Assembly: GCF_010500245.1 (NCBI RefSeq)
Contig: NZ_JAAGOX010000022.1
Coordinates: forward strand, 62,001-126,000
Direction: 5' to 3'
Length of the DNA: 64,000 nt
Origin: Ruegeria sp. PrR005
Lineage (GTDB): Bacteria > Pseudomonadota > Alphaproteobacteria > Rhodobacterales > Rhodobacteraceae
This document shows positions 1-64,000 of the stretch, one piece after another (the first letter of the stretch is position 1; each line of letters opens with the position of its first letter). The position numbers and the translations under genes are program-made. Under the pieces are notes generated by a model. That model worked only from the letters and a program-made list of their open reading frames with translations, did no database searches and had not been told where the DNA came from.

Positions 1-2
1 TG

Positions 3-668
3 TCCGGGCTGATGTCGATCACCGGCGAGCCCGAGGGCCAGCCGCAGAAATCGGGTGTGGCGATCACCGATATCTTTACCGGCATCTATGCGGTTACCGG
101 CATTCTGGCCGCCCTGCACCAGCGCGACCGTACCGGTCGCGGACAGCATGTGGATATGGCACTGCTCGACGTGGCGGTTGCCGTCACCGCCAACCAGGCG
201 CTGAACTATCTGACCACGGGCGAAGTGCCGCCGCGCATGGGCAACGCCCATGTCAATCTTGCCCCCTATCAGGTGTTCGACTGCGCTGACGGCCATATCA
301 TCATCGCCACCGGCAATGATCGGCAATTCCAGCGGCTGTGCCGGGTGCTGGGGCTTGATGACATGGCCGAGGCGCCCGAGTTCCTGAAAAACCGTGATCG
401 CCTTGCCAACCGCCGGGTGATGATCGCGCGGCTGAACGGCGCTACTGCGATCCGCGCCAAGGCCGAGTTGCTGGCCGCATGCGAGGCGCAGGGCATCCCT
501 GCCGGTCCGATCAACGACATGGCCGAGGTGATGGCAGACCCGCAGGTGATCGCGCGCGGCATGCAGATCGCGCTTCAGGGTGTGCCGGGCGTCCGCGCAC
601 CGTTCCGGTTCTCGGACGCCGACCTGGCCCTGCACCGACCCGCGCCCAAGCTGGGCGAGGACGGTTGA
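3..668 (+). CDS. CaiB/BaiF class III CoA-transferase, C-terminal part
   Basis: Reading is open from the left edge (Ser-Gly-Leu-Met...), so the start lies outside the window; about 221 residues remain of a family usually near 400. Class III CoA-transferases move CoA between organic acids through an aspartyl-CoA intermediate. The visible part has the family's RTGRGQHVDMALLD segment, the YQVFDCADGH segment that begins the second domain, and the C-terminal IPAGPINDMAEVMADPQV motif. The catalytic Asp is expected upstream of the edge and is not seen, so the substrate cannot be assigned. It converges on lpxK with only 3 bases between the stop codons. Confidence 0.88.
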   Translation, partial: SGLMSITGEPEGQPQKSGVAITDIFTGIYAVTGILAALHQRDRTGRGQHVDMALLDVAVAVTANQALNYLTTGEVPPRMGNAHVNLAPYQVFDCADGHIIIATGNDRQFQRLCRVLGLDDMAEAPEFLKNRDRLANRRVMIARLNGATAIRAKAELLAACEAQGIPAGPINDMAEVMADPQVIARGMQIALQGVPGVRAPFRFSDADLALHRPAPKLGEDG

Positions 669-671
669 GGT

Positions 672-1670
672 TTAGGGCGCGGGGGCAACCGCCAGCAGCA
701 TGTCGCGCACCCGGTCCGCATCTGCCATTTCCAGCCGCACCGGCAGGGTGATGACCTTGGACCGGAACGCGGGCGGCAGCCGAACCGCGTCTTTTTCGGT
801 TGTCACCATCTGTGCACCAAGCAGCCGCGCCTCGTTTTCGAGCCGTGACATCAGCGCGGGCGTCAACGGCTGGTGGTCGTCCAAGGCCTCGGCCCGCAAC
901 ACGTCCGCCCCTTCGTTGCGCAATGTGCGAAAGAACTTGGCCGGGTTGCCGATACCGGCAAAGGCCAGAACCGGGGTAGCGGCCCAGTCCATGCCGGTTT
1001 TCAGGGGTTTGAGTTCCGCCGTGGCATGCGGCAGGTCAATCATCGCCCCCCATCGGGCGGCGAAATCCGCCTGCGCGGCGGCATCCCCCAGCGAAAGGAG
1101 CATATCGGCGCGCCGCAGCCCCACGTCGACCGGTTCGCGCAGCGGCCCCGCCGGAATGCACAGCCCGTTGCCGAACCCCTGCGCCGCATCCACCACGATG
1201 ACCGAGAAATCCTTGACCACCGCCGGGTTCTGGAACCCGTCATCCAGCACGATCACAGTAGCGCCGGCCGCTTCGGCTGCCCGCACGCCAGCGGCCCGGT
1301 CCTTGGCGACCCAGACCTCGGCAAAGGCCGCCAGCAGCAATGGCTCGTCGCCCACCTGTTCCGACCTGTGGCGTCCCGGATCGACCTGCACCGGCCCTTG
1401 CAGCGCGCCGCCGTATCCGCGCGTGACGACATGCGGTTCGTGACCTGCGTCGCGCAGCCGCTCGACCACCCAGATCGCGGTCGGCGTCTTGCCGGTTCCG
1501 CCCGCGTTCAGGTTGCCGATGCAGATCACCGGCACAGCGGCGCGGATCGGCTGACCCGTCCGCAACCGCCGCGCGGTCGCCCCGGCATAGAGCGCTCCCA
1601 ACGGTCGCAGCAGAGTTGCGCGCAATCCGGGCCTTGCCGGATCGGTGTTCCAGAAATCAGGCGTCCGCAC
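672..1670 (-). CDS. lpxK: Tetraacyldisaccharide 4'-kinase LpxK
   Basis: Inner-membrane-associated kinase that phosphorylates the 4' position of the lipid A disaccharide. The P-loop [14 protein letters not shown] lies near residue 50, followed by the typical VVTRGYGG and IVLDDGFQ (near residue 130) segments. I chose a GTG start at 1670 (Met-Arg-Thr-Pro-Asp-Phe-Trp), giving 332 aa and a 14-base overlap with the kdtA stop; an ATG at 1706 would add 12 residues unlike the family N-terminus. It is translated with kdtA, forming the Kdo/lipid A part of this minus-strand cluster. Confidence 0.93.
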
Positions 1671-2886
1671 GTTCTGCCCCCCGCCGGTCCAGGCGATCCT
1701 GGACAAGTTCGATCAGCTCATCGGTCAGGTGCGCGGTTTCGGTCACCACCTCCCACCCGGCCAGCGCCATCGCGGCGGCGGCATCGGGCGCCAATAGATG
1801 CACGACCTCGGACCCCAGCGCATCGGCGTCGCGGACCGATCGCGCGGCACCGGCCGAGGCCAGACGAACATATGTGTCGATATGGTTGCGCACGTTCGGA
1901 CCATAGAGTAGCGCCGAACCGAGAGCCACCGCCGTTAGCGGGTCCCGTCCGCCCGCGCCGGGCTCCAAAGAACTGCCCAGAAAGGTCAAGGGCGACACCC
2001 GGTACCAGAGCCCCAGGGTCTCGGGGTCCGCGCTGATCGCCACCTGGGTGTGATCGTCGATCATGTCACCGATATCCCAGTTGATACAGCGCAGGTCCAT
2101 ATGCTCCAGCCGTTCGCGCAGGGGCCCGGCCTCTTCGGGGTCGGCGACATGCACGACCAACAGCGCCCGGTGCAGTGATCGCAGTGCAAAGCGATGGGCG
2201 GTCAGGACCGAGATGAACTCCTTGGCCTGGGTCCAGGCAGACAGCCAGACCGGGCGCCCCCCCAAAGCCGCATTGACGGCCGCCAGCTCGTCTTCCGGCC
2301 AGGGCGCCGGGTTCGCACTGACCTGTAACGGAGGCGAAGAGCGCACCTTGGCAGGGGCGACGCCTGCACGGCGCACCTGGCGGGCGGCGGCCTCTCCATT
2401 GGTCACGATCAGGTCAAAGCAATCCAGAACCGTGCGCGTAAGGTCGGGCAACCACCGGTGCTTGCGCGCGGCCAGGTCGCTTTCGGCAATGTCGATCAGA
2501 ACCATGGGCAGCCCGGATTGCGCCGCCTGGTCGATCAGGTTCGGTTTCAGCCCGCCGCCGGACCACAGGCACATGTCCGGCGTCCAGTGGTTCAGAAAAC
2601 GCCGTGCCGACATCGGGTGATCTTCGGGCAGGACCGATACCAACCCTGTGGGCGACGGCCAATCGTCAGTTCTTGTATCCCCGGGAATGGTGAACAGTGT
2701 CGACAGGTCGGGGCGCAACGTGACAAGGCGCTGGGCCAGATCGCACAGGGCCGGAAAACGGCCACGGTCGGCCACGTGAATCCACAGCAACTCCCCTTCG
2801 GGCCGCGACGGCATGTCCTTGCCCGGGGGATGCGCGCCCCGCCAACTGAGCACGCGATAGGCCGTAAGGCTGAGCGAACGCGCCAT
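1657..2886 (-). CDS. kdtA: 3-deoxy-D-manno-octulosonate (Kdo) transferase, GT30 family
   Basis: Transfers Kdo to lipid IV-A at the inner membrane. The 409-aa product has the two-lobed GT30 organisation: an N-terminal acceptor half with the [15 protein letters not shown] segment and a C-terminal nucleotide-sugar half with [20 protein letters not shown], which is diagnostic for Kdo transferases. Length is close to the family norm (about 420). It overlaps lpxK downstream, and a CysQ-like gene lies about 160 bases upstream, a cluster common in Rhodobacterales. The N-terminal membrane anchor seen in enterobacterial WaaA is weak here. Confidence 0.88.
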
Positions 2887-3043
2887 GGTCTAACGTCTCA
2901 CCGGCCCGGGGCGGGCCGTGAAACGGGAAAACGGGAAAAGGGCGCAGGCCATGCGGTCGCTCCGGCGGGTTCGGTTCAAAATCCGCGGCAACCTAAGGCA
3001 TCCGCGCTACAGGTCAAGCTTGCCCAATCCCGGCAAGACGCGG

Positions 3044-3847
3044 TCAATGGGCCGAAATCCCCGTGCCTGCCGGGTCAAGCGCCGCGGCCAGCCCTCCATG
3101 CACCGTGTATCCGCCGGCGATCACCCCGGCCAGGCGAGGCCGGGCGTTGTTGAACCTGAGCGGGGCGCCGAAGCGGTCGGTACAAAGACCGCCCGCCTCG
3201 CGCAGGATCAGGTCACCGGCGGCAATGTCCCATTCCCAGCTGGGCCGCAGCGTCAGCATGCCGTCGAACCGGCCTTGCGCCACCAGCGCCAGCCGGTAGG
3301 CCAGCGATGGTCGATAATCGCGCTGGAACGCAGGCGGCGTTCGCCCGATCCAGTGTTCCGGTAGCAGATTGGGCCTTGCGGCCAGAATATGCGCCTGCGC
3401 CAGATCGGCAGGGGCCGAAACCCGGATCGGATCTCCGTTCAGAAACGCGCCACCGCCCGTCACGGCCGAAAACAGCAGGCCGCGCATCGGCAGATAGATC
3501 ACCGCCGCTGTCACAACGCCGCGTTCAGCAACTGCCAGGGCATGTGCCCAGGTGCGCGAGCCGTCGGCAAAGCTGCGGGTACCGTCGATCGGGTCGACAA
3601 TGAACACCCGGTCGCGGTTCAACCGGGCGGCACTGTCCTCTGTCTCCTCGCTCAGCCAGCCGTATCCGGGCCGGGCGGTTGGCAGCATATGCTCCAGCAT
3701 GGCGTTCACCGCCAGATCCGCCTCGGTCACTGGTCCTGCACCGTCGGGTTTGTCCCAACGCTGCGCCTCGCGACCCGAATACCGGGTGGCGATACGCCCG
3801 GCCTCGTGTGCGGCACGGATCAGCAGGTCGAGGTCAGTTTCCGGCAA
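3044..3847 (-). CDS. Inositol monophosphatase-fold phosphatase, CysQ-like
   Basis: Mg-dependent phosphatase of the IMPase/FBPase fold, closest to CysQ-type 3'(2'),5'-bisphosphate nucleotidases that remove PAP. The metal-site motifs are all present in the 267-aa product: GPVTEADLAVN near residue 38, WLSEETEDS near 64, IVDPIDGTRSF near 83 and WEWDIAAGDLI near 205. Its start overlaps the 3' end of pmbA by 14 bases, so the two are translationally linked. The exact substrate (PAP or inositol phosphate) cannot be fixed by sequence; proximity to kdtA/lpxK is a recurring alphaproteobacterial arrangement and not evidence of a role in LPS. Confidence 0.87.
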   Translation of the reverse strand: MPETDLDLLIRAAHEAGRIATRYSGREAQRWDKPDGAGPVTEADLAVNAMLEHMLPTARPGYGWLSEETEDSAARLNRDRVFIVDPIDGTRSFADGSRTWAHALAVAERGVVTAAVIYLPMRGLLFSAVTGGGAFLNGDPIRVSAPADLAQAHILAARPNLLPEHWIGRTPPAFQRDYRPSLAYRLALVAQGRFDGMLTLRPSWEWDIAAGDLILREAGGLCTDRFGAPLRFNNARPRLAGVIAGGYTVHGGLAAALDPAGTGISAH

Positions 3848-5180
3848 GCGTCATCCCCTCGATCAGGATCGACGGCACCACCCGCGACAGCCAGGTGCGG
3901 GCGTCGTTTGCAGGCACCATCCGCAGCATCATGTCACGCAGGTTGCCCGCTATGGTGCATTCGTTCACCGGATAGGCGATCTCGCCATTCTCCACCCAGA
4001 ACCCCGAGGCCCCGCGCGAATAGTCGCCGGTGTTCGGGTTGATGGTCGAACCGATCATGGATGTCACCAACAGACCGGTTCCCATGTCGCGCAACAGGTC
4101 GGCCCGGCTGGCCGTTCCCTGTGTCATGGCGATGTTCCAGTTGCTGGGCGAGGGCGGGCCGGAAATGCCACGCGCCGCGTTTGCGGTCGATCCCATCCCC
4201 AGCTTGCGTGCACTGGCCAGATCCAGCGTCCAGCCGGTCAGCACCCCGTTTTCCACGATGGCGCGACGCCGGGTCGCCAGCCCCTCGGCATCGAAGGGGC
4301 GCGAGCCCGAGACACGCGGGCGATGCGGGTCTTCGATCACCGACAGATGAGACGGCAGCACCTGTTCGCCCAATGCGTCCTTGAGCCAGGACGATCCGCG
4401 CGCAATCGCGGCACCATTGGCCGCGCCCAGCAGATGACCGATCAGAGACGACGAGATTCGTTCGTCGAACAGCACCGGGAATGTGCCGGTCGCGGGCTTT
4501 CGGGCACCTTGCGCGGCAACCGCCCGTTCACCGGCGATGCGCCCGATTTCGGCGGGGTCGCGCAGGTCCGACTGCCAGCTGCGGCTGTCGCCGTCGTATT
4601 CCCGTTCCATCCCGGTGCCGGTACCCGAAATCGCCATGCAAGAGATTGAGCGGGACGTGCGCCTGTAGCCGCCGGAAAACCCGTTTGTGGCGGCAATATG
4701 GATCGTATTGGCCCCGTATCCGCCGCCTGCATCCGACACCTGTGTCACGCCTGCGATGGCCAGCGCAGCGGCCTCGGCCGCCAGCGCATCCTGCATCAAT
4801 GCTTCGGCGGTGGGTTCGGGGGCCGGATCACACAGTTCCAGCGCAGTCGTATCAAGGTTCTGGCAGATCTCCGACGGGTCAGCCAACCCGGCATAGGGAT
4901 CCTCTGGCGCCTCGCGTGCCATGGCCACCGCCCGTTCCGCCATCGCCGCCAGTGTCTCTGGCCGACTATCAGAACTCGACACGATGGCCTGCCGCTTGCC
5001 GATGAACACCCGCAGCCCCAGATCCGTGCCTTCCGACCGTTCGGCATGTTCCAGTGCGCCACCTCGGACCTCGACCGAGACCGATGTGCCCTGGGTGACC
5101 ATCGCGTCGGCGGCCTCGGCCCCCGCCTTGCGGGCCGCATCCAGAAGTGCGTGACTGATTTCCTCTACGGTGCGCGGCAT
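3834..5180 (-). CDS. pmbA: TldD/PmbA-family metalloprotease-like protein (PmbA type)
   Basis: 448 aa, full length for PmbA (TldE), the partner of TldD in degradation or maturation of modified peptides such as microcins and in CcdA turnover. The PmbA C-terminal segments SARKLGMGSTANA, GTGLLVTSMIGSTINPNTGD and SRGASGFWVENGE are conserved; PmbA proteins lack the HExxxH zinc motif of TldD, and none is seen here. The ATG at 5180 is preferred over one at 5195 because AGGAGG sits four bases before it. No tldD gene is in the window. Confidence 0.92.
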   Translation of the reverse strand: MPRTVEEISHALLDAARKAGAEAADAMVTQGTSVSVEVRGGALEHAERSEGTDLGLRVFIGKRQAIVSSSDSRPETLAAMAERAVAMAREAPEDPYAGLADPSEICQNLDTTALELCDPAPEPTAEALMQDALAAEAAALAIAGVTQVSDAGGGYGANTIHIAATNGFSGGYRRTSRSISCMAISGTGTGMEREYDGDSRSWQSDLRDPAEIGRIAGERAVAAQGARKPATGTFPVLFDERISSSLIGHLLGAANGAAIARGSSWLKDALGEQVLPSHLSVIEDPHRPRVSGSRPFDAEGLATRRRAIVENGVLTGWTLDLASARKLGMGSTANAARGISGPPSPSNWNIAMTQGTASRADLLRDMGTGLLVTSMIGSTINPNTGDYSRGASGFWVENGEIAYPVNECTIAGNLRDMMLRMVPANDARTWLSRVVPSILIEGMTLAGN

Positions 5181-5292
5181 GGCCCCTCCTGTCATCCTGT
5201 CACCGAGGTAGCCGCCGACCGGACCTGCTGCAAGCCCCGCGCCGCGAATTGGCGAACCGGGCGCCGTACGCCCGGTCCCGAGAGTGTTCAGA

Positions 5293-6819
5293 TCACTTGA
5301 TCCGCTGGCCGTTGGCCATGATATGGCCTTGCTTGTTGATCTCGATGGTCGAGTTCAGCGTGTCGGGCGCATCGCCCGGTACCGCCAGCATGCCCATCAT
5401 CATCCGCGCGCCCATCGCGTCCTGGTCCGAAACGAAACCCATCGCGATCAGCTTGTCGATCAGCGCATTTGCCCCCACCAGCGTCAGGTTGGCGACACCC
5501 GAGGGCGCGGGCATCCCGTCGAAGCTCTCCAGATCGCTGTTGTCGAACTCGAACGCGCCGGTGCCGGTCAGCTTGGCGCCCACCATCGACACCAGCAGCT
5601 GGTTGATTTGCAGGGTGTTCAACTCACCCGGTGCGGCTCCGGTCGCTTCCAGCGTCTCGGCAACGGTGGGGTCGAGGAAATCGACCAGCACCTTGGCCGT
5701 CCCCGTCAGGTCGAGCGCGATGGTCGCCGGGTCACGCGGCAGCGCACCAACAGGGTCGAACATGCCCCAGATCATGTCGGACATGGTGAAATCGGTCAGG
5801 TTCAATCCCAGGCCAAAGGGTTGCGGCGCATCGCCCGCCTGCACCGGGATATCCAGCTTGAACCCCGATTTCGCCATCGCCAGATCAACCGGGAACGGCA
5901 GTTCCTGCGTGGTCATCGAAATCTCGGCCCTATTGCTGGTCAGGTCATAAACCACATGCGAGGAATCCATACCGATCCGGAAATCGCCGCCCTGCGATTT
6001 CGAGCTGAAGGCAAAGGTCTCGCCATCGCCGGTGCCGTTCATTGACCCGTTGCCCGCCGTGTAGCTCAGCGTGCCGTCAAAGGCGAAACCCGACTTCAGC
6101 ATGTTCGAGAAGTTGGCGGCATCGAACTCGGTCGGGATGGTGCCACTGCCGGCATAGGTAATGCCGCTCATTGCGCCGTTGAACGTGCCTTCATCGTCGG
6201 ATTCGGGGTCGTCGAAGGACAGCGCATAGCTCAGCCCGTCGGCGGTGAAACTCTGCACCATGTCGCGCATCGCGCCGATCTTCATCTGCGAGGTTCCGGC
6301 GACGCCGGTGATGTCCATCGACGCGGTAATCGCGCCTTCGGGCATCGCTTCGCCTTCTGCTTCCAGCGCGGCGAGGCTGACCGTCACCTGATCCGCCGAA
6401 TAGGCATAGGTCATGTCCTCGGGGGCACCGGAGACGACCATCGACATGTTGCGGTTCAGATAGTTCACCGTGCCCTTGACCGCGTCCTCGCCTTCCGGGG
6501 TCACCACGAAATTGATCGGGAACTCTTCGGGCAGGACGATGCGCACGGTTCCATCGCCCTGATCCGTCAGGCTCATTTCCGGCAAGGTCACGGCCAGCGC
6601 GCCTTCGGCGTCGGGGATCTGCATGGTCATCGACATGCCCGAGATTGTCAGCGTATTGCCCGACCGGCTTTCGGTTCCGGAAACCTCGTAACCCATTCCA
6701 CCAAGATAAGCTTTCCAGTCGGCCCAAACCTGATCGGCGCTCAGATCGGCCCAGGCGCTCTGGCTGGCTATGGCATAAGCGATCACGGCGCCTGACGTGC
6801 GGCGAAGGAAAACGGACAT
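5293..6819 (-). CDS. DUF2125 domain protein with signal peptide
   Basis: 508-aa protein of a family widespread in Rhodobacterales with no established function. Residues 1-24 form a Sec-type signal peptide ending in an Ala-Trp-Ala cleavage site, so it is probably periplasmic or envelope associated. The rest is rich in beta-strand-like alternation, with repeated 'Gly-Thr-Ala-x-hydrophobic' strands and very few Cys, and lacks any recognisable enzyme motif. It is a single-gene unit with its own upstream region shared with the divergent SDR gene. The assignment rests on overall resemblance to DUF2125 proteins; a role in envelope lipid transport is possible but unsupported by this sequence. Confidence 0.8.
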   Translation of the reverse strand: MSVFLRRTSGAVIAYAIASQSAWADLSADQVWADWKAYLGGMGYEVSGTESRSGNTLTISGMSMTMQIPDAEGALAVTLPEMSLTDQGDGTVRIVLPEEFPINFVVTPEGEDAVKGTVNYLNRNMSMVVSGAPEDMTYAYSADQVTVSLAALEAEGEAMPEGAITASMDITGVAGTSQMKIGAMRDMVQSFTADGLSYALSFDDPESDDEGTFNGAMSGITYAGSGTIPTEFDAANFSNMLKSGFAFDGTLSYTAGNGSMNGTGDGETFAFSSKSQGGDFRIGMDSSHVVYDLTSNRAEISMTTQELPFPVDLAMAKSGFKLDIPVQAGDAPQPFGLGLNLTDFTMSDMIWGMFDPVGALPRDPATIALDLTGTAKVLVDFLDPTVAETLEATGAAPGELNTLQINQLLVSMVGAKLTGTGAFEFDNSDLESFDGMPAPSGVANLTLVGANALIDKLIAMGFVSDQDAMGARMMMGMLAVPGDAPDTLNSTIEINKQGHIMANGQRIK

Positions 6820-6945
6820 TCCAAGAACCTCTCTGGATAAATTTCGCGGCTATCGTCGGTTGTGGCGCGGCAGGCGTCAAGGGGCAACCACTAGACCCTT
6901 TATCCGAGCCAGAGTAGGACTTGACCGAAGTTGAAGGAGATTTGA

Positions 6946-7698
6946 ATGACCGACATGCAGGGAAAAACCGTTCTGATCACCGGTGCCAGCCGCGGAATCG
7001 GGGCCGAGGCCGGGCGAATCTTTGCCGAGGCGGGCGCCAATGTGGTGCTGCTCGCCCGCAGCGCCGACGCTGTGGCCACGCTGGCTGCCGAACTGGGTGA
7101 TCGGGCGATGCCGCTGGCCTGCGACGTGGCCGATGCCGGACAGGTGGCCGGGGCGGTGAATGCCACGGTGGCGCGGTTCGGCGGTCTGGATGTCCTGATC
7201 AACAATGCCGGTGTCGTCGAACCGATCTCGCATCTGGCCAGTTCCGACCCGGCCGGTTGGAGCCACGCGATCGATATCAACCTCAAGGGCGTCTACTATG
7301 GCATGCGCGCGGCATTGCCGGTGATGCGCAAGACGGGCGGCGGAACCATCCTGACGGTCAGTTCGGGCGCGGCCCACAACCCGGTCGAGGCCTGGAGCCA
7401 TTATTGCGCCTCCAAGGCGGGTGCGGCGATGCTCACCTCCTGCCTGCATCTGGAAGAGGCGCATCACGGCATCCGCGCGATGGGCCTGTCCCCGGGCACC
7501 GTTGCCACCCAGATGCAGCGCGAGATCAAAAGCTCGGGCATCAACCCGGTCAGCCAGCTGGACTGGTCGGCGCATGTCCCCGCCGACTGGCCCGCGCGCA
7601 CGCTGCTGTGGATGTGCGGCGCGGATGCGGACGAATTCCGGGGCACCGAGATCTCCCTGCGCGACGAGACCATTCGCCGCCGGGTCGGCCTGATATGA
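6946..7698 (+). CDS. Short-chain dehydrogenase/reductase
   Basis: Classical SDR of 250 aa. The NAD(P) cofactor motif TGASRGIG is at about residues 11-18, NNAG near 86-89, the catalytic Ser near 140 (VSSGAA) and the YCASK Tyr-Lys pair near 153-157. SD GAAGGAG is well placed before the ATG. The stop overlaps the start of the next gene as ATGA, so it heads a three-gene operon with an enoyl-CoA hydratase-like protein and a two-domain VOC protein. That company suggests catabolism of an acyl or aromatic compound, but the substrate is unknown. Confidence 0.92.
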   Translation: MTDMQGKTVLITGASRGIGAEAGRIFAEAGANVVLLARSADAVATLAAELGDRAMPLACDVADAGQVAGAVNATVARFGGLDVLINNAGVVEPISHLASSDPAGWSHAIDINLKGVYYGMRAALPVMRKTGGGTILTVSSGAAHNPVEAWSHYCASKAGAAMLTSCLHLEEAHHGIRAMGLSPGTVATQMQREIKSSGINPVSQLDWSAHVPADWPARTLLWMCGADADEFRGTEISLRDETIRRRVGLI

Positions 7699-8303
7699 TC
7701 GAGCTGGAGCAGGACGGCGGTCTGTGGACCGTCACGCTGAACCGCCCCGACAAGGCCAATTCGCTGACCGTGGCCATGTTGGAGCGGCTGGTCGAGATCG
7801 CCGAAGCGGCGGGCGAGGCGCGGGCGCTGATCCTGACCGGGCGCGGCAAGGTGTTCAGCGCCGGTGCCGATCTGGAGGCGGCGCGCGCCGGTCTCGCCAC
7901 TTCGGACCTGTGGGAGAGGCTTTCAGGCGCCATTGCCGCTCTGCCCTGCCTCACCGTCGCGGCCCTGAACGGGACCCTGGCGGGTGGCGCCAACGGCATG
8001 GCGCTGGCCTGCGACCTGCGCATCGCGGTGCCCGAGGCGAAATTCTTCTACCCGGTGATGAAGCTCGGCTTTCTGCCGCAGCCGTCGGACCCGGCGCGCA
8101 TGGCGGCGCTGATCGGCCCGGCCCGGACGCGGCTGATCCTGATGGCGGGGCAGAAGATCACCGCGCAGGAGGCCTATGATTTTGGTCTCGTGGACCGGAT
8201 CGTGCCTTCCGACCAGTTGATGGAGACCGCCCGGTCGTTGGTAGCTGATTCGGTTACCGCCGACCCGGGCATCGCGGCTGGGATCGCAGCCCTCTGTCCA
8301 TGA
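7695..8303 (+). CDS. Enoyl-CoA hydratase/isomerase family protein, short form
   Basis: Crotonase-fold protein of 202 aa, against 255-270 for typical members. It keeps the first oxyanion-hole segment GKVFSAGADL and the second GTLAGGANGMALACDLRIA, but the usual catalytic region reads KLGFLPQPSDP and departs from the Pro-Glu-x-x-x-Gly-x-x-Pro-x-x-Gly consensus. The C-terminal helical domain is absent: the frame stops soon after LVDRIVPSDQL, where the VOC gene begins with an ATGA overlap. The short length is clean (no frameshifted remainder seen), so it may be a divergent isomerase or a trimming specific to this operon. Confidence 0.85.
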   Translation: MIELEQDGGLWTVTLNRPDKANSLTVAMLERLVEIAEAAGEARALILTGRGKVFSAGADLEAARAGLATSDLWERLSGAIAALPCLTVAALNGTLAGGANGMALACDLRIAVPEAKFFYPVMKLGFLPQPSDPARMAALIGPARTRLILMAGQKITAQEAYDFGLVDRIVPSDQLMETARSLVADSVTADPGIAAGIAALCP

Positions 8304-9037
8304 GGTTGGCCGCCCTCCACCTGCGCGCCGCCGATGCGGCGGCGCTTGCGGGGTTTTATCGCGACACTCTCGGCATGACCGCCGGTAAACGGGGCGAGGC
8401 GTGGCATGTCGGCTATGGCGGGCCAGATGCCGACCTGATCCTGCATGCCGGTGGCGGCGGGTATCAGCATGATCGTGGCCAGTGCTATTGGAAGATCGGC
8501 ATAACCCTGCCGGATGTTGACCTTGCCGTACAAGCGCTGCGGGCGCAGGGCGTCGCCGTCAGCGATCCGCGCCAGTTCGGAGACATCGGATACTTGTGCC
8601 ACCTTACCGACCCCGAGGGCTTCGTCATCGAGCTGCTGCAACAGGATTTCGAAGGCAACCGGCCGCCCGGGGCGGCCGATCCTTCGGCACCGTTCGCCGC
8701 GGCGACCTTGGCCCATATCACCTTGCGCAGCGGCGATATCGCCCGGGACGAGGCGATCTGCCGAGGGCTGGGGATGACCCTTCTGTCGGTGCAGGAGGTG
8801 GTCGATTATGAGTTCGATCTGTTCTTTTTCGGGTTCAGTACCGAAACTCCGCCGGACCCCGACCTCTGGTCGGTGACGAATCGCGAATGGTTGTGGAAAC
8901 GCCCCTATACGCTGATCGAGTTTCAGCATGTCGAAGGGGCGGAATTCGCCCCCGCTCCGGCGCTGGCGGGTATCGGCGTCGAGGGGCTGACAGCCACCGG
9001 CCTTGACCTGCGCGGCACGCCGCTCTTGCCATCGTGA
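8300..9037 (+). CDS. Two-domain VOC (glyoxalase/extradiol dioxygenase-fold) protein
   Basis: 245-aa protein with two tandem vicinal-oxygen-chelate modules (about residues 1-120 and 135-245). The first has LAALHLRAADAAALAGFYRD and ends with HLTDPEGFVIELLQQ, whose Glu is a usual metal ligand; the second begins LAHITLRSGDIARDEAI. VOC members include glyoxalases, extradiol dioxygenases and epimerases, so the reaction is open. It is the last gene of the SDR/ECH/VOC operon, coupled by ATGA overlap, and abuts the stop of the convergent HNH gene with no spacer. Confidence 0.82.
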   Translation: MRLAALHLRAADAAALAGFYRDTLGMTAGKRGEAWHVGYGGPDADLILHAGGGGYQHDRGQCYWKIGITLPDVDLAVQALRAQGVAVSDPRQFGDIGYLCHLTDPEGFVIELLQQDFEGNRPPGAADPSAPFAAATLAHITLRSGDIARDEAICRGLGMTLLSVQEVVDYEFDLFFFGFSTETPPDPDLWSVTNREWLWKRPYTLIEFQHVEGAEFAPAPALAGIGVEGLTATGLDLRGTPLLPS

Positions 9038-9346
9038 TCAGCGCCCCCGGCGCTTGCCCGGAACCTTTGACCGGAATCCTGGCGGGCGCTTGCTGACCCA
9101 CTCCAGGAAACGTTCCAGCCGGGGATGTCTGCGCAGCGCCTCAATCGTGTGAAACCTGCGCGCCAGTTCCGTTTCGGTCAGGGTTGCGTGCACTTCCTTG
9201 TGGCAGATCTGGTGCAGCAGCACCGTCGGCCCGCCCTTGCCGCCCTTGAGCCGGGGGATCAGGTGATGCAGGCTGCCGCCTCCATCCGGGATCGGCCGGT
9301 CGCACAGCGGGCAGACCGGCGCGCTCTTGTCTTCCGTGTCCGTCAT
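9038..9346 (-). CDS. Small HNH-motif protein
   Basis: 102-aa protein with a zinc-binding HNH/beta-beta-alpha nuclease core: CPLC near residue 13, HHLIPRLKGGK near 27 and HQICHKEVHA near 45. The second CxxC of many HNH proteins is reduced to the single C in HQICH. Stand-alone proteins of this type are common in Rhodobacterales and uncharacterised; there is no associated recombination or phage gene here. I chose ATG 9346 because the longer form (9406) adds an odd hydrophobic stretch that overlaps the start of the divergent flavoprotein gene. Confidence 0.8.
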   Translation of the reverse strand: MTDTEDKSAPVCPLCDRPIPDGGGSLHHLIPRLKGGKGGPTVLLHQICHKEVHATLTETELARRFHTIEALRRHPRLERFLEWVSKRPPGFRSKVPGKRRGR

Positions 9347-9404
9347 GGGCAAGAGGATGCACCACCACGCGACCGGTGCAAATAGGGACGGCAGGAAAGG
9401 CGAC

Positions 9405-10637
9405 ATGCGGATATCGGCCGAAACGGAACGTCATGCCGTGAAACCGGCTCTGGTCATCGGCGCCGGGCCTGCGGGCCTTATGGCGGCGGGCGAACTGGCC
9501 CGTGCCGGTTTGCCGGTGGTGGTGGCCGAGGCGAAACCCTCGGTCGCGCGCAAGTTCCTGATGGCGGGAAAATCCGGGCTGAATCTGACCAAGAACGAAC
9601 CGTTCGAACAGCTTCTTTCCGCCTATGGCAATGCTGCTGGTTGGCTACGCCCGATGTTGGCCGAGTTTGACGCCGAGGCGGTGCAGCACTGGGCGCAGGA
9701 TTTGGGGCAGGAGCTGTTCACTGGCTCCACCGGGCGGGTGTTTCCCAAGGTGATGAAGGCCTCGCCGCTGTTGCGGGCCTGGCTGGCCGAGCTGGCGGCG
9801 CAGGGGGTGGATATCCGCACCCGCTGGCGCTGGACCGGCTGGGATGGGGAAGCGTTCGTTTTCGACACTCCCATCGGCGCGCAGCAGATCCAACCCGTTG
9901 TCACCGTTCTGGCGCTGGGCGGGGCAAGCTGGGCGCGGCTTGGCTCGGACGGGCAATGGGCCGCCCTTCTGGAGGCACACGGGGTGGATCTGTCCCCGTT
10001 CACGCCCGCCAATGCCGGGCTGCTGGTCCATTGGTCCGATCACATGACCCCGCATGTCGGCGAACCGGTCAAGAATGTCACCTGGCGGGCCGGTACGCTG
10101 TCCAGCCGGGGCGAAGCGGTGATCTCCGCCCGCGGGCTCGAAGGCGGCGGCATCTATTCGGTCTCGACCGCCGTGCGCGACGGTGCGGCGCTGACGGTGG
10201 ATCTCTTTCCCGATCTTGCAGAGGCCGAGCTGTCGCGCAGGCTGGCGAAACCACGCGGCAAGGCCAGCCTGTCGGCCCACCTGCGCAAGTCGCTGAACCT
10301 GTCGGGAGCGCGCGCGGCGCTGCTGATGGAATTTGGCCGCCCCTTGCCCCAAGACCCTCCGGCGCTGGCGGCGATGCTCAAGGCGCTGCCGGTCCGACAT
10401 GCGGGGCCGCGCCCGATGGACGAGGCGATTTCGACCGCGGGCGGTGTGGCCAGAACCGCATTGGACGAAACGCTCATGATCCGCGCGCTACCGGGCGTCT
10501 TTTGCGCCGGTGAAATGATGGATTGGGAGGCGCCTACCGGCGGCTACCTGCTGACAGGCTGTTTTGCGACCGGCCGCTGGGCCGGCCGCGCGGCGGCAAG
10601 TTGGGCTCAGGCCGGGGTCAGTGCGCCCATGCGCTGA
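9405..10637 (+). CDS. HI0933/BaiN-type FAD-dependent oxidoreductase
   Basis: 410-aa flavoprotein of the HI0933 family (TIGR03862-like branch). The Rossmann motif VIGAGPAGLMAAGELA spans about residues 18-33, followed by KFLMAGKSGLNLTKNEP, the signature of this family, and the C-terminal FAD segment GVFCAGEMMDWEAPTGGY. Reactions of most members are unknown. The start at 9405 has GGAAAGG in front; an upstream ATG (9327) would run through the divergent HNH gene. Its 3' end overlaps the convergent GST gene by 31 bases. Confidence 0.9.
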   Translation: MRISAETERHAVKPALVIGAGPAGLMAAGELARAGLPVVVAEAKPSVARKFLMAGKSGLNLTKNEPFEQLLSAYGNAAGWLRPMLAEFDAEAVQHWAQDLGQELFTGSTGRVFPKVMKASPLLRAWLAELAAQGVDIRTRWRWTGWDGEAFVFDTPIGAQQIQPVVTVLALGGASWARLGSDGQWAALLEAHGVDLSPFTPANAGLLVHWSDHMTPHVGEPVKNVTWRAGTLSSRGEAVISARGLEGGGIYSVSTAVRDGAALTVDLFPDLAEAELSRRLAKPRGKASLSAHLRKSLNLSGARAALLMEFGRPLPQDPPALAAMLKALPVRHAGPRPMDEAISTAGGVARTALDETLMIRALPGVFCAGEMMDWEAPTGGYLLTGCFATGRWAGRAAASWAQAGVSAPMR

Positions 10638-11200
10638 GACGCGGGGCGTGCGCGCATTTCCTTGGCGTAATCCTTGATCTTGCGAGAGGTGACCGGGAAG
10701 CCCGCGCCATTTGCCCAGTTCAGACAATGGGTCAGCAGGATATCGGCGATGGTCATCTTTTCCCCTTGCAGGAAGGGGCCTTCCAGCCGCGCCTCCAACC
10801 GGGCAAGGTTGCGCTCGAACTCCCATTTGGTGCAGTCGATGACGGCCGGAACCCGCTTGTCCTCGGGCAGGATGAACCCATGCCGGGCCGCGACCCACAG
10901 CACCGCGTCGATTTCGTCCAGCACGGTGTGGAACAGCGCATCCTGTTTGGCGCGTTCGATCGTACCGGCGGGATAGGTGAAATCGCCGTGTTTGTCGGCG
11001 AGATAGGTCATGATCGCCGAACTGTCGGTGATCATGTGCTCGCCGTCGACCAGGACCGGTACCTTGCCACTGCCGTTCAGTGCCACGACCTGCGGGTCAT
11101 GCGGGCCGACATCGATATGCTCATAGGGCACGCCCAGCTCTTCGAGCAACCACAACACCCGCGCCGCGCGGCTGCGGACCCGGCCATAGACCTTGTACAT
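10607..11200 (-). CDS. Glutathione S-transferase
   Basis: 197-aa GST. The thioredoxin-like N-terminal domain (1-80) includes RSRAARVLWLLEELGVPYE, the cis-Pro segment GKVPVLVDG and the GSH-binding DSSAIMTYLA; the helical C-terminal domain ends in GEKMTIADILLTHCLNWA with the N-capping box Asp. A Ser in the first loop (RSR) is the likely activating residue. It is a single-gene unit converging on the flavoprotein gene. Substrate is unknown. Confidence 0.9.
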   Translation of the reverse strand: MYKVYGRVRSRAARVLWLLEELGVPYEHIDVGPHDPQVVALNGSGKVPVLVDGEHMITDSSAIMTYLADKHGDFTYPAGTIERAKQDALFHTVLDEIDAVLWVAARHGFILPEDKRVPAVIDCTKWEFERNLARLEARLEGPFLQGEKMTIADILLTHCLNWANGAGFPVTSRKIKDYAKEMRARPASQRMGALTPA

Positions 11201-11277
11201 TCGGAACCTCCGTTTCAGTTGTCCTGCAGAATGGCTTTCGCGCCGCCCGCGTCAAGGGCGCATGCCGCCTGCTCACA

Positions 11278-12306
11278 TCAGCGCGAGCGCGACAGCATCG
11301 CCAGCCGGATCATTGCCCGCTCCACCAGCGGCATCTGCGGCGCCGACTGCCCGGCAGAGCGCAGGGCAAGGTCGGTGTCGGTCAGCACGGTCAGGGCCGT
11401 CTCCAGCCGCCGCGCGCCCCAGGTCTGCGCCTGCCCCAGGATGCGGTCGCGACGCGGGCCATAGACCGGCGGGCGCAGCCGGTTGATCCCCTGTCCCGGT
11501 CCGCCCGGGTCCGAGGCGCAGGCGTAAAGCGTGCGAAAATGGCGGGTGGCAGCGATGCACAGGCCGGTCGCATTGGTGCCCTGCGCCTGCAACCGGCGGA
11601 GCAGCGGGCCAACGGCATCCATCTTGCCCTCGGCCACGACGTTCAACAGATCGTCCAACCCGGCCTCGGTCGAGCGCGGCGCGCAATCGGCAATATCCTC
11701 AAGGCTGAGCGGCGCTGCGTCATTCAGCTTGTAAAGCGCCAGCTTCTCCAGCGTCTGGGCAAAATCGCCCGGACCCAGTTCGCGGGCAAGGTTGGCCAGC
11801 ACCGACATCGGCTCGGTCGGAACATCCCGGATACCCGCCTGCGCCAGCATCCGTTCGATTTCGGCCCGCGACGGCGGATCGTCATAAATGCCCACGGCAT
11901 AGGCGTTGGGATGGGTCTCGAACCCTTTGCGCAGCTTGGACGTGGCCTTGAGTTGCCCGGCGGTCACCACGATCTGCGCGTCGCCCGGCTCCCAATCTTC
12001 CAGCGCGGCCAGAACCGCAGGGGCCGACAGCTCGGGGCAATCCTCGACAAAGGCAACGCGCGGGCCGGGAAAGAACCCGACCGCCTTGATCGCATCGACC
12101 AGTTGCGCCGGGTCCTTGCGCAGATCGCCACCCGCCATCCGGGTCAGGCGCATCTCTTCCTCGCCATTGGGGCCGAGCAGGGCCGCGATCACCTGCTGGC
12201 GTTTCAACGCCACCCGCATCGCGTCACCGCCATAGATCAGCAATCCGGTCCGGCCTGCGTCGGGTTTGGCGAAATAGCCTTCGGCCTCGCGCGGGCTCAG
12301 CTTCAT
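11278..12306 (-). CDS. holA: DNA polymerase III delta subunit
   Basis: 342-aa clamp-loader subunit that opens the beta clamp. The N-terminal region has LLIYGGDAMRVALKRQQVI followed by the FFPGPRVAFVEDC strand typical of delta, and the C-terminal collar domain (about 215-342) contains GLCIAATRHFRTLYAC. It lies third in the leuS-lptE-holA operon, with an ATGA overlap to lptE; that order is conserved in alphaproteobacteria and supports the call. Confidence 0.92.
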   Translation of the reverse strand: MKLSPREAEGYFAKPDAGRTGLLIYGGDAMRVALKRQQVIAALLGPNGEEEMRLTRMAGGDLRKDPAQLVDAIKAVGFFPGPRVAFVEDCPELSAPAVLAALEDWEPGDAQIVVTAGQLKATSKLRKGFETHPNAYAVGIYDDPPSRAEIERMLAQAGIRDVPTEPMSVLANLARELGPGDFAQTLEKLALYKLNDAAPLSLEDIADCAPRSTEAGLDDLLNVVAEGKMDAVGPLLRRLQAQGTNATGLCIAATRHFRTLYACASDPGGPGQGINRLRPPVYGPRRDRILGQAQTWGARRLETALTVLTDTDLALRSAGQSAPQMPLVERAMIRLAMLSRSR

Positions 12307-12794
12307 GCCGGCAGGTCCAGGGTGGAGTACAGCTTGGTTGTCAGCATGTCCGACAGAATCGTCATCAGCCGCTGCCGCGCGTCACGTTCACCCGCCAGCG
12401 TGTCCACCGTCGACCCGGTCGCGGAATAGCCGGTAAAGCTCTCGACCTCACCCGAGGCCAGAACCGCACCGCTGTCCTTGTCGCTCAGCTTGTAGGTCGC
12501 GGTGCCCACGATGGCATAGCGGGTGGTCTCGTTCGACGCGGTGATCGCCTGGCCCTGCGAGGTGGTCGTCACCTTGACGTCAAGCTTGTAATCGGTCCCG
12601 GCCGCCGCGCTGCGCCCCAGCGTCTGTTCCAGGTTCTGCACCAGCCAATAGCTGTCGACATCGTCAGGGGCGGACACCTCGACCTTGCCATAGAGCGCAC
12701 TGCCCGCGCCGCCGGGCCCATAGACCGGCTGGAATCCGCAGGCGGCCAGCGCCAGCGGCAGCATCAACAGCGCTCTACGGTTAAACCACCACAT
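12303..12794 (-). CDS. lptE: LPS-assembly lipoprotein LptE
   Basis: 163-aa outer-membrane lipoprotein that plugs and assembles LptD for LPS export. The signal peptide is followed by the lipobox LAAC with acylated Cys19, then GFQPVYG, the conserved start of mature LptE. It overlaps the end of leuS by 14 bases and holA by ATGA, so the three are probably co-translated. Length is usual for the family in this group. Confidence 0.92.
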
Positions 12795-15339
12795 TTATGA
12801 TCCGGCCCGGCACGACGATCACCTTCTTTGGCGCGGCGCCATTCAGCGCCTTTTGCACAGCATCGGTCGCCAGCGCCAGTTTTTCAACCTCGGCCTTGTC
12901 CATATCGACCGGCACGCTGATTTCGGCGCGGCGCTTGCCGTTGATCTGGATCGGCAGCGTCACTGCGGTATCGACCAGCATCGCCGGATCGGCCTTGGGC
13001 CAGGGTGCTGTCGCAATCAACCCTTCGCCGCCCTGATGCGCCCAGATATCCTCGGCCAGGTGCGGGGTCATCGGCGACATCAGTTGCGCCAGCGTCATGA
13101 TCGCCTGTTTCTGTGCCGCCGCCCCGGCATTGGATTTTGCCAGCGTATTGGTAAAGGCATAGAGTTTCGCAATCGCCGCGTTGAAGCCAAAGCTTTCCAC
13201 GCCATTGGTCACGTCGCGGATGCATTTGTGCATCTCGCGCAGCAGGTCTTCGTCACCCTCGCCCGGCGCGCCCGGGTCCATCGCGGCGATCCGGTCGCAT
13301 AGGTTCCACACCCGGTTCAGGTGCTTGTGCGCGGCCTCGGCGCCGGCATCGGTCCATTCCACGTCGCGTTCCGGCGGGCTGTCGGACAGTACGAACCAGC
13401 GCGCGGTATCGGCGCCATACCGGTCGATGATGGCGACCGGGTCGACCACGTTGTTCTTGGATTTCGACATCTTGGCCGAGGGGATGATCTCGACCTCCGT
13501 GCCGTCCTCCAGATAGCCCTTGCCGCCCTCGAGGCGCACCGCATCGGGGTAGTGATAGACCGGGCGGCCATCTGCGCCGGTGGTCTTGTAGATCGCGTGG
13601 GTCACCATGCCCTGGGTAAAGAGCGCGTTGAACGGCTCTTTCGATTTTTCGGGCAGGTGGCCACAGATATGCATCGCGCGGGCAAAGAACCGCGAATAAA
13701 GCAGGTGCAGGATCGCGTGTTCGATGCCGCCGATATACTGGTCGACATTCATCCAGTAATCAGCCTCGGCCATGACGGTGGGCGTTTCGGCGCGCGGCGC
13801 GGTGAAGCGTGCGAAATACCACGAGCTGTCAACGAACGTGTCCATCGTGTCGGTCTCGCGCCGGGCGGGCCGACCGCAGGACGGGCAGGCGCAGTTGCGC
13901 CAGGTCGGGTGCCGGTCCAGCGGGTTGCCGGGCACGTCAAAGGTGACATCGTCAGGCAGCCGGATGGGCAGATTTTCCTTTTTCTCGGGCACGACGCCGC
14001 AGGCATCGCAGTGCACAACGGGAATCGGGCAACCCCAATAGCGCTGACGCGACAGGCCCCAGTCGCGCAGGCGGAACTTGGTCACGCCAGTGCCCAGGCC
14101 CTTGGCCTCCATCCAGTCGATGGTGGCGTCGATCGCCTCTTGCCCGGTGGCCTCGTCCAGCCCGGCGAAATGGTTGATCCATTTCACCTTTTCGGTTTTC
14201 AGCGGCACAAAGGCCTCGGTCTCGACCGGCTTGGGATCGTCGAGCGCCACAAAGGTGTCGATCACCGGCAGGTCGTATTTGCGGCAGAAATCGAGATCGC
14301 GCTGGTCATGCGCCGGGCAGGCAAAGATCGCGCCGGTGCCGTAATCCATCAGGATGAAGTTGGCGACCCAGACCGGCAGTTCCCAGTCGGGGTTCAGCGG
14401 ATGGCGCACGCGCAACCCGGTATCGGCCCCCAGCTTCTCGGCCTTCTCGATGGCTTCCTCGGTGGTGCCGCCCTTGCGCATCGCGGCTACCTTGGTGGCG
14501 AGGTCGGGGTTCTCGGCCTCCAGCGCCTTGGTCAACGGGTGATCGGGCGAGATGCCGAGGAACGAGGCCCCCATCAGCGTGTCGGGCCGTGTGGTATAGA
14601 CGTCGAGCGAGTCGATGCCATGGGCGGGCTCGGTCAGCGCCCACGAGAATTGCAGCCCGCGCGACTTGCCGATCCAGTTCTCCTGCATCAGCCGCACCTT
14701 GGCGGGCCAGTCATCCAGCGTGTCAAGCGCATCCAGAAGCTCGCCCGAGAAATCGGAGATCTTGAAGAACCACTGGGTCAGTTCGCGCCGCTCGACCAGT
14801 GCGCCAGACCGCCAGCCGCGCCCGTCCTCGACCTGCTCATTGGCCAGAACGGTCATGTCGACCGGGTCCCAGTTCACCACCGCGTTCTTGCGATAGACCA
14901 GCCCTTTTTCAAGGAAATCGAGGAACAGCGCCTGTTGCTGTCCGTAATACTCCGGGTCGCAGGTGGCGAACATGCGCGACCAGTCCAGACCAAAACCAAG
15001 CGGCTTCATCTGCGCGACCATGGTCTCGATGTTCTTGTAGGTCCAGTCCTTGGGGTGGCCGCCGCTGGCCATGGCAGCGTTTTCGGCTGGCATGCCAAAG
15101 GCATCGAAACCCATCGGGTGCAGCACGTTGAACCCGTTCGACAGTTTGTAACGCGCGATCACGTCGCCCATCGTGTAATTGCGCACATGACCGATATGGA
15201 TGCGCCCGGACGGATAGGGGAACATCTCGAGCACGTAGTATTTCGGCTTGTCCGCCGTGCGCGCGGCCTTGAAGATACCGGCCTTGTCCCAGGCCTCTTG
15301 CCATCTGGCTTCGATTTCGGTGGCGGAGTAGCGCGACAT
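12781..15339 (-). CDS. leuS: Leucyl-tRNA synthetase
   Basis: 852-aa class I synthetase. HIGH is at residues 48-51 ([15 protein letters not shown]), the KMSKS loop near residue 620 ([13 protein letters not shown]), and the editing domain contains the [15 protein letters not shown] threonine-rich motif. A zinc-knuckle-like CDACG...CPSCG segment lies before the catalytic loop. ATG 15339 matches the family N-terminus; the in-frame ATG at 15513 adds a low-complexity Arg-rich stretch overlapping the upstream gene's 3' part and is rejected. First gene of leuS-lptE-holA. Confidence 0.97.
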
Positions 15340-15415
15340 GGCAGGTACGGTCCTTGGTGAATGCAAACGCCGGGCGTGAACCCGGCGTGGTGATAGATCG
15401 AATTGCAGCGAGGTT

Positions 15416-15922
15416 CTAGAGTTTGTTGTCGGCGATCCGCAGTTGCCGGGCCCGCGACAGAATCGCATCTTCGACCGCGCGCGCGGTCGATGCGCTGACC
15501 GGGGCGCCGCCACTGGATTGCAGCGAAACCTTCAGCGAGCGTGCCTCCAGCGCCGGATCCTTGATATGGACAGTTGCTCGATAAGACCGGCCGCCGCCCG
15601 GCGGCGTGCCGTATCCAGTCACGATCACGCCGGTGAACGGATCGACCGACTGCACCGGCAGAAAACTCAGAACATCCAGCGAGGCAGCCCAGAGATAACG
15701 GTTCACCTGAACCGTCTGCTCGGCCTTCGAGGGCCCGAACACATCCCAGATCGACGATTTCTCGTAATTCGTGGGCGCGCTTTCGCGGTTGTTGGAGATA
15801 TAGGAATCATCCGCGGGTGCGGCATCAGCGATGCGAACACCTCCACCGCGGTTGCCGCAGGCGGCCACACCCAGGCACAAGGACAGTACAAGGGTGGCTT
15901 TGAGCGCATTTTGCAACGTCAT
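15416..15922 (-). CDS. DUF3576 lipoprotein
   Basis: 168-aa predicted outer-membrane lipoprotein. A signal peptide ends in the lipobox GVAAC (acylated Cys22), followed by a short linker and a domain with [21 protein letters not shown] and [14 protein letters not shown], characteristic of DUF3576, found in alphaproteobacteria and of unknown function. It lies 76 bases upstream of leuS on the same strand and could be transcribed with it. ATG 15922 is chosen because the signal peptide begins there. Confidence 0.87.
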
Positions 15923-16221
15923 CGGACAATCCCACAGCTTTCTCGTGATGAATGTCCTACCCAAGCCGCTTCCTAGGGGCAAGCCTCTATAAACCGGGAA
16001 CGCCCGCGCGCGTACGGGAAATCGGGCCCAAACCCCGAAACTGGGGGCGAAATCCGCAGGGCGCGCTCCGGGACTGTGGCAAAGCTGCACCATCCGTGAC
16101 GACTTTGTCCCTCATCGCCCGGCAAGGCTTGCCAAAAAGGGGGTGAAAGAGCGAAACCCCTGTCCATACCCACGCCGGATTCACTGGTTTGGGCGTATGA
16201 ATGAAAACCGAGGGAAACACG
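15923..16221. other. Divergent intergenic region: DUF3576 gene / porin
   Basis: This 299-base region lies between divergent genes and must hold both promoters plus the porin mRNA leader. I see a small hairpin, GGCAAG-G-CTTGCC (16121-16133), but no tRNA or credible small ORF. The strong porin bias implies a strong promoter here, but -35/-10 boxes cannot be assigned confidently. Confidence 0.4.
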
Positions 16222-17214
16222 ATGAAAAAAGTTCTCTTCGCAACGACTGCGCTGATCGCTACCGCAAGCGTCGCAGCAGCAGACGTTCGTATCAGCGGCT
16301 ATGGCCGTTTCGGTCTGGACTACAACGACGCCAACGACCGCGCCGTGAACGGTGTCTCGAAGACCACCATCACCAGCCGTCTGCGTCTGCAGTTCGACAT
16401 GTCGGCAGAAACCGACTCCGGTGTTGCTTTCGACGCTCGCTTCCGTGCACAGGCTGAAAGCCGTGACAACACCCCGGGTGGCGCAGCCTTCAACGGCGCT
16501 CGCTTTGGCGTGTCGTACCAGGGCTTCCGCGTGAACGTCGGCAACATCATCGGCGCAGTTGAAAACATGCCCGGCACCTACCTCGAAACCCGTACCGCAG
16601 GTATCGGTATCGACGGCGCCAGCTTCTACTCGCACGTTGGTAACGTGAACAACGAGTTCTTCAACTGGGATGCATACTCGTCGGCAGGTACCGGTGTGAA
16701 CGGCGTCGAATTCATCTATTCGACCGGCGGCTTCACCGGCCACGTTTCGTACTCGACCCGTAACGGCGCCGTTGCTTCGGACCGTATCGGCGTGATGGGT
16801 GCCTACACCTTCGGTGACTGGACCATCGCAGCTGCTCACCAGTCGTCGGACGCCATGTGGGAAGACAAGACCCTGGTGTCGGTCGCCGGTGACCTGGGTC
16901 AGTTCGGCGTCCGCGTCGCATATGCCGACAACGACGGCATCTCGAAGTGGGGCATCTACGGCAACATGGACATCGGTTCGGCTTCGAACCTGCTGGTGTT
17001 CTACACCGACGAAAGCGCAGTTGACGCAGCCGACGTTCTCGCCGGCCGTGGCGACAACCGCGACAACGTCGCCGGTTCGAACGCCAACGAAGGTGGCTCC
17101 TACGGTATCCACTACTCGTACGACCTGGGCGGCGGCGCTTCGCTGGAAGCAGGCTACCGTCGTGCGTCGAACGACAACGACACCTTCCAGGCCGGTGTGT
17201 ACTTCAGCTTCTAA
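16222..17214 (+). CDS. Outer-membrane porin (Rhodobacterales type)
   Basis: 330-aa porin beginning MKKVLFATTALIATASVAAA, a clear signal peptide cleaved before ADVRISGYGRFG. The mature chain is a series of amphipathic beta strands with abundant Gly/Asn/Asp turns and ends GVYFSF, a terminal aromatic of the kind needed for BAM recognition. Codon use is strongly biased (almost only GAC, AAC, TTC, CTG), unlike its neighbours, as expected for one of the most abundant proteins of the cell. ATG 16222 is preceded by GAGGGAAACACG. A strong terminator follows. Its wide, non-specific diffusion role is inferred from family. Confidence 0.95.
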   Translation: MKKVLFATTALIATASVAAADVRISGYGRFGLDYNDANDRAVNGVSKTTITSRLRLQFDMSAETDSGVAFDARFRAQAESRDNTPGGAAFNGARFGVSYQGFRVNVGNIIGAVENMPGTYLETRTAGIGIDGASFYSHVGNVNNEFFNWDAYSSAGTGVNGVEFIYSTGGFTGHVSYSTRNGAVASDRIGVMGAYTFGDWTIAAAHQSSDAMWEDKTLVSVAGDLGQFGVRVAYADNDGISKWGIYGNMDIGSASNLLVFYTDESAVDAADVLAGRGDNRDNVAGSNANEGGSYGIHYSYDLGGGASLEAGYRRASNDNDTFQAGVYFSF

Positions 17215-17243
17215 GCTGTACACCGCTTGACGGTATCGAATGG

Positions 17244-17274
17244 GGGCAGGTCTTCGGACCTGCCCTTTTCTTTT
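17244..17274 (+). terminator. Rho-independent terminator after the porin gene
   Basis: Perfect 9-bp GC-rich stem GGGCAGGTC/GACCTGCCC closed by a stable TTCG tetraloop and followed by TTTTCTTTT, 29 bases after the porin stop codon. Confidence 0.95.
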
Positions 17275-17320
17275 GCGCCAACATGGTGTTTTCCTGCGGC
17301 AAACCAGATCGGGGGATGCC

Positions 17321-17980
17321 ATGTCGCTGCAAGAGATCAAGAACCGCATCGCGAGTGCCGAGAAGGCCGCCGGCCGCCCAGAGGGCGCGGTCAAGCTGAT
17401 CGCCGTGTCCAAGGTACAGCCAAACGACCGGGTCGAGGCGGTACTGGAACAGGGCCACCGCGTCTTTGGCGAGAACCGGGTTCAGGAAGCGGCCGGGAAA
17501 TGGCCCGCGTTCAAGGAACGGTTCAGCGGCGTCGAACTTCACCTGATCGGTCCCTTGCAGACCAACAAGGCACGGCAGGCCATGGAACTGGTCGATGCCA
17601 TCCATTCCGTCGACCGCCCGAAACTCGCCATTTCCCTGGCCCGGCTGGCACAGGAACTGGGCCATTGCCCGGATCTGTTCATTCAGGTCAACACCGGGGA
17701 AGAGGAGCAAAAGGCCGGTGTCCTGCCAGTCGAGGCGGACGGCTTCATCGCCGAATGCCGCGCGCTTGATCTGCCGGTGCGCGGGCTCATGTGTATCCCC
17801 CCGGTCGAGGAGGAGCCCGCCCTGCATTTCGCGCTGCTGGCCAAGATCGCCGCGCGCAACGGCCTTGACGGTCTCAGCATGGGGATGAGCGGCGATTTCG
17901 AAAGCGCCATCAGGCTGGGCGCCACCCATGTCCGGGTGGGCTCTGCCATTTTTGGCGACCGGACTACCGCGGCGGGATGA
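17321..17980 (+). CDS. yggS: PLP homeostasis protein YggS/PROSC family
   Basis: 219-aa cytosolic PLP-binding TIM-barrel protein that buffers pyridoxal 5'-phosphate. The PLP Lys is Lys31 in LIAVSKVQP; FGENRVQEA, HLIGPLQTNKA and GLSMGMSGDFESAI (phosphate binding) are family hallmarks, with VRVGSAIFGDR at the C-terminus. A GGGGG run precedes ATG 17321. Its 3' end overlaps the convergent L,D-transpeptidase gene by 17 bases. Confidence 0.95.
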   Translation: MSLQEIKNRIASAEKAAGRPEGAVKLIAVSKVQPNDRVEAVLEQGHRVFGENRVQEAAGKWPAFKERFSGVELHLIGPLQTNKARQAMELVDAIHSVDRPKLAISLARLAQELGHCPDLFIQVNTGEEEQKAGVLPVEADGFIAECRALDLPVRGLMCIPPVEEEPALHFALLAKIAARNGLDGLSMGMSGDFESAIRLGATHVRVGSAIFGDRTTAAG

Positions 17981-18464
17981 TCAACCGGCTGCCGGGTTCG
18001 ATCCTGCCCGCGATCCAATGCAGATCGCGGCGGGAAAAGGCGACACAGCCCTCGGTCGGATACCCAGGTCGCCGCCATTGGTGGATAAAAATAGCCGATC
18101 CACGCCCCGGTTCCGCATCGGGCCAGTTCCAGTCGGTCACCAGCACCAGATCATAAAGCGGATCGGCCCGGCGCAGCCGTTCGTGGCTGTGCCCATAAGG
18201 CGCCCGGACCAGATGGTTATAGGCGGCATCGCCCATGTCGTCTGACCACAGATCGCCCGGCCCGATGGGCTGCGCCCAAGGCGCAGGCGATGTCATCCGG
18301 TCGGCGCGGTAAAGCATTCCGACGATCCGGTGTTTGCCTACCGGCGTCGCTCCGTCGCCCTCGCGCTTGTCGGCCCGGACGCCGCCCTTGCCGATGGAAC
18401 AGGGAAAATTCCGGCCCCAAAACCGCACCCCGCGCGGCGTCAGCACCAGATCACGCGGACTCAC
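17964..18464 (-). CDS. L,D-transpeptidase (YkuD domain) without visible signal peptide
   Basis: 166-aa protein consisting of a single YkuD domain. The catalytic signature is intact: IFIHQW with His128 and GYPTEGCVAF with nucleophile Cys140. Such enzymes form 3-3 peptidoglycan crosslinks or attach proteins to peptidoglycan in the periplasm. The N-terminus (MSPRDLVLTPRG) is not a signal peptide, so export is unexplained; either secretion is non-classical, the true start differs, or the enzyme acts on cytoplasmic precursors. Its start overlaps the ribA stop by ATGA. Confidence 0.88.
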   Translation of the reverse strand: MSPRDLVLTPRGVRFWGRNFPCSIGKGGVRADKREGDGATPVGKHRIVGMLYRADRMTSPAPWAQPIGPGDLWSDDMGDAAYNHLVRAPYGHSHERLRRADPLYDLVLVTDWNWPDAEPGRGSAIFIHQWRRPGYPTEGCVAFSRRDLHWIAGRIEPGSRLIIPPR

Positions 18465-19552
18465 AGCATATGGCCCGATTTGGCCGCCTTGGTTGCCAGA
18501 TAGCCGCGATTGTGCGCGGTCTCGCCCACCTTCAGCGGCACCCGTTCGGTCACCGCGATGCCTGTCCGCTCCATCATCGCGATCTTGGCGGGGTTGTTGG
18601 TGAGCAGGCGCACCGCCTTGAATCCCAGCGATTTCAGAATATCCGAGCCCAGTCGAAAGTCGCGCTCGTCATCCTCGAACCCCAGCCTATGATTGGCCTC
18701 GACCGTGTCAAACCCCTGATCTTGCAGGAAATAGGCCCGCATCTTGTTGGCCAGCCCAATGCCGCGCCCCTCTTGGTTCAGGTAGAGCAGCACGCCCGCG
18801 CCTTCCTCGCCCATCTGTGCCAGCGCCCCGCGCAGCTGCGGGCCGCAATCGCATTTCAGGCTTCCCATCAGGTCGCCGGTGAAACAGGCCGAATGCAACC
18901 GGGCCAGCACCGGCTTGTCCCGGTCGGGGCGGCCGATTTCCACCGCGTAATGCTCCTCGCCCCCATCCTCGGGACGGAACACATGCAGGCGCCCGGCCTC
19001 GGAGACTTCCATCGGCAGGCGCGCGGCGGCCACCTCGTGCAGCGGGCTGCGCTCGCCCAGATGCGGCGCAGCACGTGCGTGATCCAGGCAGGTCAGCCCA
19101 TGCGCGACGGCAAAACCGCGCCCGTCCGCCACTGCGACAACCACCGCCGCGGGCAACAGCCGGGCGGATTTCGTCAGCCCGATCGCCAGCCGGTGCAGCG
19201 CCGCGCTGCCCTGCCGCTCGGTCGTCAGCGGCCCTTTCATGGGCTGCGCCAGATCGTCCGACGGATCGGCCACCGCCTGCACCCAGGCGAGATCGGCAAA
19301 ACCGGGGATCAGAACGCGCGCCAAATCGCCGTCATAGGCCCGCGCCTTCAGCGTCTCGGCCCGCCGCCCGGTCACTGCGATCACCGGCATGCCCAGAGCG
19401 CGCAGATCGGCCAGTCGCGCGGGCGACAGGGTTTCCGCCGCAACGGCCAGAACGCTCTCGCCCTCTTCGCCGGTCAGAACCACCGGCACCCCCATCCGCA
19501 GGTCGGCACGCGCCCGCGCCAGCAATTCGGTAATGTCGGGGATCAGGCTCAT
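18461..19552 (-). CDS. ribA: GTP cyclohydrolase II with N-terminal extension
   Basis: Catalyses the first committed step of riboflavin synthesis (GTP to 2,5-diamino-6-ribosylamino-pyrimidinone phosphate). The GCHII domain occupies about residues 185-363: zinc ligands Cys223, Cys234 and Cys236 in RLHSACFTGDLMGSLKCDCG, then YLNQEGRGIGLANKMRAY and TNNPAKIAMMERTGI. The first 180 residues are a degenerate extension of the kind seen in Rhodobacterales RibA, positioned like the DHBP synthase of fused RibBA but without its acidic metal motif. It is translationally coupled to the downstream L,D-transpeptidase gene. Confidence 0.93.
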   Translation of the reverse strand: MSLIPDITELLARARADLRMGVPVVLTGEEGESVLAVAAETLSPARLADLRALGMPVIAVTGRRAETLKARAYDGDLARVLIPGFADLAWVQAVADPSDDLAQPMKGPLTTERQGSAALHRLAIGLTKSARLLPAAVVVAVADGRGFAVAHGLTCLDHARAAPHLGERSPLHEVAAARLPMEVSEAGRLHVFRPEDGGEEHYAVEIGRPDRDKPVLARLHSACFTGDLMGSLKCDCGPQLRGALAQMGEEGAGVLLYLNQEGRGIGLANKMRAYFLQDQGFDTVEANHRLGFEDDERDFRLGSDILKSLGFKAVRLLTNNPAKIAMMERTGIAVTERVPLKVGETAHNRGYLATKAAKSGHML

Positions 19553-19643
19553 GGGTCTTGTCCAGTGGCATCTACAGCACGTACCTAGTGCGTGATGGCC
19601 GAAATGTGAAACATATTGCTGACGAAAAACACGAGGGCGTGAG

Positions 19644-19660
19644 AGAATTGCAGCAATTCT
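19644..19660. promoter_or_regulatory. Perfect palindrome upstream of cenR
   Basis: AGAATTGC-A-GCAATTCT, 8-bp arms around a single base, centred 66 bases before the cenR ATG and inside the ribA/cenR divergent region. It is a good candidate operator; the binding protein, possibly CenR itself, is not known. Confidence 0.55.
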
Positions 19661-19717
19661 TGCCGTTTGCGTGTGGCGTGCTCAACTGGTTGGAAACGAG
19701 ATTAGGAGGAAGCCGCG

Positions 19718-20404
19718 ATGGCGCAGCTCAAGAAGATCCTGCTGGTGGATGATGACGACGACCTGCGCGAAGCGCTGAGCGAACAACTGGTGATGACCGA
19801 GGACTTCGATGTCTTCGAAGCCGAAACCGGCCATGCCGCAACCGACCGGGTGAAAGAGGCGATTTATGACCTCATCATCCTGGATGTGGGTCTGCCCGAC
19901 ACCGACGGGCGCGAACTGTGCCGCCTGATGCGCAAGCAGGGGGTCAAAAGCCCGATCCTCATGCTCACCGGTCACGACGGCGACGCCGACACCATCCTGG
20001 GGCTCGATGCGGGGGCCAATGACTATGTCACCAAACCGTTCAAGTTTCCGGTCCTGCTCGCCCGTATCCGCGCCCAGCTGCGCCAGCACGAACAATCCGA
20101 GGACGCGGTGTTCCAGCTTGGGCCGTACACGTTCAAACCGGCGATGAAGATGCTGATCACCGAGGACGAGCGCAAGATCCGTCTGACCGAGAAGGAAACC
20201 AATATCCTCAAGTTCCTGTATCGGTCCAACGACGGTGTCGTTCCCCGCGACGTGCTGCTGCACGAGGTCTGGGGCTATAATGCCGGCGTTACAACCCACA
20301 CGCTAGAAACACACATTTACAGGTTGCGTCAGAAAATCGAGCCCGATCCGTCGAATGCGCGCCTTCTGGTGACGGAATCAGGCGGTTACAGGCTGGTCGC
20401 CTGA
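19718..20404 (+). CDS. cenR: OmpR-family response regulator CenR
   Basis: 228-aa DNA-binding response regulator. The receiver domain (1-120) has the acidic pair in LLVDDDDD, phospho-acceptor Asp56 (LIILDVGLPDTDG) and the TKPF Lys near 107; the winged-helix domain (about 130-228) ends LETHIYRLRQKIEPDPSNARLL. Sequence strongly resembles CenR, an essential cell-envelope regulator in Caulobacter and Rhodobacter. No histidine kinase gene is adjacent, so it is an orphan here as in relatives. AGGAGGAAG lies before the ATG, and a palindrome and a terminator flank the gene. Confidence 0.9.
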   Translation: MAQLKKILLVDDDDDLREALSEQLVMTEDFDVFEAETGHAATDRVKEAIYDLIILDVGLPDTDGRELCRLMRKQGVKSPILMLTGHDGDADTILGLDAGANDYVTKPFKFPVLLARIRAQLRQHEQSEDAVFQLGPYTFKPAMKMLITEDERKIRLTEKETNILKFLYRSNDGVVPRDVLLHEVWGYNAGVTTHTLETHIYRLRQKIEPDPSNARLLVTESGGYRLVA

Positions 20405-20506
20405 GATATTTGTTGATTCAGGTCAAAGAAACACCTCGATGTTATCTTTAACCTGATACTTAACCCGTTCATGTCCGGGCAATGACATGTACCTCCCTGT
20501 TGGACT

Positions 20507-20534
20507 GGCCGGGCTTCGTGCCCGGCCTTTTTTT
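20507..20534 (+). terminator. Rho-independent terminator downstream of cenR
   Basis: Stem GGCCGGGC/GCCCGGCC with a TTCGT loop followed by seven Ts, about 100 bases after the cenR stop and before xth. Confidence 0.93.
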
Positions 20535-20602
20535 GCGCAGGCCATGGACATCGACGGACAAGGCGATAGGTTTCGCCGGACCCGATGAAAGCGAGACGCG
20601 CC

Positions 20603-21391
20603 ATGTCCTTTACCCTTGCCACCTGGAACATCAACTCGGTCCGCCTGCGCGAACCCATCGTGTGCAGGCTTCTGGCCGAGGAAGGGCCGGACATCCTCTG
20701 CCTGCAAGAGATCAAGTCGCCCGTCGACAAGATGCCGGTCGAAAGCTTTGCCGACCTGGGATACCGGCACGTCGTGGCGCACGGGCAAAAGGGCTATAAC
20801 GGCGTCGCCATCCTGTCCCGCCTACCCATCGAGGAAGTGGGGCGCGAGGATTTCGCCACCCTCGGCCATGCCCGCCACGTGGCGGCGCGGCTGGAAAACG
20901 GGGTGACGATCCACAATTTCTATGTCCCCGCCGGTGGGGACGTGCCCGACCGTGCGGTGAACGAGAAATTCGGCCAGAAACTCGATTACCTGACCGAGAT
21001 GCGCGACTGGTTTCACACCAACAGCCCTGAGAAATCCATTCTCGTGGGCGACCTCAACATCGCCCCGCGCGAGGATGACGTCTGGAGCCACAAGCAACTG
21101 CTCAAGATCGTGTCGCACACGCCCATCGAGGTCGATCATCTGGGCCAGGTTATGGAGGCGGGCAAATGGGTCGACATCACCCGCCAGGACATCCCCGAGG
21201 GGCTCTTGTATTCCTGGTGGTCCTACCGCGCCAAGGACTGGAGCGCCGCCGACAAGGGCCGCCGGCTCGACCATGTCTGGGCCACGCCCGACATCTCGAA
21301 CGCGGGCCATTCCAGCCGCATCCTGCGCGACGCCCGCGGATGGGAGCAACCCAGCGACCACGCCCCGGTGTTCGCCAGTTTCGACCTGTAG
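20603..21391 (+). CDS. xth: Exodeoxyribonuclease III
   Basis: 262-aa AP endonuclease / 3'-5' exonuclease of the EEP fold used in base-excision repair. Motifs run in order: ATWNINSVRLR, CLQEIKSP (metal Glu), GYNGVAILSR, LVGDLNIAPREDDVWSH, RLDHVWATP and the catalytic SDHAPV. ATG 20603 fits the family N-terminus (MSFTLATWN); an ATG at 20585 would add six residues. It is a single-gene unit between the cenR terminator and the LRR gene. Confidence 0.95.
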   Translation: MSFTLATWNINSVRLREPIVCRLLAEEGPDILCLQEIKSPVDKMPVESFADLGYRHVVAHGQKGYNGVAILSRLPIEEVGREDFATLGHARHVAARLENGVTIHNFYVPAGGDVPDRAVNEKFGQKLDYLTEMRDWFHTNSPEKSILVGDLNIAPREDDVWSHKQLLKIVSHTPIEVDHLGQVMEAGKWVDITRQDIPEGLLYSWWSYRAKDWSAADKGRRLDHVWATPDISNAGHSSRILRDARGWEQPSDHAPVFASFDL

Positions 21392-21457
21392 CACCCCGAC
21401 GGATATTGCCGCGCCGCCCCGGCCACCTTACGCTCACCTCAACCAGAGGTGAGAGTA

Positions 21458-23251
21458 ATGAGTGACGCCGACAAAGCCTATGCCGCTGCGGAACAGCTGA
21501 TTGAAGAGGCGAAGAGGGAGGGGGCCAACACCCTCGACTTTGACCGGGAAGAGACCCACGCCCTCGACCGGCTGCCGCCGTCCATCGCAGAGCTGACGGA
21601 ACTGCGCGTTCTAGATCTGAGCAACACGCAAGTATCGGATATCGCGCCCCTTGCCACCCTGACCCAGCTGACCCGGCTGTTGCTGGACAACACGCAAGTA
21701 TCGGATATCGCTTCGCTTGCCACTCTGACCCAGTTGACCGCGCTGTCGCTGGGCAACACGCAAGTATCGGATATCGCCCCGCTTGCCGCCCTGACCCGGC
21801 TGACCAAGCTGTCGCTGGACAACATGCAAGTATCGGATATCGCTCCGCTTGCCGCCCTGACCCGGCTGACCGAGCTGTGGCTGAACACCACGCAAGTATC
21901 GGATATCGCCCCGCTTGCCGCCCTGACCCGGCTGACCGAGCTGGTACTGAGCAACACGCAAGTATCGGATATCGCCCCGCTTGCCTCCCTGACCCGGCTG
22001 ACCAGGCTGGGGCTGAACACTACGCAAGTATCGGATATCGCCCCGCTTGCCGCCCTGACCCGGCTGACCGTGCTATCGCTGAACACCACGCAAGTATCGG
22101 ATATCGCCCCGCTTGCCGCCCTGACCCGGCTGACCGTGCTATCGCTGAACAACACGCAAGTCTCAGATATCGCCCCGCTTGCCGCCCTGACCCAGCTGAC
22201 CACGCTGAGGCTGAACAACACGCAAGCCCATGATCTGCGGTCGTTGCGGCGGCTGACGCGTCTTGTAACCCACCCCGGATTAAGCAGCCTTACCTTCACC
22301 AATTGCACCGCGGCACAACGGGACCCTGAGATCGCGCGGATTGCGGAGATCAAAGATCACGAGATCCGCGCCCTGACCCTGTTCGACTATCTGGAAGATT
22401 GGCAGCCGCCCAAAGACGCCGGACCGCCGCCCCCCGACCCGCTGTTCCCGGTGGCCCAGCAGGAGGGTAGGCTGGAGGTGGCCGCCAGTTGCCCGACTGC
22501 CGAAGAGCAGGAGGATGCGCTGAAACGCGCGATGCACCGGTCGCTCCCGGCACTTCTGGAGCGTTTGGCGCAAATGGCGGGCAATCAGTTTCCCCGTCTC
22601 GCTGATCTCGCGCGGCATCTGGTCCCGATGCTGCAAGACGAGTTCGAGGCGCTGGACATGGCGATGATCCATCTGGCGCTGAACGAGCTGCGCGCCGCCG
22701 AAAGGGCAGGGGCCGAGGAGGGCATGCCCTTTCCCGTCCCGCTTGCCGCCCTGCTGTCGAGCGTCTGCGACGCGGGCGGCGGGCTGACGGTGGATCACCC
22801 CACCGTGACCCTCTTGATGGAGCGCGCCCGCAAGGCCCGCGACAATCCCGACCCTGAAAAGGACATCGCCGCGCAGGATGCGCTCAGCCACCGGATCATC
22901 GCGGACCAGCAGGCGATGGGCGACCGCCTGCGCGCGCTTGAAAGCGCGATTGTCGAAAACCCCTCGCCCCAAGCGCGCGAGGCGCAGAAGGCGGTGAACC
23001 GGAACGTCTTGTGGCGGATCGGGGCTACTGCGATCGGATTTGGCGGGGCCGCTGTCGGCGGCAAAGTGATCGGCGACCTTTTGGGCCAGCCCGTCGTCGA
23101 CTTCGTTTTGGCCAATCTCCCCACCCTCCAGAACGCCGCGCTGACCTATGGCGCCCCCTTTGCCGAATGGTTCCTGTCCGCGCTCTCGAAAGTGCCGGAG
23201 TTCGCGGCGATGATCGCAAATGTCCCGGACCGGCCAGACCGCCGCCAGTGA
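21458..23251 (+). CDS. Leucine-rich-repeat protein with helical, glycine-rich C-terminal region
   Basis: 597-aa protein. Residues 1-45 resemble the cap found before bacterial LRR domains (LIEEAKREGANTLDFD). Residues about 46-266 are ten 22-residue LRRs of the form LTRLTxLxLNTTQVSDIAPLAA, internalin-like and almost identical to each other; the tenth is degenerate. About 300-520 is charged and helical, and 525-597 holds glycine/alanine-rich hydrophobic stretches (IGFGGAAVGGKVIGDLLG) that may insert in a membrane. There is no signal peptide, kinase, GTPase or TIR domain. SD AGAGGTGAGAG precedes the ATG. Function unknown; it looks like a recent or fast-evolving accessory gene between housekeeping genes. 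Confidence 0.85.
   Translation: MSDADKAYAAAEQLIEEAKREGANTLDFDREETHALDRLPPSIAELTELRVLDLSNTQVSDIAPLATLTQLTRLLLDNTQVSDIASLATLTQLTALSLGNTQVSDIAPLAALTRLTKLSLDNMQVSDIAPLAALTRLTELWLNTTQVSDIAPLAALTRLTELVLSNTQVSDIAPLASLTRLTRLGLNTTQVSDIAPLAALTRLTVLSLNTTQVSDIAPLAALTRLTVLSLNNTQVSDIAPLAALTQLTTLRLNNTQAHDLRSLRRLTRLVTHPGLSSLTFTNCTAAQRDPEIARIAEIKDHEIRALTLFDYLEDWQPPKDAGPPPPDPLFPVAQQEGRLEVAASCPTAEEQEDALKRAMHRSLPALLERLAQMAGNQFPRLADLARHLVPMLQDEFEALDMAMIHLALNELRAAERAGAEEGMPFPVPLAALLSSVCDAGGGLTVDHPTVTLLMERARKARDNPDPEKDIAAQDALSHRIIADQQAMGDRLRALESAIVENPSPQAREAQKAVNRNVLWRIGATAIGFGGAAVGGKVIGDLLGQPVVDFVLANLPTLQNAALTYGAPFAEWFLSALSKVPEFAAMIANVPDRPDRRQ
21629..22222 (+). repeat. Tandem 66-bp repeats encoding LRR units
   Basis: The core CAAGTATCGGATATCG starts at 21629, 21695, 21761, 21827, 21893, 21959, 22025 and 22091, then as CAAGTCTCAGATATCG at 22157, each exactly 66 bases apart; a tenth, degenerate unit begins at 22223. 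Neighbouring units differ by only a few bases, mainly in the solvent-facing codons. Confidence 0.97.
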
Positions 23252-23333
23252 CCCATATTTCCGGCAGAACGGGTTGGCACCACCGCATGCGCAGTCCATA
23301 TATGTGCCAACTCATTCCGTAAGGACGCCCGAT

Positions 23334-24248
23334 ATGCTTGAACTTGGACAAAAAGCCGCCCCCGCCGCCGATCTGATCAAGGACACGAACGAAGCCACCT
23401 TCATGGCTGATGTCGTCGAGGCCAGCCAGACGGTTCCGGTGATCGTGGATTTCTGGGCGCCTTGGTGTGGCCCCTGCAAGACGCTGGGCCCCGCGCTCGA
23501 GGCTGCCGTGACCGCCGCCAAGGGTGCGGTGAAGATGGTCAAGATCAACGTCGATGAAAACCAGATGATCGCGGGCCAGATGCGGATCCAGTCGATCCCG
23601 ACCGTCTATGCCTTCCACAAGGGCCAGCCGGTCGACGGGTTCCAGGGTGCGCTGCCCGCCTCCGAGATCAAGGGCTTCATCGACCGGGTGGTTGCCGCCG
23701 CTGGTGGTGAGGCGCCCGGCGCCGCGCTGGACGAGGCGGTTGCCGCTGCCGAAGAGATGCTGGAACAGGGCGCCGCCGCCGATGCCGCCGAAACCTTTGC
23801 CGCAATCCTGGGCGAGGAACCCAACCATGCAGCCGCCTATGGCGGTCTGGTCCGTGCCCATATCGCCATCGGCGATCTCGACCATGCCGAGGCGATCCTG
23901 AACGGCGCTCCGGCCGAGATCTCGACCAAGCCCGAACTTGAGGCCGCCCATGCCCAGCTGGAACTGGCCCGGCAGGCCGCCAATGCCGGACCGGTGGCAG
24001 AACTCGCCGCCGCGGTCGAGGCCGATCCGGCCAACCATCAGGCCCGGTTCGATCTGGCCAAGGCGCTGCATGCCGCCGGTCAGACCGAACAGGCGGTGGC
24101 CGAGCTTCTGGACCTGTTCCGCCGCGACCGCGAATGGAACGACGGTGCGGCCAAGACCCAGCTGTTCACCATCTTCGACGCGCTCAAGCCCAACGATCCG
24201 ATTGTGCTGAACGGGCGGCGCAAACTCAGCTCTCTGATATTTGCCTAA
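23334..24248 (+). CDS. Thioredoxin-TPR protein, CnoX/YbbN type
   Basis: 304-aa protein. Residues 1-110 are a thioredoxin fold with an intact redox motif Cys45-Gly-Pro-Cys48 (VDFWAPWCGPC) and the cis-Pro segment IQSIPTVYAF; residues 135-304 are TPR-like helices (ETFAAILGEEPNHAAAYGGL, AELLDLFRRDREWNDGAAK). This layout matches CnoX (YbbN), a chaperone-holdase that protects proteins under oxidative stress; unlike E. coli YbbN it keeps both Cys. It heads an operon with the Lon-domain, Trm112 and sulfotransferase genes. AAGGACG precedes ATG 23334. Confidence 0.92.
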   Translation: MLELGQKAAPAADLIKDTNEATFMADVVEASQTVPVIVDFWAPWCGPCKTLGPALEAAVTAAKGAVKMVKINVDENQMIAGQMRIQSIPTVYAFHKGQPVDGFQGALPASEIKGFIDRVVAAAGGEAPGAALDEAVAAAEEMLEQGAAADAAETFAAILGEEPNHAAAYGGLVRAHIAIGDLDHAEAILNGAPAEISTKPELEAAHAQLELARQAANAGPVAELAAAVEADPANHQARFDLAKALHAAGQTEQAVAELLDLFRRDREWNDGAAKTQLFTIFDALKPNDPIVLNGRRKLSSLIFA

Positions 24249-24275
24249 TCGCCGAACCGGACTACACTCGGATGC

Positions 24276-24920
24276 ATGATGCAATCCGCTGACCTGCCCG
24301 AAACATTGGCCGTCTTTCCGCTGCCCGGGGCGCTGTTGCTGCCCCGGTCCCGGCTGCCCCTGCATGTTTTCGAGCCGCGCTATCTTCAGATGCTCAGCGA
24401 CGCGCTGAAAACGCCGCAGCGCCTGATCGGCATGGTGCAGCCCAACCCCTGCCGCAGCGACAGTGGCAAGCTGCACCAGATCGGATGTGCCGGGCGCGTG
24501 ACCCAGTTCTCGGAAACCGAGGACGGGCGTTACATGATCACGCTCACCGGGATCTCCCGGTTCCGGGTCAAGTCCGAAGTCGAGGGCTTCACCCCCTACC
24601 GCCGTTGCAATGTCTGCTGGAAAGGGTTCGACCGCGATCTGGAACGCGAATGCGAGGCCGACGCCCGCTTTGCCCGCGATCCGTTCCTGCGCCTGCTCAA
24701 ACGCTATTTCTCGGCCCGCGATCTGGCGACCGACTGGGAAACCCTGTGCCAGGCCGATGATGAATTGCTGGTCAACTCGCTGTCGATGCTGCTTGACTTC
24801 ACGCCCGAGGACAAACAGGCCCTGCTTGAGGCACCCTGTCTCAAGACCCGGCGCGAAACGCTGGTGACACTGATCGAATTCGCCCTGCGTGGCGGCCCGG
24901 ATGAGGACAGACTGCAATGA
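24276..24920 (+). CDS. Lon N-terminal substrate-binding domain protein
   Basis: 214-aa stand-alone LON N-domain (PUA-like fold plus helical bundle) without AAA or protease parts. The signature [20 protein letters not shown] followed by [10 protein letters not shown] is typical. Such proteins sit beside trx/ybbN genes in many alphaproteobacteria and are presumed to handle substrates, but no reaction is known. It is 27 bases after the thioredoxin gene and overlaps the Trm112 gene by ATGA. Confidence 0.9.
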
Positions 24921-25105
24921 CCGAACCAAATACCGCTTTTGACCGCCGCATGCTCGAAGCGCTGGTCTGCCCGGTGACCCATGGCACGCTGGAATACGAC
25001 GCCGGGGCGCAGGAACTACTGTCGAAATCCGCCCATCTCGCCTTTCCCATCCGCAACGGTATCCCGGTGATGCTGGTGGACGAGGCCCGCCGCCTGGATG
25101 ACTGA
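24917..25105 (+). CDS. Trm112 family zinc-ribbon-like protein (YcaR type)
   Basis: 62-aa protein with the family pattern [37 protein letters not shown] and the C-terminal DEARRL. Eukaryotic Trm112 activates methyltransferases; the bacterial short forms are uncharacterised. Only one Cys (LVCPV) remains, so zinc binding is doubtful. It overlaps the Lon-domain gene by 4 and the sulfotransferase gene by 8 bases. Confidence 0.92.
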
Positions 25106-25859
25106 ACCGGCTGCGGCCTACATCCTGTGCGGCACGCCGCGCAGCGGCAGCACCCTTTTGTGCGGCTATCTCACCGACACAGGCGTGGCGGGCCAGCCCG
25201 ATTCCTTCTTTCGGACCCAATCCATCGACTGGTGGGCGGAACATTGGGGCTTGCCATCGGCGCTGCGCCCGGGAACCGATGCCTTTCTCGGCGCCTATCT
25301 GGCCGCCGCGATTGCCGAGGGGCGTGGCGATACCCCCGTTTTCGGCCTGCGCCTGATGCGCGAGAACCTGGGCGATATGTCCGCCGCGCTCGACCGCCTG
25401 TTCCCCGGTCTGCCGACCGACGCCGCCCGCATCGACGCCGCCTTCGGGCCGACGCGTTATCTGCACCTGCGCCGCCGGGACAAGCTGGCGCAGGCGATCT
25501 CACTCGTCCGGGCCGAGCAATCGGGGCTCTGGCATGTCGCCCCCGACGGGACCGAGGTCGAACGCCTCGCGCCACACCGCGACCCGGTTTACGATTTCGA
25601 CGCAATAGACCGCGAGGTAAAGGCGCTGGAAGCCTATGAACAGGGCTGGACCGACTGGTTTGCTGCCCAGCGTATCGTCCCGCTTGCTTTCCACTATGAG
25701 GATCTGGCGGATACACCCGAACGGGTGCTCTCCGCCATTCTGGACCATATCGGACAGGACCCGGCCAAGGCGCGCGGTCTGGAACCCACGGTTGCCCGCC
25801 TCTCCGACGGGCTCAGCGCCGAATGGGCCGCGCGCTATCGCGAAGACGCGGCTCGCTGA
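25098..25859 (+). CDS. Stf0-family sulfotransferase
   Basis: 253-aa protein with the PAPS 5'-phosphosulfate loop [17 protein letters not shown] at about residues 9-25 and the 3'-phosphate segment [19 protein letters not shown] near 115-133, both diagnostic of Stf0 sulfotransferases (mycobacterial Stf0 sulfates trehalose). Here the acceptor is unknown; a surface glycan or lipid is plausible. It ends the trx-LON-Trm112 operon through an 8-base overlap and converges on the ubiH-like gene with 7 bases between stops. Confidence 0.9.
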
Positions 25860-25866
25860 CCGGGCT

Positions 25867-27093
25867 TCAGATCGGGCGGCCCTGCATCAGCTTCGGCAAG
25901 TCACCGGTCAGCCCCGCCGCCTCGCGCACGAACCCGCGCCGCACCCCGGGCAGTTTTCCCATCAGCCCCATGCCCAGTTCCCGTCCCGCCCGCAGGATCG
26001 GATTGTCATTGGAAAACAGCCTGTTGAACACATCGGTCGCCAGCGCCAGCGTGGCCGTGTCGAACCGCCGCCACTGCTGATACCGCTCCAGCACCAGGAT
26101 CGAGCCGATATCCTCGCCCCGCCGTCGCGCCAGCGTCAGCACCTCGGCCAGCGCACCGACATCGCGCAGGCCCGCGTTCAGCCCCTGACCGGCAATCGGG
26201 TGCATCCCGTGCGCCGCATCGCCCACCAGCGCCAGCCGTTCGGCGACAAAGGCATTGGCGATGGTCAGGTTCAGTGGATAGGTAAACCGGGCCCCTTCCA
26301 GCCGGATCTCGCCCAGGAAATCGCCAAAGCGCGGGCGCAGGATCTCCAGATACTCCGCCTCGGGCAGCGCGTTGATACGCGCCGCCGCTTCGGTTCGCTC
26401 GCTCCAGACGATGGAACTGCGATTGCCCGGCAGCGGCAGGATCGCCAGCGGCCCCGGCGGCATAAAGAATTGATGCGCGATGCCGTGATGCGGCAGCTCA
26501 TGCGTGATGGCGCAGACCAGCGCCGTCTGGCCATAGTCCCAGCCGGTCCGCTTGATGCCCGCGCGCGCGGCGGTGCCGCTCTTGCGCCCGTCGCAGCCCA
26601 CCAGCAGCGCCGCCCGCCGGGTCGTCTCGTCGCTCAGCGTCACCGTCACGCCGGTGGCATCGACCTCTTGCGCCACCACCGACACGCCGTTCAACTGGGT
26701 GATGCCCGGCGTCGCGTCCATCGCCTCCAAGAGCGCGCGCCGCAGATACCGGTCCTCGACCATATAGCCCATCGGGCCTTCCTCGATCTCGGCATGGTCG
26801 AAATGCAGGAAGAAAGGCGACGGCCCTTCGCCCGCATGGCCGTCGGTCACCTTGATCTCTAGCATCGGCTGGGCGTTGTCCGCGACACGCGCCCAAACGC
26901 CGATGGCCGCCAGCAAGCGTTGCGAGGCCAGCGCCAGCGCATAGCCGCGCCCGTCGAACCCGGCATCGGCGCGCACCGGCTCGGGCAGCGCATCGACGAT
27001 GGTCACCGAATGACCGTTTCCAGCCAGTGCCAAAGCCAGCGCCGGGCCGTTCAGCCCACCGCCCACGATCAGAATATCGGATCTCTGTTCCAT
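25867..27093 (-). CDS. UbiH/UbiF/COQ6-family FAD monooxygenase
   Basis: 408-aa aromatic hydroxylase. The dinucleotide motif ILIVGGGLNGPALALALAG is at residues 7-25, the DG motif LLVGCDGRKSGTAARAGI lies near 155, and the GDAAH motif LALVGDAAHGMHPIAGQGLN near 285. This is the ubiquinone-ring hydroxylase subfamily; which ring position (UbiF, UbiH or UbiI type) cannot be told. ATG 27093 begins the glycine-rich fold directly. It is divergent from the amidase gene with an 85-base shared promoter region. Confidence 0.92.
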   Translation of the reverse strand: MEQRSDILIVGGGLNGPALALALAGNGHSVTIVDALPEPVRADAGFDGRGYALALASQRLLAAIGVWARVADNAQPMLEIKVTDGHAGEGPSPFFLHFDHAEIEEGPMGYMVEDRYLRRALLEAMDATPGITQLNGVSVVAQEVDATGVTVTLSDETTRRAALLVGCDGRKSGTAARAGIKRTGWDYGQTALVCAITHELPHHGIAHQFFMPPGPLAILPLPGNRSSIVWSERTEAAARINALPEAEYLEILRPRFGDFLGEIRLEGARFTYPLNLTIANAFVAERLALVGDAAHGMHPIAGQGLNAGLRDVGALAEVLTLARRRGEDIGSILVLERYQQWRRFDTATLALATDVFNRLFSNDNPILRAGRELGMGLMGKLPGVRRGFVREAAGLTGDLPKLMQGRPI

Positions 27094-27178
27094 GACGCGC
27101 AATATGCGCCTCGCTACGGGATTGTCCATGTGCAGTCCTGTCGCTACCGTCGCCCTCGACTCGCAGCGGGAGGATGAC

Positions 27179-28507
27179 ATGGGCGACTGGCTGAAGATGA
27201 CGGCAAGCGATCTGGGGCGCGGGATCGGCGCGGGGCGGATCGACCCGGTTGAACTGACCGAGTGTTATCTCGATGCCATCGACGCGCATCCGCACCGCGA
27301 CGCGATCTATGCCCGCGTCACGCATGATCGCGCCCAGGCCGAGGCCCGCGCCGCCGCTGACCGTGCCAGGCATGGCTTGCGCCGGTCGCTGCTCGATGGA
27401 GTGCCAATCAGCTGGAAAGACCTGTTCGACACCGCAGGAACCGGGACCGAGGCAGGCTCGGCCCTGCTCAAGGGCCGCGTGCCCGACACCGATGCGCTGG
27501 TTCTGCGCAATGCCACCGCCGCAGGCTCCGTCTGCCTTGGCAAGACGCATATGAGCGAGCTGGCCTTCTCGGGGCTCGGTCTCAACCCGATCACCGCGAC
27601 CCCGCCCAATGTGCATGATCCGAAATGGGTGCCGGGCGGCTCCTCCTCGGGTGCTGCCGCCTCGGTCGCCTTCGACCTTGCCGCCTCCAGCATCGGCTCG
27701 GACACCGGCGGTTCGGTGCGCATCCCGTCCGCCTGGAACGACCTTGTGGGCCTCAAGACAACTTCGGGCCGGATCAGCCTCGAAGGCGTGGTGCCGCTCT
27801 GCCTCAGGTTCGACACCATCGGCCCGCTGGCCCGTTCGGTCGAGGATGCGGCCGAGGTTCTGGCCCTGCTTGAAGGCGGCAAAGCCGCCGACCTGCGCGG
27901 CGCCTCGCTGTCGGGCAAGCGGCTGGCGGTGCTTCAGACCGTGGCGCTCGACGATCTACGCGATCCACCCGGAGCGGCTTTTGACACCGCCGTGCGCAAA
28001 CTGTCCAAGGCCGGGGCCGAGATCGTGCCGCTGCATATCCCCGAACTGGCCGATGCCATGCCGCTGTCGCCCGTGCTCTATACCGGCGAGGCCTATGGCC
28101 TCTGGCGCGACGTGATCGAGGCCAATCCCGGCGCGATGTATGCCGAGATTCTGGAGCGGTTCCGCGCCGGGCGCAATTTCACGGCGCCCGATTATGTCGC
28201 CGCCTGGGCCAAGCTCGATGCAGCCCGTGCCGCCTGGGACATGGCCACCGCCGGGTTCGACGCGGTTCTGGCGCCGACCGCGCCGATCATGCCGCCCGAC
28301 CGTGACCGGCTGATGCAGGATCATGACTATTACGTGAGCGAGAACCTCTTGGCCCTCCGCAACACCCGCATCGGCAACCTCATGGGGCTCTGCGCGCTCA
28401 GCCTGCCCACCGGCACGCCGGGCTGCGGCTTGATGCTGATGGGGCGCCCGGACTGTGAAGAGGCGCTGCTGCGTACCGGTGCCGCCGCCGAGCGCGCCTT
28501 GGCCTGA
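27179..28507 (+). CDS. Amidase signature family hydrolase
   Basis: 442 aa. The Ser-cisSer-Lys triad is intact: Lys80 (VPISWKDLF), cis-Ser155 (VPGGSSSGAA) and nucleophile Ser179 (SDTGGSVRIP). C-terminal QDHDYYVSENLLALRNTRIG is typical of stand-alone amidases rather than GatA, and no gatB/gatC neighbour exists. GGGAGGATGAC provides a strong ribosome site before ATG 27179. Substrate unknown. Confidence 0.92.
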   Translation: MGDWLKMTASDLGRGIGAGRIDPVELTECYLDAIDAHPHRDAIYARVTHDRAQAEARAAADRARHGLRRSLLDGVPISWKDLFDTAGTGTEAGSALLKGRVPDTDALVLRNATAAGSVCLGKTHMSELAFSGLGLNPITATPPNVHDPKWVPGGSSSGAAASVAFDLAASSIGSDTGGSVRIPSAWNDLVGLKTTSGRISLEGVVPLCLRFDTIGPLARSVEDAAEVLALLEGGKAADLRGASLSGKRLAVLQTVALDDLRDPPGAAFDTAVRKLSKAGAEIVPLHIPELADAMPLSPVLYTGEAYGLWRDVIEANPGAMYAEILERFRAGRNFTAPDYVAAWAKLDAARAAWDMATAGFDAVLAPTAPIMPPDRDRLMQDHDYYVSENLLALRNTRIGNLMGLCALSLPTGTPGCGLMLMGRPDCEEALLRTGAAAERALA

Positions 28508-28613
28508 ATGCCACAATTCCCTGCCATGGCAACGCTTTGTCTGGACGCAAGCGGGGTTCATCTGTAATTTGGTCTCAAACGGGGCGCGATGATCCCGAGA
28601 CGAGGCAGACCAG

Positions 28614-29795
28614 ATGAATTTCCCCGATCGGTTTTCGAACCTACCGGCCTATGCGTTCCCGCGCCTGCGCGCGTTGCTCGACCATCATGCGCCGGGCGGC
28701 GAGGTCGTGCATATGACCATTGGCGAGCCCAAGCACGACTTCCCGGCCTGGGTCACCGATGTCATCGTCGAAAACGCGCATCTGTTCCAAAGCTATCCGC
28801 CGAACGAGGGCTCGCCCGCCCTGCGCGGGGCAATCTGCGACTGGATCGCCCGCCGCTATGGCGTGACGCTTGACCCCGAACAGAACGTGATGGCCCTGAA
28901 CGGCACGCGCGAGGGGCTCTATAACGCCGCCATGGCGCTGTGTCCCGAGCAGAAGAACGGCCAGCGGCCCATCGTGCTGTGTCCGAACCCGTTCTATCAG
29001 GTCTATATGGTCGCCGCGATTTCGGTGGGCGCCGAGCCGCATTTCGTGCCCGCCACCGCCGCCACCGGCCATCTGCCCGACTATGCCAGCCTGCCCGCCG
29101 AGGTGCTGAACCGAACCGCCGTGGCCTATATCTGCTCGCCCGCCAACCCGCAGGGGGCCGTGGCCAGCCGCGATTACTGGGCCGAGCTGATCGGTCTGGC
29201 CGAACAATACGATTTCCGCATCTTCGCCGATGAATGCTATTCCGAGATCTACCGCGACGCGGCCCCCACCGGCGCGCTGACCGTGGCCCGGGACATGGGC
29301 GCGCATCCCGAACGGGTGGTGCTGTTCAACTCGCTGTCGAAGCGGTCGAACCTTGCCGGTCTGCGCTCGGGCGTGATCGCGGGCGGGCCGGAAACGCTGA
29401 AACATGTCAAACAGCTTCGCAACTACTCCGGCGCCCCGCTGCCTGGCCCGCTTCAGGCCGCCGCCGCGCGGGTCTGGGCCGACGAGGCGCATGTCGAAGA
29501 AAACCGCGCGCTCTATCAGGCGAAATACACAGTCGCCGATCATGTCTTTGCCGGGGTGCAGGGCTACATGCCGCCCGAGGCGGGGTTCTTCCTCTGGCTG
29601 CCGGTCGACGATGGCGAGGCGGCGGCGCTCAAGGTCTGGCGCGAAACCGGCGTCCGGGTTCTGCCCGGCGCCTATCTGGCACAAGGTAAACCGGGGCAGA
29701 ACCCGGGCGAGAGTTACATAAGGGTCGCAATGGTGGCCCCAAAAGAAGAATTGCAGCGCGGGCTGATCAAGCTGCGCGACTGCATCTATGGCTGA
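28614..29795 (+). CDS. Class I/II aminotransferase (DapC-like)
   Basis: 393-aa fold-type I PLP enzyme. The N-terminus [11 protein letters not shown] and the PLP-binding [14 protein letters not shown] with Schiff-base Lys243 are characteristic; [17 protein letters not shown] and [10 protein letters not shown] carry the conserved Asn and Asp/Tyr; the carboxylate-binding Arg is in ESYIRVAMV. The family pattern resembles N-succinyl-diaminopimelate aminotransferases (DapC), needed for lysine and peptidoglycan, although dapC function is not proven. It sits 14 bases before ftsK, a typical Rhodobacterales order (aminotransferase-ftsK-lolA). Confidence 0.87.
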
Positions 29796-29809
29796 GGTTC
29801 GAGGGTAGC

Positions 29810-32800
29810 ATGGCATCATACAACGCACGCAGTCGGGATCCGCTTCTGGACAGCAACCTGCAAGCCGCGATCGAGCGGCGCGGGAAAGAGTTGCTGGGCA
29901 TCGCGCTGATCGTTCTGGGTCTGATTGCCGCTGCCATGGTCGGCTCCTATACGCCGGATGACCCGAACTGGATGGTCTCGACCGATGCGCCGGTTCAGAA
30001 CTGGACCGGCCGTATCGGCGCCTCGATTGCCGCGCCGCTCTTCATGATCGTGGGCTGGGGCAGCTGGGGCCTGCCGCTGGTGTTGATCGCCTGGGGCCTG
30101 CGCTTTGCCGTGCACCGGGGCGAAGACCGCGCCGTTGCCCGTCTGATCTTCATGCCGATCTGGATCGCCGTCGTGTCGATCTATGCCGCCACCCTGGTGC
30201 CAGGCCCGGAATGGCGCGCCACCCACAGCTTTGGCCTGGGCGGCCTGTTCGGCGACACGGTGATGGGCGCGATGCTGACGCTGGTGCCGGTCAGCTCGCA
30301 TCTGATGGTCAAACTGACATCGCTGGCCATGGCGGCGGGGATGCTGGCGCTTGGCGTCTTTGTGCTGGGCTTCACCTGGCCCGAGGTCAAGCAGGGCGCG
30401 CGCCGCGTGCTGGTGGGGCTGATCCTGATGTATGGCGGGCTGATGACCCTGCTGGGCCGCAGCGCGACCGCCTCGCTCAGCGCGGCGCGGGCCTACAAGG
30501 AAACCCGCTCCGAACGCCGCGCGTCCGCGCGCCTGGCCGCGCAAGAGGCCGCCGCCCTGGCGGTACAAGAGTACCCCGAGGAAGAAGAACTGGTCGAAGA
30601 CTTGCCGCCACCTCCGGCCGCGGTTCAGAAACCTTCGTTGCTGGCCCGTATGCCGACGCTGATCCGACGGTCCGAACCGATGCCGCAACCCGAACTGGTC
30701 GAACCCGTGCCGGTCAAGGGATACGACACCATGCCAGGCGCCGACCGCATCCAGTCCAAGATCGCCGCCGCCGTCCGCAGCCGCAAGGAGGCGACCGGCG
30801 TTGTCGCTCCTGAACCCGATCCGGCCCGTCCGCTGACCAAGGGGCGGGGCCGTGGCCCGGACCCGCTTGTGCTCAACACCAAGCGTCACGGCGACCTTCC
30901 GGCCGAACCGCCGGTCACCGCGCGCGCGCCACAACCTGTCGCGCAGGCCGCGGCGCGCTCCCCGTCGCTCGGACCGGCGGTGCCGCAGGCCCGCACTGCA
31001 CCGGTCGAACCGCAGGTTCGCGTCACTCCAACTGAACCGCAGGTTCGCGTCACCCCAACCGAACCGCAGGTTCGTGCCAGCTTCGAACCGCAGTTGCGCG
31101 CCGCGCCCACGCCGGTACAGCCCCAGCGCCATGCCGAACCCGTCCTGATGCCCGAATGGGTCGAGGATGAGGTGACCGATCACTTCGATGCTTTCGAACC
31201 GGCCGATCACGTCCCTTCGGAGCCCTTGCCGCAAGCGCATCCCCAGCCGCGCCAGCCTGCACCGCAGCCGATGGCCAACATCCCCGCCGCGCAGCCGCGC
31301 AAGGCGGTGGTTGAACAGCCGCTGCGCCGCAGCTTCGCCCCCTCGCGCCGTGCCCAGGCCGAGGCGCAACCGGCGTTGTCCTTCGACGACAGCGCCGCGG
31401 CGTTTGAACTGCCGCCGCTCAGCCTGCTGATGAACCCCACCACGATCCAGCGTCACCACCTCAGCGACGAGGCGCTCGAAGAAAACGCGCGCATGCTGGA
31501 AAACGTGCTGGACGACTATGGGGTGAAGGGCGAGATCGTCTCGGTCCGCCCCGGCCCGGTTGTCACCATGTACGAACTGGAACCGGCGCCGGGCCTCAAG
31601 GCCAGCCGCGTCATCGGTCTGGCCGACGATATCGCGCGTTCGATGTCGGCGCTGTCGGCGCGGGTCTCGACCGTGCCGGGCCGCTCGGTCATCGGTATCG
31701 AATTGCCCAACGAACACCGCGAAAAGGTGGTGCTGCGCGAAATCCTCGCCTCCCGCGATTTCGGCGACAGCAACATGAGCCTGCCCTTGGCGCTGGGCAA
31801 GGATATCGGCGGCGACTCGGTCGTGGCAAACCTTGCCAAGATGCCCCACCTGCTGATCGCGGGCACCACCGGTTCGGGGAAATCGGTGGCGATCAACACC
31901 ATGATCCTGTCACTGCTTTACAAGCTGACGCCCGCCGAATGCCGGCTGATCATGATCGACCCCAAGATGCTGGAACTCTCCGTCTATGACGGTATCCCGC
32001 ATCTCCTCTCCCCCGTGGTGACCGACCCGAAAAAGGCCGTCGTCGCCCTGAAATGGGTGGTGGGCGAGATGGAGGACCGCTATCGCAAGATGTCCAAGAT
32101 GGGCGTCCGCAATATCGAAGGCTTCAACGGCCGCGTCCGCGAGGCGCTGGCCAAGGGCGAGATGTTCAGCCGCACGGTGCAGACCGGCTTTGACGACGAG
32201 ACCGGCGAACCCGTGTTCGAGACCGAGGAATTCCAACCCATCCCGCTGCCCTACATCGTGGTTATCGTCGACGAGATGGCCGACCTGATGATGGTCGCGG
32301 GCAAAGAGATCGAGGCCTGCATCCAGCGTCTCGCCCAGATGGCGCGCGCCTCAGGCATTCACCTGATCATGGCCACCCAGCGCCCCTCGGTCGACGTGAT
32401 CACCGGCACGATCAAGGCCAACTTCCCCACCCGGATCTCCTTCCAGGTGACCTCCAAGATCGACAGCCGCACCATCCTGGGCGAGATGGGCGCCGAACAG
32501 CTCCTGGGCCAGGGCGACATGCTGTACATGGCAGGCGGGGCCAAGATCACCCGCTGCCACGGTCCCTTTGTCAGCGACGAAGAGGTCGAGGAAATCGTCA
32601 ACCACCTGAAACAGTTCGGCCCGCCGGACTATATCGGCGGCGTGGTCGAAGGCCCGGACGAAGACAAGGCCGACAATATCGACGCGGTGCTTGGGCTGAA
32701 CACCGGCGGCAACACCGAGGGCGAGGACGCGCTTTACGACGCCGCCGTGGCCATCGTGATCAAGGACCGCAAGTGCTCGACTTCGTATATTCAGCGGAAA

Positions 32801-32917
32801 CTTGCCATCGGCTACAACAAGGCCGCCCGCCTGGTCGAGCAGATGGAGGACGAAGGCGTTGTTTCACAGGCCAATCATGTGGGCAAACGCGAAATTCTGG
32901 TGCCGGAACAGGGGTGA
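29810..32917 (+). CDS. ftsK: DNA translocase FtsK
   Basis: 1035-aa septal DNA pump that resolves chromosome dimers with XerCD. About four membrane segments lie in residues 30-215, then a Pro/Gln/Glu-rich linker (about 220-530), the alpha/beta motor (540-945) with Walker A GTTGSGKS at 685-692 and Walker [13 protein letters not shown] near 820, and a winged-helix gamma domain at the end ([20 protein letters not shown]) that would read KOPS. The linker has three PQVR-type repeats. It is followed by lolA. Confidence 0.96.
31007..31078 (+). repeat. 27-bp direct repeats in the FtsK linker
   Basis: The unit beginning GAACCGCAGGTTCG starts at 31007, 31034 and 31061, encoding Glu-Pro-Gln-Val-Arg repeats in the low-complexity linker. 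Units one and two differ only by silent or single changes. Confidence 0.9.
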
Positions 32918-32955
32918 TCTTTTCCGGCGCCCGGCGAATGCTTATCTGAGGTGAC

Positions 32956-33552
32956 ATGAAACGGATTGCACTCGCTCTTGCGCTGACCCTGGTCGCGCCG
33001 GCGGCCTGGGCGGCGGACAAGCTGCCCCTGGCCGAGATCTCGACCTATCTGAACGGTCTGAAAACCGTGCAGACCACCTTTACCCAGATCAACGATGACG
33101 GCTCGCTCAGCACCGGCAAGCTCTGGCTGCAACGGCCGGGCCGGATGCGGTTCGAATACGACCCGCCCGACCGCTCGGTGGTGCTGGCCAAGGGTGGCAC
33201 CGTGATCATCCACGACCCCAAGTCGAACCAGCCGCCGGAACAATACCCGCTGAACCGCACGCCCTTGTCGATCGTGCTGGCGCGAACGGTGGACCTGGAC
33301 CGGGCCAATATGGTGGTGGGCCATGCCTTTGACGGCACCGCCACCGTTGTCACCGCGCAGGACCCGGAAAACCCCGAATACGGCCGGATCGACCTCATGT
33401 TCACCGACGCGCCGGTCGAGCTGCGCAAATGGGTGATCCATGATGGCGCCGGGTCGCGCACCACGGTGATCCTCGGCCCGCTGACCAAAGGCAACAGCCT
33501 GAACCAGAACCTGTTCATCGACGGTCAGCCCGGCGTTTCCGCCAGCCGCTGA
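32956..33552 (+). CDS. lolA: Outer-membrane lipoprotein carrier LolA
   Basis: 198-aa periplasmic chaperone carrying lipoproteins from LolCDE to the outer membrane. Signal peptide MKRIALALALTLVAPAAWAA is followed by the LolA features YLNGLKTVQTTFTQIN, GKLWLQRPGRMRFEYDPP (with the conserved Arg) and LELRKW-like VELRKWVIHDGAG. It is downstream of ftsK in the conserved order and converges on the transglycosylase-like gene with a 12-base gap. Confidence 0.95.
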   Translation: MKRIALALALTLVAPAAWAADKLPLAEISTYLNGLKTVQTTFTQINDDGSLSTGKLWLQRPGRMRFEYDPPDRSVVLAKGGTVIIHDPKSNQPPEQYPLNRTPLSIVLARTVDLDRANMVVGHAFDGTATVVTAQDPENPEYGRIDLMFTDAPVELRKWVIHDGAGSRTTVILGPLTKGNSLNQNLFIDGQPGVSASR

Positions 33553-33564
33553 CCGCCGGCCCGT

Positions 33565-34155
33565 TCAGTAGCGGAACTTGCGGCAGCTCGACAGCTGCCC
33601 GCCATACATGTCGGCCCGTGCCGCCACCTGGTCAGCAACACGCAGCAGCCACGACTTGGCCCTGTGCGAGCCGCGCGCATATCCGGCGTGGCCTTCGTGA
33701 TAAGCCAGGTACTGGTTGCGCGCGTCGGTCAGCGCGATGCCGTTTTTCTCGCGAGTCTTGTTCATGTACCAGCCGATGAAATCCGACGCGTCCTTGATCC
33801 GGTCGCGCTTGGCGCCGCGGCGCCCGGTTTCTTTGCGGTACTGATCCCAGGTGCCATCCAGCGCCTGGCTGTACCCAAAGGCGCTGCTCTGCCGCCCGAC
33901 CGGAATCACCCCCAGTACGAACTGATGCGGTGTGCGCGCATCGCCGCGATAGCGGCTTTCGTAATAGATGGTGGACATCTGCACATGCACCGGCACGCCC
34001 CATTTGCGCTCGGTCTGCTTGAATGCCTTCATGTATTCCGGGCGCTGCGCCGCAATGCTGCACGCATCGTCCAGGTTGCTGGGCGGCGCCTTGGACCCGC
34101 CGCTACACGAGCCAAGCACCAGCACTGCCGCCAGTGTAAACAGAGATCTGCTCAT
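33565..34155 (-). CDS. Transglycosylase SLT-like lipoprotein
   Basis: 196-aa predicted lipoprotein: signal peptide with lipobox LGSC (acylated Cys17). The domain resembles lysozyme-like lytic transglycosylases, with a candidate catalytic Glu in STIYYESRYRGD, SSAFGYSQALDGTWDQY and YLAYHEGHAGYARGSH. Membrane-bound lytic transglycosylases cleave peptidoglycan; this is the small type found in Rhodobacterales, and activity is inferred. It is a single-gene unit opposite ftsK-lolA. Confidence 0.85.
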   Translation of the reverse strand: MSRSLFTLAAVLVLGSCSGGSKAPPSNLDDACSIAAQRPEYMKAFKQTERKWGVPVHVQMSTIYYESRYRGDARTPHQFVLGVIPVGRQSSAFGYSQALDGTWDQYRKETGRRGAKRDRIKDASDFIGWYMNKTREKNGIALTDARNQYLAYHEGHAGYARGSHRAKSWLLRVADQVAARADMYGGQLSSCRKFRY

Positions 34156-34216
34156 CTGCCTCTTGCCTTTTTTCTTGTATTCTAACGCATCCGACGATGC
34201 GATGGAATCACATTCG

Positions 34217-35098
34217 CTAGAGCACCAGCGCCAGAACCAGCGGCAAGGCGGCGACCGAAATCAGGGTCGAGACCATGACCATACCAGCCACGGTATCGGC
34301 ATCCGCCTCGAACCTTTCGGCCAGCACATAGGACGTGACCGCAACTGGCGTGCACATCTGCACCACCAGCACGCCGAACGCGACGCCTTCCAGCCCCATG
34401 CCCAGCGCCACTGCCCAGCCCAGAGCAAAACACAACGCCAGCTTGACCAGCGACAGGATCACCGCGCGCGACACTTTGTGCGTGCTTAGCCGGGCAATCG
34501 CCACGCCCAGCGTGATCAGCATGAGCGGCACCGCCATCTGCCCGATCAGCTCCATCGCATTGGGCAGAAACCGCGGCGTCTGCCAGCCCTGCCACAGGAA
34601 CAGAGCGCCAAGCAGCGTCGACCAGACCATCGGCTCGCGCACCACCTTGGCTAGCGACCCGCGTCCCGCAACCACGTGGATACCATAGGAAAACGACCAA
34701 AGCGCCGAGACCGAGAAGAACACGATGGCATAGCCCAGCCCGGTCTCGCCAAAGGCAAAGATGCACAGCGGCAGGCCCAGATTGCCGGTATTGCCGAACA
34801 CAAGCGGCGGCAGATAGGTCCGCCGGTCCAGCCCCAAAGCGCGCAGGCCCAGTTCGACGACCAGCGACAACACCAGGACCGCGCCGATCACCGCCACCGC
34901 AAAACGAACCAGGTCGCCGCCGGGGATCTCGGTCTTGATCAAGGCTGTGAAGATCAGGCAGGGCACAGCAAGCGTCGTGGCCAGCCGGGTAACGAACTGG
35001 GTGCGGTACTCGAACCCCATCCGGACCCAGCCAAACCCGACCGCCGCCAGCAGAAAGACGGGCGCCACGATCTCGATCACTGTCACGGTAAGGTTCAC
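34217..35098 (-). CDS. AEC-family permease (auxin efflux carrier type)
   Basis: 293-aa inner-membrane protein of about 10 membrane helices with the AEC repeats: FGNTGNLGLPLCIFAFGETG in the first half (a typical unwound-helix motif) and VQMCTPVAVTSYVLAERF in the second. AEC proteins export or import organic anions such as malate. Substrate unknown. It is divergent from hspQ with about 84 bases between starts. Confidence 0.9.
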   Translation of the reverse strand: MNLTVTVIEIVAPVFLLAAVGFGWVRMGFEYRTQFVTRLATTLAVPCLIFTALIKTEIPGGDLVRFAVAVIGAVLVLSLVVELGLRALGLDRRTYLPPLVFGNTGNLGLPLCIFAFGETGLGYAIVFFSVSALWSFSYGIHVVAGRGSLAKVVREPMVWSTLLGALFLWQGWQTPRFLPNAMELIGQMAVPLMLITLGVAIARLSTHKVSRAVILSLVKLALCFALGWAVALGMGLEGVAFGVLVVQMCTPVAVTSYVLAERFEADADTVAGMVMVSTLISVAALPLVLALVL

Positions 35099-35182
35099 AG
35101 ACTGTTTCCCTTAATTTTCGATCAATTGTTGGACATGGACGGGTGATTAGCGGTACAAGCAATGCTCAGGGGCTGAAAGACA

Positions 35183-35509
35183 ATGTTGAAAACGCACGCC
35201 AAATATCATTTGGGGCAAGTGGTGCGCCATCGGAAACACCCGTTCCGCGGTGTGATCTTCGATGTCGACCCGGAATTTGCCAACACCGAAGAGTGGTACC
35301 AGGCCATCCCCGAGGATAGCCGGCCGCTGAAGAACCAGCCGTTCTATCATCTTTTGGCCGAGAACGATCAAAGCTATTACGTGGCTTATGTTTCCGAACA
35401 GAACCTTGTTGTGGACTATTCCGGCGAACCGGTGGACCACCCGGACATTCCCGACATGTTCGGGCCGTTCCAGGATGGCGCCTATCCCTTGCATTTCCAG
35501 TTGAACTGA
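35183..35509 (+). CDS. hspQ: Heat shock protein HspQ (hemimethylated DNA-binding YccV family)
   Basis: 108-aa protein with the HspQ/YccV core: KYHLGQVVRHRKHPFRGVIF, DVDPEF, FYHLLAE and QNLVVD. In enterobacteria HspQ is a specificity-enhancing factor for Lon and is heat induced. No clear sigma-32 promoter can be assigned in the 84-base upstream region. A hairpin separates it from ggt. Confidence 0.93.
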   Translation: MLKTHAKYHLGQVVRHRKHPFRGVIFDVDPEFANTEEWYQAIPEDSRPLKNQPFYHLLAENDQSYYVAYVSEQNLVVDYSGEPVDHPDIPDMFGPFQDGAYPLHFQLN

Positions 35510-35532
35510 TCCTGCCCGCCTGCCGGGCAGGA
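35510..35532. terminator. Bidirectional hairpin between hspQ and ggt stops
   Basis: Stem TCCTGCCCG/CGGGCAGGA (9 bp) with a CCTGC loop lies between the convergent stop codons. No long T-run follows, so it is a weak intrinsic terminator candidate for both strands. Confidence 0.6.
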
Positions 35533-35537
35533 CCGTT

Positions 35538-37115
35538 TCAGTAGCCCAGCGCACAGCCGTCCTTGCGCGGATCGCTGCCCGCTGTCAGCACCCCGTCAGC
35601 CCCGATTCGAATCGCCTGCGCACCGCCCAGCGGCTCTTCGGGGATGATCACCTTGTGGCCCATCCCGATCAGCGCCTGCCGCACGTCATCGGAATAGCCG
35701 CGTTCAACCTTCAACACCCCCGCATCGGCAAAGGCGCGCGGCATGTCGATGGCGGCCTGCGGATCCATCCCGAAATCCACCAGGTTCGAGGTGAACCGCG
35801 CGTGCCCGGTCGGCTGATAGGCGCCACCCATCACGCCAAAGGGCATCTCGACCCGGCCATCCCGGCACAGCATGCCCGGAATGATCGTGTGCATCGGCCG
35901 CTTGCCGCCCGCCATCTCGTTCGGGTGGCCCTCTGTCAGCGTGAATCCCGCGCCCCGGTTCTGCATCAGGATGCCGAATTTCTGCGATGCGATACCCGAG
36001 CCGAACCCGTGGTAGATGGAATAGATCAGCGACACCGCCATCCGGTCGCGATCGACCACGGTGATATAGATCGTGTCCTTGTGCACCGCCTCGGTCAGCG
36101 GCGCGGCCGCCGCCATGGCGCGCTTCGGGTCGATCAGCGCCGCCAGCCGCGCCGCCGTTTCCGGCGCCAGCATGTGATCCAGACGCGTGGTGTGGTCCGG
36201 GTCGGCAATGAACCGGTTGCGCGCGTCATAGGCCAGCTTGGCGGTCTCGGCTTCGATATGAATGCGCTGGGCGCCCAGCGGGTCCATCCCGGCAATGTCG
36301 AAATGTGACAGGATGTTCAGCATCAGGATCGCCGTCGCGCCCTGGCCGTTGGGCGGATGCTCGACCAGGTCGACCGCGCCATAAGATCCCGCCACCGGAT
36401 CGGTAGGGGTACAGGCGGTGGCGGCGAAATCCTCGACCGTATGCACCCCACCAAGCCCGTTCAGCGCGGCGACCATGTCCTCGGCCACTTCGCCGGTGTA
36501 AAACGCATCGCGGCCGTCGCGCGCGATCCGGCGCAGCACCTCTGCTTGCCCAGGTGCTGCAAACATCTGCCCCGGTTTCGGGATCGTGCCACCGGGCAGG
36601 AACCAGTCCCGCGCCGCGCCCTGCAAAACCTCGGCATCGCTGACCCAGTCCGCCGCCACCCGCTGGGCAACGGGCACGCCCGCCTCGGCATAGCGGATCG
36701 CCGGGTCCAGCACCGCGTCGAGCCCGATGCGCCCCTCGGTCTCACACAGATGACAGAACGCGTCGATGGCGCCGGGTATGGTGACCGCCTCGGGCCCGGT
36801 CAGCGGCACCGCCGCCAGCCCCCGCGCCCGCAGCGCGGCGGCGCTGGCCGCCGCAGGCGCCCGGCCCGACCCGTTCATCGCCCGCACCGTGGTTTCGCCG
36901 GGCCGGTTGTAAAGCACGAAACAGTCGCCGCCGATCCCGGTCATCTGCGGCTCGCAAATGCCCAGCAGCACCGCGCCCGCAATCGCCGCATCCATCGCGT
37001 TGCCGCCGCGTTTCAGGGTTTCGATCGCCGTCTGGGCCGCCAGCGGGTGCGAGGTGGCGCACATCCCGGTCGTGGCAAAAACCGGCGATCTGCCGGGCAA
37101 GTGAAAATCGCGCAT
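35538..37115 (-). CDS. Gamma-glutamyltransferase family protein
   Basis: 525-aa Ntn-hydrolase precursor. In the family, autocleavage frees an N-terminal Thr nucleophile; here the equivalent segment is VHKDTIYITVVDRD, with Thr in KDT, then YSIYHGFGSGI. The N-terminal large-subunit hallmark GGNAMDAAIAGAV and the MTGIGGDCFVLY motif are clear. No signal peptide is visible, so it is cytosolic, unlike enterobacterial Ggt; it may process a gamma-glutamyl or other amide. AAGGAG is 9 bases before ATG 37115. Confidence 0.9.
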   Translation of the reverse strand: MRDFHLPGRSPVFATTGMCATSHPLAAQTAIETLKRGGNAMDAAIAGAVLLGICEPQMTGIGGDCFVLYNRPGETTVRAMNGSGRAPAAASAAALRARGLAAVPLTGPEAVTIPGAIDAFCHLCETEGRIGLDAVLDPAIRYAEAGVPVAQRVAADWVSDAEVLQGAARDWFLPGGTIPKPGQMFAAPGQAEVLRRIARDGRDAFYTGEVAEDMVAALNGLGGVHTVEDFAATACTPTDPVAGSYGAVDLVEHPPNGQGATAILMLNILSHFDIAGMDPLGAQRIHIEAETAKLAYDARNRFIADPDHTTRLDHMLAPETAARLAALIDPKRAMAAAAPLTEAVHKDTIYITVVDRDRMAVSLIYSIYHGFGSGIASQKFGILMQNRGAGFTLTEGHPNEMAGGKRPMHTIIPGMLCRDGRVEMPFGVMGGAYQPTGHARFTSNLVDFGMDPQAAIDMPRAFADAGVLKVERGYSDDVRQALIGMGHKVIIPEEPLGGAQAIRIGADGVLTAGSDPRKDGCALGY

Positions 37116-37403
37116 CGGGTTGGTCTCCTTCAAGTCCCGCCGACATTAATCCGGGCGCGGGCGAAGTCCAATCCGAAGCACAAACGGCGCCCGTGACCGG
37201 GACAGGGCAAGGCATCGAAAGGGGAAAAAGGGCGTCTGGCCTGGTACGCCCCTGGCATATAGTCCTCGACGTTGCGCACTGGGTGGGGGCTGTAACGCGC
37301 AACGTCGAGGGAAGCCATATGCAGCTACAGGTTCTGTATGTCCCCGCATTGCGGCACGAATTCGGATCAATTGCGGCCAGATTGAGGCATTTTCCACTTT
37401 CGG
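37116..37403. other. Intergenic region upstream of ggt, with a large inverted repeat
   Basis: This 288-base region separates ggt from the anti-sigma-like gene on the same strand. It holds the ggt promoter and the 14-bp inverted repeat at 37264-37310. A small plus-strand frame starting ATG at 37319 exists but has no ribosome site and no recognisable product, so it is not called. Confidence 0.5.
37264..37310. repeat. 14-bp perfect inverted repeat, 19-base loop
   Basis: CCTCGACGTTGCGC (37264-37277) and GCGCAACGTCGAGG (37297-37310) are exact inverted copies. An RNA made from either strand would form a very stable hairpin. No T-run follows on the plus strand, and on the minus strand ACTATATG-type sequence follows, so it is not a standard terminator. 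Confidence 0.9.
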
Positions 37404-37847
37404 TCAGGCATCCGGCTTTTCCGGCAGATCGAACCTGAGCCACAGCAGGTTCTTGTCGCCGCGGCGTTCGTACTTGATCTCGGTCGCAAGTTGCCGAATC
37501 AGAAACCAGCCGAATCCCCCTTCGGGCAGATCTGCCGGTTCGGCGGGTTCCCCGCTTGGCAGATCGCCGCCCGGCATAGGGCGGCCGCGGTCATGGATAC
37601 GAATCTCCAACCGGCCGGCGCGCAGATGGCAACTGACATGGATCTGCCCCGCCTCGACACCGGCATAGGCATGCTCGACCACGTTGTTTATGGCCTCGGC
37701 CAGCGCGATCTCGACATCGCCGGTCCGCTCTTCCGAAATCCCTTGCTGGCGAAGTTGTCCGGCAATGGCACGGATTCCCTCCCGGGCTTCCAGATCGTTG
37801 GCGCTGAAAGTCACGAGGAACCCTGCCCGATCCGTATCCAGGTTCAC
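37404..37847 (-). CDS. RsbW-like anti-sigma ATP-binding kinase
   Basis: 147-aa GHKL-fold protein (HATPase_c_2). The N-box EIALAEAINNVVEHAYAG near residue 47 and the G1/G2-like segments IHDRGRPMPGG and EGGFGWFLIRQLATEI match partner-switching kinases such as RsbW/SpoIIAB. These bind and sequester a sigma factor or phosphorylate an STAS antagonist. It lies 21 bases downstream of the STAS gene, so the pair forms a module; no sigma factor or phosphatase is nearby. Confidence 0.9.
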   Translation of the reverse strand: MNLDTDRAGFLVTFSANDLEAREGIRAIAGQLRQQGISEERTGDVEIALAEAINNVVEHAYAGVEAGQIHVSCHLRAGRLEIRIHDRGRPMPGGDLPSGEPAEPADLPEGGFGWFLIRQLATEIKYERRGDKNLLWLRFDLPEKPDA

Positions 37848-37868
37848 GCTGTCAATCTCCCCAACAGG

Positions 37869-38207
37869 TCACTTTTGCCGCGCGGTCAAGGCCTCGTCGA
37901 GCGTGGCAAAAAGGTTGAAGACGGTATCCATGCGGGTCAGGCGGAACACCTTGTCGACCACCGGCGTCAGGCCCGCCAGTTCCAACCGCCGGTCGCCGCC
38001 CAACTGCTTCATCGACGCAACGATGGCCCCCAGCCCGCTGGAATCGATGAACTTCACCTGCGACAGATCCAGCACGACCCGCTGCGGTCCGGCTTCGGTT
38101 TCGCTGCGCATGTCCTCCTTGAACTGGATCGCCATCGCTGCGTCGATCCGCTCGACATTGACGGCAATGATCCGTGTGTCACCGGAATCGGTACTGGTCA
38201 GACACAT
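37869..38207 (-). CDS. STAS-domain anti-sigma factor antagonist
   Basis: 112-aa RsbV/SpoIIAA-like protein. The phosphorylatable Ser lies in VKFIDSSGLGAIVAS. The rest is a single STAS fold. ATG 38207 is supported by GAGGAG seven bases before it; a longer in-frame start adds nothing recognisable. First gene of the two-gene partner-switch unit, divergent from the thiolase gene. Confidence 0.92.
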   Translation of the reverse strand: MCLTSTDSGDTRIIAVNVERIDAAMAIQFKEDMRSETEAGPQRVVLDLSQVKFIDSSGLGAIVASMKQLGGDRRLELAGLTPVVDKVFRLTRMDTVFNLFATLDEALTARQK

Positions 38208-38305
38208 ACTCCCACTCCTCGGGTGGCTACTTTTCGCCGCACGAGGGTAGACGGCAATTCTTACCATTCGGTATTCAGGCACAGAGCTTTCCTCAGGAGG
38301 ACAGG

Positions 38306-39478
38306 ATGAAAGAAGTTGTCATCGCCGGTGCTGCGCGCACACCGATGGGCGGGTTCCAGGGCATGTATGACGGCGTCAGCGCCGCCGAACTGGGCGGCGC
38401 CGCGATTCGCGCCGCGCTGGCCGGGGCAGGGGCCGCCACCGTGGACGAGGTGCTGATGGGCTGCGTCCTGCCCGCCGGTCAGGGCCAGGCCCCCGCGCGC
38501 CAGGCCGGTTTTGCCGGGGGTCTGGGCGAAGAGGTGCCCGCCACCACGCTCAACAAGATGTGCGGCTCGGGCATGAAGGCGGCGATGATCGCCTTTGACC
38601 AGATCGCGCTGGGCCACACCGACACCATGATCGCGGGCGGGATGGAGAGCATGACCAATGCCCCATACCTCTTGCCCAAGATGCGCGGCGGCGCCCGCAT
38701 CGGCCATGGCCAGGTGATCGACCACATGTTCCTCGACGGGCTTGAAGATGCCTATGACAAGGGCCGCCTGATGGGCACCTTTGCCGAGGATTGCGCCGAG
38801 CACTACCAGTTCACCCGCGAGGCGCAGGACGAATATGCGCTGCGCTCGCTGCAAAACGCGCTGGATGCCCAGGCCTCGGGTGCCTTTGACGGCGAGATCG
38901 CCGCCGTCACCGTCAAGACCCGCAAGGGCGAGGTGGTGACCGATGCCGACGAACAACCCAAGAGCGCCCGGCCCGACAAGATCCCGACGCTGAAACCCGC
39001 CTTCCGCAAGGATGGCACCGTGACCGCGGCCAATGCCTCGTCGATCTCGGACGGTGCCGCCGCCCTGGTGCTGGCCTCGGCCGAGGCCTCCGCCGCCCAG
39101 GGTCTGACCGTGCGCGCCCGCATCCTCGGCCATGCCAGCCATGCACAGGCGCCGGGATGGTTCACCACCGCCCCGGTTCCTGCCGCCAGAAAACTGCTCG
39201 CCAATATCGGCTGGAGCGTCGAGGATGTGGACCTGTGGGAGGTCAACGAGGCCTTTGCCGTGGTGCCGATGGCCTTCATGCATGAACTGGGCCTGTCCCG
39301 CGACAAGGTGAACGTCAACGGCGGCGCCTGCGCGCTGGGCCATCCGATCGGCGCTTCGGGCGCGCGGATCATGGTGACGCTGCTCAATGCTTTGGAAAAG
39401 CGCGGGCTGAAACGTGGAGTCGCCGCGATCTGCATCGGTGGCGGTGAAGGCACCGCCATCGCCATCGAGCGGGTCTGA
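38306..39478 (+). CDS. Acetyl-CoA acetyltransferase (thiolase)
   Basis: 390-aa thiolase-fold enzyme. The acyl-accepting Cys86 is in NKMCGSGMKAA; GGACALGHPIGASGAR supplies the catalytic His, and CIGGGEGTAI the second Cys. Family wide it can be biosynthetic (acetoacetyl-CoA) or degradative; the sequence is closest to biosynthetic acetyl-CoA acetyltransferases, but no phaB or fad genes adjoin. AGGAGGACAGG is a strong ribosome site. A hairpin follows the stop. Confidence 0.92.
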   Translation: MKEVVIAGAARTPMGGFQGMYDGVSAAELGGAAIRAALAGAGAATVDEVLMGCVLPAGQGQAPARQAGFAGGLGEEVPATTLNKMCGSGMKAAMIAFDQIALGHTDTMIAGGMESMTNAPYLLPKMRGGARIGHGQVIDHMFLDGLEDAYDKGRLMGTFAEDCAEHYQFTREAQDEYALRSLQNALDAQASGAFDGEIAAVTVKTRKGEVVTDADEQPKSARPDKIPTLKPAFRKDGTVTAANASSISDGAAALVLASAEASAAQGLTVRARILGHASHAQAPGWFTTAPVPAARKLLANIGWSVEDVDLWEVNEAFAVVPMAFMHELGLSRDKVNVNGGACALGHPIGASGARIMVTLLNALEKRGLKRGVAAICIGGGEGTAIAIERV

Positions 39479-39494
39479 CCCTTTTGAATTGTGG

Positions 39495-39516
39495 CGCGCC
39501 GGAGCGATCCGGCGCG
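39495..39516. terminator. Bidirectional hairpin between thiolase and LysE-family genes
   Basis: Stem CGCGCCGGA/TCCGGCGCG (9 bp) with a GCGA tetraloop lies between the convergent stop codons; TTCC follows, with no real T-run. Confidence 0.65.
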
Positions 39517-39520
39517 TTCC

Positions 39521-40141
39521 TCAGACCTCGGCGCGGCGCATCAGGGCCAGCGACCCGGCAACCCCGATCATCGCCAGCCCACAGAACCGGCCTAGCCATT
39601 GGGTTGCCACGCGCCCGCCCTGGTGCCGCGAACAGGCGCCAACAGCGGCATAAAGGCTCATCACCAGCAGATCGGTCGCCACGAAGAGGGCGGCCAACAC
39701 CAGATACTGCCGCGCCGCAGGCTGGGTGGGGTCGATGAACTGCGGCAAGAGGGCGGCAAAGAACAGATAGCCCTTGGGGTTGGTCACCGCGACCAGAAAG
39801 CTGCGGCGAAAAATCATCGCGGCGCGCTCCTGCGGGGCGCTCTCCATCGTGCCGGGCTGCGCCGCCCCCCGCAACAGCCGCAACCCGAGATAGGCGAGAT
39901 AGGCCACGCCTGCCCATTTCACCAACCCAAACAGCAGGGCCGAGGCACTCAGCACCGCCCCCAGCCCCAGCGCCGCCGCCGTGATCAGCAGGACATCCGA
40001 CAGGGCCGCTCCGACAATCCCCGGCACCGCGCCACGCATGCCGCCCCGCGCCCCGTTGCCCAGCGCCAGCAAGACTGTCGGTCCGGGGGTGGCGATGGCG
40101 GCCAATGCGGTCAGCAGGAAACCGGCAAGCATCAGCTCCAT
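39521..40141 (-). CDS. LysE/RhtB-family exporter
   Basis: 206-aa inner-membrane protein with six predicted helices. TPGPTVLLALGNGARGG is the family motif near the N-terminus, and VTNPKGYLFFAALLPQFI is the conserved middle segment. It probably exports an amino acid or amine. Downstream of a small membrane protein gene with only 4 bases between them, so the two are likely one operon under the TetR regulator. Confidence 0.9.
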   Translation of the reverse strand: MELMLAGFLLTALAAIATPGPTVLLALGNGARGGMRGAVPGIVGAALSDVLLITAAALGLGAVLSASALLFGLVKWAGVAYLAYLGLRLLRGAAQPGTMESAPQERAAMIFRRSFLVAVTNPKGYLFFAALLPQFIDPTQPAARQYLVLAALFVATDLLVMSLYAAVGACSRHQGGRVATQWLGRFCGLAMIGVAGSLALMRRAEV

Positions 40142-40145
40142 CAGC

Positions 40146-40511
40146 TCAGGCCCCTTGCCGCGACAGTGCAGGGAACAGGCGCACCAGCACCGTGATCGCG
40201 GCCAGTTGTGCAGCGATCACGGCGGGCCAGATCAGCGGGAACTGCGGGTCGAGGTATTTCTGCGGCCCGAACGAGACCAGCGCGCCGAGGGTGGCGAGCA
40301 GGGCCAGCACCCGCCCGGCGCGGCTCTCTCCCAGCACAATCGCCGCAATCGCCGCCGAGACCGAGGCGCCGATGAACGGCCCGATGCCGAAAAGCGGTGT
40401 CGCGATGGGTGGGTGCGGCGGCACCTCGGCATAAAGCGAAGACAGCATGATCAGCTGCAACAGGATCAGTACCACAAGGGCGGCAAGGCAGGGGCGGTCG
40501 GTCTGGGTCAT
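40146..40511 (-). CDS. Small hydrophobic membrane protein
   Basis: 121-aa protein with about four predicted membrane helices (for example LAALVVLILLQLIMLSSLYA at residues 9-28). I do not recognise a family. It starts immediately beside a palindromic operator shared with the divergent TetR gene and precedes the LysE exporter by 4 bases, so its expression is probably repressed by that TetR protein together with the exporter. Confidence 0.75.
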   Translation of the reverse strand: MTQTDRPCLAALVVLILLQLIMLSSLYAEVPPHPPIATPLFGIGPFIGASVSAAIAAIVLGESRAGRVLALLATLGALVSFGPQKYLDPQFPLIWPAVIAAQLAAITVLVRLFPALSRQGA

Positions 40512-40540
40512 GTCTCTCTCCTGAGTTAGTTACCGAGAAG

Positions 40541-40556
40541 CGTAATCATGATTACG
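40541..40556. promoter_or_regulatory. Palindromic operator, copy 1 (TetR/membrane protein)
   Basis: Perfect 16-base palindrome CGTAATCATGATTACG, 29 bases upstream of the membrane protein start. Its centre is 28 bases from that of copy 2. Confidence 0.85.
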
Positions 40557-40567
40557 GTTGCGAGTAT

Positions 40568-40585
40568 CCGTAATCATGATTACGG
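40568..40585. promoter_or_regulatory. Palindromic operator, copy 2 (TetR/membrane protein)
   Basis: Perfect 18-base palindrome CCGTAATCATGATTACGG, 25 bases upstream of the TetR-family ATG. With copy 1 it forms a twin site between the divergent genes, typical of autorepression plus repression of the adjacent operon. Confidence 0.87.
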
Positions 40586-40610
40586 TGCGCGTCAAGCGAA
40601 AGGAAACCCG

Positions 40611-41207
40611 ATGAAGGATGACAGCCGCACCGACCGCCAACAGCAGATCGAGGAAGCCGCCTATGCGCTGCTCGAACAAAAGGGTTATGCGGGCACCTCG
40701 ATGCAGGGGATCGCACGGCTGGCGCGCGCCTCGAACGAGACGCTCTACAGCTGGTATGGCGACAAGCAGGGCCTGTTCCGGGCGCTGGTGATCCGCAACA
40801 CCGCCGAGGTGCGCGCGCAACTGGAGGCCGATCTGGCCGCCGACCGCCCGCCCCGCGACACCCTGACCGCCTTGGGACCCCGCCTGCTGTCTCTCCTGCT
40901 GGGCGACCGGGCGGTGGCGCTGAACCGTTCCGCCGCCGCCGACCCCAGCGGCGAGTTGGGCGCGCTGATCGCCCAATCGGGCCGCGACAGCGTGATGCCG
41001 CTGATCGTGCAGGTGCTGGAGGCGGCGCGGGCCGAGGGCCTGTTGCGTTTCGACGATGCCGGGGCGGCGGCGGGTCTTTACCTCGATCTGCTGGTGGGCG
41101 ACCAGCAGATCCGCCGGGTAATCGGCCGCCTGCCCGCACCGTCCGAGGCCGCGTGCCAGGCCCGCGGGGCGGCAGCGGTCACGCATCTGTGCCACCTACT
41201 GGGCTAG
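40611..41207 (+). CDS. TetR-family transcriptional regulator
   Basis: 198-aa repressor. The helix-turn-helix (residues about 10-55) reads TSMQGIARLARASNETLYSWYGDKQGLFRAL; the remainder is a helical ligand-binding domain. ATG 40611 has AAAGGAAAC before it. Divergent from the membrane protein/LysE operon, with twin palindromes between. Likely ligand is a toxic amine or amino acid exported by LysE; that is an inference from context. Confidence 0.93.
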   Translation: MKDDSRTDRQQQIEEAAYALLEQKGYAGTSMQGIARLARASNETLYSWYGDKQGLFRALVIRNTAEVRAQLEADLAADRPPRDTLTALGPRLLSLLLGDRAVALNRSAAADPSGELGALIAQSGRDSVMPLIVQVLEAARAEGLLRFDDAGAAAGLYLDLLVGDQQIRRVIGRLPAPSEAACQARGAAAVTHLCHLLG

Positions 41208-41277
41208 CGCGCCTCTTGCCTTTGCCCGCGCGCCACGCGATAGGCTTGTTTCACGCCACTCCCAGCGGAGCCTTGCC

Positions 41278-41730
41278 ATGACCGTTGACTACAACATCCT
41301 CGCCAAGACCATCGCCGCCCTGACCGAGGGCGAGACCGATCCGGTGGCGCTGATGGCGACGGTCACCTGCGAGGTGCATCATTCGGACGACCGGTTCAAC
41401 TGGACCGGCTTCTACCGGGTAACCGAGCCCGGTGTACTCAAGATAGGCCCCTATCAGGGCGGCCACGGCTGTTTGCGCATCCCGTTTGACAAGGGCGTCT
41501 GCGGGGCTGCGGCGCGGACTGGAGAGGTGCAACTGGTGCCGGATGTCGATGCCTTTCCCGGCCATATTGCCTGCGCTTCTTCGACCCGGTCGGAACTGGT
41601 GCTGCCGGTGTTCGACGGGACCGGCGCGCTGATCGCGGTGTTCGACATCGACAGCGACCTGCCGGATGCCTTCACCGAAAAAGACGCCGCCGCGCTGGGC
41701 GCGATCCTAGAGCAGGTCTTTGCCCAGTAG
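41278..41730 (+). CDS. msrC: Free methionine-(R)-sulfoxide reductase (GAF domain)
   Basis: 150-aa GAF-fold enzyme that reduces free Met-R-sulfoxide. The three catalytic Cys are all present: Cys65 (GGHGCLRIPF), Cys75 (KGVCGAA) and Cys99 (HIACASSTRSELVLP), with the same 10- and 24-residue spacing as in E. coli fRMsr. Single-gene unit; its 3' end overlaps the convergent DUF1294 gene by 24 bases. Confidence 0.95.
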   Translation: MTVDYNILAKTIAALTEGETDPVALMATVTCEVHHSDDRFNWTGFYRVTEPGVLKIGPYQGGHGCLRIPFDKGVCGAAARTGEVQLVPDVDAFPGHIACASSTRSELVLPVFDGTGALIAVFDIDSDLPDAFTEKDAAALGAILEQVFAQ

Positions 41731-41979
41731 GATCACCAGAGCGGTGATCTGAAACAGCACGATCGACCACAGCCAGCGGCCAAAGGGCTGCTTGCGGGTC
41801 TTGTGCCGGAACAGCCACCGCGACAACAGCGCCGCCGGGCTGCCGCCAAGCGCGGACAGCCAGAGCAGCAGATGCTCCGGCACCCGGCCCCGGTTCCACC
41901 GCGCCGAGAGCTTGTCCCAGGCAAACAGCGCCACCGTCAGCCCGTTGAGGACCCAGAGATAGAGGATCGCGTTCCACAT
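41707..41979 (-). CDS. DUF1294 small membrane protein
   Basis: 90-aa inner-membrane protein with two or three helices. FAWDKLSARWNRGRVPEHLLL and GGSPAALLSRWLFRHKTRK match DUF1294, often fused to or near cold-shock domains; here it stands alone. Function unknown. ATG 41979 is chosen because the longer frame to 42114 runs through the dispersed hairpin repeat and lacks conservation. Confidence 0.85.
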   Translation of the reverse strand: MWNAILYLWVLNGLTVALFAWDKLSARWNRGRVPEHLLLWLSALGGSPAALLSRWLFRHKTRKQPFGRWLWSIVLFQITALVILLGKDLL

Positions 41980-42032
41980 GGGCGGGTCATACCGGGGGAT
42001 CCAGCGGAGGTGCAAGAACCCGCGGGCAAAAA

Positions 42033-42081
42033 GGGGGCGCTGCCCCCGCCGCCGCAAAGCGGCGACTCCCCCGGAGTATTT
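42033..42081. repeat. Dispersed three-hairpin repeat, copy A
   Basis: A 49-base element made of three adjacent hairpins: GGGGGC-GCT-GCCCCC, CGCCGC-AAA-GCGGCG and ACTCC-CCC-GGAGT, ending TATTT. An inverted copy lies at 54771-54817. It looks like a REP/BIME-like intergenic element. Confidence 0.88.
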
Positions 42082-42110
42082 GTTGCAAAGTGAAGGGGCT
42101 TTCTGGCGGT

Positions 42111-42139
42111 TCATGAAATTTTTGTTGAGAATTTCACGA
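42111..42139. promoter_or_regulatory. Inverted-repeat operator 1 of the XRE-cupin gene
   Basis: TCATGAAATT (42111-42120) faces GAATTTCACGA (42129-42139), forming a 29-base inverted repeat upstream of the regulator. Confidence 0.7.
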
Positions 42140-42150
42140 GAATCACGGCA

Positions 42151-42179
42151 TCATGAAATTCTAGGGTGATTTTTCACGA
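42151..42179. promoter_or_regulatory. Inverted-repeat operator 2 of the XRE-cupin gene
   Basis: TCATGAAATTC (42151-42161) faces TTTTCACGA (42171-42179). Its geometry equals operator 1 and it is displaced by exactly 40 bases; it ends 16 bases before the GTG start. Confidence 0.7.
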
Positions 42180-42195
42180 AGCTTGGGAGGCGCCA

Positions 42196-42765
42196 GTGAA
42201 TACGCAAGCCCCGTCCAGCGCGACGCTTGGCGCCGATCTGCGCGCCCTGCGCAAGGCGCGTGGCCTGACGCTGAGCGAGATCGCGGCTCGGCTGGGGCGG
42301 TCTGTCGGCTGGCTGAGCCAGGTGGAGCGCGACATGTCCGAACCCTCGATCTCGGACCTGCGCCAGATCGCGGGCTGCCTGGGTGTGCCGATGTCGATGC
42401 TGTTTGCCCATGCCGCCGCCCCGGCCGAGGAACAGGGATATGTCGTGCGGGCAGGCGCGCGGCGCCCGATGGGTTCCGGCGAGGAGGGGCTGATCGAAGA
42501 GCTGCTGTCGCCGGATCTGACCGACGATTTCGAGATGGTGCATTCCACCTTTGCCCCGCGGTCGCGGATGCAGACCCCGGCCAACCGCCCGACGCAAGAG
42601 GTGGGCTACATGCTGTCCGGGCGGCTGGAGCTGACCATCGGCGGGCGCCAGTTCTCGGTCGGGCCGGGCGACAGTTTCCGCATCCGCCATGAACCCTATC
42701 AATGGGCCAACCCCCATGACGAACCCGCCGTGGCCGTCTGGGTGATCGCCCCCCCGGTCTATTGA
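42196..42765 (+). CDS. XRE-family regulator with C-terminal cupin
   Basis: 189-aa regulator: N-terminal helix-turn-helix (LGADLRALRKARGLTLSEIA... GWLSQVERDMSEPSISDL, about residues 11-65) and a cupin ligand domain (about 110-185; VGYMLSGRLELTIGGRQFSV, HEPYQWANPHDEPA). This class (PuuR/SutR-like) senses amines or amino acids. A GTG start at 42196 is preferred, with GGGAGG before it; another GTG at 42166 would fall within the operators. Its stop is 10 bases before the LysE gene, so it likely represses this operon. Confidence 0.9.
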   Translation: MNTQAPSSATLGADLRALRKARGLTLSEIAARLGRSVGWLSQVERDMSEPSISDLRQIAGCLGVPMSMLFAHAAAPAEEQGYVVRAGARRPMGSGEEGLIEELLSPDLTDDFEMVHSTFAPRSRMQTPANRPTQEVGYMLSGRLELTIGGRQFSVGPGDSFRIRHEPYQWANPHDEPAVAVWVIAPPVY

Positions 42766-42775
42766 GGGCGCTGGC

Positions 42776-43399
42776 ATGAGTTTCGAAGCCTGGACCATAT
42801 TCGCGCTGTTCTGGATCCTGTTCGCCGCCACGCCGGGGCCGAACGCGGTCAACTGCATCTCGAACGGGATGAGCCTGCCCTTTGGCAAGGCGCTGTTGGG
42901 GGTGCTGGCGATCCTGACCCAGGCGAGCGCCTTTCTGCTGCTCTCGGCCCTGGGGGTAACGGCGCTGATCACCGCCTCGCCCACCCTGTTTCTGGTGGCC
43001 AAGCTCGCGGGGGCCGGGTTCCTGATCTGGCTGGGCATCCGGGGCTGGCGCAGTGCCGCCAAACCCGTGCCCACGGCCGTGCGCCCGGCGCGCCATGTCT
43101 ATCTGCATGCGCTGGCCGTCGCGACGCTCAACCCCAAAAGCGTGGCGGGCTACCTCGCCGCGTTCTCGCAATTCGTGCAGCCGGATGTGCCGATCTGGCA
43201 GCAGATGGGGGTGATCATGCCGACGGCGCTGATCATCACCGCGCTTTGCTACACCGGTTTCACGCTCTTGGGCGCGCTCATGGGTCGCGCGGCGCTGGGC
43301 GCGGTGTTCAGCACCTGGCTGCGCCGGGTCATGGCGCTTTGTTTCATCATCTATGGCGTGTTGCTGGGCACCAGCGCCGCGCCCGCAACAAGGGGATGA
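42776..43399 (+). CDS. LysE-family exporter
   Basis: 207-aa inner-membrane protein with six helices; TPGPNAVNCISNGMSLPFGK is the family signature and LATLNPKSVAGYL-like ATLNPKSVAGYLAAFSQF the middle motif. Directly after the XRE-cupin gene and coupled to the GFA gene by a TGA/ATG overlap. Export of an amino acid or methylated amine is likely; the substrate is unknown. It is a second member of the family in this window (see 39521-40141), with low identity. Confidence 0.9.
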   Translation: MSFEAWTIFALFWILFAATPGPNAVNCISNGMSLPFGKALLGVLAILTQASAFLLLSALGVTALITASPTLFLVAKLAGAGFLIWLGIRGWRSAAKPVPTAVRPARHVYLHALAVATLNPKSVAGYLAAFSQFVQPDVPIWQQMGVIMPTALIITALCYTGFTLLGALMGRAALGAVFSTWLRRVMALCFIIYGVLLGTSAAPATRG

Positions 43400-43773
43400 C
43401 CATGATCAAAGGTTCCTGCCTGTGCGGCGATATCCGCTACGCGACCAAGGCCGAACCCCAGGGCGCCTCGATGTGCCATTGCGGTCAGTGCCGGCGGCAA
43501 TCGGGCGGCATCTGGTCCTCGGCTTTTGTGCCCGAGGCCGACCTGACCATCACCGGCCCGGTCAGCTGGTTTGCCGCCAGCGACAGCGCCAAACGCGGCT
43601 TCTGCGCCCGCTGCGGCGCGTTCCTGTTCTGGAAGGCCAATGACGAGGACACGATCAGCTTTTCGCTTGGCTCTGTCGATGGCCCCACCGGCCTGCGCCT
43701 GACCAAGCACATCTTTGTCGCCGACAAGGGCGACTATTACGACATCGCGGACGATGCGCCGCACAAGGACTAG
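43396..43773 (+). CDS. GFA-family zinc-binding protein (glutathione-dependent formaldehyde-activating-like)
   Basis: 125-aa Mss4-like zinc protein. Cys pairs in GSCLCGDIRY, MCHCGQCRRQ and GFCARCGAFLFW match the GFA family, some members of which accelerate S-hydroxymethyl-glutathione formation from formaldehyde. The start overlaps the LysE stop as ATGA (an ATG at 43402 is possible). Nine bases later comes a dehydrogenase whose reaction would release formaldehyde or methylene-THF, so a role in formaldehyde handling is a reasonable inference. Confidence 0.88.
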   Translation: MTMIKGSCLCGDIRYATKAEPQGASMCHCGQCRRQSGGIWSSAFVPEADLTITGPVSWFAASDSAKRGFCARCGAFLFWKANDEDTISFSLGSVDGPTGLRLTKHIFVADKGDYYDIADDAPHKD

Positions 43774-43782
43774 GGAGTGAAC

Positions 43783-46230
43783 ATGTCCGATTTTCCCAAC
43801 AAGGCCCGCGTGGTCATCATCGGCGGCGGTGTGGTGGGGGTGTCCTCGCTCTATCACCTGGCGAAAAAGGGCTGGACCGACTGCGTTCTGCTGGAAAAGA
43901 ACGAGCTGACCGCGGGCTCCACCTGGCATGCGGCGGGCAACGTGCCGACCTTTTCGACCTCGTGGTCGATCATGAACATGCAGCGCTACTCGACCGAGCT
44001 TTACAGCCGTCTGGGGGCCGAGGTCGATTATCCGATGAACTACCACCAGACCGGCTCGATCCGGCTGGCGCATACACGCGAGCGGATGCAGGAGTTCGAA
44101 CGCGCCGCCGCCATGGGCCGCTATCAGGGGATGGATATCCGCATCCTTTCCCCAGATGAGATACAGGACCACTATCCGTTCATCGAGACCCACGACATCG
44201 TCGGCGCGCTGTTCGATCCGCATGACGGCGATATCGACCCGGCGCAGGTGACCCAGGCACTTGCCAAGGGCGCCCGTGACATGGGCGCCAAGATCATCCG
44301 CTTCTGCCCCGCGACCGGCGTCACCCAGCAGCACGACAACACCTGGATCGTGCATACCGACAAGGGCGACATTGCCTGTGACTACGTGGTCAATGCCGCA
44401 GGCTATTATGCCCAGCGGGTCGGCGAATGGTTCAAGCCTTATGGCGGGCGCACCGTGCCGATGATGGTGATGAGCCATCAGTATCTGCTGACCGAACAGA
44501 TCCCCGAGCTTGAGGCTTGGTCCAAGGAGAATGGCCGCAAGCTGCCTCTGCTGCGCGACGTGGACGTGTCCTATTACCTGCGGCAGGAAAAGAATGGCAT
44601 CAACATCGGCCCGTACGAGCCCAACTGCCGCGCGCATTGGGACAGCGACACGGACCCGATGCCCGACGATTTCAGCTTCCAGCTCTGGTCCGACGATCTG
44701 GACCGGATCGAGGATATCGTCGCCGACGCGATGGAACGCGTGCCCGTCACCGCCACCGCCGGTGTCAGCCGCATCATCAACGGCCCGATCCCCTATGCCC
44801 CCGACGGATTGCCGCTGATCGGCCCCATGCCCGGCGTGAAGAACGCCTTCGAGGCCTGCGTCTTCACTTTCGGCATCGCCCAGGGCGGCGGCGCGGGCAA
44901 GGTGCTGGCGGAATGGATCGTCGATGGCCAGACCGAATGGGACATGTGGTCTTGCGATCCGCGCCGCTATACCGATTACACCGATCACGACTACTGCGTG
45001 CAAAAGGGGATGGAGGTTTATGGCAACGAATATGCCATGCACTTCCCCTGGCACCGCTGGCCCGCAGCCCCCGACAAGAAACTCTCGCCGGTGCATGACC
45101 GGGTCAAGGCGCAGGGTGGCGTCATGGGCGTTTACAACGGCTGGGAACGCGCCAACTGGTTCGCGCAGCCGGGCGATGACACGTCCGAGGAAAGCACCCA
45201 CACCTGGGGCCGCTCGGGCCCGTGGGAGCAACGGATCAAAGAGGAATGCGGGGCCGTGCGCGACCATTGCGGCGTGCTCGACCTGCCCGGCTTCTCGCGC
45301 TTTCTGGTCAAGGGCGCAGGCGCGGCTGAGGCGCTGCGCGGCCTGATCACCGGCGGCCTGCCCAAGGTGGGGCGGATGAACCTGGTCTATATCTCCGAAA
45401 GCCGCGGCCGCATCCTGACCGAGATGTCCTGCATCCGGTTGGGCGAGGACGAGTTCGTCATGATCACGGCGGCCACCGCGCAATGGCACGACCGCGATAT
45501 CCTCCTGGGCGCCATGCCCGCCGGGGTCACGGTCGAGGATGTGACCACCACCCGCGACACGCTGATCGTCACCGGCCCGAAATCGCGCGAGATCCTCGCC
45601 GGGCTGTCGGACGCCGACCTGTCGCAAGGCTGGCTGACGCATCAGGCCGCCACCGTCGCAGGCCAACCCGCCCTCCTGATCCGGGTCTCCTTTGCCGGGG
45701 AACTTGGGTGGGAAGTGCACGCGCTCAACGAGCACATGCCCGCAATCTATGACGCGATCCTTGCCGCCGGGGCCAAACCCTTCGGCATGTGGGCGCTGAA
45801 CAGCTTGCGGATGGAAAAGGGCTATCGCGCGTGGAAGGGCGATCTGTCGACTGACTACTCGATGCTCGAAGGCGGGTTGGAACGCTTCGTCAAGCTCGAC
45901 AAGCCGCAGGATTTCCCGGGCAAGGCCGCGATCCTGGCCGAGAAACAGCGCGGGGTGAAGAAGAGCTTCGTCACCCTTCTGGTCGAGGCCGGAGATTGCG
46001 ACGCGCCCTATATGTCCTGCCTCTGGCATGACGGGCAGATCGTGGGCGAGACCACCTCGGGCGCCTGGGGTTATCGCATCAACGCCAGCGTGGCGCTGGG
46101 CATGGTACGCGCCGATCTGGCGGTGCCGGGCACCGAGTTGGAGGTAGAGATCTACGGGCAGAAATGCCGCGCCGTGGTGCAGCCCGACGCCCCGCTTTGG
46201 GATCCGGAAAACGAGCGGTTGCGCGCATGA
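43783..46230 (+). CDS. Dimethylglycine/sarcosine dehydrogenase-like flavoprotein, paralogue 1
   Basis: 815-aa protein: N-terminal FAD oxidase domain (about 1-380) with VVIIGGGVVGVSSLYHL and the covalent-FAD site GSTWHAAG (His49), then a central FAO_M-type segment and a GcvT-like folate-binding half (about 430-815) including SFAGELGWEVHALNEH and ALNSLRMEKGYRAW. Such enzymes oxidatively demethylate dimethylglycine or sarcosine and pass the methyl to THF. The segment after the His (NVPTFSTSWSIMNMQRYS) differs from the second paralogue, so a different methylated amine is likely. ATG 43783 is preferred over GTG 43777 because GGGAG overlaps that GTG. Confidence 0.9.
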   Translation: MSDFPNKARVVIIGGGVVGVSSLYHLAKKGWTDCVLLEKNELTAGSTWHAAGNVPTFSTSWSIMNMQRYSTELYSRLGAEVDYPMNYHQTGSIRLAHTRERMQEFERAAAMGRYQGMDIRILSPDEIQDHYPFIETHDIVGALFDPHDGDIDPAQVTQALAKGARDMGAKIIRFCPATGVTQQHDNTWIVHTDKGDIACDYVVNAAGYYAQRVGEWFKPYGGRTVPMMVMSHQYLLTEQIPELEAWSKENGRKLPLLRDVDVSYYLRQEKNGINIGPYEPNCRAHWDSDTDPMPDDFSFQLWSDDLDRIEDIVADAMERVPVTATAGVSRIINGPIPYAPDGLPLIGPMPGVKNAFEACVFTFGIAQGGGAGKVLAEWIVDGQTEWDMWSCDPRRYTDYTDHDYCVQKGMEVYGNEYAMHFPWHRWPAAPDKKLSPVHDRVKAQGGVMGVYNGWERANWFAQPGDDTSEESTHTWGRSGPWEQRIKEECGAVRDHCGVLDLPGFSRFLVKGAGAAEALRGLITGGLPKVGRMNLVYISESRGRILTEMSCIRLGEDEFVMITAATAQWHDRDILLGAMPAGVTVEDVTTTRDTLIVTGPKSREILAGLSDADLSQGWLTHQAATVAGQPALLIRVSFAGELGWEVHALNEHMPAIYDAILAAGAKPFGMWALNSLRMEKGYRAWKGDLSTDYSMLEGGLERFVKLDKPQDFPGKAAILAEKQRGVKKSFVTLLVEAGDCDAPYMSCLWHDGQIVGETTSGAWGYRINASVALGMVRADLAVPGTELEVEIYGQKCRAVVQPDAPLWDPENERLRA

Positions 46231-47294
46231 CCATCCCCGCCACCATGTCCGGCGTCCAACTGACCCGTCACGGCGGGCCAGAGGCGCTGGCGTGGTGCGA
46301 TGACATCCCCGTTCCGGCCCCCGGGCCGGGGCAGGTTCTGGTCCGGGTGCGTGCCGCCGGGGTCAACAACACCGACATCAACACGCGGATCGGCTGGTAT
46401 TCCTCGGATGTGACCGGCGCCACCAACAGCGGCGAGACCGGAGAGGCGGGCGGCTGGGCCGGGGCGCTCAACTTCCCCCGCATCCAGGGCGGCGACCTCT
46501 GCGGCCGCATTGTGGCGCTTGGCGCGGGCGCGACCGGCTGGACCATCGGCCAGCGCGTCACCTGCCAGATCAACCTGCCGCGTCCGACACCCGACAACCC
46601 CTTCGGCTTCGTGGCCCTGGGCTCGGAACTGGACGGCGCCTTTGCCGAATACTGCCTGCTTGATGCGGATGACCTTTTCGACGTCACCGCCTCGCCGCTC
46701 TCGGACGTGGAAATCGCCGCCATGCCCTGCGCCTATGGCACCGCCTGGAACCTGCTGGCGCGCTGCGGCGTGGAGCAGAGCGAGGCGGTGCTGATCACCG
46801 GCGCCTCGGGCGGCGTGGGGCTGGCCGCCGTGCAACTGGCCGCGTATCTGGGCGCAACCGTGACCGCGATGACCGCGCCCGCCAAGGCCGATGCCGTCAC
46901 CGCCGCCGGGGCAAAAACCATCCTGGGACGCGACGACACGCCCCCGCCCGCCCGTTTCGACCGGGTGATCGACGTGGTCGGCGGCCCGCTCTGGCCCGAC
47001 CTGATCCGCGCCCTGAAACCCGGCGGGCATTATGCCGTCTCGGGCGCCATCGCCGGGCCCATGGTCAGTGCCGATCTGCGCCAGATCTACCTGCCCGACA
47101 TCACCCTCCACGGCGCCACCTACCAACCGCGCGCGGTCTTTGCCGACCTGATCGCCCTGATCAATGCAGGCGCCATCCGTCCGCTGGTTTCCGCCACCTA
47201 TCCGCTCCACCAGATCTCCGAGGCACAGGCCGAATTCATGACCAAACGCCTGCCCGGCAAGATCGTCCTCATTCCGCCACAGGAGGCCGCATGA
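46227..47294 (+). CDS. MDR-superfamily zinc-independent oxidoreductase (quinone reductase-like)
   Basis: 355-aa medium-chain dehydrogenase/reductase. Features: GQVLVRVRAAGVNNTDINTR, PCAYGTAWNLL and the NADPH motif ITGASGGVGLAAVQLA (near residues 190-205), then VIDVVGGPLW. No Cys/His catalytic-zinc set, so it is of the quinone reductase/enoyl reductase group. ATGA overlaps join it to the flavoprotein before and the methyltransferase after, so it belongs to this methylated-amine operon, but its substrate is unknown. Confidence 0.88.
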   Translation: MTIPATMSGVQLTRHGGPEALAWCDDIPVPAPGPGQVLVRVRAAGVNNTDINTRIGWYSSDVTGATNSGETGEAGGWAGALNFPRIQGGDLCGRIVALGAGATGWTIGQRVTCQINLPRPTPDNPFGFVALGSELDGAFAEYCLLDADDLFDVTASPLSDVEIAAMPCAYGTAWNLLARCGVEQSEAVLITGASGGVGLAAVQLAAYLGATVTAMTAPAKADAVTAAGAKTILGRDDTPPPARFDRVIDVVGGPLWPDLIRALKPGGHYAVSGAIAGPMVSADLRQIYLPDITLHGATYQPRAVFADLIALINAGAIRPLVSATYPLHQISEAQAEFMTKRLPGKIVLIPPQEAA

Positions 47295-48187
47295 CCGACA
47301 TTACCCTGCTTGATGGCTCCATCGGCCAGGAACTTGTCAAACGCGCGGGCAAGCGCCCGACACCGCTCTGGTCCACCTCTGTCATGCTCGAGGCGCCCGA
47401 CCATGTCGGCGCCGTGCATCGCGATTATTTCGACGCAGGCGCCACCATCGCCACCACCAACACCTATGCGGTGCTGCGCGACCGGCTGGAACCGGCCGGG
47501 ATCGGTGACCGGTTCGAGGCGCTGATCGACACCGCGCTGGCCCAGGCCGACACTGCCCGCGCCGCGCATGGCACGGGCCGCATCGCAGGCGCGCTGGGGC
47601 CGCTCGGCGCCTCCTACCGCCCCGATATCTGCCCTCCACCAGAAGAGGCCGAGGCGCTTTATGCCGACAGCGTGCGCGCGATGAACGACCGGGTCGACCT
47701 GTTCCTGATCGAAACCGCCGCCTCGGTCGCCCAGGCCGAGGGCGCGCTCCGGGGTGCGTCCATCGGCACCAAACCCGTCTGGCTCTCGGTCACCGTGATG
47801 GATGACGACGGCACCCGCCTGCGCTCGGGCGAAGGGGTGGGCGAGTTGGCCGCCATTGTCGCGCAATACCAGCCCCAGGCGGTTCTGGTGAACTGTTCCC
47901 GGCCCGAGGCCATGGCGGCCGCCCTCGACATCATCGCGGGCTTCGGCCTGCCCTTCGGCGCCTATGCCAACGGCTTCACCCGCATCACCGAAGGGTTCCT
48001 CAAGGACCGCCCCACGGTCGAGGCGCTCACCGCCCGCGTCGACCTGACGCCCGAGGCCTATGCCGATTTTGCCATGCGCTGGGTCGACCAGGGCGCCACC
48101 ATTGTCGGCGGCTGTTGCGAGGTCGGCCCCGCCCATATCGCGCATCTGGCCCAGCGGCTGCGCGCCGCCGGGCACACCATCGTCTGA
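47291..48187 (+). CDS. Homocysteine S-methyltransferase family protein
   Basis: 298-aa TIM-barrel methyltransferase. Zinc ligands Cys202 (LVNCSRPEAM), Cys275 and Cys276 (GGCCEVGPAHI) are intact, and ETAASV, TNTYAV are conserved. Members use S-methylmethionine, AdoMet or betaines as donors. Here it is encoded with dimethylglycine-dehydrogenase-like enzymes, so a BHMT-type betaine donor is likely; that is inference. ATGA overlap with the preceding gene. Confidence 0.9.
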   Translation: MTDITLLDGSIGQELVKRAGKRPTPLWSTSVMLEAPDHVGAVHRDYFDAGATIATTNTYAVLRDRLEPAGIGDRFEALIDTALAQADTARAAHGTGRIAGALGPLGASYRPDICPPPEEAEALYADSVRAMNDRVDLFLIETAASVAQAEGALRGASIGTKPVWLSVTVMDDDGTRLRSGEGVGELAAIVAQYQPQAVLVNCSRPEAMAAALDIIAGFGLPFGAYANGFTRITEGFLKDRPTVEALTARVDLTPEAYADFAMRWVDQGATIVGGCCEVGPAHIAHLAQRLRAAGHTIV

Positions 48188-48198
48188 GGACCCCCGCC

Positions 48199-49182
48199 AT
48201 GACGGCCAAACGCAACCTGCGTCTGGTGAACCCGGACAAGAAGATCTGGCAATTCGACGTGATCGTCGCCCCCGGCTTTGTGCTGACCGAGCTTGCGGGC
48301 CTCGTCGATGTGCTGCGCATCGCCAACCGGGTCTGCCCCAATCCGCCCTTTGCCTTCACCTACCGTTCCCTGCGCGGCGGCCTGATCGAAAGCAGCAGCG
48401 GCGCGGTCGTGGCGACCGAGCGGGTACCAAGCCAGCCGCAGGCCGACTACCTCTTTGTCATCGGCAACACCGACCCCGACCAGCCCGATCTGTCGCTGGG
48501 CCGCGTGGTGCAGGACTATACCTTTCGCGGCGCACAGGTGTTCCTGCTGGCCGAGGCCGCGAGCCGCTATATCAACGAACGCGGCAGCGCCGATCTGGCC
48601 ACCCACTGGGAAAACGCGGCCTTTCTGCGCGAGCGCGGCGCGCGCTTCGACGCGCGCTTTTCCATCGCCACCCAGCAGGGTCCGGTGATCACCTGCGCCG
48701 GAATGGGCGCCACCGTCGACGTGGCGCTCTCGGTCATCGGGCGGCATATCTCGGGACCGGCCAAGATGACCGTGGCCGATATCATGCTGCACGAACACAT
48801 CCGCGATTTCGGCTCGATGCAGCCGGTGTCCGGCCTCAAGACCAGCGCCACCGGCGACGATGCGCTCGACCAGTGCATCAAGACCATGCAGGCCAATATC
48901 GAAGACCCCCTGCCGATCAACGAGATCGTCGCCGCCCTTGGCCTCTCGAACCGCTCGCTGGAGCGCAAGTTCAAGACCTATCTCGGCACCACGCCCAACA
49001 ACTTCTACCGCGAGATGCGGCTGGCCAAGGCCAATACCCTGCTCTTGAACACCACGCTCAGCGTCCGCGAGATCGGCCTCGCCTGCGGTTTCCCCAACGG
49101 CTTCTCGGCGGTCTACAAAAGCTTTTACGGCATCACCCCCTTTGCCCTCAGACGACAGAAACGGACCGCCGCGCAGCGGTGA
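48199..49182 (+). CDS. GlxA/AraC-family regulator, GbdR-like
   Basis: 327-aa regulator with a DJ-1/PfpI-type amidotransferase-like domain (about 17-190; FVLTELAGLVDVLRIANR, VITCAGMGATVDVALSVI) and a C-terminal AraC double HTH (about 225-327; LPINEIVAALGLSNRSLERKF and LSVREIGLACGFPNGFSAVY). This layout is that of GbdR and CdhR, activators of glycine betaine and carnitine catabolism in Pseudomonas. It follows the methyltransferase by 11 bases and precedes the second flavoprotein, so it probably activates these genes in response to a betaine. Confidence 0.9.
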   Translation: MTAKRNLRLVNPDKKIWQFDVIVAPGFVLTELAGLVDVLRIANRVCPNPPFAFTYRSLRGGLIESSSGAVVATERVPSQPQADYLFVIGNTDPDQPDLSLGRVVQDYTFRGAQVFLLAEAASRYINERGSADLATHWENAAFLRERGARFDARFSIATQQGPVITCAGMGATVDVALSVIGRHISGPAKMTVADIMLHEHIRDFGSMQPVSGLKTSATGDDALDQCIKTMQANIEDPLPINEIVAALGLSNRSLERKFKTYLGTTPNNFYREMRLAKANTLLLNTTLSVREIGLACGFPNGFSAVYKSFYGITPFALRRQKRTAAQR

Positions 49183-49269
49183 TTTTTGCAAGTCGCGTGA
49201 CGTTTTTGATGGATTTCCTGTCGCCCGTCCATGCCATTCTCGGGCAAATCCCAAGATCCGGAGACATAC

Positions 49270-51720
49270 ATGGCTGATCTTCCCACCCAGGCCCGCGTGG
49301 TCATCATCGGCGGCGGCGTCGTCGGCTGCTCGGTCGCCTATCACCTGACCAAGCTCGGCTGGAAAGACGTCGTTCTGCTCGAACGCAAGCAACTGACCTC
49401 GGGTACCACCTGGCATGCCGCGGGTCTCATCGGCCAGCTGCGCGCCAGTTCCAACATGACCAAGCTCGCCCGCTATTCGGCCGAGCTCTATATGGGGCTC
49501 GAGGCCGAGACCGGCGTTGCCACCGGCATGCGTCAGGTCGGGTCGGTCTCGGTCGCGCTCACGGGCGAACGGCTGGAAGAGCTCTATCGCAACGCCGCCA
49601 TGGCCCGCGCCTTTGGCGTTCCGGTCGAGGAACTGTCGCCTGCCGAGGTCAAGGAACGCTATCAGCATATCAACCTCGATGGTGTCACCGGCGGTGTCTG
49701 GCTGCCGACCGATGGTCAGGCCGATCCGGCCAATATCGCGCTGGCGCTGGCCAAGGGCGCCCGCCAGCGCGGCGCCGTGGTCAAGGAACGGATCAAGGTC
49801 ACCAACATCGCCAAACAGGGCCGCCGGGTCACCGGCGTCGACTGGATCAGCGACGACGGGTCCGAGCAGGGCCATATCGCCTGCGAGATGATCGTGAACT
49901 GCGCCGGTATGTGGGGCCACCAGGTGGGCCGCATGGCGGGCATCAACGTGCCTCTGCAAGCCTGCGAACATTTCTACATCGTCTCGGAACCCATCCAGGG
50001 TCTGACCCAGATGCCGGTTCTGCGCGTCCCCGACGAATGCGCCTATTACAAGGAAGACGCCGGCAAGATGATGCTGGGCGCGTTCGAGCCGAAATCGAAA
50101 CCCTGGGGCATGGACGGCATCCCCGACACATTCGAATTTGACCAGCTGCCCGAGGATTTCGACCATTTCGAACCCATCCTCGAGGCCGCCGTGAACCGCA
50201 TGCCGATGCTGGGCAGCGCGGGTATTCACACCTTCTTCAACGGACCCGAAAGCTTTACCCCCGACGACGCCTATCACCTTGGCCTCGCGCCCGAGATGGA
50301 CAATGTCTGGGTCGCCGCCGGGTTCAACTCGATCGGCATCCAGTCGGCGGGCGGCGCGGGCCATGCGCTCAGCCAGTGGATGGACAGCGGCGAGAAGCCC
50401 TTTGACCTGGGCGATGTCGATATCGCCCGCATGCAGCCCTTCCAGGGCAACAAGCGCTATCTGGTCGAACGCTCGACCGAGACGCTGGGCCTGCTTTACG
50501 CCGATCACTTCCCCTATCGGCAGAAAGCCACTTCGCGCGGGGTGCGCCGCACCCCCTTCCACGAACATCTCAAGGCACAAGGTGCCGTGTTCGGCGAACT
50601 GGCGGGCTGGGAACGCGCCAACTGGTACGCGCGCCCGGATCAGGAACGCGAATACCGCTACAGCTGGCGGCGGCAGAACTTCTTCGACAACGTGGCCGAG
50701 GAACACAAGGCGATCCGCACCGGGCTGGGCATGTATGACATGTCCTCCTTCGGCAAGATCCGCGTCGAAGGGCCGGACGCCACCGCCTATCTCAACCACA
50801 TCGCGGGCGGCCAGTTCGACGTGCCCGTGGGCCGCATCGTCTATACCCAGTTCCTGAACGCGCGCGGCGGGATCGAGGCCGACGTCACTGTCACCCGCCT
50901 GAGCGAGACCGCCTATCTGGTCGTCACCCCTGCCGCCACCCGCTATGCCGACCAGACCCGGATGATGCGCCTCGTGGGCGATTTCCGCGTGGTGATCACC
51001 GACGTGACCGCGGGCGAGGGCGTGCTGGCGGTGATGGGGCCAAAGGCGCGCGAACTGATGGCGCGGGTCAGCCCCAACGACTTCTCCAACGCCACAAACC
51101 CCTTTGGCACCGCGCAGGAGATCGAACTGGGCATGGGCCTCGCCCGCGTCCACCGCGTGACTTATGTGGGTGAACTCGGGTGGGAGATCTACGTCTCCTC
51201 CGACATGGCGGGCCATGCGTTTGAAACCCTGTTCGAGGCGGGCCAGGATCTGGGCCTGAAACTCTGCGGCATGCATGTGATGGATTGCTGCCGGATCGAA
51301 AAGGCGTTCCGCCATTTCGGCCATGACATCACGCCCGAGGATCACGTTCTCGAGGCGGGCCTTGGCTTTGCCGTCAAGACCGACAAACCCGATTTCATCG
51401 GCCGAGACGCGGTGCTGCGCAAGAAAGACGAGGGGCTCAAGACCCGCATGGTCCAGTTCCGCCTGACCGACCCCGAACCGCTGCTCTATCATAACGAGCC
51501 GCTGCTCAGGGACGGGCAGATCGTCGGCTACCTCAGCTCTGGCGCCTATGGCCACCACCTGGGCGGCGCCATCGGCATGGGCTATGTCCCCTGCACAGGT
51601 GAAAGCGCGGCGGATATTCTGGCCTCGACCTACGAGATCGACGTGATGGGCACCCGCGTCCGCGCCGAAGCGTCGCTTGCCCCGATGTACGACCCCAAGT
51701 CCGAACGGGTAAAGGTCTGA
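49270..51720 (+). CDS. Dimethylglycine/sarcosine dehydrogenase-like flavoprotein, paralogue 2
   Basis: 816-aa protein, same domain order as paralogue 1: FAD domain with VVIIGGGVVGCSVAYHL, covalent-FAD motif TSGTTWHAAG (His49), then a GcvT-like folate half (VTYVGELGWEIYV, GMHVMDCCRIEKAFRHFGHD). The GLIGQLRASSNMTKLARYS segment after His49 is the form common in dimethylglycine and sarcosine dehydrogenases, whereas paralogue 1 is divergent. GGAGACATAC precedes ATG 49270. It lies 87 bases after the regulator gene, so it may have its own promoter. Confidence 0.92.
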   Translation: MADLPTQARVVIIGGGVVGCSVAYHLTKLGWKDVVLLERKQLTSGTTWHAAGLIGQLRASSNMTKLARYSAELYMGLEAETGVATGMRQVGSVSVALTGERLEELYRNAAMARAFGVPVEELSPAEVKERYQHINLDGVTGGVWLPTDGQADPANIALALAKGARQRGAVVKERIKVTNIAKQGRRVTGVDWISDDGSEQGHIACEMIVNCAGMWGHQVGRMAGINVPLQACEHFYIVSEPIQGLTQMPVLRVPDECAYYKEDAGKMMLGAFEPKSKPWGMDGIPDTFEFDQLPEDFDHFEPILEAAVNRMPMLGSAGIHTFFNGPESFTPDDAYHLGLAPEMDNVWVAAGFNSIGIQSAGGAGHALSQWMDSGEKPFDLGDVDIARMQPFQGNKRYLVERSTETLGLLYADHFPYRQKATSRGVRRTPFHEHLKAQGAVFGELAGWERANWYARPDQEREYRYSWRRQNFFDNVAEEHKAIRTGLGMYDMSSFGKIRVEGPDATAYLNHIAGGQFDVPVGRIVYTQFLNARGGIEADVTVTRLSETAYLVVTPAATRYADQTRMMRLVGDFRVVITDVTAGEGVLAVMGPKARELMARVSPNDFSNATNPFGTAQEIELGMGLARVHRVTYVGELGWEIYVSSDMAGHAFETLFEAGQDLGLKLCGMHVMDCCRIEKAFRHFGHDITPEDHVLEAGLGFAVKTDKPDFIGRDAVLRKKDEGLKTRMVQFRLTDPEPLLYHNEPLLRDGQIVGYLSSGAYGHHLGGAIGMGYVPCTGESAADILASTYEIDVMGTRVRAEASLAPMYDPKSERVKV

Positions 51721-51999
51721 CCCGTCCTCCCAAGGCTCAGGAACGCGCGGCGTCGCCGCGCGATCCTCTGGTTTCGAGGTCCCGGGGCGCTTTGCGCCCC
51801 CGTGTACAAAACGGTCAATCCGGGGTCTGAGCGGCGTACAAAACGGTCAATTTCCTGTACAAATCCGGCCCGGGGTTGCCGCCGCAGACCGCCCCGATCC
51901 GCGACCCATCACGGGTCTTGATGACCCCCACTCAGTTTTGTCGCTTTCCTTTTCCCGCCTCCGCCTGCAATACACCTGCACAAGTGAAGGAGATCGCGG
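51721..51999. other. Repeat-rich intergenic region after paralogue 2
   Basis: 279 bases with no gene. It holds hairpins CGCGCGGC-GTC-GCCGCGCG (51744-51762) and GGGGCGC-TTT-GCGCCCC (51784-51800), the repeats of GTACAAAACGGTCAAT, and then the rarD promoter and ribosome site (GTGAAGGAGATC). Possibly a remnant of a mobile element. Confidence 0.6.
51804..51851. repeat. Direct repeats of GTACAAAACGGTCAAT
   Basis: Two exact 16-base copies at 51804-51819 and 51836-51851, with a third partial copy GTACAAATCCGG at 51857. No transposase gene is nearby. Confidence 0.9.
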
Positions 52000-52890
52000 A
52001 TGACCCAGACCCAGAACGTGGATACCCCGCGCGGCTTGGCACTGGCCATCACGGCCTATCTCCTCTGGGGGTTTTTACCTTTGTATATGAAGGTGTTATC
52101 CCACATCTCCCCGGTCGAGGTGGTGGCCCATCGCATCGTCTGGTCGGTGCCTGTGGCCGGTATCCTGCTGATCGCCCTGGGCCGGACACGCGACTTGCGC
52201 GCCGCGCTGCGCAACCCGCGCATGCTGGGCATGGCCTGTGTGACGGCGGCGCTGATCTCGGTCAACTGGGCCATCTACGTCTGGGCCATCACCACCGGTC
52301 ATGCACTAGATGCAGCGCTAGGCTACTACATCAACCCGTTGTTCAGCATCGCCCTCGCAGCCCTTATCTTGGGGGAGAGGCTGAGCCGTATACAAGTTAT
52401 TGCGATTGCACTGGCGGCCGCAGGGGTTGCCGTGCTGGTCTTAGAGGCTGGGAAACTACCCTGGGCCGCCCTCAGCCTGACTGTCAGTTGGGGGTTTTAC
52501 GCGTTGTTCAAACGGTCTCTCCCCATCGGTCCGAACCAGGGTTTCCTGCTCGAAGTGCTGATCCTGACGCCATTCGCGCTGGCCTTTCTCTTGTGGCAAT
52601 CGGCGCAGGGGTTGGGGTCGTTTGGCGTTACGACACAAGATACGGTGCTGCTGGCCGGGGCAGGGGTGGTGACGGCGGTGCCGCTGCTGTTCTATGCCAA
52701 TGGCGCGAAACTGGTGCGTCTGTCGACCATGGGTATCCTGCAATACATCGCGCCCACGATGATCTTCATCACCGCCATCACCCTGTTCGGAGAAGAGATC
52801 GACCGAGGCCGCCTGATCGCCTTCCCGATGATCTGGGCCGCGCTGGTGATCTATTCCGTGCCGATGCTGCGTCAGATGCGTCGCGCCTGA
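52000..52890 (+). CDS. rarD: RarD-like EamA/DMT-superfamily transporter
   Basis: 296-aa inner-membrane protein with ten helices in two EamA repeats. TAYLLWGFLPLYMKVL, VAHRIVWSVPVAGI, GYYINPLFSIALAALILGER and ILQYIAPTMIFITAI are the RarD signature. Exporters of this type are linked to chloramphenicol resistance and amine/nucleoside export, but the substrate is unknown. Its codon use is slightly more relaxed (more AT in the third base) than that of its neighbours. Converges on the SGNH gene with an overlap of 19 bases. Confidence 0.92.
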   Translation: MTQTQNVDTPRGLALAITAYLLWGFLPLYMKVLSHISPVEVVAHRIVWSVPVAGILLIALGRTRDLRAALRNPRMLGMACVTAALISVNWAIYVWAITTGHALDAALGYYINPLFSIALAALILGERLSRIQVIAIALAAAGVAVLVLEAGKLPWAALSLTVSWGFYALFKRSLPIGPNQGFLLEVLILTPFALAFLLWQSAQGLGSFGVTTQDTVLLAGAGVVTAVPLLFYANGAKLVRLSTMGILQYIAPTMIFITAITLFGEEIDRGRLIAFPMIWAALVIYSVPMLRQMRRA

Positions 52891-53519
52891 CCCTCGATCA
52901 CCCGCGCCAGCCCCTCGGCCCAATGCGCATAGGCCAGCGCGCTGGGATGGTATCCATCCCGCGCCGCCATCGCCGGATCCAGAGGGATCTGCGGTCGATG
53001 ATGAACCGCTTGCGGAAAACGGTCGAGCATTGTGGCAAGAGACCGATCAAGCCTTTGAGATTGCTGACCTAATACCCAGGACAGCGGTTGCGGCAGGGCC
53101 GGGAACAGGGCCATGTCCGGCACCGATGTGACCAACACCAGCCGTGCCGCCAGCGGTCCGGTCAACAGCTCCATCAGTGCCGCCTGCCGGGCCGCGAATT
53201 GCCGGGCCGAGGTCGCGCGGGTGGTGTCATTCACCCCCAGAGAGGTCACCACCACGTCGAACGGACCGGGCAGGGCGCCCAGCCGCGCCAGCGTATCGCG
53301 GGTGGTGTGGCCGGTGGTCGCCTCCAGCCGCCAGTCGACGGTAAAGGCTTGCGCCAGCCGCGACACCAGCTGCCCGCTCAGCGCCAGATCCTGACAGTCC
53401 ACCCCGACCCCGGCGGCGGCGCTGTCGCCCGCGATCAGCAGGCGCAGCGCCGGACCGGACCCGACGCGCCCCGCGCGCGGCCCCGCCGGTTCGTCCAAGA
53501 GCTGCGCCTTGCGCCGCAC
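52872..53519 (-). CDS. SGNH/GDSL-type esterase
   Basis: 215-aa hydrolase with block I GDSAAAGVGV (nucleophile Ser), block III SLGVNDTTR (Asn), and block V DGYHPSAL (Asp-x-x-His). A canonical start exists only at GTG 53519, but the same frame continues upstream through a hydrophobic stretch ILRIPLLPVLAAQGLAV without a stop, and relatives carry such an N-terminal segment; only a non-standard CTG/ATT start overlapping the preceding stop would include it. So the true N-terminus may be about 20 residues longer. Confidence 0.85.
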   Translation of the reverse strand: MRRKAQLLDEPAGPRAGRVGSGPALRLLIAGDSAAAGVGVDCQDLALSGQLVSRLAQAFTVDWRLEATTGHTTRDTLARLGALPGPFDVVVTSLGVNDTTRATSARQFAARQAALMELLTGPLAARLVLVTSVPDMALFPALPQPLSWVLGQQSQRLDRSLATMLDRFPQAVHHRPQIPLDPAMAARDGYHPSALAYAHWAEGLARVIEGQARRI

Positions 53520-53581
53520 CGCCAGCCCCTGCGCCGCAAGGACCGGCAGCAGGGGAATACGCAGGATCTGGTCTATGCCAA

Positions 53582-53992
53582 TCAGCTAAGTGCCTCGCGA
53601 AACTTGAGGAATCGCGCATCGGTCATCACCCGCGCGTTCATCGCATCGCGAAGCGCACCTACAGTCTTGTAAGGACGCATGACGACCTCGAACTCCTGGA
53701 TCAGCCCAGCATCGTTGAGGGTGATCAGGTCGACGCCCACCGCGTCCAGATCGCCAACCTTGCATTGGAACTCCAGCGCCCAATCCTTGCCCTCGCCCAT
53801 CACCCGGCGATAGCGAAAGTCGGAAAACACCTGGCCCACGTGACCCAGAACCGCCGCCACCGCGTTGCGCCCGGTCCAGGTTTTGTAATAGGTCGGTGGC
53901 AGGAAACGGACATCCTCGGCGAGCAACGCATGGATCAGGCTTTCGTCGCCCTTGGCCACCACCTCCTGCATTCGTGCGATCGTGGGGTGCAT
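53582..53992 (-). CDS. Nuclear transport factor 2/SnoaL-like protein
   Basis: 136-aa alpha+beta barrel protein of the NTF2-like superfamily, with the N-terminal helix pattern MQEVVAKGDESLIHALLAEDVRF and FLPPTYYKTWTGRNAVAAVL. Such folds bind small molecules (ketosteroid isomerases, polyketide cyclases); no catalytic residue assignment is possible. GAGGAGAGACCAG gives the ribosome site for ATG 53992. Upstream of and likely coupled to the SGNH gene. Confidence 0.85.
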   Translation of the reverse strand: MHPTIARMQEVVAKGDESLIHALLAEDVRFLPPTYYKTWTGRNAVAAVLGHVGQVFSDFRYRRVMGEGKDWALEFQCKVGDLDAVGVDLITLNDAGLIQEFEVVMRPYKTVGALRDAMNARVMTDARFLKFREALS

Positions 53993-54095
53993 CTGGTCTC
54001 TCCTCTCGATGGTCTGGCCGCAGCCTTGCGCTGCCACATCGCCAGCGCAAGCGCGACGTTGCGAGAACCCGCCGTCTGCGCTAGGGCATGCGGCC

Positions 54096-54743
54096 ATGAA
54101 CGAAGACTATTCGCCCCCCCAAGACCCGCTGGACGTGATCCACGAGGACGCCGAACTGATCGTGGTCAACAAGCCGGCCGGCCTGCTGTCCGTGCCTGGG
54201 CGCGGCGAACACCTGGCCGACTGCCTGCTAAGCCGCGTTCAGGCGGCGTTTCCCGGGGCACTGTTGGTACATCGGCTAGACCGGGACACATCGGGTGTCA
54301 TGGTTTTTGCTCAGACCCCGCATGCGCAGCGCAGTCTTGGCCGCCAGTTCGAAGAACGCAAGACGAAAAAGACCTATGTTGCAAGACTTTGGGGCAAGCT
54401 TGAGCCCAAGGCCGGCACCGTCGATCTGCCGCTGATCGTCGATTGGCCCAACCGGCCGCGCCAGATGGTCTGCCACGAAACCGGGCGCCCGGCGGTGACG
54501 GACTGGCGCGTCCTGCGCTATGAGGGCGACACCACCCGGGTTCGCCTGACACCGCAAACCGGCCGGTCGCATCAGCTGCGGGTGCATTGCCTGGCGCTGG
54601 GGCATCCGATCCTGGGCGATCCATTCTACGCCACGGGTCCTGCGCGCGATTTCCCGCGCCTGATGCTGCATTCCGAGGAACTGCGTTTGAAACACCCCGA
54701 AAGCGGCCAGTCGATGAAATTCCGCGCACCAGCGCCGTTCTGA
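54096..54743 (+). CDS. rluA: RluA-family pseudouridine synthase
   Basis: 215-aa enzyme. The catalytic Asp is in HRLDRDTSGVMVF; AELIVVNKPAGLLSVPG and RLTPQTGRSHQLRVH are the family segments. No S4 domain is present, as in RluA proper (which modifies 23S U746 and tRNA U32) rather than RluC/RluD. It is divergent from the NTF2-like gene. Confidence 0.92.
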   Translation: MNEDYSPPQDPLDVIHEDAELIVVNKPAGLLSVPGRGEHLADCLLSRVQAAFPGALLVHRLDRDTSGVMVFAQTPHAQRSLGRQFEERKTKKTYVARLWGKLEPKAGTVDLPLIVDWPNRPRQMVCHETGRPAVTDWRVLRYEGDTTRVRLTPQTGRSHQLRVHCLALGHPILGDPFYATGPARDFPRLMLHSEELRLKHPESGQSMKFRAPAPF

Positions 54744-54770
54744 TCCCGCCAAGCCCATTCACTTTGCCGA

Positions 54771-54817
54771 AAATACTCCGGGGGAGTCGCGCAAAGCGCG
54801 GCGGGGGCAGCGCCCCC
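54771..54817. repeat. Dispersed three-hairpin repeat, copy B (inverted relative to copy A)
   Basis: A 47-base inverted copy of the 42033-42081 element. The outer two hairpins match exactly; the middle hairpin is GCGC-AAA-GCGC instead of CGCCGC-TTT-GCGGCG, so both arms changed together and pairing is kept. Confidence 0.88.
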
Positions 54818-54838
54818 TCAGTTTGGCAAGACAAACGA

Positions 54839-55684
54839 TCAGACGGCAATCCTCATCCAGTTCGGCGGCAGGATATCCGGGTTGCTCAGCTTGGGGTCGC
54901 CGAACCAGCGGGTGGGGCCTGCGACGCGTTTTTCCGGGTTGCTGTTGAGCCAGGCCGCCCACCACGAGAAAGAGGAATTGCCGATGATGTTGTGTCGGCA
55001 CAGGCTCATCAGGCGCATGTCCTCGAAATCGGTCTCTGGTCCGTTGAAATCGACAACCACCTTTTCCACCGGCAAGGGCAGGTTCGCCTTGGCCCAGTCC
55101 GGGTCATCGGAAAACACATAGACCACCGGCTCGTCCCTGACATCGCGCATGATTGCGGCCAGCGCTGCTTCGTAATAGTGCTGATCGCACAGTGCATGCG
55201 CGGCAAGGGCCACGTAATCACCGCGCCGGACATGCAGCGAGATCGCCTCGGACCCACCGATGCGTTCGGCCATGTCCGCATTGCGGCTGTCACTGAACGG
55301 GGGAAAGGTGAAATCCGACCGGATGCGGTGGCTGACATGCTCGAAGTACTGCTCGGACTGCCAGTACCCGTGCAGATAGGCGCCATCGCCCCAGGTTTCG
55401 ATTTGAGGATTGTAGCCAAGCCCGCGCTCGCGCCGGAATCTCGGGCGCGTGCCAAACGCGCGCCACAGGCCGTAATGCAACGCCCCGTCCCGTTTCAGCG
55501 GCGGCAGGTGTTCGGGTTCGGCCAGGTCCAGATCGAACACCCGGGTCAGTACACCTTCGCCGCGTGCCTCTGCCTCGCGGCTGTCGATGCCCACGCGCGT
55601 ACAGAGCCGCGCCGCCAGCCCGGCGGCGGCGGCGTATTGGAACATCTGATTGCCGAGACGGCCGTGCAGGCGTGCTGTGATCAT
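54839..55684 (-). CDS. Alpha-1,2-fucosyltransferase-like glycosyltransferase, GT11
   Basis: 281-aa GT11 enzyme. The N-terminal motif GRLGNQMFQYAAAAGLA and HVRRGDYV (donor-binding Arg) are typical, then SDDPDWAK, GNSSFSWWAAWLN near the C-terminus. It likely adds fucose (or a related sugar) to a surface polysaccharide such as LPS O-chain or capsule. Single-gene unit; ATG 55684 is preferred over 55720 because the family N-terminus begins at MITARLHG. Confidence 0.9.
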   Translation of the reverse strand: MITARLHGRLGNQMFQYAAAAGLAARLCTRVGIDSREAEARGEGVLTRVFDLDLAEPEHLPPLKRDGALHYGLWRAFGTRPRFRRERGLGYNPQIETWGDGAYLHGYWQSEQYFEHVSHRIRSDFTFPPFSDSRNADMAERIGGSEAISLHVRRGDYVALAAHALCDQHYYEAALAAIMRDVRDEPVVYVFSDDPDWAKANLPLPVEKVVVDFNGPETDFEDMRLMSLCRHNIIGNSSFSWWAAWLNSNPEKRVAGPTRWFGDPKLSNPDILPPNWMRIAV

Positions 55685-55920
55685 GTGTTTCCCGGATTTG
55701 CCTGCACTGTGTAGGGTCAAATGCCGCGCCGTACCAGCCTTCTTGACAGGAGCGCGAGAGCTGCCTACCTACGGCCCAGGTTCGGGTTCCCTGCCGCTCG
55801 CGGCCCTTGGGGCTATGGTGAAACCCGGTTTTCAGACGATCCTTGCCCCTTTCCCGGCGCATGGATGGCAATGCGAGCCCCGTCCGATCTGATGCGCCCG
55901 TTTGGGAAAACGAGGCAAAG

Positions 55921-56355
55921 ATGAAAAACGATCAAGAGATTGCTCCGATCGAGGAGCTGAAGGCGCAGGCCAAGCGGCTGCGCGGAAAACTTCGCGATAC
56001 CGGCACCGAGCTGAGCCATGCGCAGGCGTTGGAACTGGTGGCACATCAGCATGGCGCCCGCGATTGGAATACGCTTGTGGCACGTGCGGGCAACCGCTTG
56101 CACTTGCGGGTTGGCGACCGCGTCAGCGGCGATTACCTGGGCCAGCCTTTTACGGGCGAGATTCGGGGTCTGACAGTTATCGGCGATGGTGCGCACAGGC
56201 GGATCACGCTGCATTTCGATCAGCCGGTCGATGTGGTGACCTTCGACAGTTTCTCGGCCTTCCGGCAGCGCGTCAGCGGTGAGATTGGCTGGGACGGAAG
56301 GTCAACCCGCTGCACATCGGACGGGCGGCCACAGCTTGTGGTTCGCCCGGTCTGA
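55921..56355 (+). CDS. Glyoxalase-superfamily-associated small protein (Glyoxalase_8-like)
   Basis: 144-aa protein. Residues 5-55 (LKAQAKRLRGKLRDTGTELSHAQALELVAHQHGARDWNTL) are a helical motif shared by the Glyoxalase_8 family; the remainder is a beta-rich domain with VGDRVSGDYLGQPFTGEIRG. It is not a true VOC enzyme and has no known role. GAGGCAAAG is the ribosome site. Upstream neighbour of pnp, where most proteobacteria carry rpsO. Confidence 0.8.
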   Translation: MKNDQEIAPIEELKAQAKRLRGKLRDTGTELSHAQALELVAHQHGARDWNTLVARAGNRLHLRVGDRVSGDYLGQPFTGEIRGLTVIGDGAHRRITLHFDQPVDVVTFDSFSAFRQRVSGEIGWDGRSTRCTSDGRPQLVVRPV

Positions 56356-56458
56356 CCGGTTCCCGCACCGGCGCGCACTGGTTCCCGCCAGCGGCGCCGG
56401 TTTCTCTTTCAATCCGCAGAAAAACACTGTATGCGCGCACAATCTGAGACGTGGTGCC

Positions 56459-56513
56459 CCGACCCCGGCACCGTGAAGGAAATGATAACGGGGTCGGCGG
56501 CAATGGGGCCGCC
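56459..56513 (+). promoter_or_regulatory. Paired hairpins in the pnp mRNA leader
   Basis: CCGACCCCG (56459-56467) pairs with CGGGGTCGG (56489-56497); GGCGGC (56496-56501) pairs with GCCGCC (56508-56513), sharing two bases with the first stem, so they compete. About 55 bases before the pnp ATG. In enterobacteria RNase III cleavage of a leader hairpin lets PNPase repress its own mRNA, so this is a plausible autoregulatory structure. Confidence 0.5.
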
Positions 56514-56568
56514 ATTGAAACGGGAGACCCGGGATACGCCTGGGAGTGCTCCCATCTAGGATACGCAC

Positions 56569-58713
56569 ATGTTTGATGTAACGACGAAATCGATGCAGTG
56601 GGGCGAGGAAACGCTTACACTGGAAACGGGTAAGATTGCCCGTCAGGCCGACGGTTCGGTGGTCGCCACCCTGGGCGAAACCAGCGTCATGGCCAACGTG
56701 ACCTTTGCCCGCGAGCAGAAGCCGGGCCAGGACTTCTTTCCCCTGACGGTTCACTATCAGGAAAAATACTATGCCGCGGGCAAGGTGCCGGGCGGTTTCT
56801 TCAAGCGCGAGGCGCGCCCGACCGAAAAGGAAACGCTGACCGCGCGCCTGATCGACCGGCCGATCCGCCCGCTGTTCGTGCCGGGCTTCAAGAACGAAGT
56901 GCTGGTGATGTGCACCGTGCTTTCACACGACCTCGTTAACGATCCCGATATCGTTGCGATGATCGCCGCTTCGGCTGCGCTGACCATCTCGGGTGTGCCC
57001 TTCATGGGTCCGATCGCGGGCTGCCGCGTGGGCTTTGTCGATGGCGAGTACGTACTGAACCCGACCGTCGACGACATGCAGGACCTGCGCCTGAACCCTG
57101 AACAGCGTCTGGATCTGGTTGTTGCCGGGACGAAGGACGCCGTTATGATGGTGGAATCCGAGGCCTATGAACTGACCGAGGCCGAGATGCTGGGCGCCGT
57201 GACCTTTGCGCACGAGCAGATCCAGCCGGTGGTCGACCTGATCATCGCCTTTGCCGAACAGTGCGCCAAGGAACCGTTCGACTTTACTCCGCCGGATTAC
57301 TCTGACCTCTACGCCGCCGTCAAAGCCGCTGGCGAAGAGCAGATGCGCGCCGCGTTCGCCATCACCGACAAGCAGGAGCGCACCGCAGCCGTTGCCGCCG
57401 CGCGCGAGGCCATCAAGGCCGCCCTGACCGAAGAGCAGGTCGCAGACGGCAACCTCGGCTCGGCCCTGAAGAAACTCGAAGCCGGCATCCTGCGCGGCGA
57501 CGTGGTCAAGGGCGGCAAGCGGATCGACGGTCGCGACACCACCACCGTGCGTCCGATCGTGGCCGAAACCGGCCTGCTGCCGCGGACCCACGGTTCGGCC
57601 CTGTTCACCCGGGGCGAGACCCAAGGTCTGGTCGTGACCACGCTGGGCACCGGCGATGACGAGCAGTTCATCGACGCGCTGCACGGCAATTTCAAATCGA
57701 ACTTCCTGCTGCATTACAACTTCCCTCCCTATTCGGTGGGCGAGGTTGGCCGTGTGGGTTCGCCCGGCCGTCGTGAGATCGGCCATGGCAAACTGGCCTG
57801 GCGCGCGCTTCAGGCGGTGCTGCCGGCGCCGACCGACTTCCCCTATACCATCCGCGTTGTGTCCGAGATCACCGAGTCGAACGGTTCGTCCTCGATGGCG
57901 TCGGTCTGCGGCGGTTCGCTGTCGATGATGGATGCGGGCGTGCCGCTGAAATCCGCCGTTGCCGGTGTGGCCATGGGCCTGATCCTGGAAGACGACGGAT
58001 CTTATGCGGTTCTGACCGACATCCTGGGTGACGAAGACCACCTGGGCGACATGGACTTCAAGGTGGCAGGGACTGAAAACGGCATCACCTCATTGCAGAT
58101 GGACATCAAGGTCGCAGGCATCACGCCCGAGATCATGGAGAAAGCCCTGTCGCAGGCCAAGGATGGCCGGATGCACATCCTGAGCGAGATGAACAAGGCG
58201 CTGTCTGGCGCTGCTGACTTCTCGGTTCACGCACCGCGCATCGAGACCATGCAGATCCCCACCGACAAGATCCGCGAAGTGATCGGTTCAGGCGGCAAGG
58301 TGATCCGCGAGATCGTCGAAGTGTCGGGCGCCAAGGTCGATATCAACGACGATGGCATCATCAAGATCGCCTCGCCCAACGGCGATTCGATCAAGAAGGC
58401 CTATGACATGATCTGGTCCATCGTGGCCGAACCCGAAGAAGGTCAAGTCTATACCGGCAAGGTCGTGAAGATCGTCGATTTCGGCGCCTTCGTGAACTTC
58501 TTTGGCAAGCGCGACGGTCTGGTCCATGTGTCCCAGATCGAGAACCGCCGCCTGAACCATCCCTCGGACGTTCTGAAGGAAGGTCAGGAAGTGAAGGTCA
58601 AGCTGCTGGGCTTTGACGATCGCGGCAAGGTGCGCCTGTCGATGAAGGTTGTCGATCAGGAAACCGGCGAAGAGATCGTGCCGGAAAAGAAAGAGGCCTC
58701 TGAGGCGGAATAA
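56569..58713 (+). CDS. pnp: Polyribonucleotide nucleotidyltransferase (PNPase)
   Basis: 714-aa phosphorolytic 3'-5' exoribonuclease of the degradosome, trimeric. Two RNase PH domains (1-140 and about 320-550; [34 protein letters not shown]) are separated by a helical region; a KH domain begins near residue 562 ([17 protein letters not shown]) and an S1 domain near 625 ([17 protein letters not shown]). Full length. Hairpins are in the leader and a terminator follows. Confidence 0.97.
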
Positions 58714-58737
58714 GCCTCTGGCCTTGCAGAGACGGAA

Positions 58738-58766
58738 AGGCCCGGACATCCTGTCTGGGCCTTTTT
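58738..58766 (+). terminator. Rho-independent terminator after pnp
   Basis: 11-bp stem AGGCCCGGACA/TGTCTGGGCCT (one G-T pair) with a TCC loop and five Ts, 25 bases after the stop. Confidence 0.94.
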
Positions 58767-58811
58767 CATTCGGGCCGCGCAGACCCACGCGTGGCAGCAG
58801 GGAGGTCCGGA

Positions 58812-59522
58812 ATGGATCTGATCGGCTTTGTCATTCATCTGGAACGGGCCAAGGACCGGCGCGCGCAGGCCGATGCGCTGGTGGCGGAGCTACCTTACGC
58901 CACGCTGCTGCCTGCGGTCGATGGTGCGGCGTTGGCGCCGGAGGCGCGGGACCGGGCCTATCGGCCCGGGTTCCTGGAACCCGCCTACCCCTTTGACCTG
59001 CGCCCAGGCGAGATCGGCTGTTTCCTCAGCCATCGCGCCGCCTGGACCAGGCTGGTGGAGAGCGAAGCCGAGGCCGCGCTGATCATCGAGGATGACATGG
59101 CGCTGGAGACGGGTTTCGCCGATGCGCTGGCCTTGGCGCAGCGCCATGTGGGACAGATGGGCTATATCCAATTTCAAACCCGTCCGGTGACCGCGTCCGC
59201 GATAGATCAGCAGGGGCAGGCGGTGTTGACGCAACCTGAACTGACACCGCTGCGCACCTCGGGCCAGTTGGTGGCGCGTTGGGCGGCCGAGCGGTTGCTG
59301 TCCCTGACCGAGCCCTTTGACCGGCCGGTGGACACCTTCCTGCAAATGCACTGGCATACCGGGTTGCGGTTGGGGGTGATCAGCCCCTCGGGTCTGACCG
59401 ACCGGACCGGAGCCATTGGCGGCAGCACCATCGGTGCAAAGAAGAGCCTGTGCGAGCGGTTGACCCGTGAATGGCATCGCGCGCGGTATCGCGCGGCGGT
59501 GCGGCGGCTATCACGCGGCTGA
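58812..59522 (+). CDS. Glycosyltransferase family 25 (LPS-type)
   Basis: 236-aa enzyme. Segment GFVIHLERAKDRRAQADAL, the GEIGCFLSHRAAW motif and the DxD-like ALIIEDDMALE define GT25, whose members add galactose in LPS core/oligosaccharide. ATG 58812 has GGGAGGTCCGGA; a GTG at 58791 would add seven residues. Together with the GT11 and FkbM genes nearby it suggests a surface-glycan decoration function. Confidence 0.9.
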   Translation: MDLIGFVIHLERAKDRRAQADALVAELPYATLLPAVDGAALAPEARDRAYRPGFLEPAYPFDLRPGEIGCFLSHRAAWTRLVESEAEAALIIEDDMALETGFADALALAQRHVGQMGYIQFQTRPVTASAIDQQGQAVLTQPELTPLRTSGQLVARWAAERLLSLTEPFDRPVDTFLQMHWHTGLRLGVISPSGLTDRTGAIGGSTIGAKKSLCERLTREWHRARYRAAVRRLSRG

Positions 59523-59528
59523 AGCGCC

Positions 59529-60185
59529 TCAGCGCAGGCGCCATTCCTCCCAGATGAACGGATAGCACCAGGCGCAGTTATGGGTTTCCCCCAGCCGCGC
59601 GCAGATCGCCGCGCGGGTCTCGATCAAGGCCGGTTCGAAAAGGTGAAACTGAACCTGAAGCCGCGCGATGCGGGGCATCAGCCCGCTGTCCAGCAGGGCG
59701 GGCAGCAGGTCGTATTCGCCGCCCTCGATATTGACCTTCATCAGATCGACCCGGTCCAGCCCCTGCTCGGCAAAGACCGCGCCGACGGGGCGCACCGGCG
59801 CCGAGACCGCGCCGTCCTGACCACCAAAGGCCGAGGAGGCATCGCCATCGTCGCTGAGCGTTAGGGTACCCTCGGCCCCGCCCATGGCGAAATCATGCAC
59901 CATGACATTGGGTCGATCAGCGAATTTTGTCCGCAGCGCGCTGGCAAAGCGTGGGTGAGGCTCGAACACATGCACCTGCGCCTTGGGCTGAACGGAAATG
60001 ACCCGGTCGGCCCAGCCACCTTCGAATCCGCCGACGTCCAGCACCACGGCGTCCGGAGGTAGATCGTCATAGGTGTAAAAGCGTGTCTGGAGCGCGTTTT
60101 CCGCGCGCCACGCCTTGAGCCCGGCATAATGCTCGGCCTTCCAGGGGTTGCGGCGCAGGTCGAGCCAGCGTTTCAAAGAGGCCAT
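59529..60185 (-). CDS. FkbM-family methyltransferase
   Basis: 218-aa SAM-dependent methyltransferase. Motif I VVLDVGGFEGGWADRVI and motif III/IV-like DLMKVNIEGGEYDLLPALLDSG define FkbM, often acting on O-groups of surface sugars. ATG 60185 begins MASLKRWLDL; a longer form from 60221 lacks conservation. It converges on the GT25 gene with a 6-base gap; the prx gene lies upstream. Confidence 0.9.
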   Translation of the reverse strand: MASLKRWLDLRRNPWKAEHYAGLKAWRAENALQTRFYTYDDLPPDAVVLDVGGFEGGWADRVISVQPKAQVHVFEPHPRFASALRTKFADRPNVMVHDFAMGGAEGTLTLSDDGDASSAFGGQDGAVSAPVRPVGAVFAEQGLDRVDLMKVNIEGGEYDLLPALLDSGLMPRIARLQVQFHLFEPALIETRAAICARLGETHNCAWCYPFIWEEWRLR

Positions 60186-60208
60186 GGCATGCGTCTTTCT
60201 TGGTTGAC

Positions 60209-60230
60209 GGGCGCGGGTCACCCCGCGCCC
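60209..60230 (-). terminator. Hairpin downstream of the peroxiredoxin gene
   Basis: Stem GGGCGCGGG/CCCGCGCCC (9 bp), loop TCAC, ten bases after the prx stop on the minus strand. No T-run, so it is a possible weak intrinsic terminator. Confidence 0.55.
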
Positions 60231-60239
60231 GCAATGGGC

Positions 60240-60893
60240 TTAGCCAGGGTTTTTCGCAAACCGCAGATAAGGCAGTTTGATGTCCAGCGCACCGTATTTT
60301 TCCTCGGCGGCGGCATTGTCCAGTGCCAGCGCAACGATCACGTCCTGGCCGGTTTGCCAGTTGGCGGGGGTGGCCAGCGGTTGCTGATAGGTGCGCTGCA
60401 ACCCGTCGAGCGCGCGCAACACCTCGGCAAAGTTGCGCCCGACCGACATCGGATAGGTCATCGACAGTTGCAGCTTCTTGTCGGGGCTGATGATGAAGAC
60501 CGACCGCACCGTGGCGCTGTCGGCAGGGGTGCGGCCGTCGGGCAAGTAGGCGTCGGCAGGCAGCATGTCAAAGGCCTTGGACACAGCCAGCCCCTCGTCG
60601 GCGATGATCGGGAACCCGGCGCTGGTGCCGGCAAAGCTCTCGATATCGCCTTTCCATTTCTTGTGATCCTCGACCCCGTCGACCGAGACACCGATCACCT
60701 TGGTGTTGCGCTTGGCCCATTCATCGGCCAGTTGCGCGACGGCGCCGAATTCGGTGGTGCAGACCGGGGTAAAGTCCTTGGGGTGCGAGAACAGGATGGC
60801 CCAGCTATCGCCGATCCAGTCGTGAAAGCTGATCGTGCCCTTGTCCGTCTCGGCGGTAAAGTTGGGAACGATGTCGTTGATGCGCAAGCCCAT
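60240..60893 (-). CDS. 1-Cys peroxiredoxin (Prx6 type)
   Basis: 217-aa AhpC/TSA-family peroxidase. Peroxidatic Cys45 lies in FTPVCTTEFG, Arg and Thr partners are in place (ATVRSVFII), and the extended C-terminus with DWQTGQ-like ANWQTGQDVIVAL is that of the Prx6 group, which reduces peroxides with an external thiol. It is divergent from the aldehyde dehydrogenase gene with 230 bases between, containing a palindrome. Confidence 0.93.
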   Translation of the reverse strand: MGLRINDIVPNFTAETDKGTISFHDWIGDSWAILFSHPKDFTPVCTTEFGAVAQLADEWAKRNTKVIGVSVDGVEDHKKWKGDIESFAGTSAGFPIIADEGLAVSKAFDMLPADAYLPDGRTPADSATVRSVFIISPDKKLQLSMTYPMSVGRNFAEVLRALDGLQRTYQQPLATPANWQTGQDVIVALALDNAAAEEKYGALDIKLPYLRFAKNPG

Positions 60894-61012
60894 GGCTGTC
60901 TCCTTTGATACAAAAGCGAGTCGTATGACGCCAATCTAGTCAGTGCCATCCCTGGGTTACATACCCGTGACAAGGTGCCGCCGCCAGTTTTGGGCACCGG
61001 CCAGTCAATCTG

Positions 61013-61028
61013 TAATTTGATCAAATTA
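61013..61028. promoter_or_regulatory. 16-bp palindrome between prx and aldehyde dehydrogenase genes
   Basis: TAATTTGATCAAATTA is a perfect 16-base palindrome, 95 bases before the dehydrogenase start and 120 before the prx start, in a locally AT-rich stretch. A candidate operator; the regulator is not identifiable. Confidence 0.55.
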
Positions 61029-61123
61029 TTCAGTCCCCCCTCTTGTCGTCGCCTGGGCAGAGTGACAAAGTACCCAAGATTCCCGACCGCCCGGTCGAAA
61101 CAGCCTGATCAGGAGAGGCAGAC

Positions 61124-62563
61124 ATGCTTGAGAAACGCGAGTTCTACATCAACGGCAAATGGGTCGCGCCTGCCGTCGCCAATGATTTCCACGTCATCAA
61201 CCCATCGACCGAAGAGCCGTGCGCCGTTATCTCGCTGGGCTCCGAGGCTGATACCAACGCTGCTGTCGCAGCTGCCAAGGCTGCCTTTCCTGCCTGGATG
61301 GCGACCCCGGTTGCCGAACGTATCGCCCTGGTCGAGAAGCTTGTGGAAGTCTACAGCCGCCGGGGCGAGGACCTGGCACAGGCCATGTCGCTGGAAATGG
61401 GGGCGCCCATCGACATGTCGCGCACCCAGCAGGTCGGTGCCGGCATTTGGCACCTCAAGAACTTCCTGACGGCGGCCAAGAACTTTGAATTCGAACGCCC
61501 CTTGGGCGATCATGCGCCGAACGACCGGATCATCTATGAGGCGGTGGGCGTTGCGGCGCTGATCACGCCCTGGAACTGGCCGATGAACCAGGTCACGCTC
61601 AAGGTGGGCGCGGCCGCGATCGCCGGATGCACGATGATCCTGAAACCGTCCGAGCAAAGCCCGCTCAACGCCATGGTCTTTGCCGAGTTGATGGACGAGG
61701 CAGGATTCCCGGCCGGTGTCTTCAACCTCGTGAACGGTGACGGCGTTGGTGTCGGTTCGCAACTCTCCGGCCACCCGGATGTCGACATGGTCAGCTTCAC
61801 CGGGTCGACCCGCGCCGGTATCGCCATTTCCAAGAACGCCGCCGAGACGCTGAAAAAGGTTCATCTGGAACTGGGTGGCAAAGGCGCGAACGTGATCTTT
61901 GCCGATGCCGATGACAAGGCGGTCAAGCGCGGCGTGCTGCACATGATGAACAACACCGGCCAGAGCTGTAACGCGCCCAGCCGGATGCTGGTGCAGCGAC
62001 CGATCTACGATCAGGCGGTCGAAACGGCGGCCGAAGTTGCCAAGAGCGTGACCGTCGGCAATGCGCTTGACGAAGGCCGCCATATCGGCCCGGTCGTAAA
62101 CGAGCTTCAGTGGAACAAGATCCAGGGCCTGATCCAGAAGGGCATCGACGAAGGCGCGCGGCTGGTCGCCGGTGGGCTTGGCCGCCCCGAAGGGTTCAAC
62201 AAGGGCTATTTCGTGCGCCCGACCGTTTTTGCGGATGCCAACAACCAGATGACCATCGCGCGCGAGGAAATCTTTGGCCCGGTCTTGACGATGATTCCGT
62301 TCGACACCGAAGAGGAAGCCATCGAGATTGCCAATGACACGCCCTATGGCCTGACCAACTATGTCCAGACCCAGGATGGTGCTCGGGCAAACCGCATGGC
62401 CCGTGTCCTGCGCTCGGGTATGGTCGAGATGAACGGCAAGTCGCGTTCGGCCGGATCCCCCTTTGGCGGGATGAAACAGTCCGGCAAGGGTCGCGAGGGC
62501 GGTGTTTGGGGGCTGGAAGACTTCCTGGAAGTCAAAGCAGTTGGTGGTTGGGCCGCCGAATAG
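61124..62563 (+). CDS. Aldehyde dehydrogenase
   Basis: 479-aa NAD(P)-dependent dehydrogenase. Catalytic Cys282 (NNTGQSCNAPSRM) and Glu249 (HLELGGKGANVIF), the cofactor loop SFTGSTRAGIAI and TPWNWPMNQVTLKV are all present. The fold is that of the broad ALDH1/2-like clade (aliphatic, betaine aldehyde or phenylacetaldehyde types), so substrate is open. AGGAGAGGCAGAC is the ribosome site. Alone on its strand. Confidence 0.92.
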   Translation: MLEKREFYINGKWVAPAVANDFHVINPSTEEPCAVISLGSEADTNAAVAAAKAAFPAWMATPVAERIALVEKLVEVYSRRGEDLAQAMSLEMGAPIDMSRTQQVGAGIWHLKNFLTAAKNFEFERPLGDHAPNDRIIYEAVGVAALITPWNWPMNQVTLKVGAAAIAGCTMILKPSEQSPLNAMVFAELMDEAGFPAGVFNLVNGDGVGVGSQLSGHPDVDMVSFTGSTRAGIAISKNAAETLKKVHLELGGKGANVIFADADDKAVKRGVLHMMNNTGQSCNAPSRMLVQRPIYDQAVETAAEVAKSVTVGNALDEGRHIGPVVNELQWNKIQGLIQKGIDEGARLVAGGLGRPEGFNKGYFVRPTVFADANNQMTIAREEIFGPVLTMIPFDTEEEAIEIANDTPYGLTNYVQTQDGARANRMARVLRSGMVEMNGKSRSAGSPFGGMKQSGKGREGGVWGLEDFLEVKAVGGWAAE

Positions 62564-62589
62564 GCCACGCTGCAACAGTCGGGAACAAG

Positions 62590-62626
62590 CGGGTCGGGCA
62601 TCTGTTAGGTGCCCGGCCCGTCTCTT
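62590..62626. terminator. Bidirectional hairpin after the aldehyde dehydrogenase gene
   Basis: 11-bp stem CGGGTCGGGCA/TGCCCGGCCCG (one wobble pair), 9-base loop, followed by TCTCTT; 27 bases after the dehydrogenase stop and ending at the stop of the convergent AllA-like gene. Confidence 0.75.
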
Positions 62627-63289
62627 AGAGGTCTCTGACCTTGTCGGTCCGCAGGGGACAGGCCAGATAGACGCCGAATTCCTGACCGATGTCGGCGCTG
62701 ACGCGGGCGTGCACGCGGCCTTGGCGGTCGAGAAAGCGCTGCTCGTTCTCTACGGGGAAAATCCCCTCGTGCCAGATGCCGGGATGAATATAGAGCCCGC
62801 GCGAACCGTCACACCAGAAAGCAACTACCTTATCCGGGGTCAGATTGTCGCCCGGCAGAGCCGCCGGGATGATGAACGGCTTGTTGTCGATGGGCCAGAA
62901 CATCTGCCCGCCATCCGGGTGATAATTCATATGCCACAGCAATACCTGATCGCGTGGCGCGGTCTGCCGTTCGGTCTGGGCCTGTTGCGGATCGGTGGAC
63001 CAGCCCAAAACATAATGTCCTTTAACAGCCTCGTTGGTGCCGTAGAGCACGTCGCCTTTCCACTCGCCACGGAACGTGCCTTCGACCCAGCCGCCTTCGT
63101 CGCCGGTGCCTTCGTCGATCGGGCGCCAGCCTTGTCGGGGCCAGCGCACGATTTCGATCTCGAACGCGTCGGGATCGTCCACCAGACAGCCATAGCCCTT
63201 GACGCTTTCATCCGTGGCCCGGATCAAAGGCACCTCATGCCAGGGCAGCGACGGCTTGCTGCTGGCCTCGAAGATGTATTCCGGCGCGG

Positions 63290-63293
<4 letters not shown>
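62625..63293 (-). CDS. Ureidoglycolate lyase (AllA)-like cupin protein in a tmpAB-like operon
   Basis: 222-aa protein. HPDGGQMFWPIDNKPF, ALPGDNLTPDKVVAFWCDG and YIHPGIWHEGIFPV resemble the AllA core, where ureidoglycolate lyase has a His/Trp-His pair; the N-terminal half (1-110) is unlike AllA. Its start overlaps the HD gene by ATGA, so it is the third gene of the operon with TmpA/TmpB-like enzymes. No purine catabolic gene is near. It is a plausible uncharacterised partner of the phosphonate pathway. Confidence 0.75.

Positions 63294-64000
<707 letters not shown>

Follow-up and report, generated by a model that had tools for sequence, protein, structure and literature searches.

What is the long inverted repeat that lies between an rsbW-like gene and ggt in Ruegeria sp. 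PrR005? In the window (the whole 64,000-nucleotide stretch of DNA that was analyzed) the minus strand carries a STAS-domain gene (RsbV-like; 37869-38282; STAS, E 6.8e-18), a gene for an RsbW-like ATPase (37404-37847; HATPase_c_2, E 3.9e-28), and ggt, which encodes a gamma-glutamyltranspeptidase (35538-37115; G_glu_transpept, E 3e-131). The ggt start was picked by eye from a Shine-Dalgarno-like AAGGAG and the MRDF start of its homologs, and the distance from the rsbW stop (37404) to this likely ATG (37115-37113) is 288 bases, the gap length given in an earlier note on this DNA. That note had also described two exact 14-base arms around a 19-base loop about 150 bases ahead of ggt, and the geometry is as it said: the arm at 37264-37277 (CCTCGACGTTGCGC) is the perfect reverse complement (14/14) of the one at 37297-37310 (GCGCAACGTCGAGG), with a 19-base spacer between them, at the coordinates claimed, and the distance is correct when measured from the hairpin end to the likely ATG. 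A leader structure of the ggt mRNA, a small RNA, and a protein binding site had been offered as possible explanations.

Perfect 14-bp inverted repeats with spacers of 3-60 bases are rare in DNA of this composition; only seven of 60 order-2 Markov versions of the 64-kb window contain any (mean 0.13 per version), for a chance expectation of ∼0.0006 per 288 bases. The window itself holds two such places, the ggt-upstream hairpin and a palindrome at 40541-40584. The latter belongs to a strong palindromic repeat (40534-40591; core AATCATGATT, with 24-base arms that match at 88%) that sits at a gene start, and it is probably the operator of that gene, whose product looks TetR-type-like by eye. The segment 37250-37326 folds at -36.1 kcal/mol (z -4.8) when read from the minus strand and at -37.0 kcal/mol (z -3.7) from the plus strand, and in neither case did any of 200 shuffled sequences equal it.

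Conservation, covariation and strand

A DNA search with 271 bases of the region matched 21 of 61 related genomes, and past the nearest relatives the matches covered mostly the hairpin region. Twenty-three matches were aligned with MAFFT and 22 kept (alignment A2); the 23rd, L024, was set aside and turned out to be a member of the second class described below. RNAalifold gives 18 pairs for A2, ten of them with double changes. The covariance model R1 finds matches in 299 of 394 Rhodobacteraceae genomes (298 of 393 genera), including, among the matches listed, Roseovarius, Sulfitobacter, Rhodovulum, and Pseudooceanicola; in a class-wide sample of 289 genomes only four match, and all four are Rhodobacteraceae. 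The filters in both searches were strict, at the cost of weak matches. The earlier note had proposed to look in related genomes for conservation of the pairing, the absence of which, together with that of a transcript, would have refuted its reading; the pairing is conserved across the family, with compensatory changes in the stem. The PrR005 genome has a single match, whether R1 or the second-class model R2 is used, and no second-class copy was detected in it by either search.

The covariation is well in excess of that in shuffled controls. A larger set comprised 106 matches, or 104 distinct rows, from 100 loci on named contigs. Of its pair cells, 98.7% are paired (shuffled mean 94.5%), and double changes occur in 12 of 18 pairs (shuffled mean 6.8) and in 81 cells (shuffled mean 16.7); when the partners are shifted by 1-3 columns, pairing drops to 30-53%. 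These 104 rows were fitted to R1 and so favor its structure, but A2 was not so fitted. The strand is indicated by the kinds of imperfect pair. Alignment A3 has 250 G-U cells versus five A-C cells and 20 other mismatches and, since the G-U pairs of one strand are the A-C mismatches of the other, the RNA must be read from the minus strand. It is almost certain, in our judgment, that the hairpin belongs to a conserved structured RNA transcribed from the minus strand, the same strand as rsbW and ggt. A DNA element (a protein binding site, a cruciform, or a mobile repeat) could account for the perfectly palindromic arms, but it would need neither the compensatory changes by which the arms diverge nor G-U pairs confined to one strand; with only a single copy in its own genome and a constant place between the same flanking genes, such an element is extremely improbable.

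The conserved core is 75 nt long in R1 (37254-37328; contig match G000:C22:99254-99328, minus strand, 94.8 bits), and the 5′ end of the RNA would be G37328. The 5′ arm of the main stem (37297-37310) and its 3′ arm (37264-37277) are defined by their exact complementarity and their compensatory changes, and they enclose a loop (37278-37296) whose near-invariant part, GCCCCCACCCAGT at 37290-37278, is the proposed active site; its bases G C C C C C A C C C A show no variation across the 22 sequences of A2. Ahead of the main stem, a putative 5′ mini-hairpin (37313-37326) would pair 37323-37326 with 37313-37316. In the aligned homologs 99.3% of its cells are paired, but with three of its four pairs invariant and changes on only one side of the fourth, covariation hardly bears on it. 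When the window sequence is folded by itself, this part pairs differently, and in the homolog from genome G078 the mini-hairpin is altered and longer and still folds. The mini-hairpin and the promoter repeats described below are conserved parts that lie beyond the coordinates given in the earlier note.

The promoter-like region and the 3′ end

The sequence upstream of the inferred start was profiled from 161 non-redundant copies (out of 170 distinct ones). The profile has C peaks at -59, -48, -37, and -26, which mark four 11-bp direct repeats, each unit consisting of CC, two bases, A, and then A/T; after the repeats come an A/T-rich stretch at positions -12 to -8 and a G at -6. At least two full units are present in 113 of the 161 promoters (mean 0.8 of 161 after mononucleotide shuffling), all four full units in only two, and none in five. 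In the window, each of the four repeat positions (37387, 37376, 37365, and 37354, in a repeat region spanning 37353-37387) carries CC, and the -10-like box is CATACA at 37335-37340, recognized from the A/T-rich conserved positions and the window's own sequence. A scan for the sigma-70 consensus found no site in the hairpin region of the window. Binding sites of OmpR/PhoB-type regulators typically consist of tandem units 11 bp apart, and the repeats with their -10-like box resemble a promoter activated by such a protein, which would give the RNA a promoter of its own. We propose that an OmpR/PhoB-type response regulator would bind the 11-bp repeats and activate transcription starting near G37328. 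CenR was considered as this regulator and rejected; promoters controlled by CenR are described as carrying a TGA-N8-TGA direct repeat (PMC9275681), whereas the profile consists of CC..AA units every 11 bp and has no TGA or TCA consensus. ChvI is another possible candidate.

Two full units plus the start of a third, with at most one mismatch, occur six times in the PrR005 genome and not at all in the reversed control. One of the six is the RNA promoter itself, and another falls within a long open reading frame (L224). The 11-bp repeats are also found upstream of a gene for a REC-domain protein (L219, G000:C1:205878) and ahead of one that encodes a protein with GSGGTK repeats (L220, G000:C11:442442); from the shared pattern, it is possible that these two genes are co-regulated with the RNA.

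The 3′ end is less sharply marked. The earlier note had stated that no T-run follows the repeat and that the repeat is therefore not an ordinary terminator. This is true of the arms themselves, and the main stem indeed is not one, but a weak terminator-like hairpin with a T-run lies nearby on the minus strand (GGGCGT, a 10-base loop, ACGCCC, and TTTTT; ∼37253-37225), starting ∼11 bases beyond the second arm, and is a possible 3′ end. A terminator scan of the window reported none there, the loop permitted by the scan being shorter than the 10 bases of this hairpin. Terminator-like sites follow only ten of 161 copies of the window's class (shuffles 1-6), so this hairpin is not a family feature, and their scarcity after the stem is a point in favor of transcription that continues into ggt. 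On the other hand, conservation falls to background in the first ∼10-15 bases past the stem, through a G-poor C/T tract, and not at the ggt start as might be expected of a leader. The RNA would then be ∼75 nt long if it ends just after the main stem or ∼104 nt if it ends at 37253-37225, and some read-through into ggt is possible.

Gene neighborhood and the second class

The genes around the RNA were identified in at least 119 named-contig loci, collected by an exact pattern that favors close matches, and they were tested by tblastn (E 1e-3) in those loci with at least 900 bases on the tested side. Among the matches listed, the 1,200 bases downstream contain GGT on the same strand in 95 of 109 loci, the other 14 giving no GGT match; the 800 bases upstream contain RsbW on the same strand in 95 of 104 loci, the other nine giving no RsbW match. 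Two exact-pattern tandem copies occur in three of the 119 loci listed, and some genomes have three copies ∼200 bases apart (e.g., G347 and G245). Because the RNA is kept where ggt or rsbW is missing, it appears to be an independent small RNA gene and not a ggt leader.

The upstream genes have been studied in a relative. In Rhodobacter capsulatus rbaV and rbaW are described as orthologs of RsbV and RsbW and affect gene-transfer-agent production (PMC3999984), and the STAS and RsbW-like genes of the window would correspond to them. Neither "downstream of rbaW" nor "intergenic" occurs in that text.

Weak matches to R1 led to a second class of the RNA, which keeps the loop GCCCCCACCCAGT and has a 5′ part of the form AGCG...CGCU. 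Its neighbor gene matches DUF2794 (E 1.4e-18). Model R2, built from 13 second-class sequences with no rsbW-linked sequence among them, matches 215 of 295 family genomes, many of these matches being first-class copies, and it recovers the window element at E 1.6e-10. In all of the best 30 second-class loci, DUF2794 is upstream and divergent, 98-333 bases away, and hence transcription of the RNA must start within that interval; RsbW is present in none of these 30 loci and GGT in one. Terminator-like sites follow 19 of the 30 copies (shuffles 0-2), and in 29 second-class copies the C peaks at -37 and -26 are also present, more weakly. Double changes were seen in 11 of 15 pairs in alignment A4, and in 12 of 15 pairs and 71 cells in the 34 rows of A5 (shuffled mean 21.8 cells; none of 500 shuffles reaches the observed count), where three of 37 rows were left out as the opposite strand of matches already counted. 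The strand signal is weaker in this class (67 G-U versus 13 A-C cells), and its mini-hairpin is mostly invariant, with two double-change cells, a number reached by five of 500 shuffles.

The two classes are linked by genome G294 (L251, G294:C34), where 211 bases separate an rsbW-class-like copy from one of the DUF2794 class; the DUF2794 gene is upstream, and the locus also contains GGT. At a further locus (L210, G128:C1:1033691) DUF2794 is upstream and GGT is also present, and L210 and L251 are possible links between the rsbW-ggt and DUF2794 settings. Three tandem, strongly diverged DUF2794-class copies that keep the C-rich loop lie ∼210-250 bases apart at G298:C25:74570-75101 (L209/L245).

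These arrangements bear on two explanations that tie the hairpin to a neighboring mRNA. A cis-acting ggt leader, be it a stability element, an attenuator, or a riboswitch, whose transcription begins at the same promoter and runs on into ggt, agrees with the usual position of GGT and with the scarcity of terminators, but besides the early stop of conservation it has to contend with the loci that lack GGT downstream, the near absence of GGT beside the second class, and the tandem copies; we regard it as unlikely. Less likely still is that the hairpin is the processed or stabilized end of a 3′ untranslated region of the rsbV-rsbW mRNA. The usual presence of RsbW upstream and the absence of a canonical T-run would suit such an end, whereas the promoter-like repeats between rsbW and the RNA, the nine loci in which RsbW was not found, and a second class with a divergent neighbor and no RsbW all speak against it. 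Of the three explanations originally put forward, then, the small RNA is the one supported, by the covarying pairing, the G-U strand signal, the promoter-like sequence, the persistence of the RNA without ggt or rsbW, and the existence of a second class, and the ggt leader is weakened.

Relation to known RNAs and possible function

Against Rfam 15 the window region gives only sub-threshold scores (snoTBR2, 17.8 bits with 62 needed; sX5, 12.1 bits with 50 needed), and eight homologous loci give no matches. No RNA like it is named in the open-licence papers found by literature searches, and an entry under another name in an RNA-seq catalog is quite possible. It seems to be a new small RNA family of a known general kind, judging from sequence comparison, which such catalogs may already list without a name. 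The text of small-RNA papers on Ruegeria pomeroyi and Paracoccus denitrificans (PMC4809877, PMC5107571) yielded no match to it; two P. denitrificans RNAs for which family-wide conservation is reported, "intergenic 134" (84 nt) and "intergenic 60" (80 nt), are tentative candidates for the same RNA.

Several named RNAs resemble it in part. CcnA of Caulobacter crescentus is reported to be a 182-nt alphaproteobacterial non-coding RNA from the replication origin, whose C-rich loop (CCCC) pairs with GGGG near ribosome-binding sites and whose transcription is tied to an OmpR-family regulator through a CtrA box (PMC8959179). The window RNA differs in its ∼75-nt core and its 11-bp CC..AA repeats, and its locus (rsbW-ggt or DUF2794, not the origin) and description set it apart from CcnA. 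EcpR1 of Sinorhizobium meliloti likewise has a conserved GC-rich loop and a variable stem elsewhere, but its loop is UCCGCCGCAUCU and it lies downstream of divK-pleD in the Rhizobiales (PMC4414408). StsR (RSs0827) of Rhodobacter sphaeroides is a 72-nt small RNA from the same bacterial family (PMC8307010, PMC11354728), and was considered on account of this length. It is a different RNA, since its published probe target in genome G078 is at C4:858073, whereas the homolog of the window RNA is at C4:87169 and differs in sequence; from the exact probe match, G078 would be R. sphaeroides or very near to it.

The HRC-8-4 motif, described as restricted to Rhodobacterales and lying between ccoP and ccoG, likewise consists of a strong stem whose tip carries conserved bases (PMC8632094). 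It was rejected as the same RNA, having other neighbors and, in three of five genomes, ccoG-upstream hairpins with a CTGTTCGCGCGTTTCCT loop and not GCCCCCACCC. These hairpins between cco genes (L271 and L272, both from the genus of PrR005, and L274) have stems of 9-14 bp and a conserved loop with CTGTTCGCGCGTTTCCT, resemble the window RNA in their long stem and fixed loop, and are probably HRC-8-4. Single-mismatch copies of the C-rich/G-rich nonamer are scattered in three of the five cco loci, outside the hairpins.

How might the RNA act? The stem varies and the loop is constant, so the loop should be the working part, and its C-rich sequence probably binds other RNAs or a protein. By analogy with CcnA and EcpR1, the open loop GCCCCCACCCAGU would be the active part and would pair with G-rich stretches in target mRNAs. 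We consider it likely, though well short of the confidence placed in the RNA itself, that this is an independent small RNA gene acting in trans via its loop. Long complements of the loop with at most two mismatches show no enrichment in its own genome (eight others versus 16 control matches). The UpsM/mraZ leader was tried as a target and rejected; among 200 shuffles for each of eight mraZ leaders, 15, 16, 17, 27, 65, 114, 176, and 187 gave duplexes as good or better. The lack of a complement in its own genome or in the mraZ leaders would be expected if the RNA were instead a decoy whose C-rich loop titrates an RNA-binding protein, with a capacity set by copy number. Conservation of the loop far beyond the need of one target and the occurrence, in several genomes, of tandem sets of two or three copies fit that idea too. 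Against it, no protein stands out as a candidate, one or two matches per genome are the rule (among those listed), and the known alphaproteobacterial RNA with a C-rich loop is reported to work by pairing (CcnA, PMC8959179), so that a decoy appears doubtful, though less so than the ggt leader.

Beyond the trans-acting small RNA gene itself, a broader and more speculative reading, about as doubtful as the decoy, is a family-wide RNA system of two classes, with one to three copies and one dedicated OmpR/PhoB-type regulator, whose loop sequesters an RNA-binding protein or controls a core mRNA. If this were true, the system would tie the RsbV/RsbW (RbaVW) partner-switching region to RNA-level control, which would be relevant to gene-transfer-agent production and stationary-phase viability, the processes in which the RbaVW region takes part in R. 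capsulatus. The gene offers a putative promoter with four 11-bp repeats, a putative active site in the loop, and a conserved place beside RsbV/RsbW-type genes, and the two covariance models, R1 and R2, permit its annotation now and its look-up in existing RNA-seq data. Roughly three of every four sampled genera in this large and ecologically important family carry the RNA, which suggests that it probably has a general role there.
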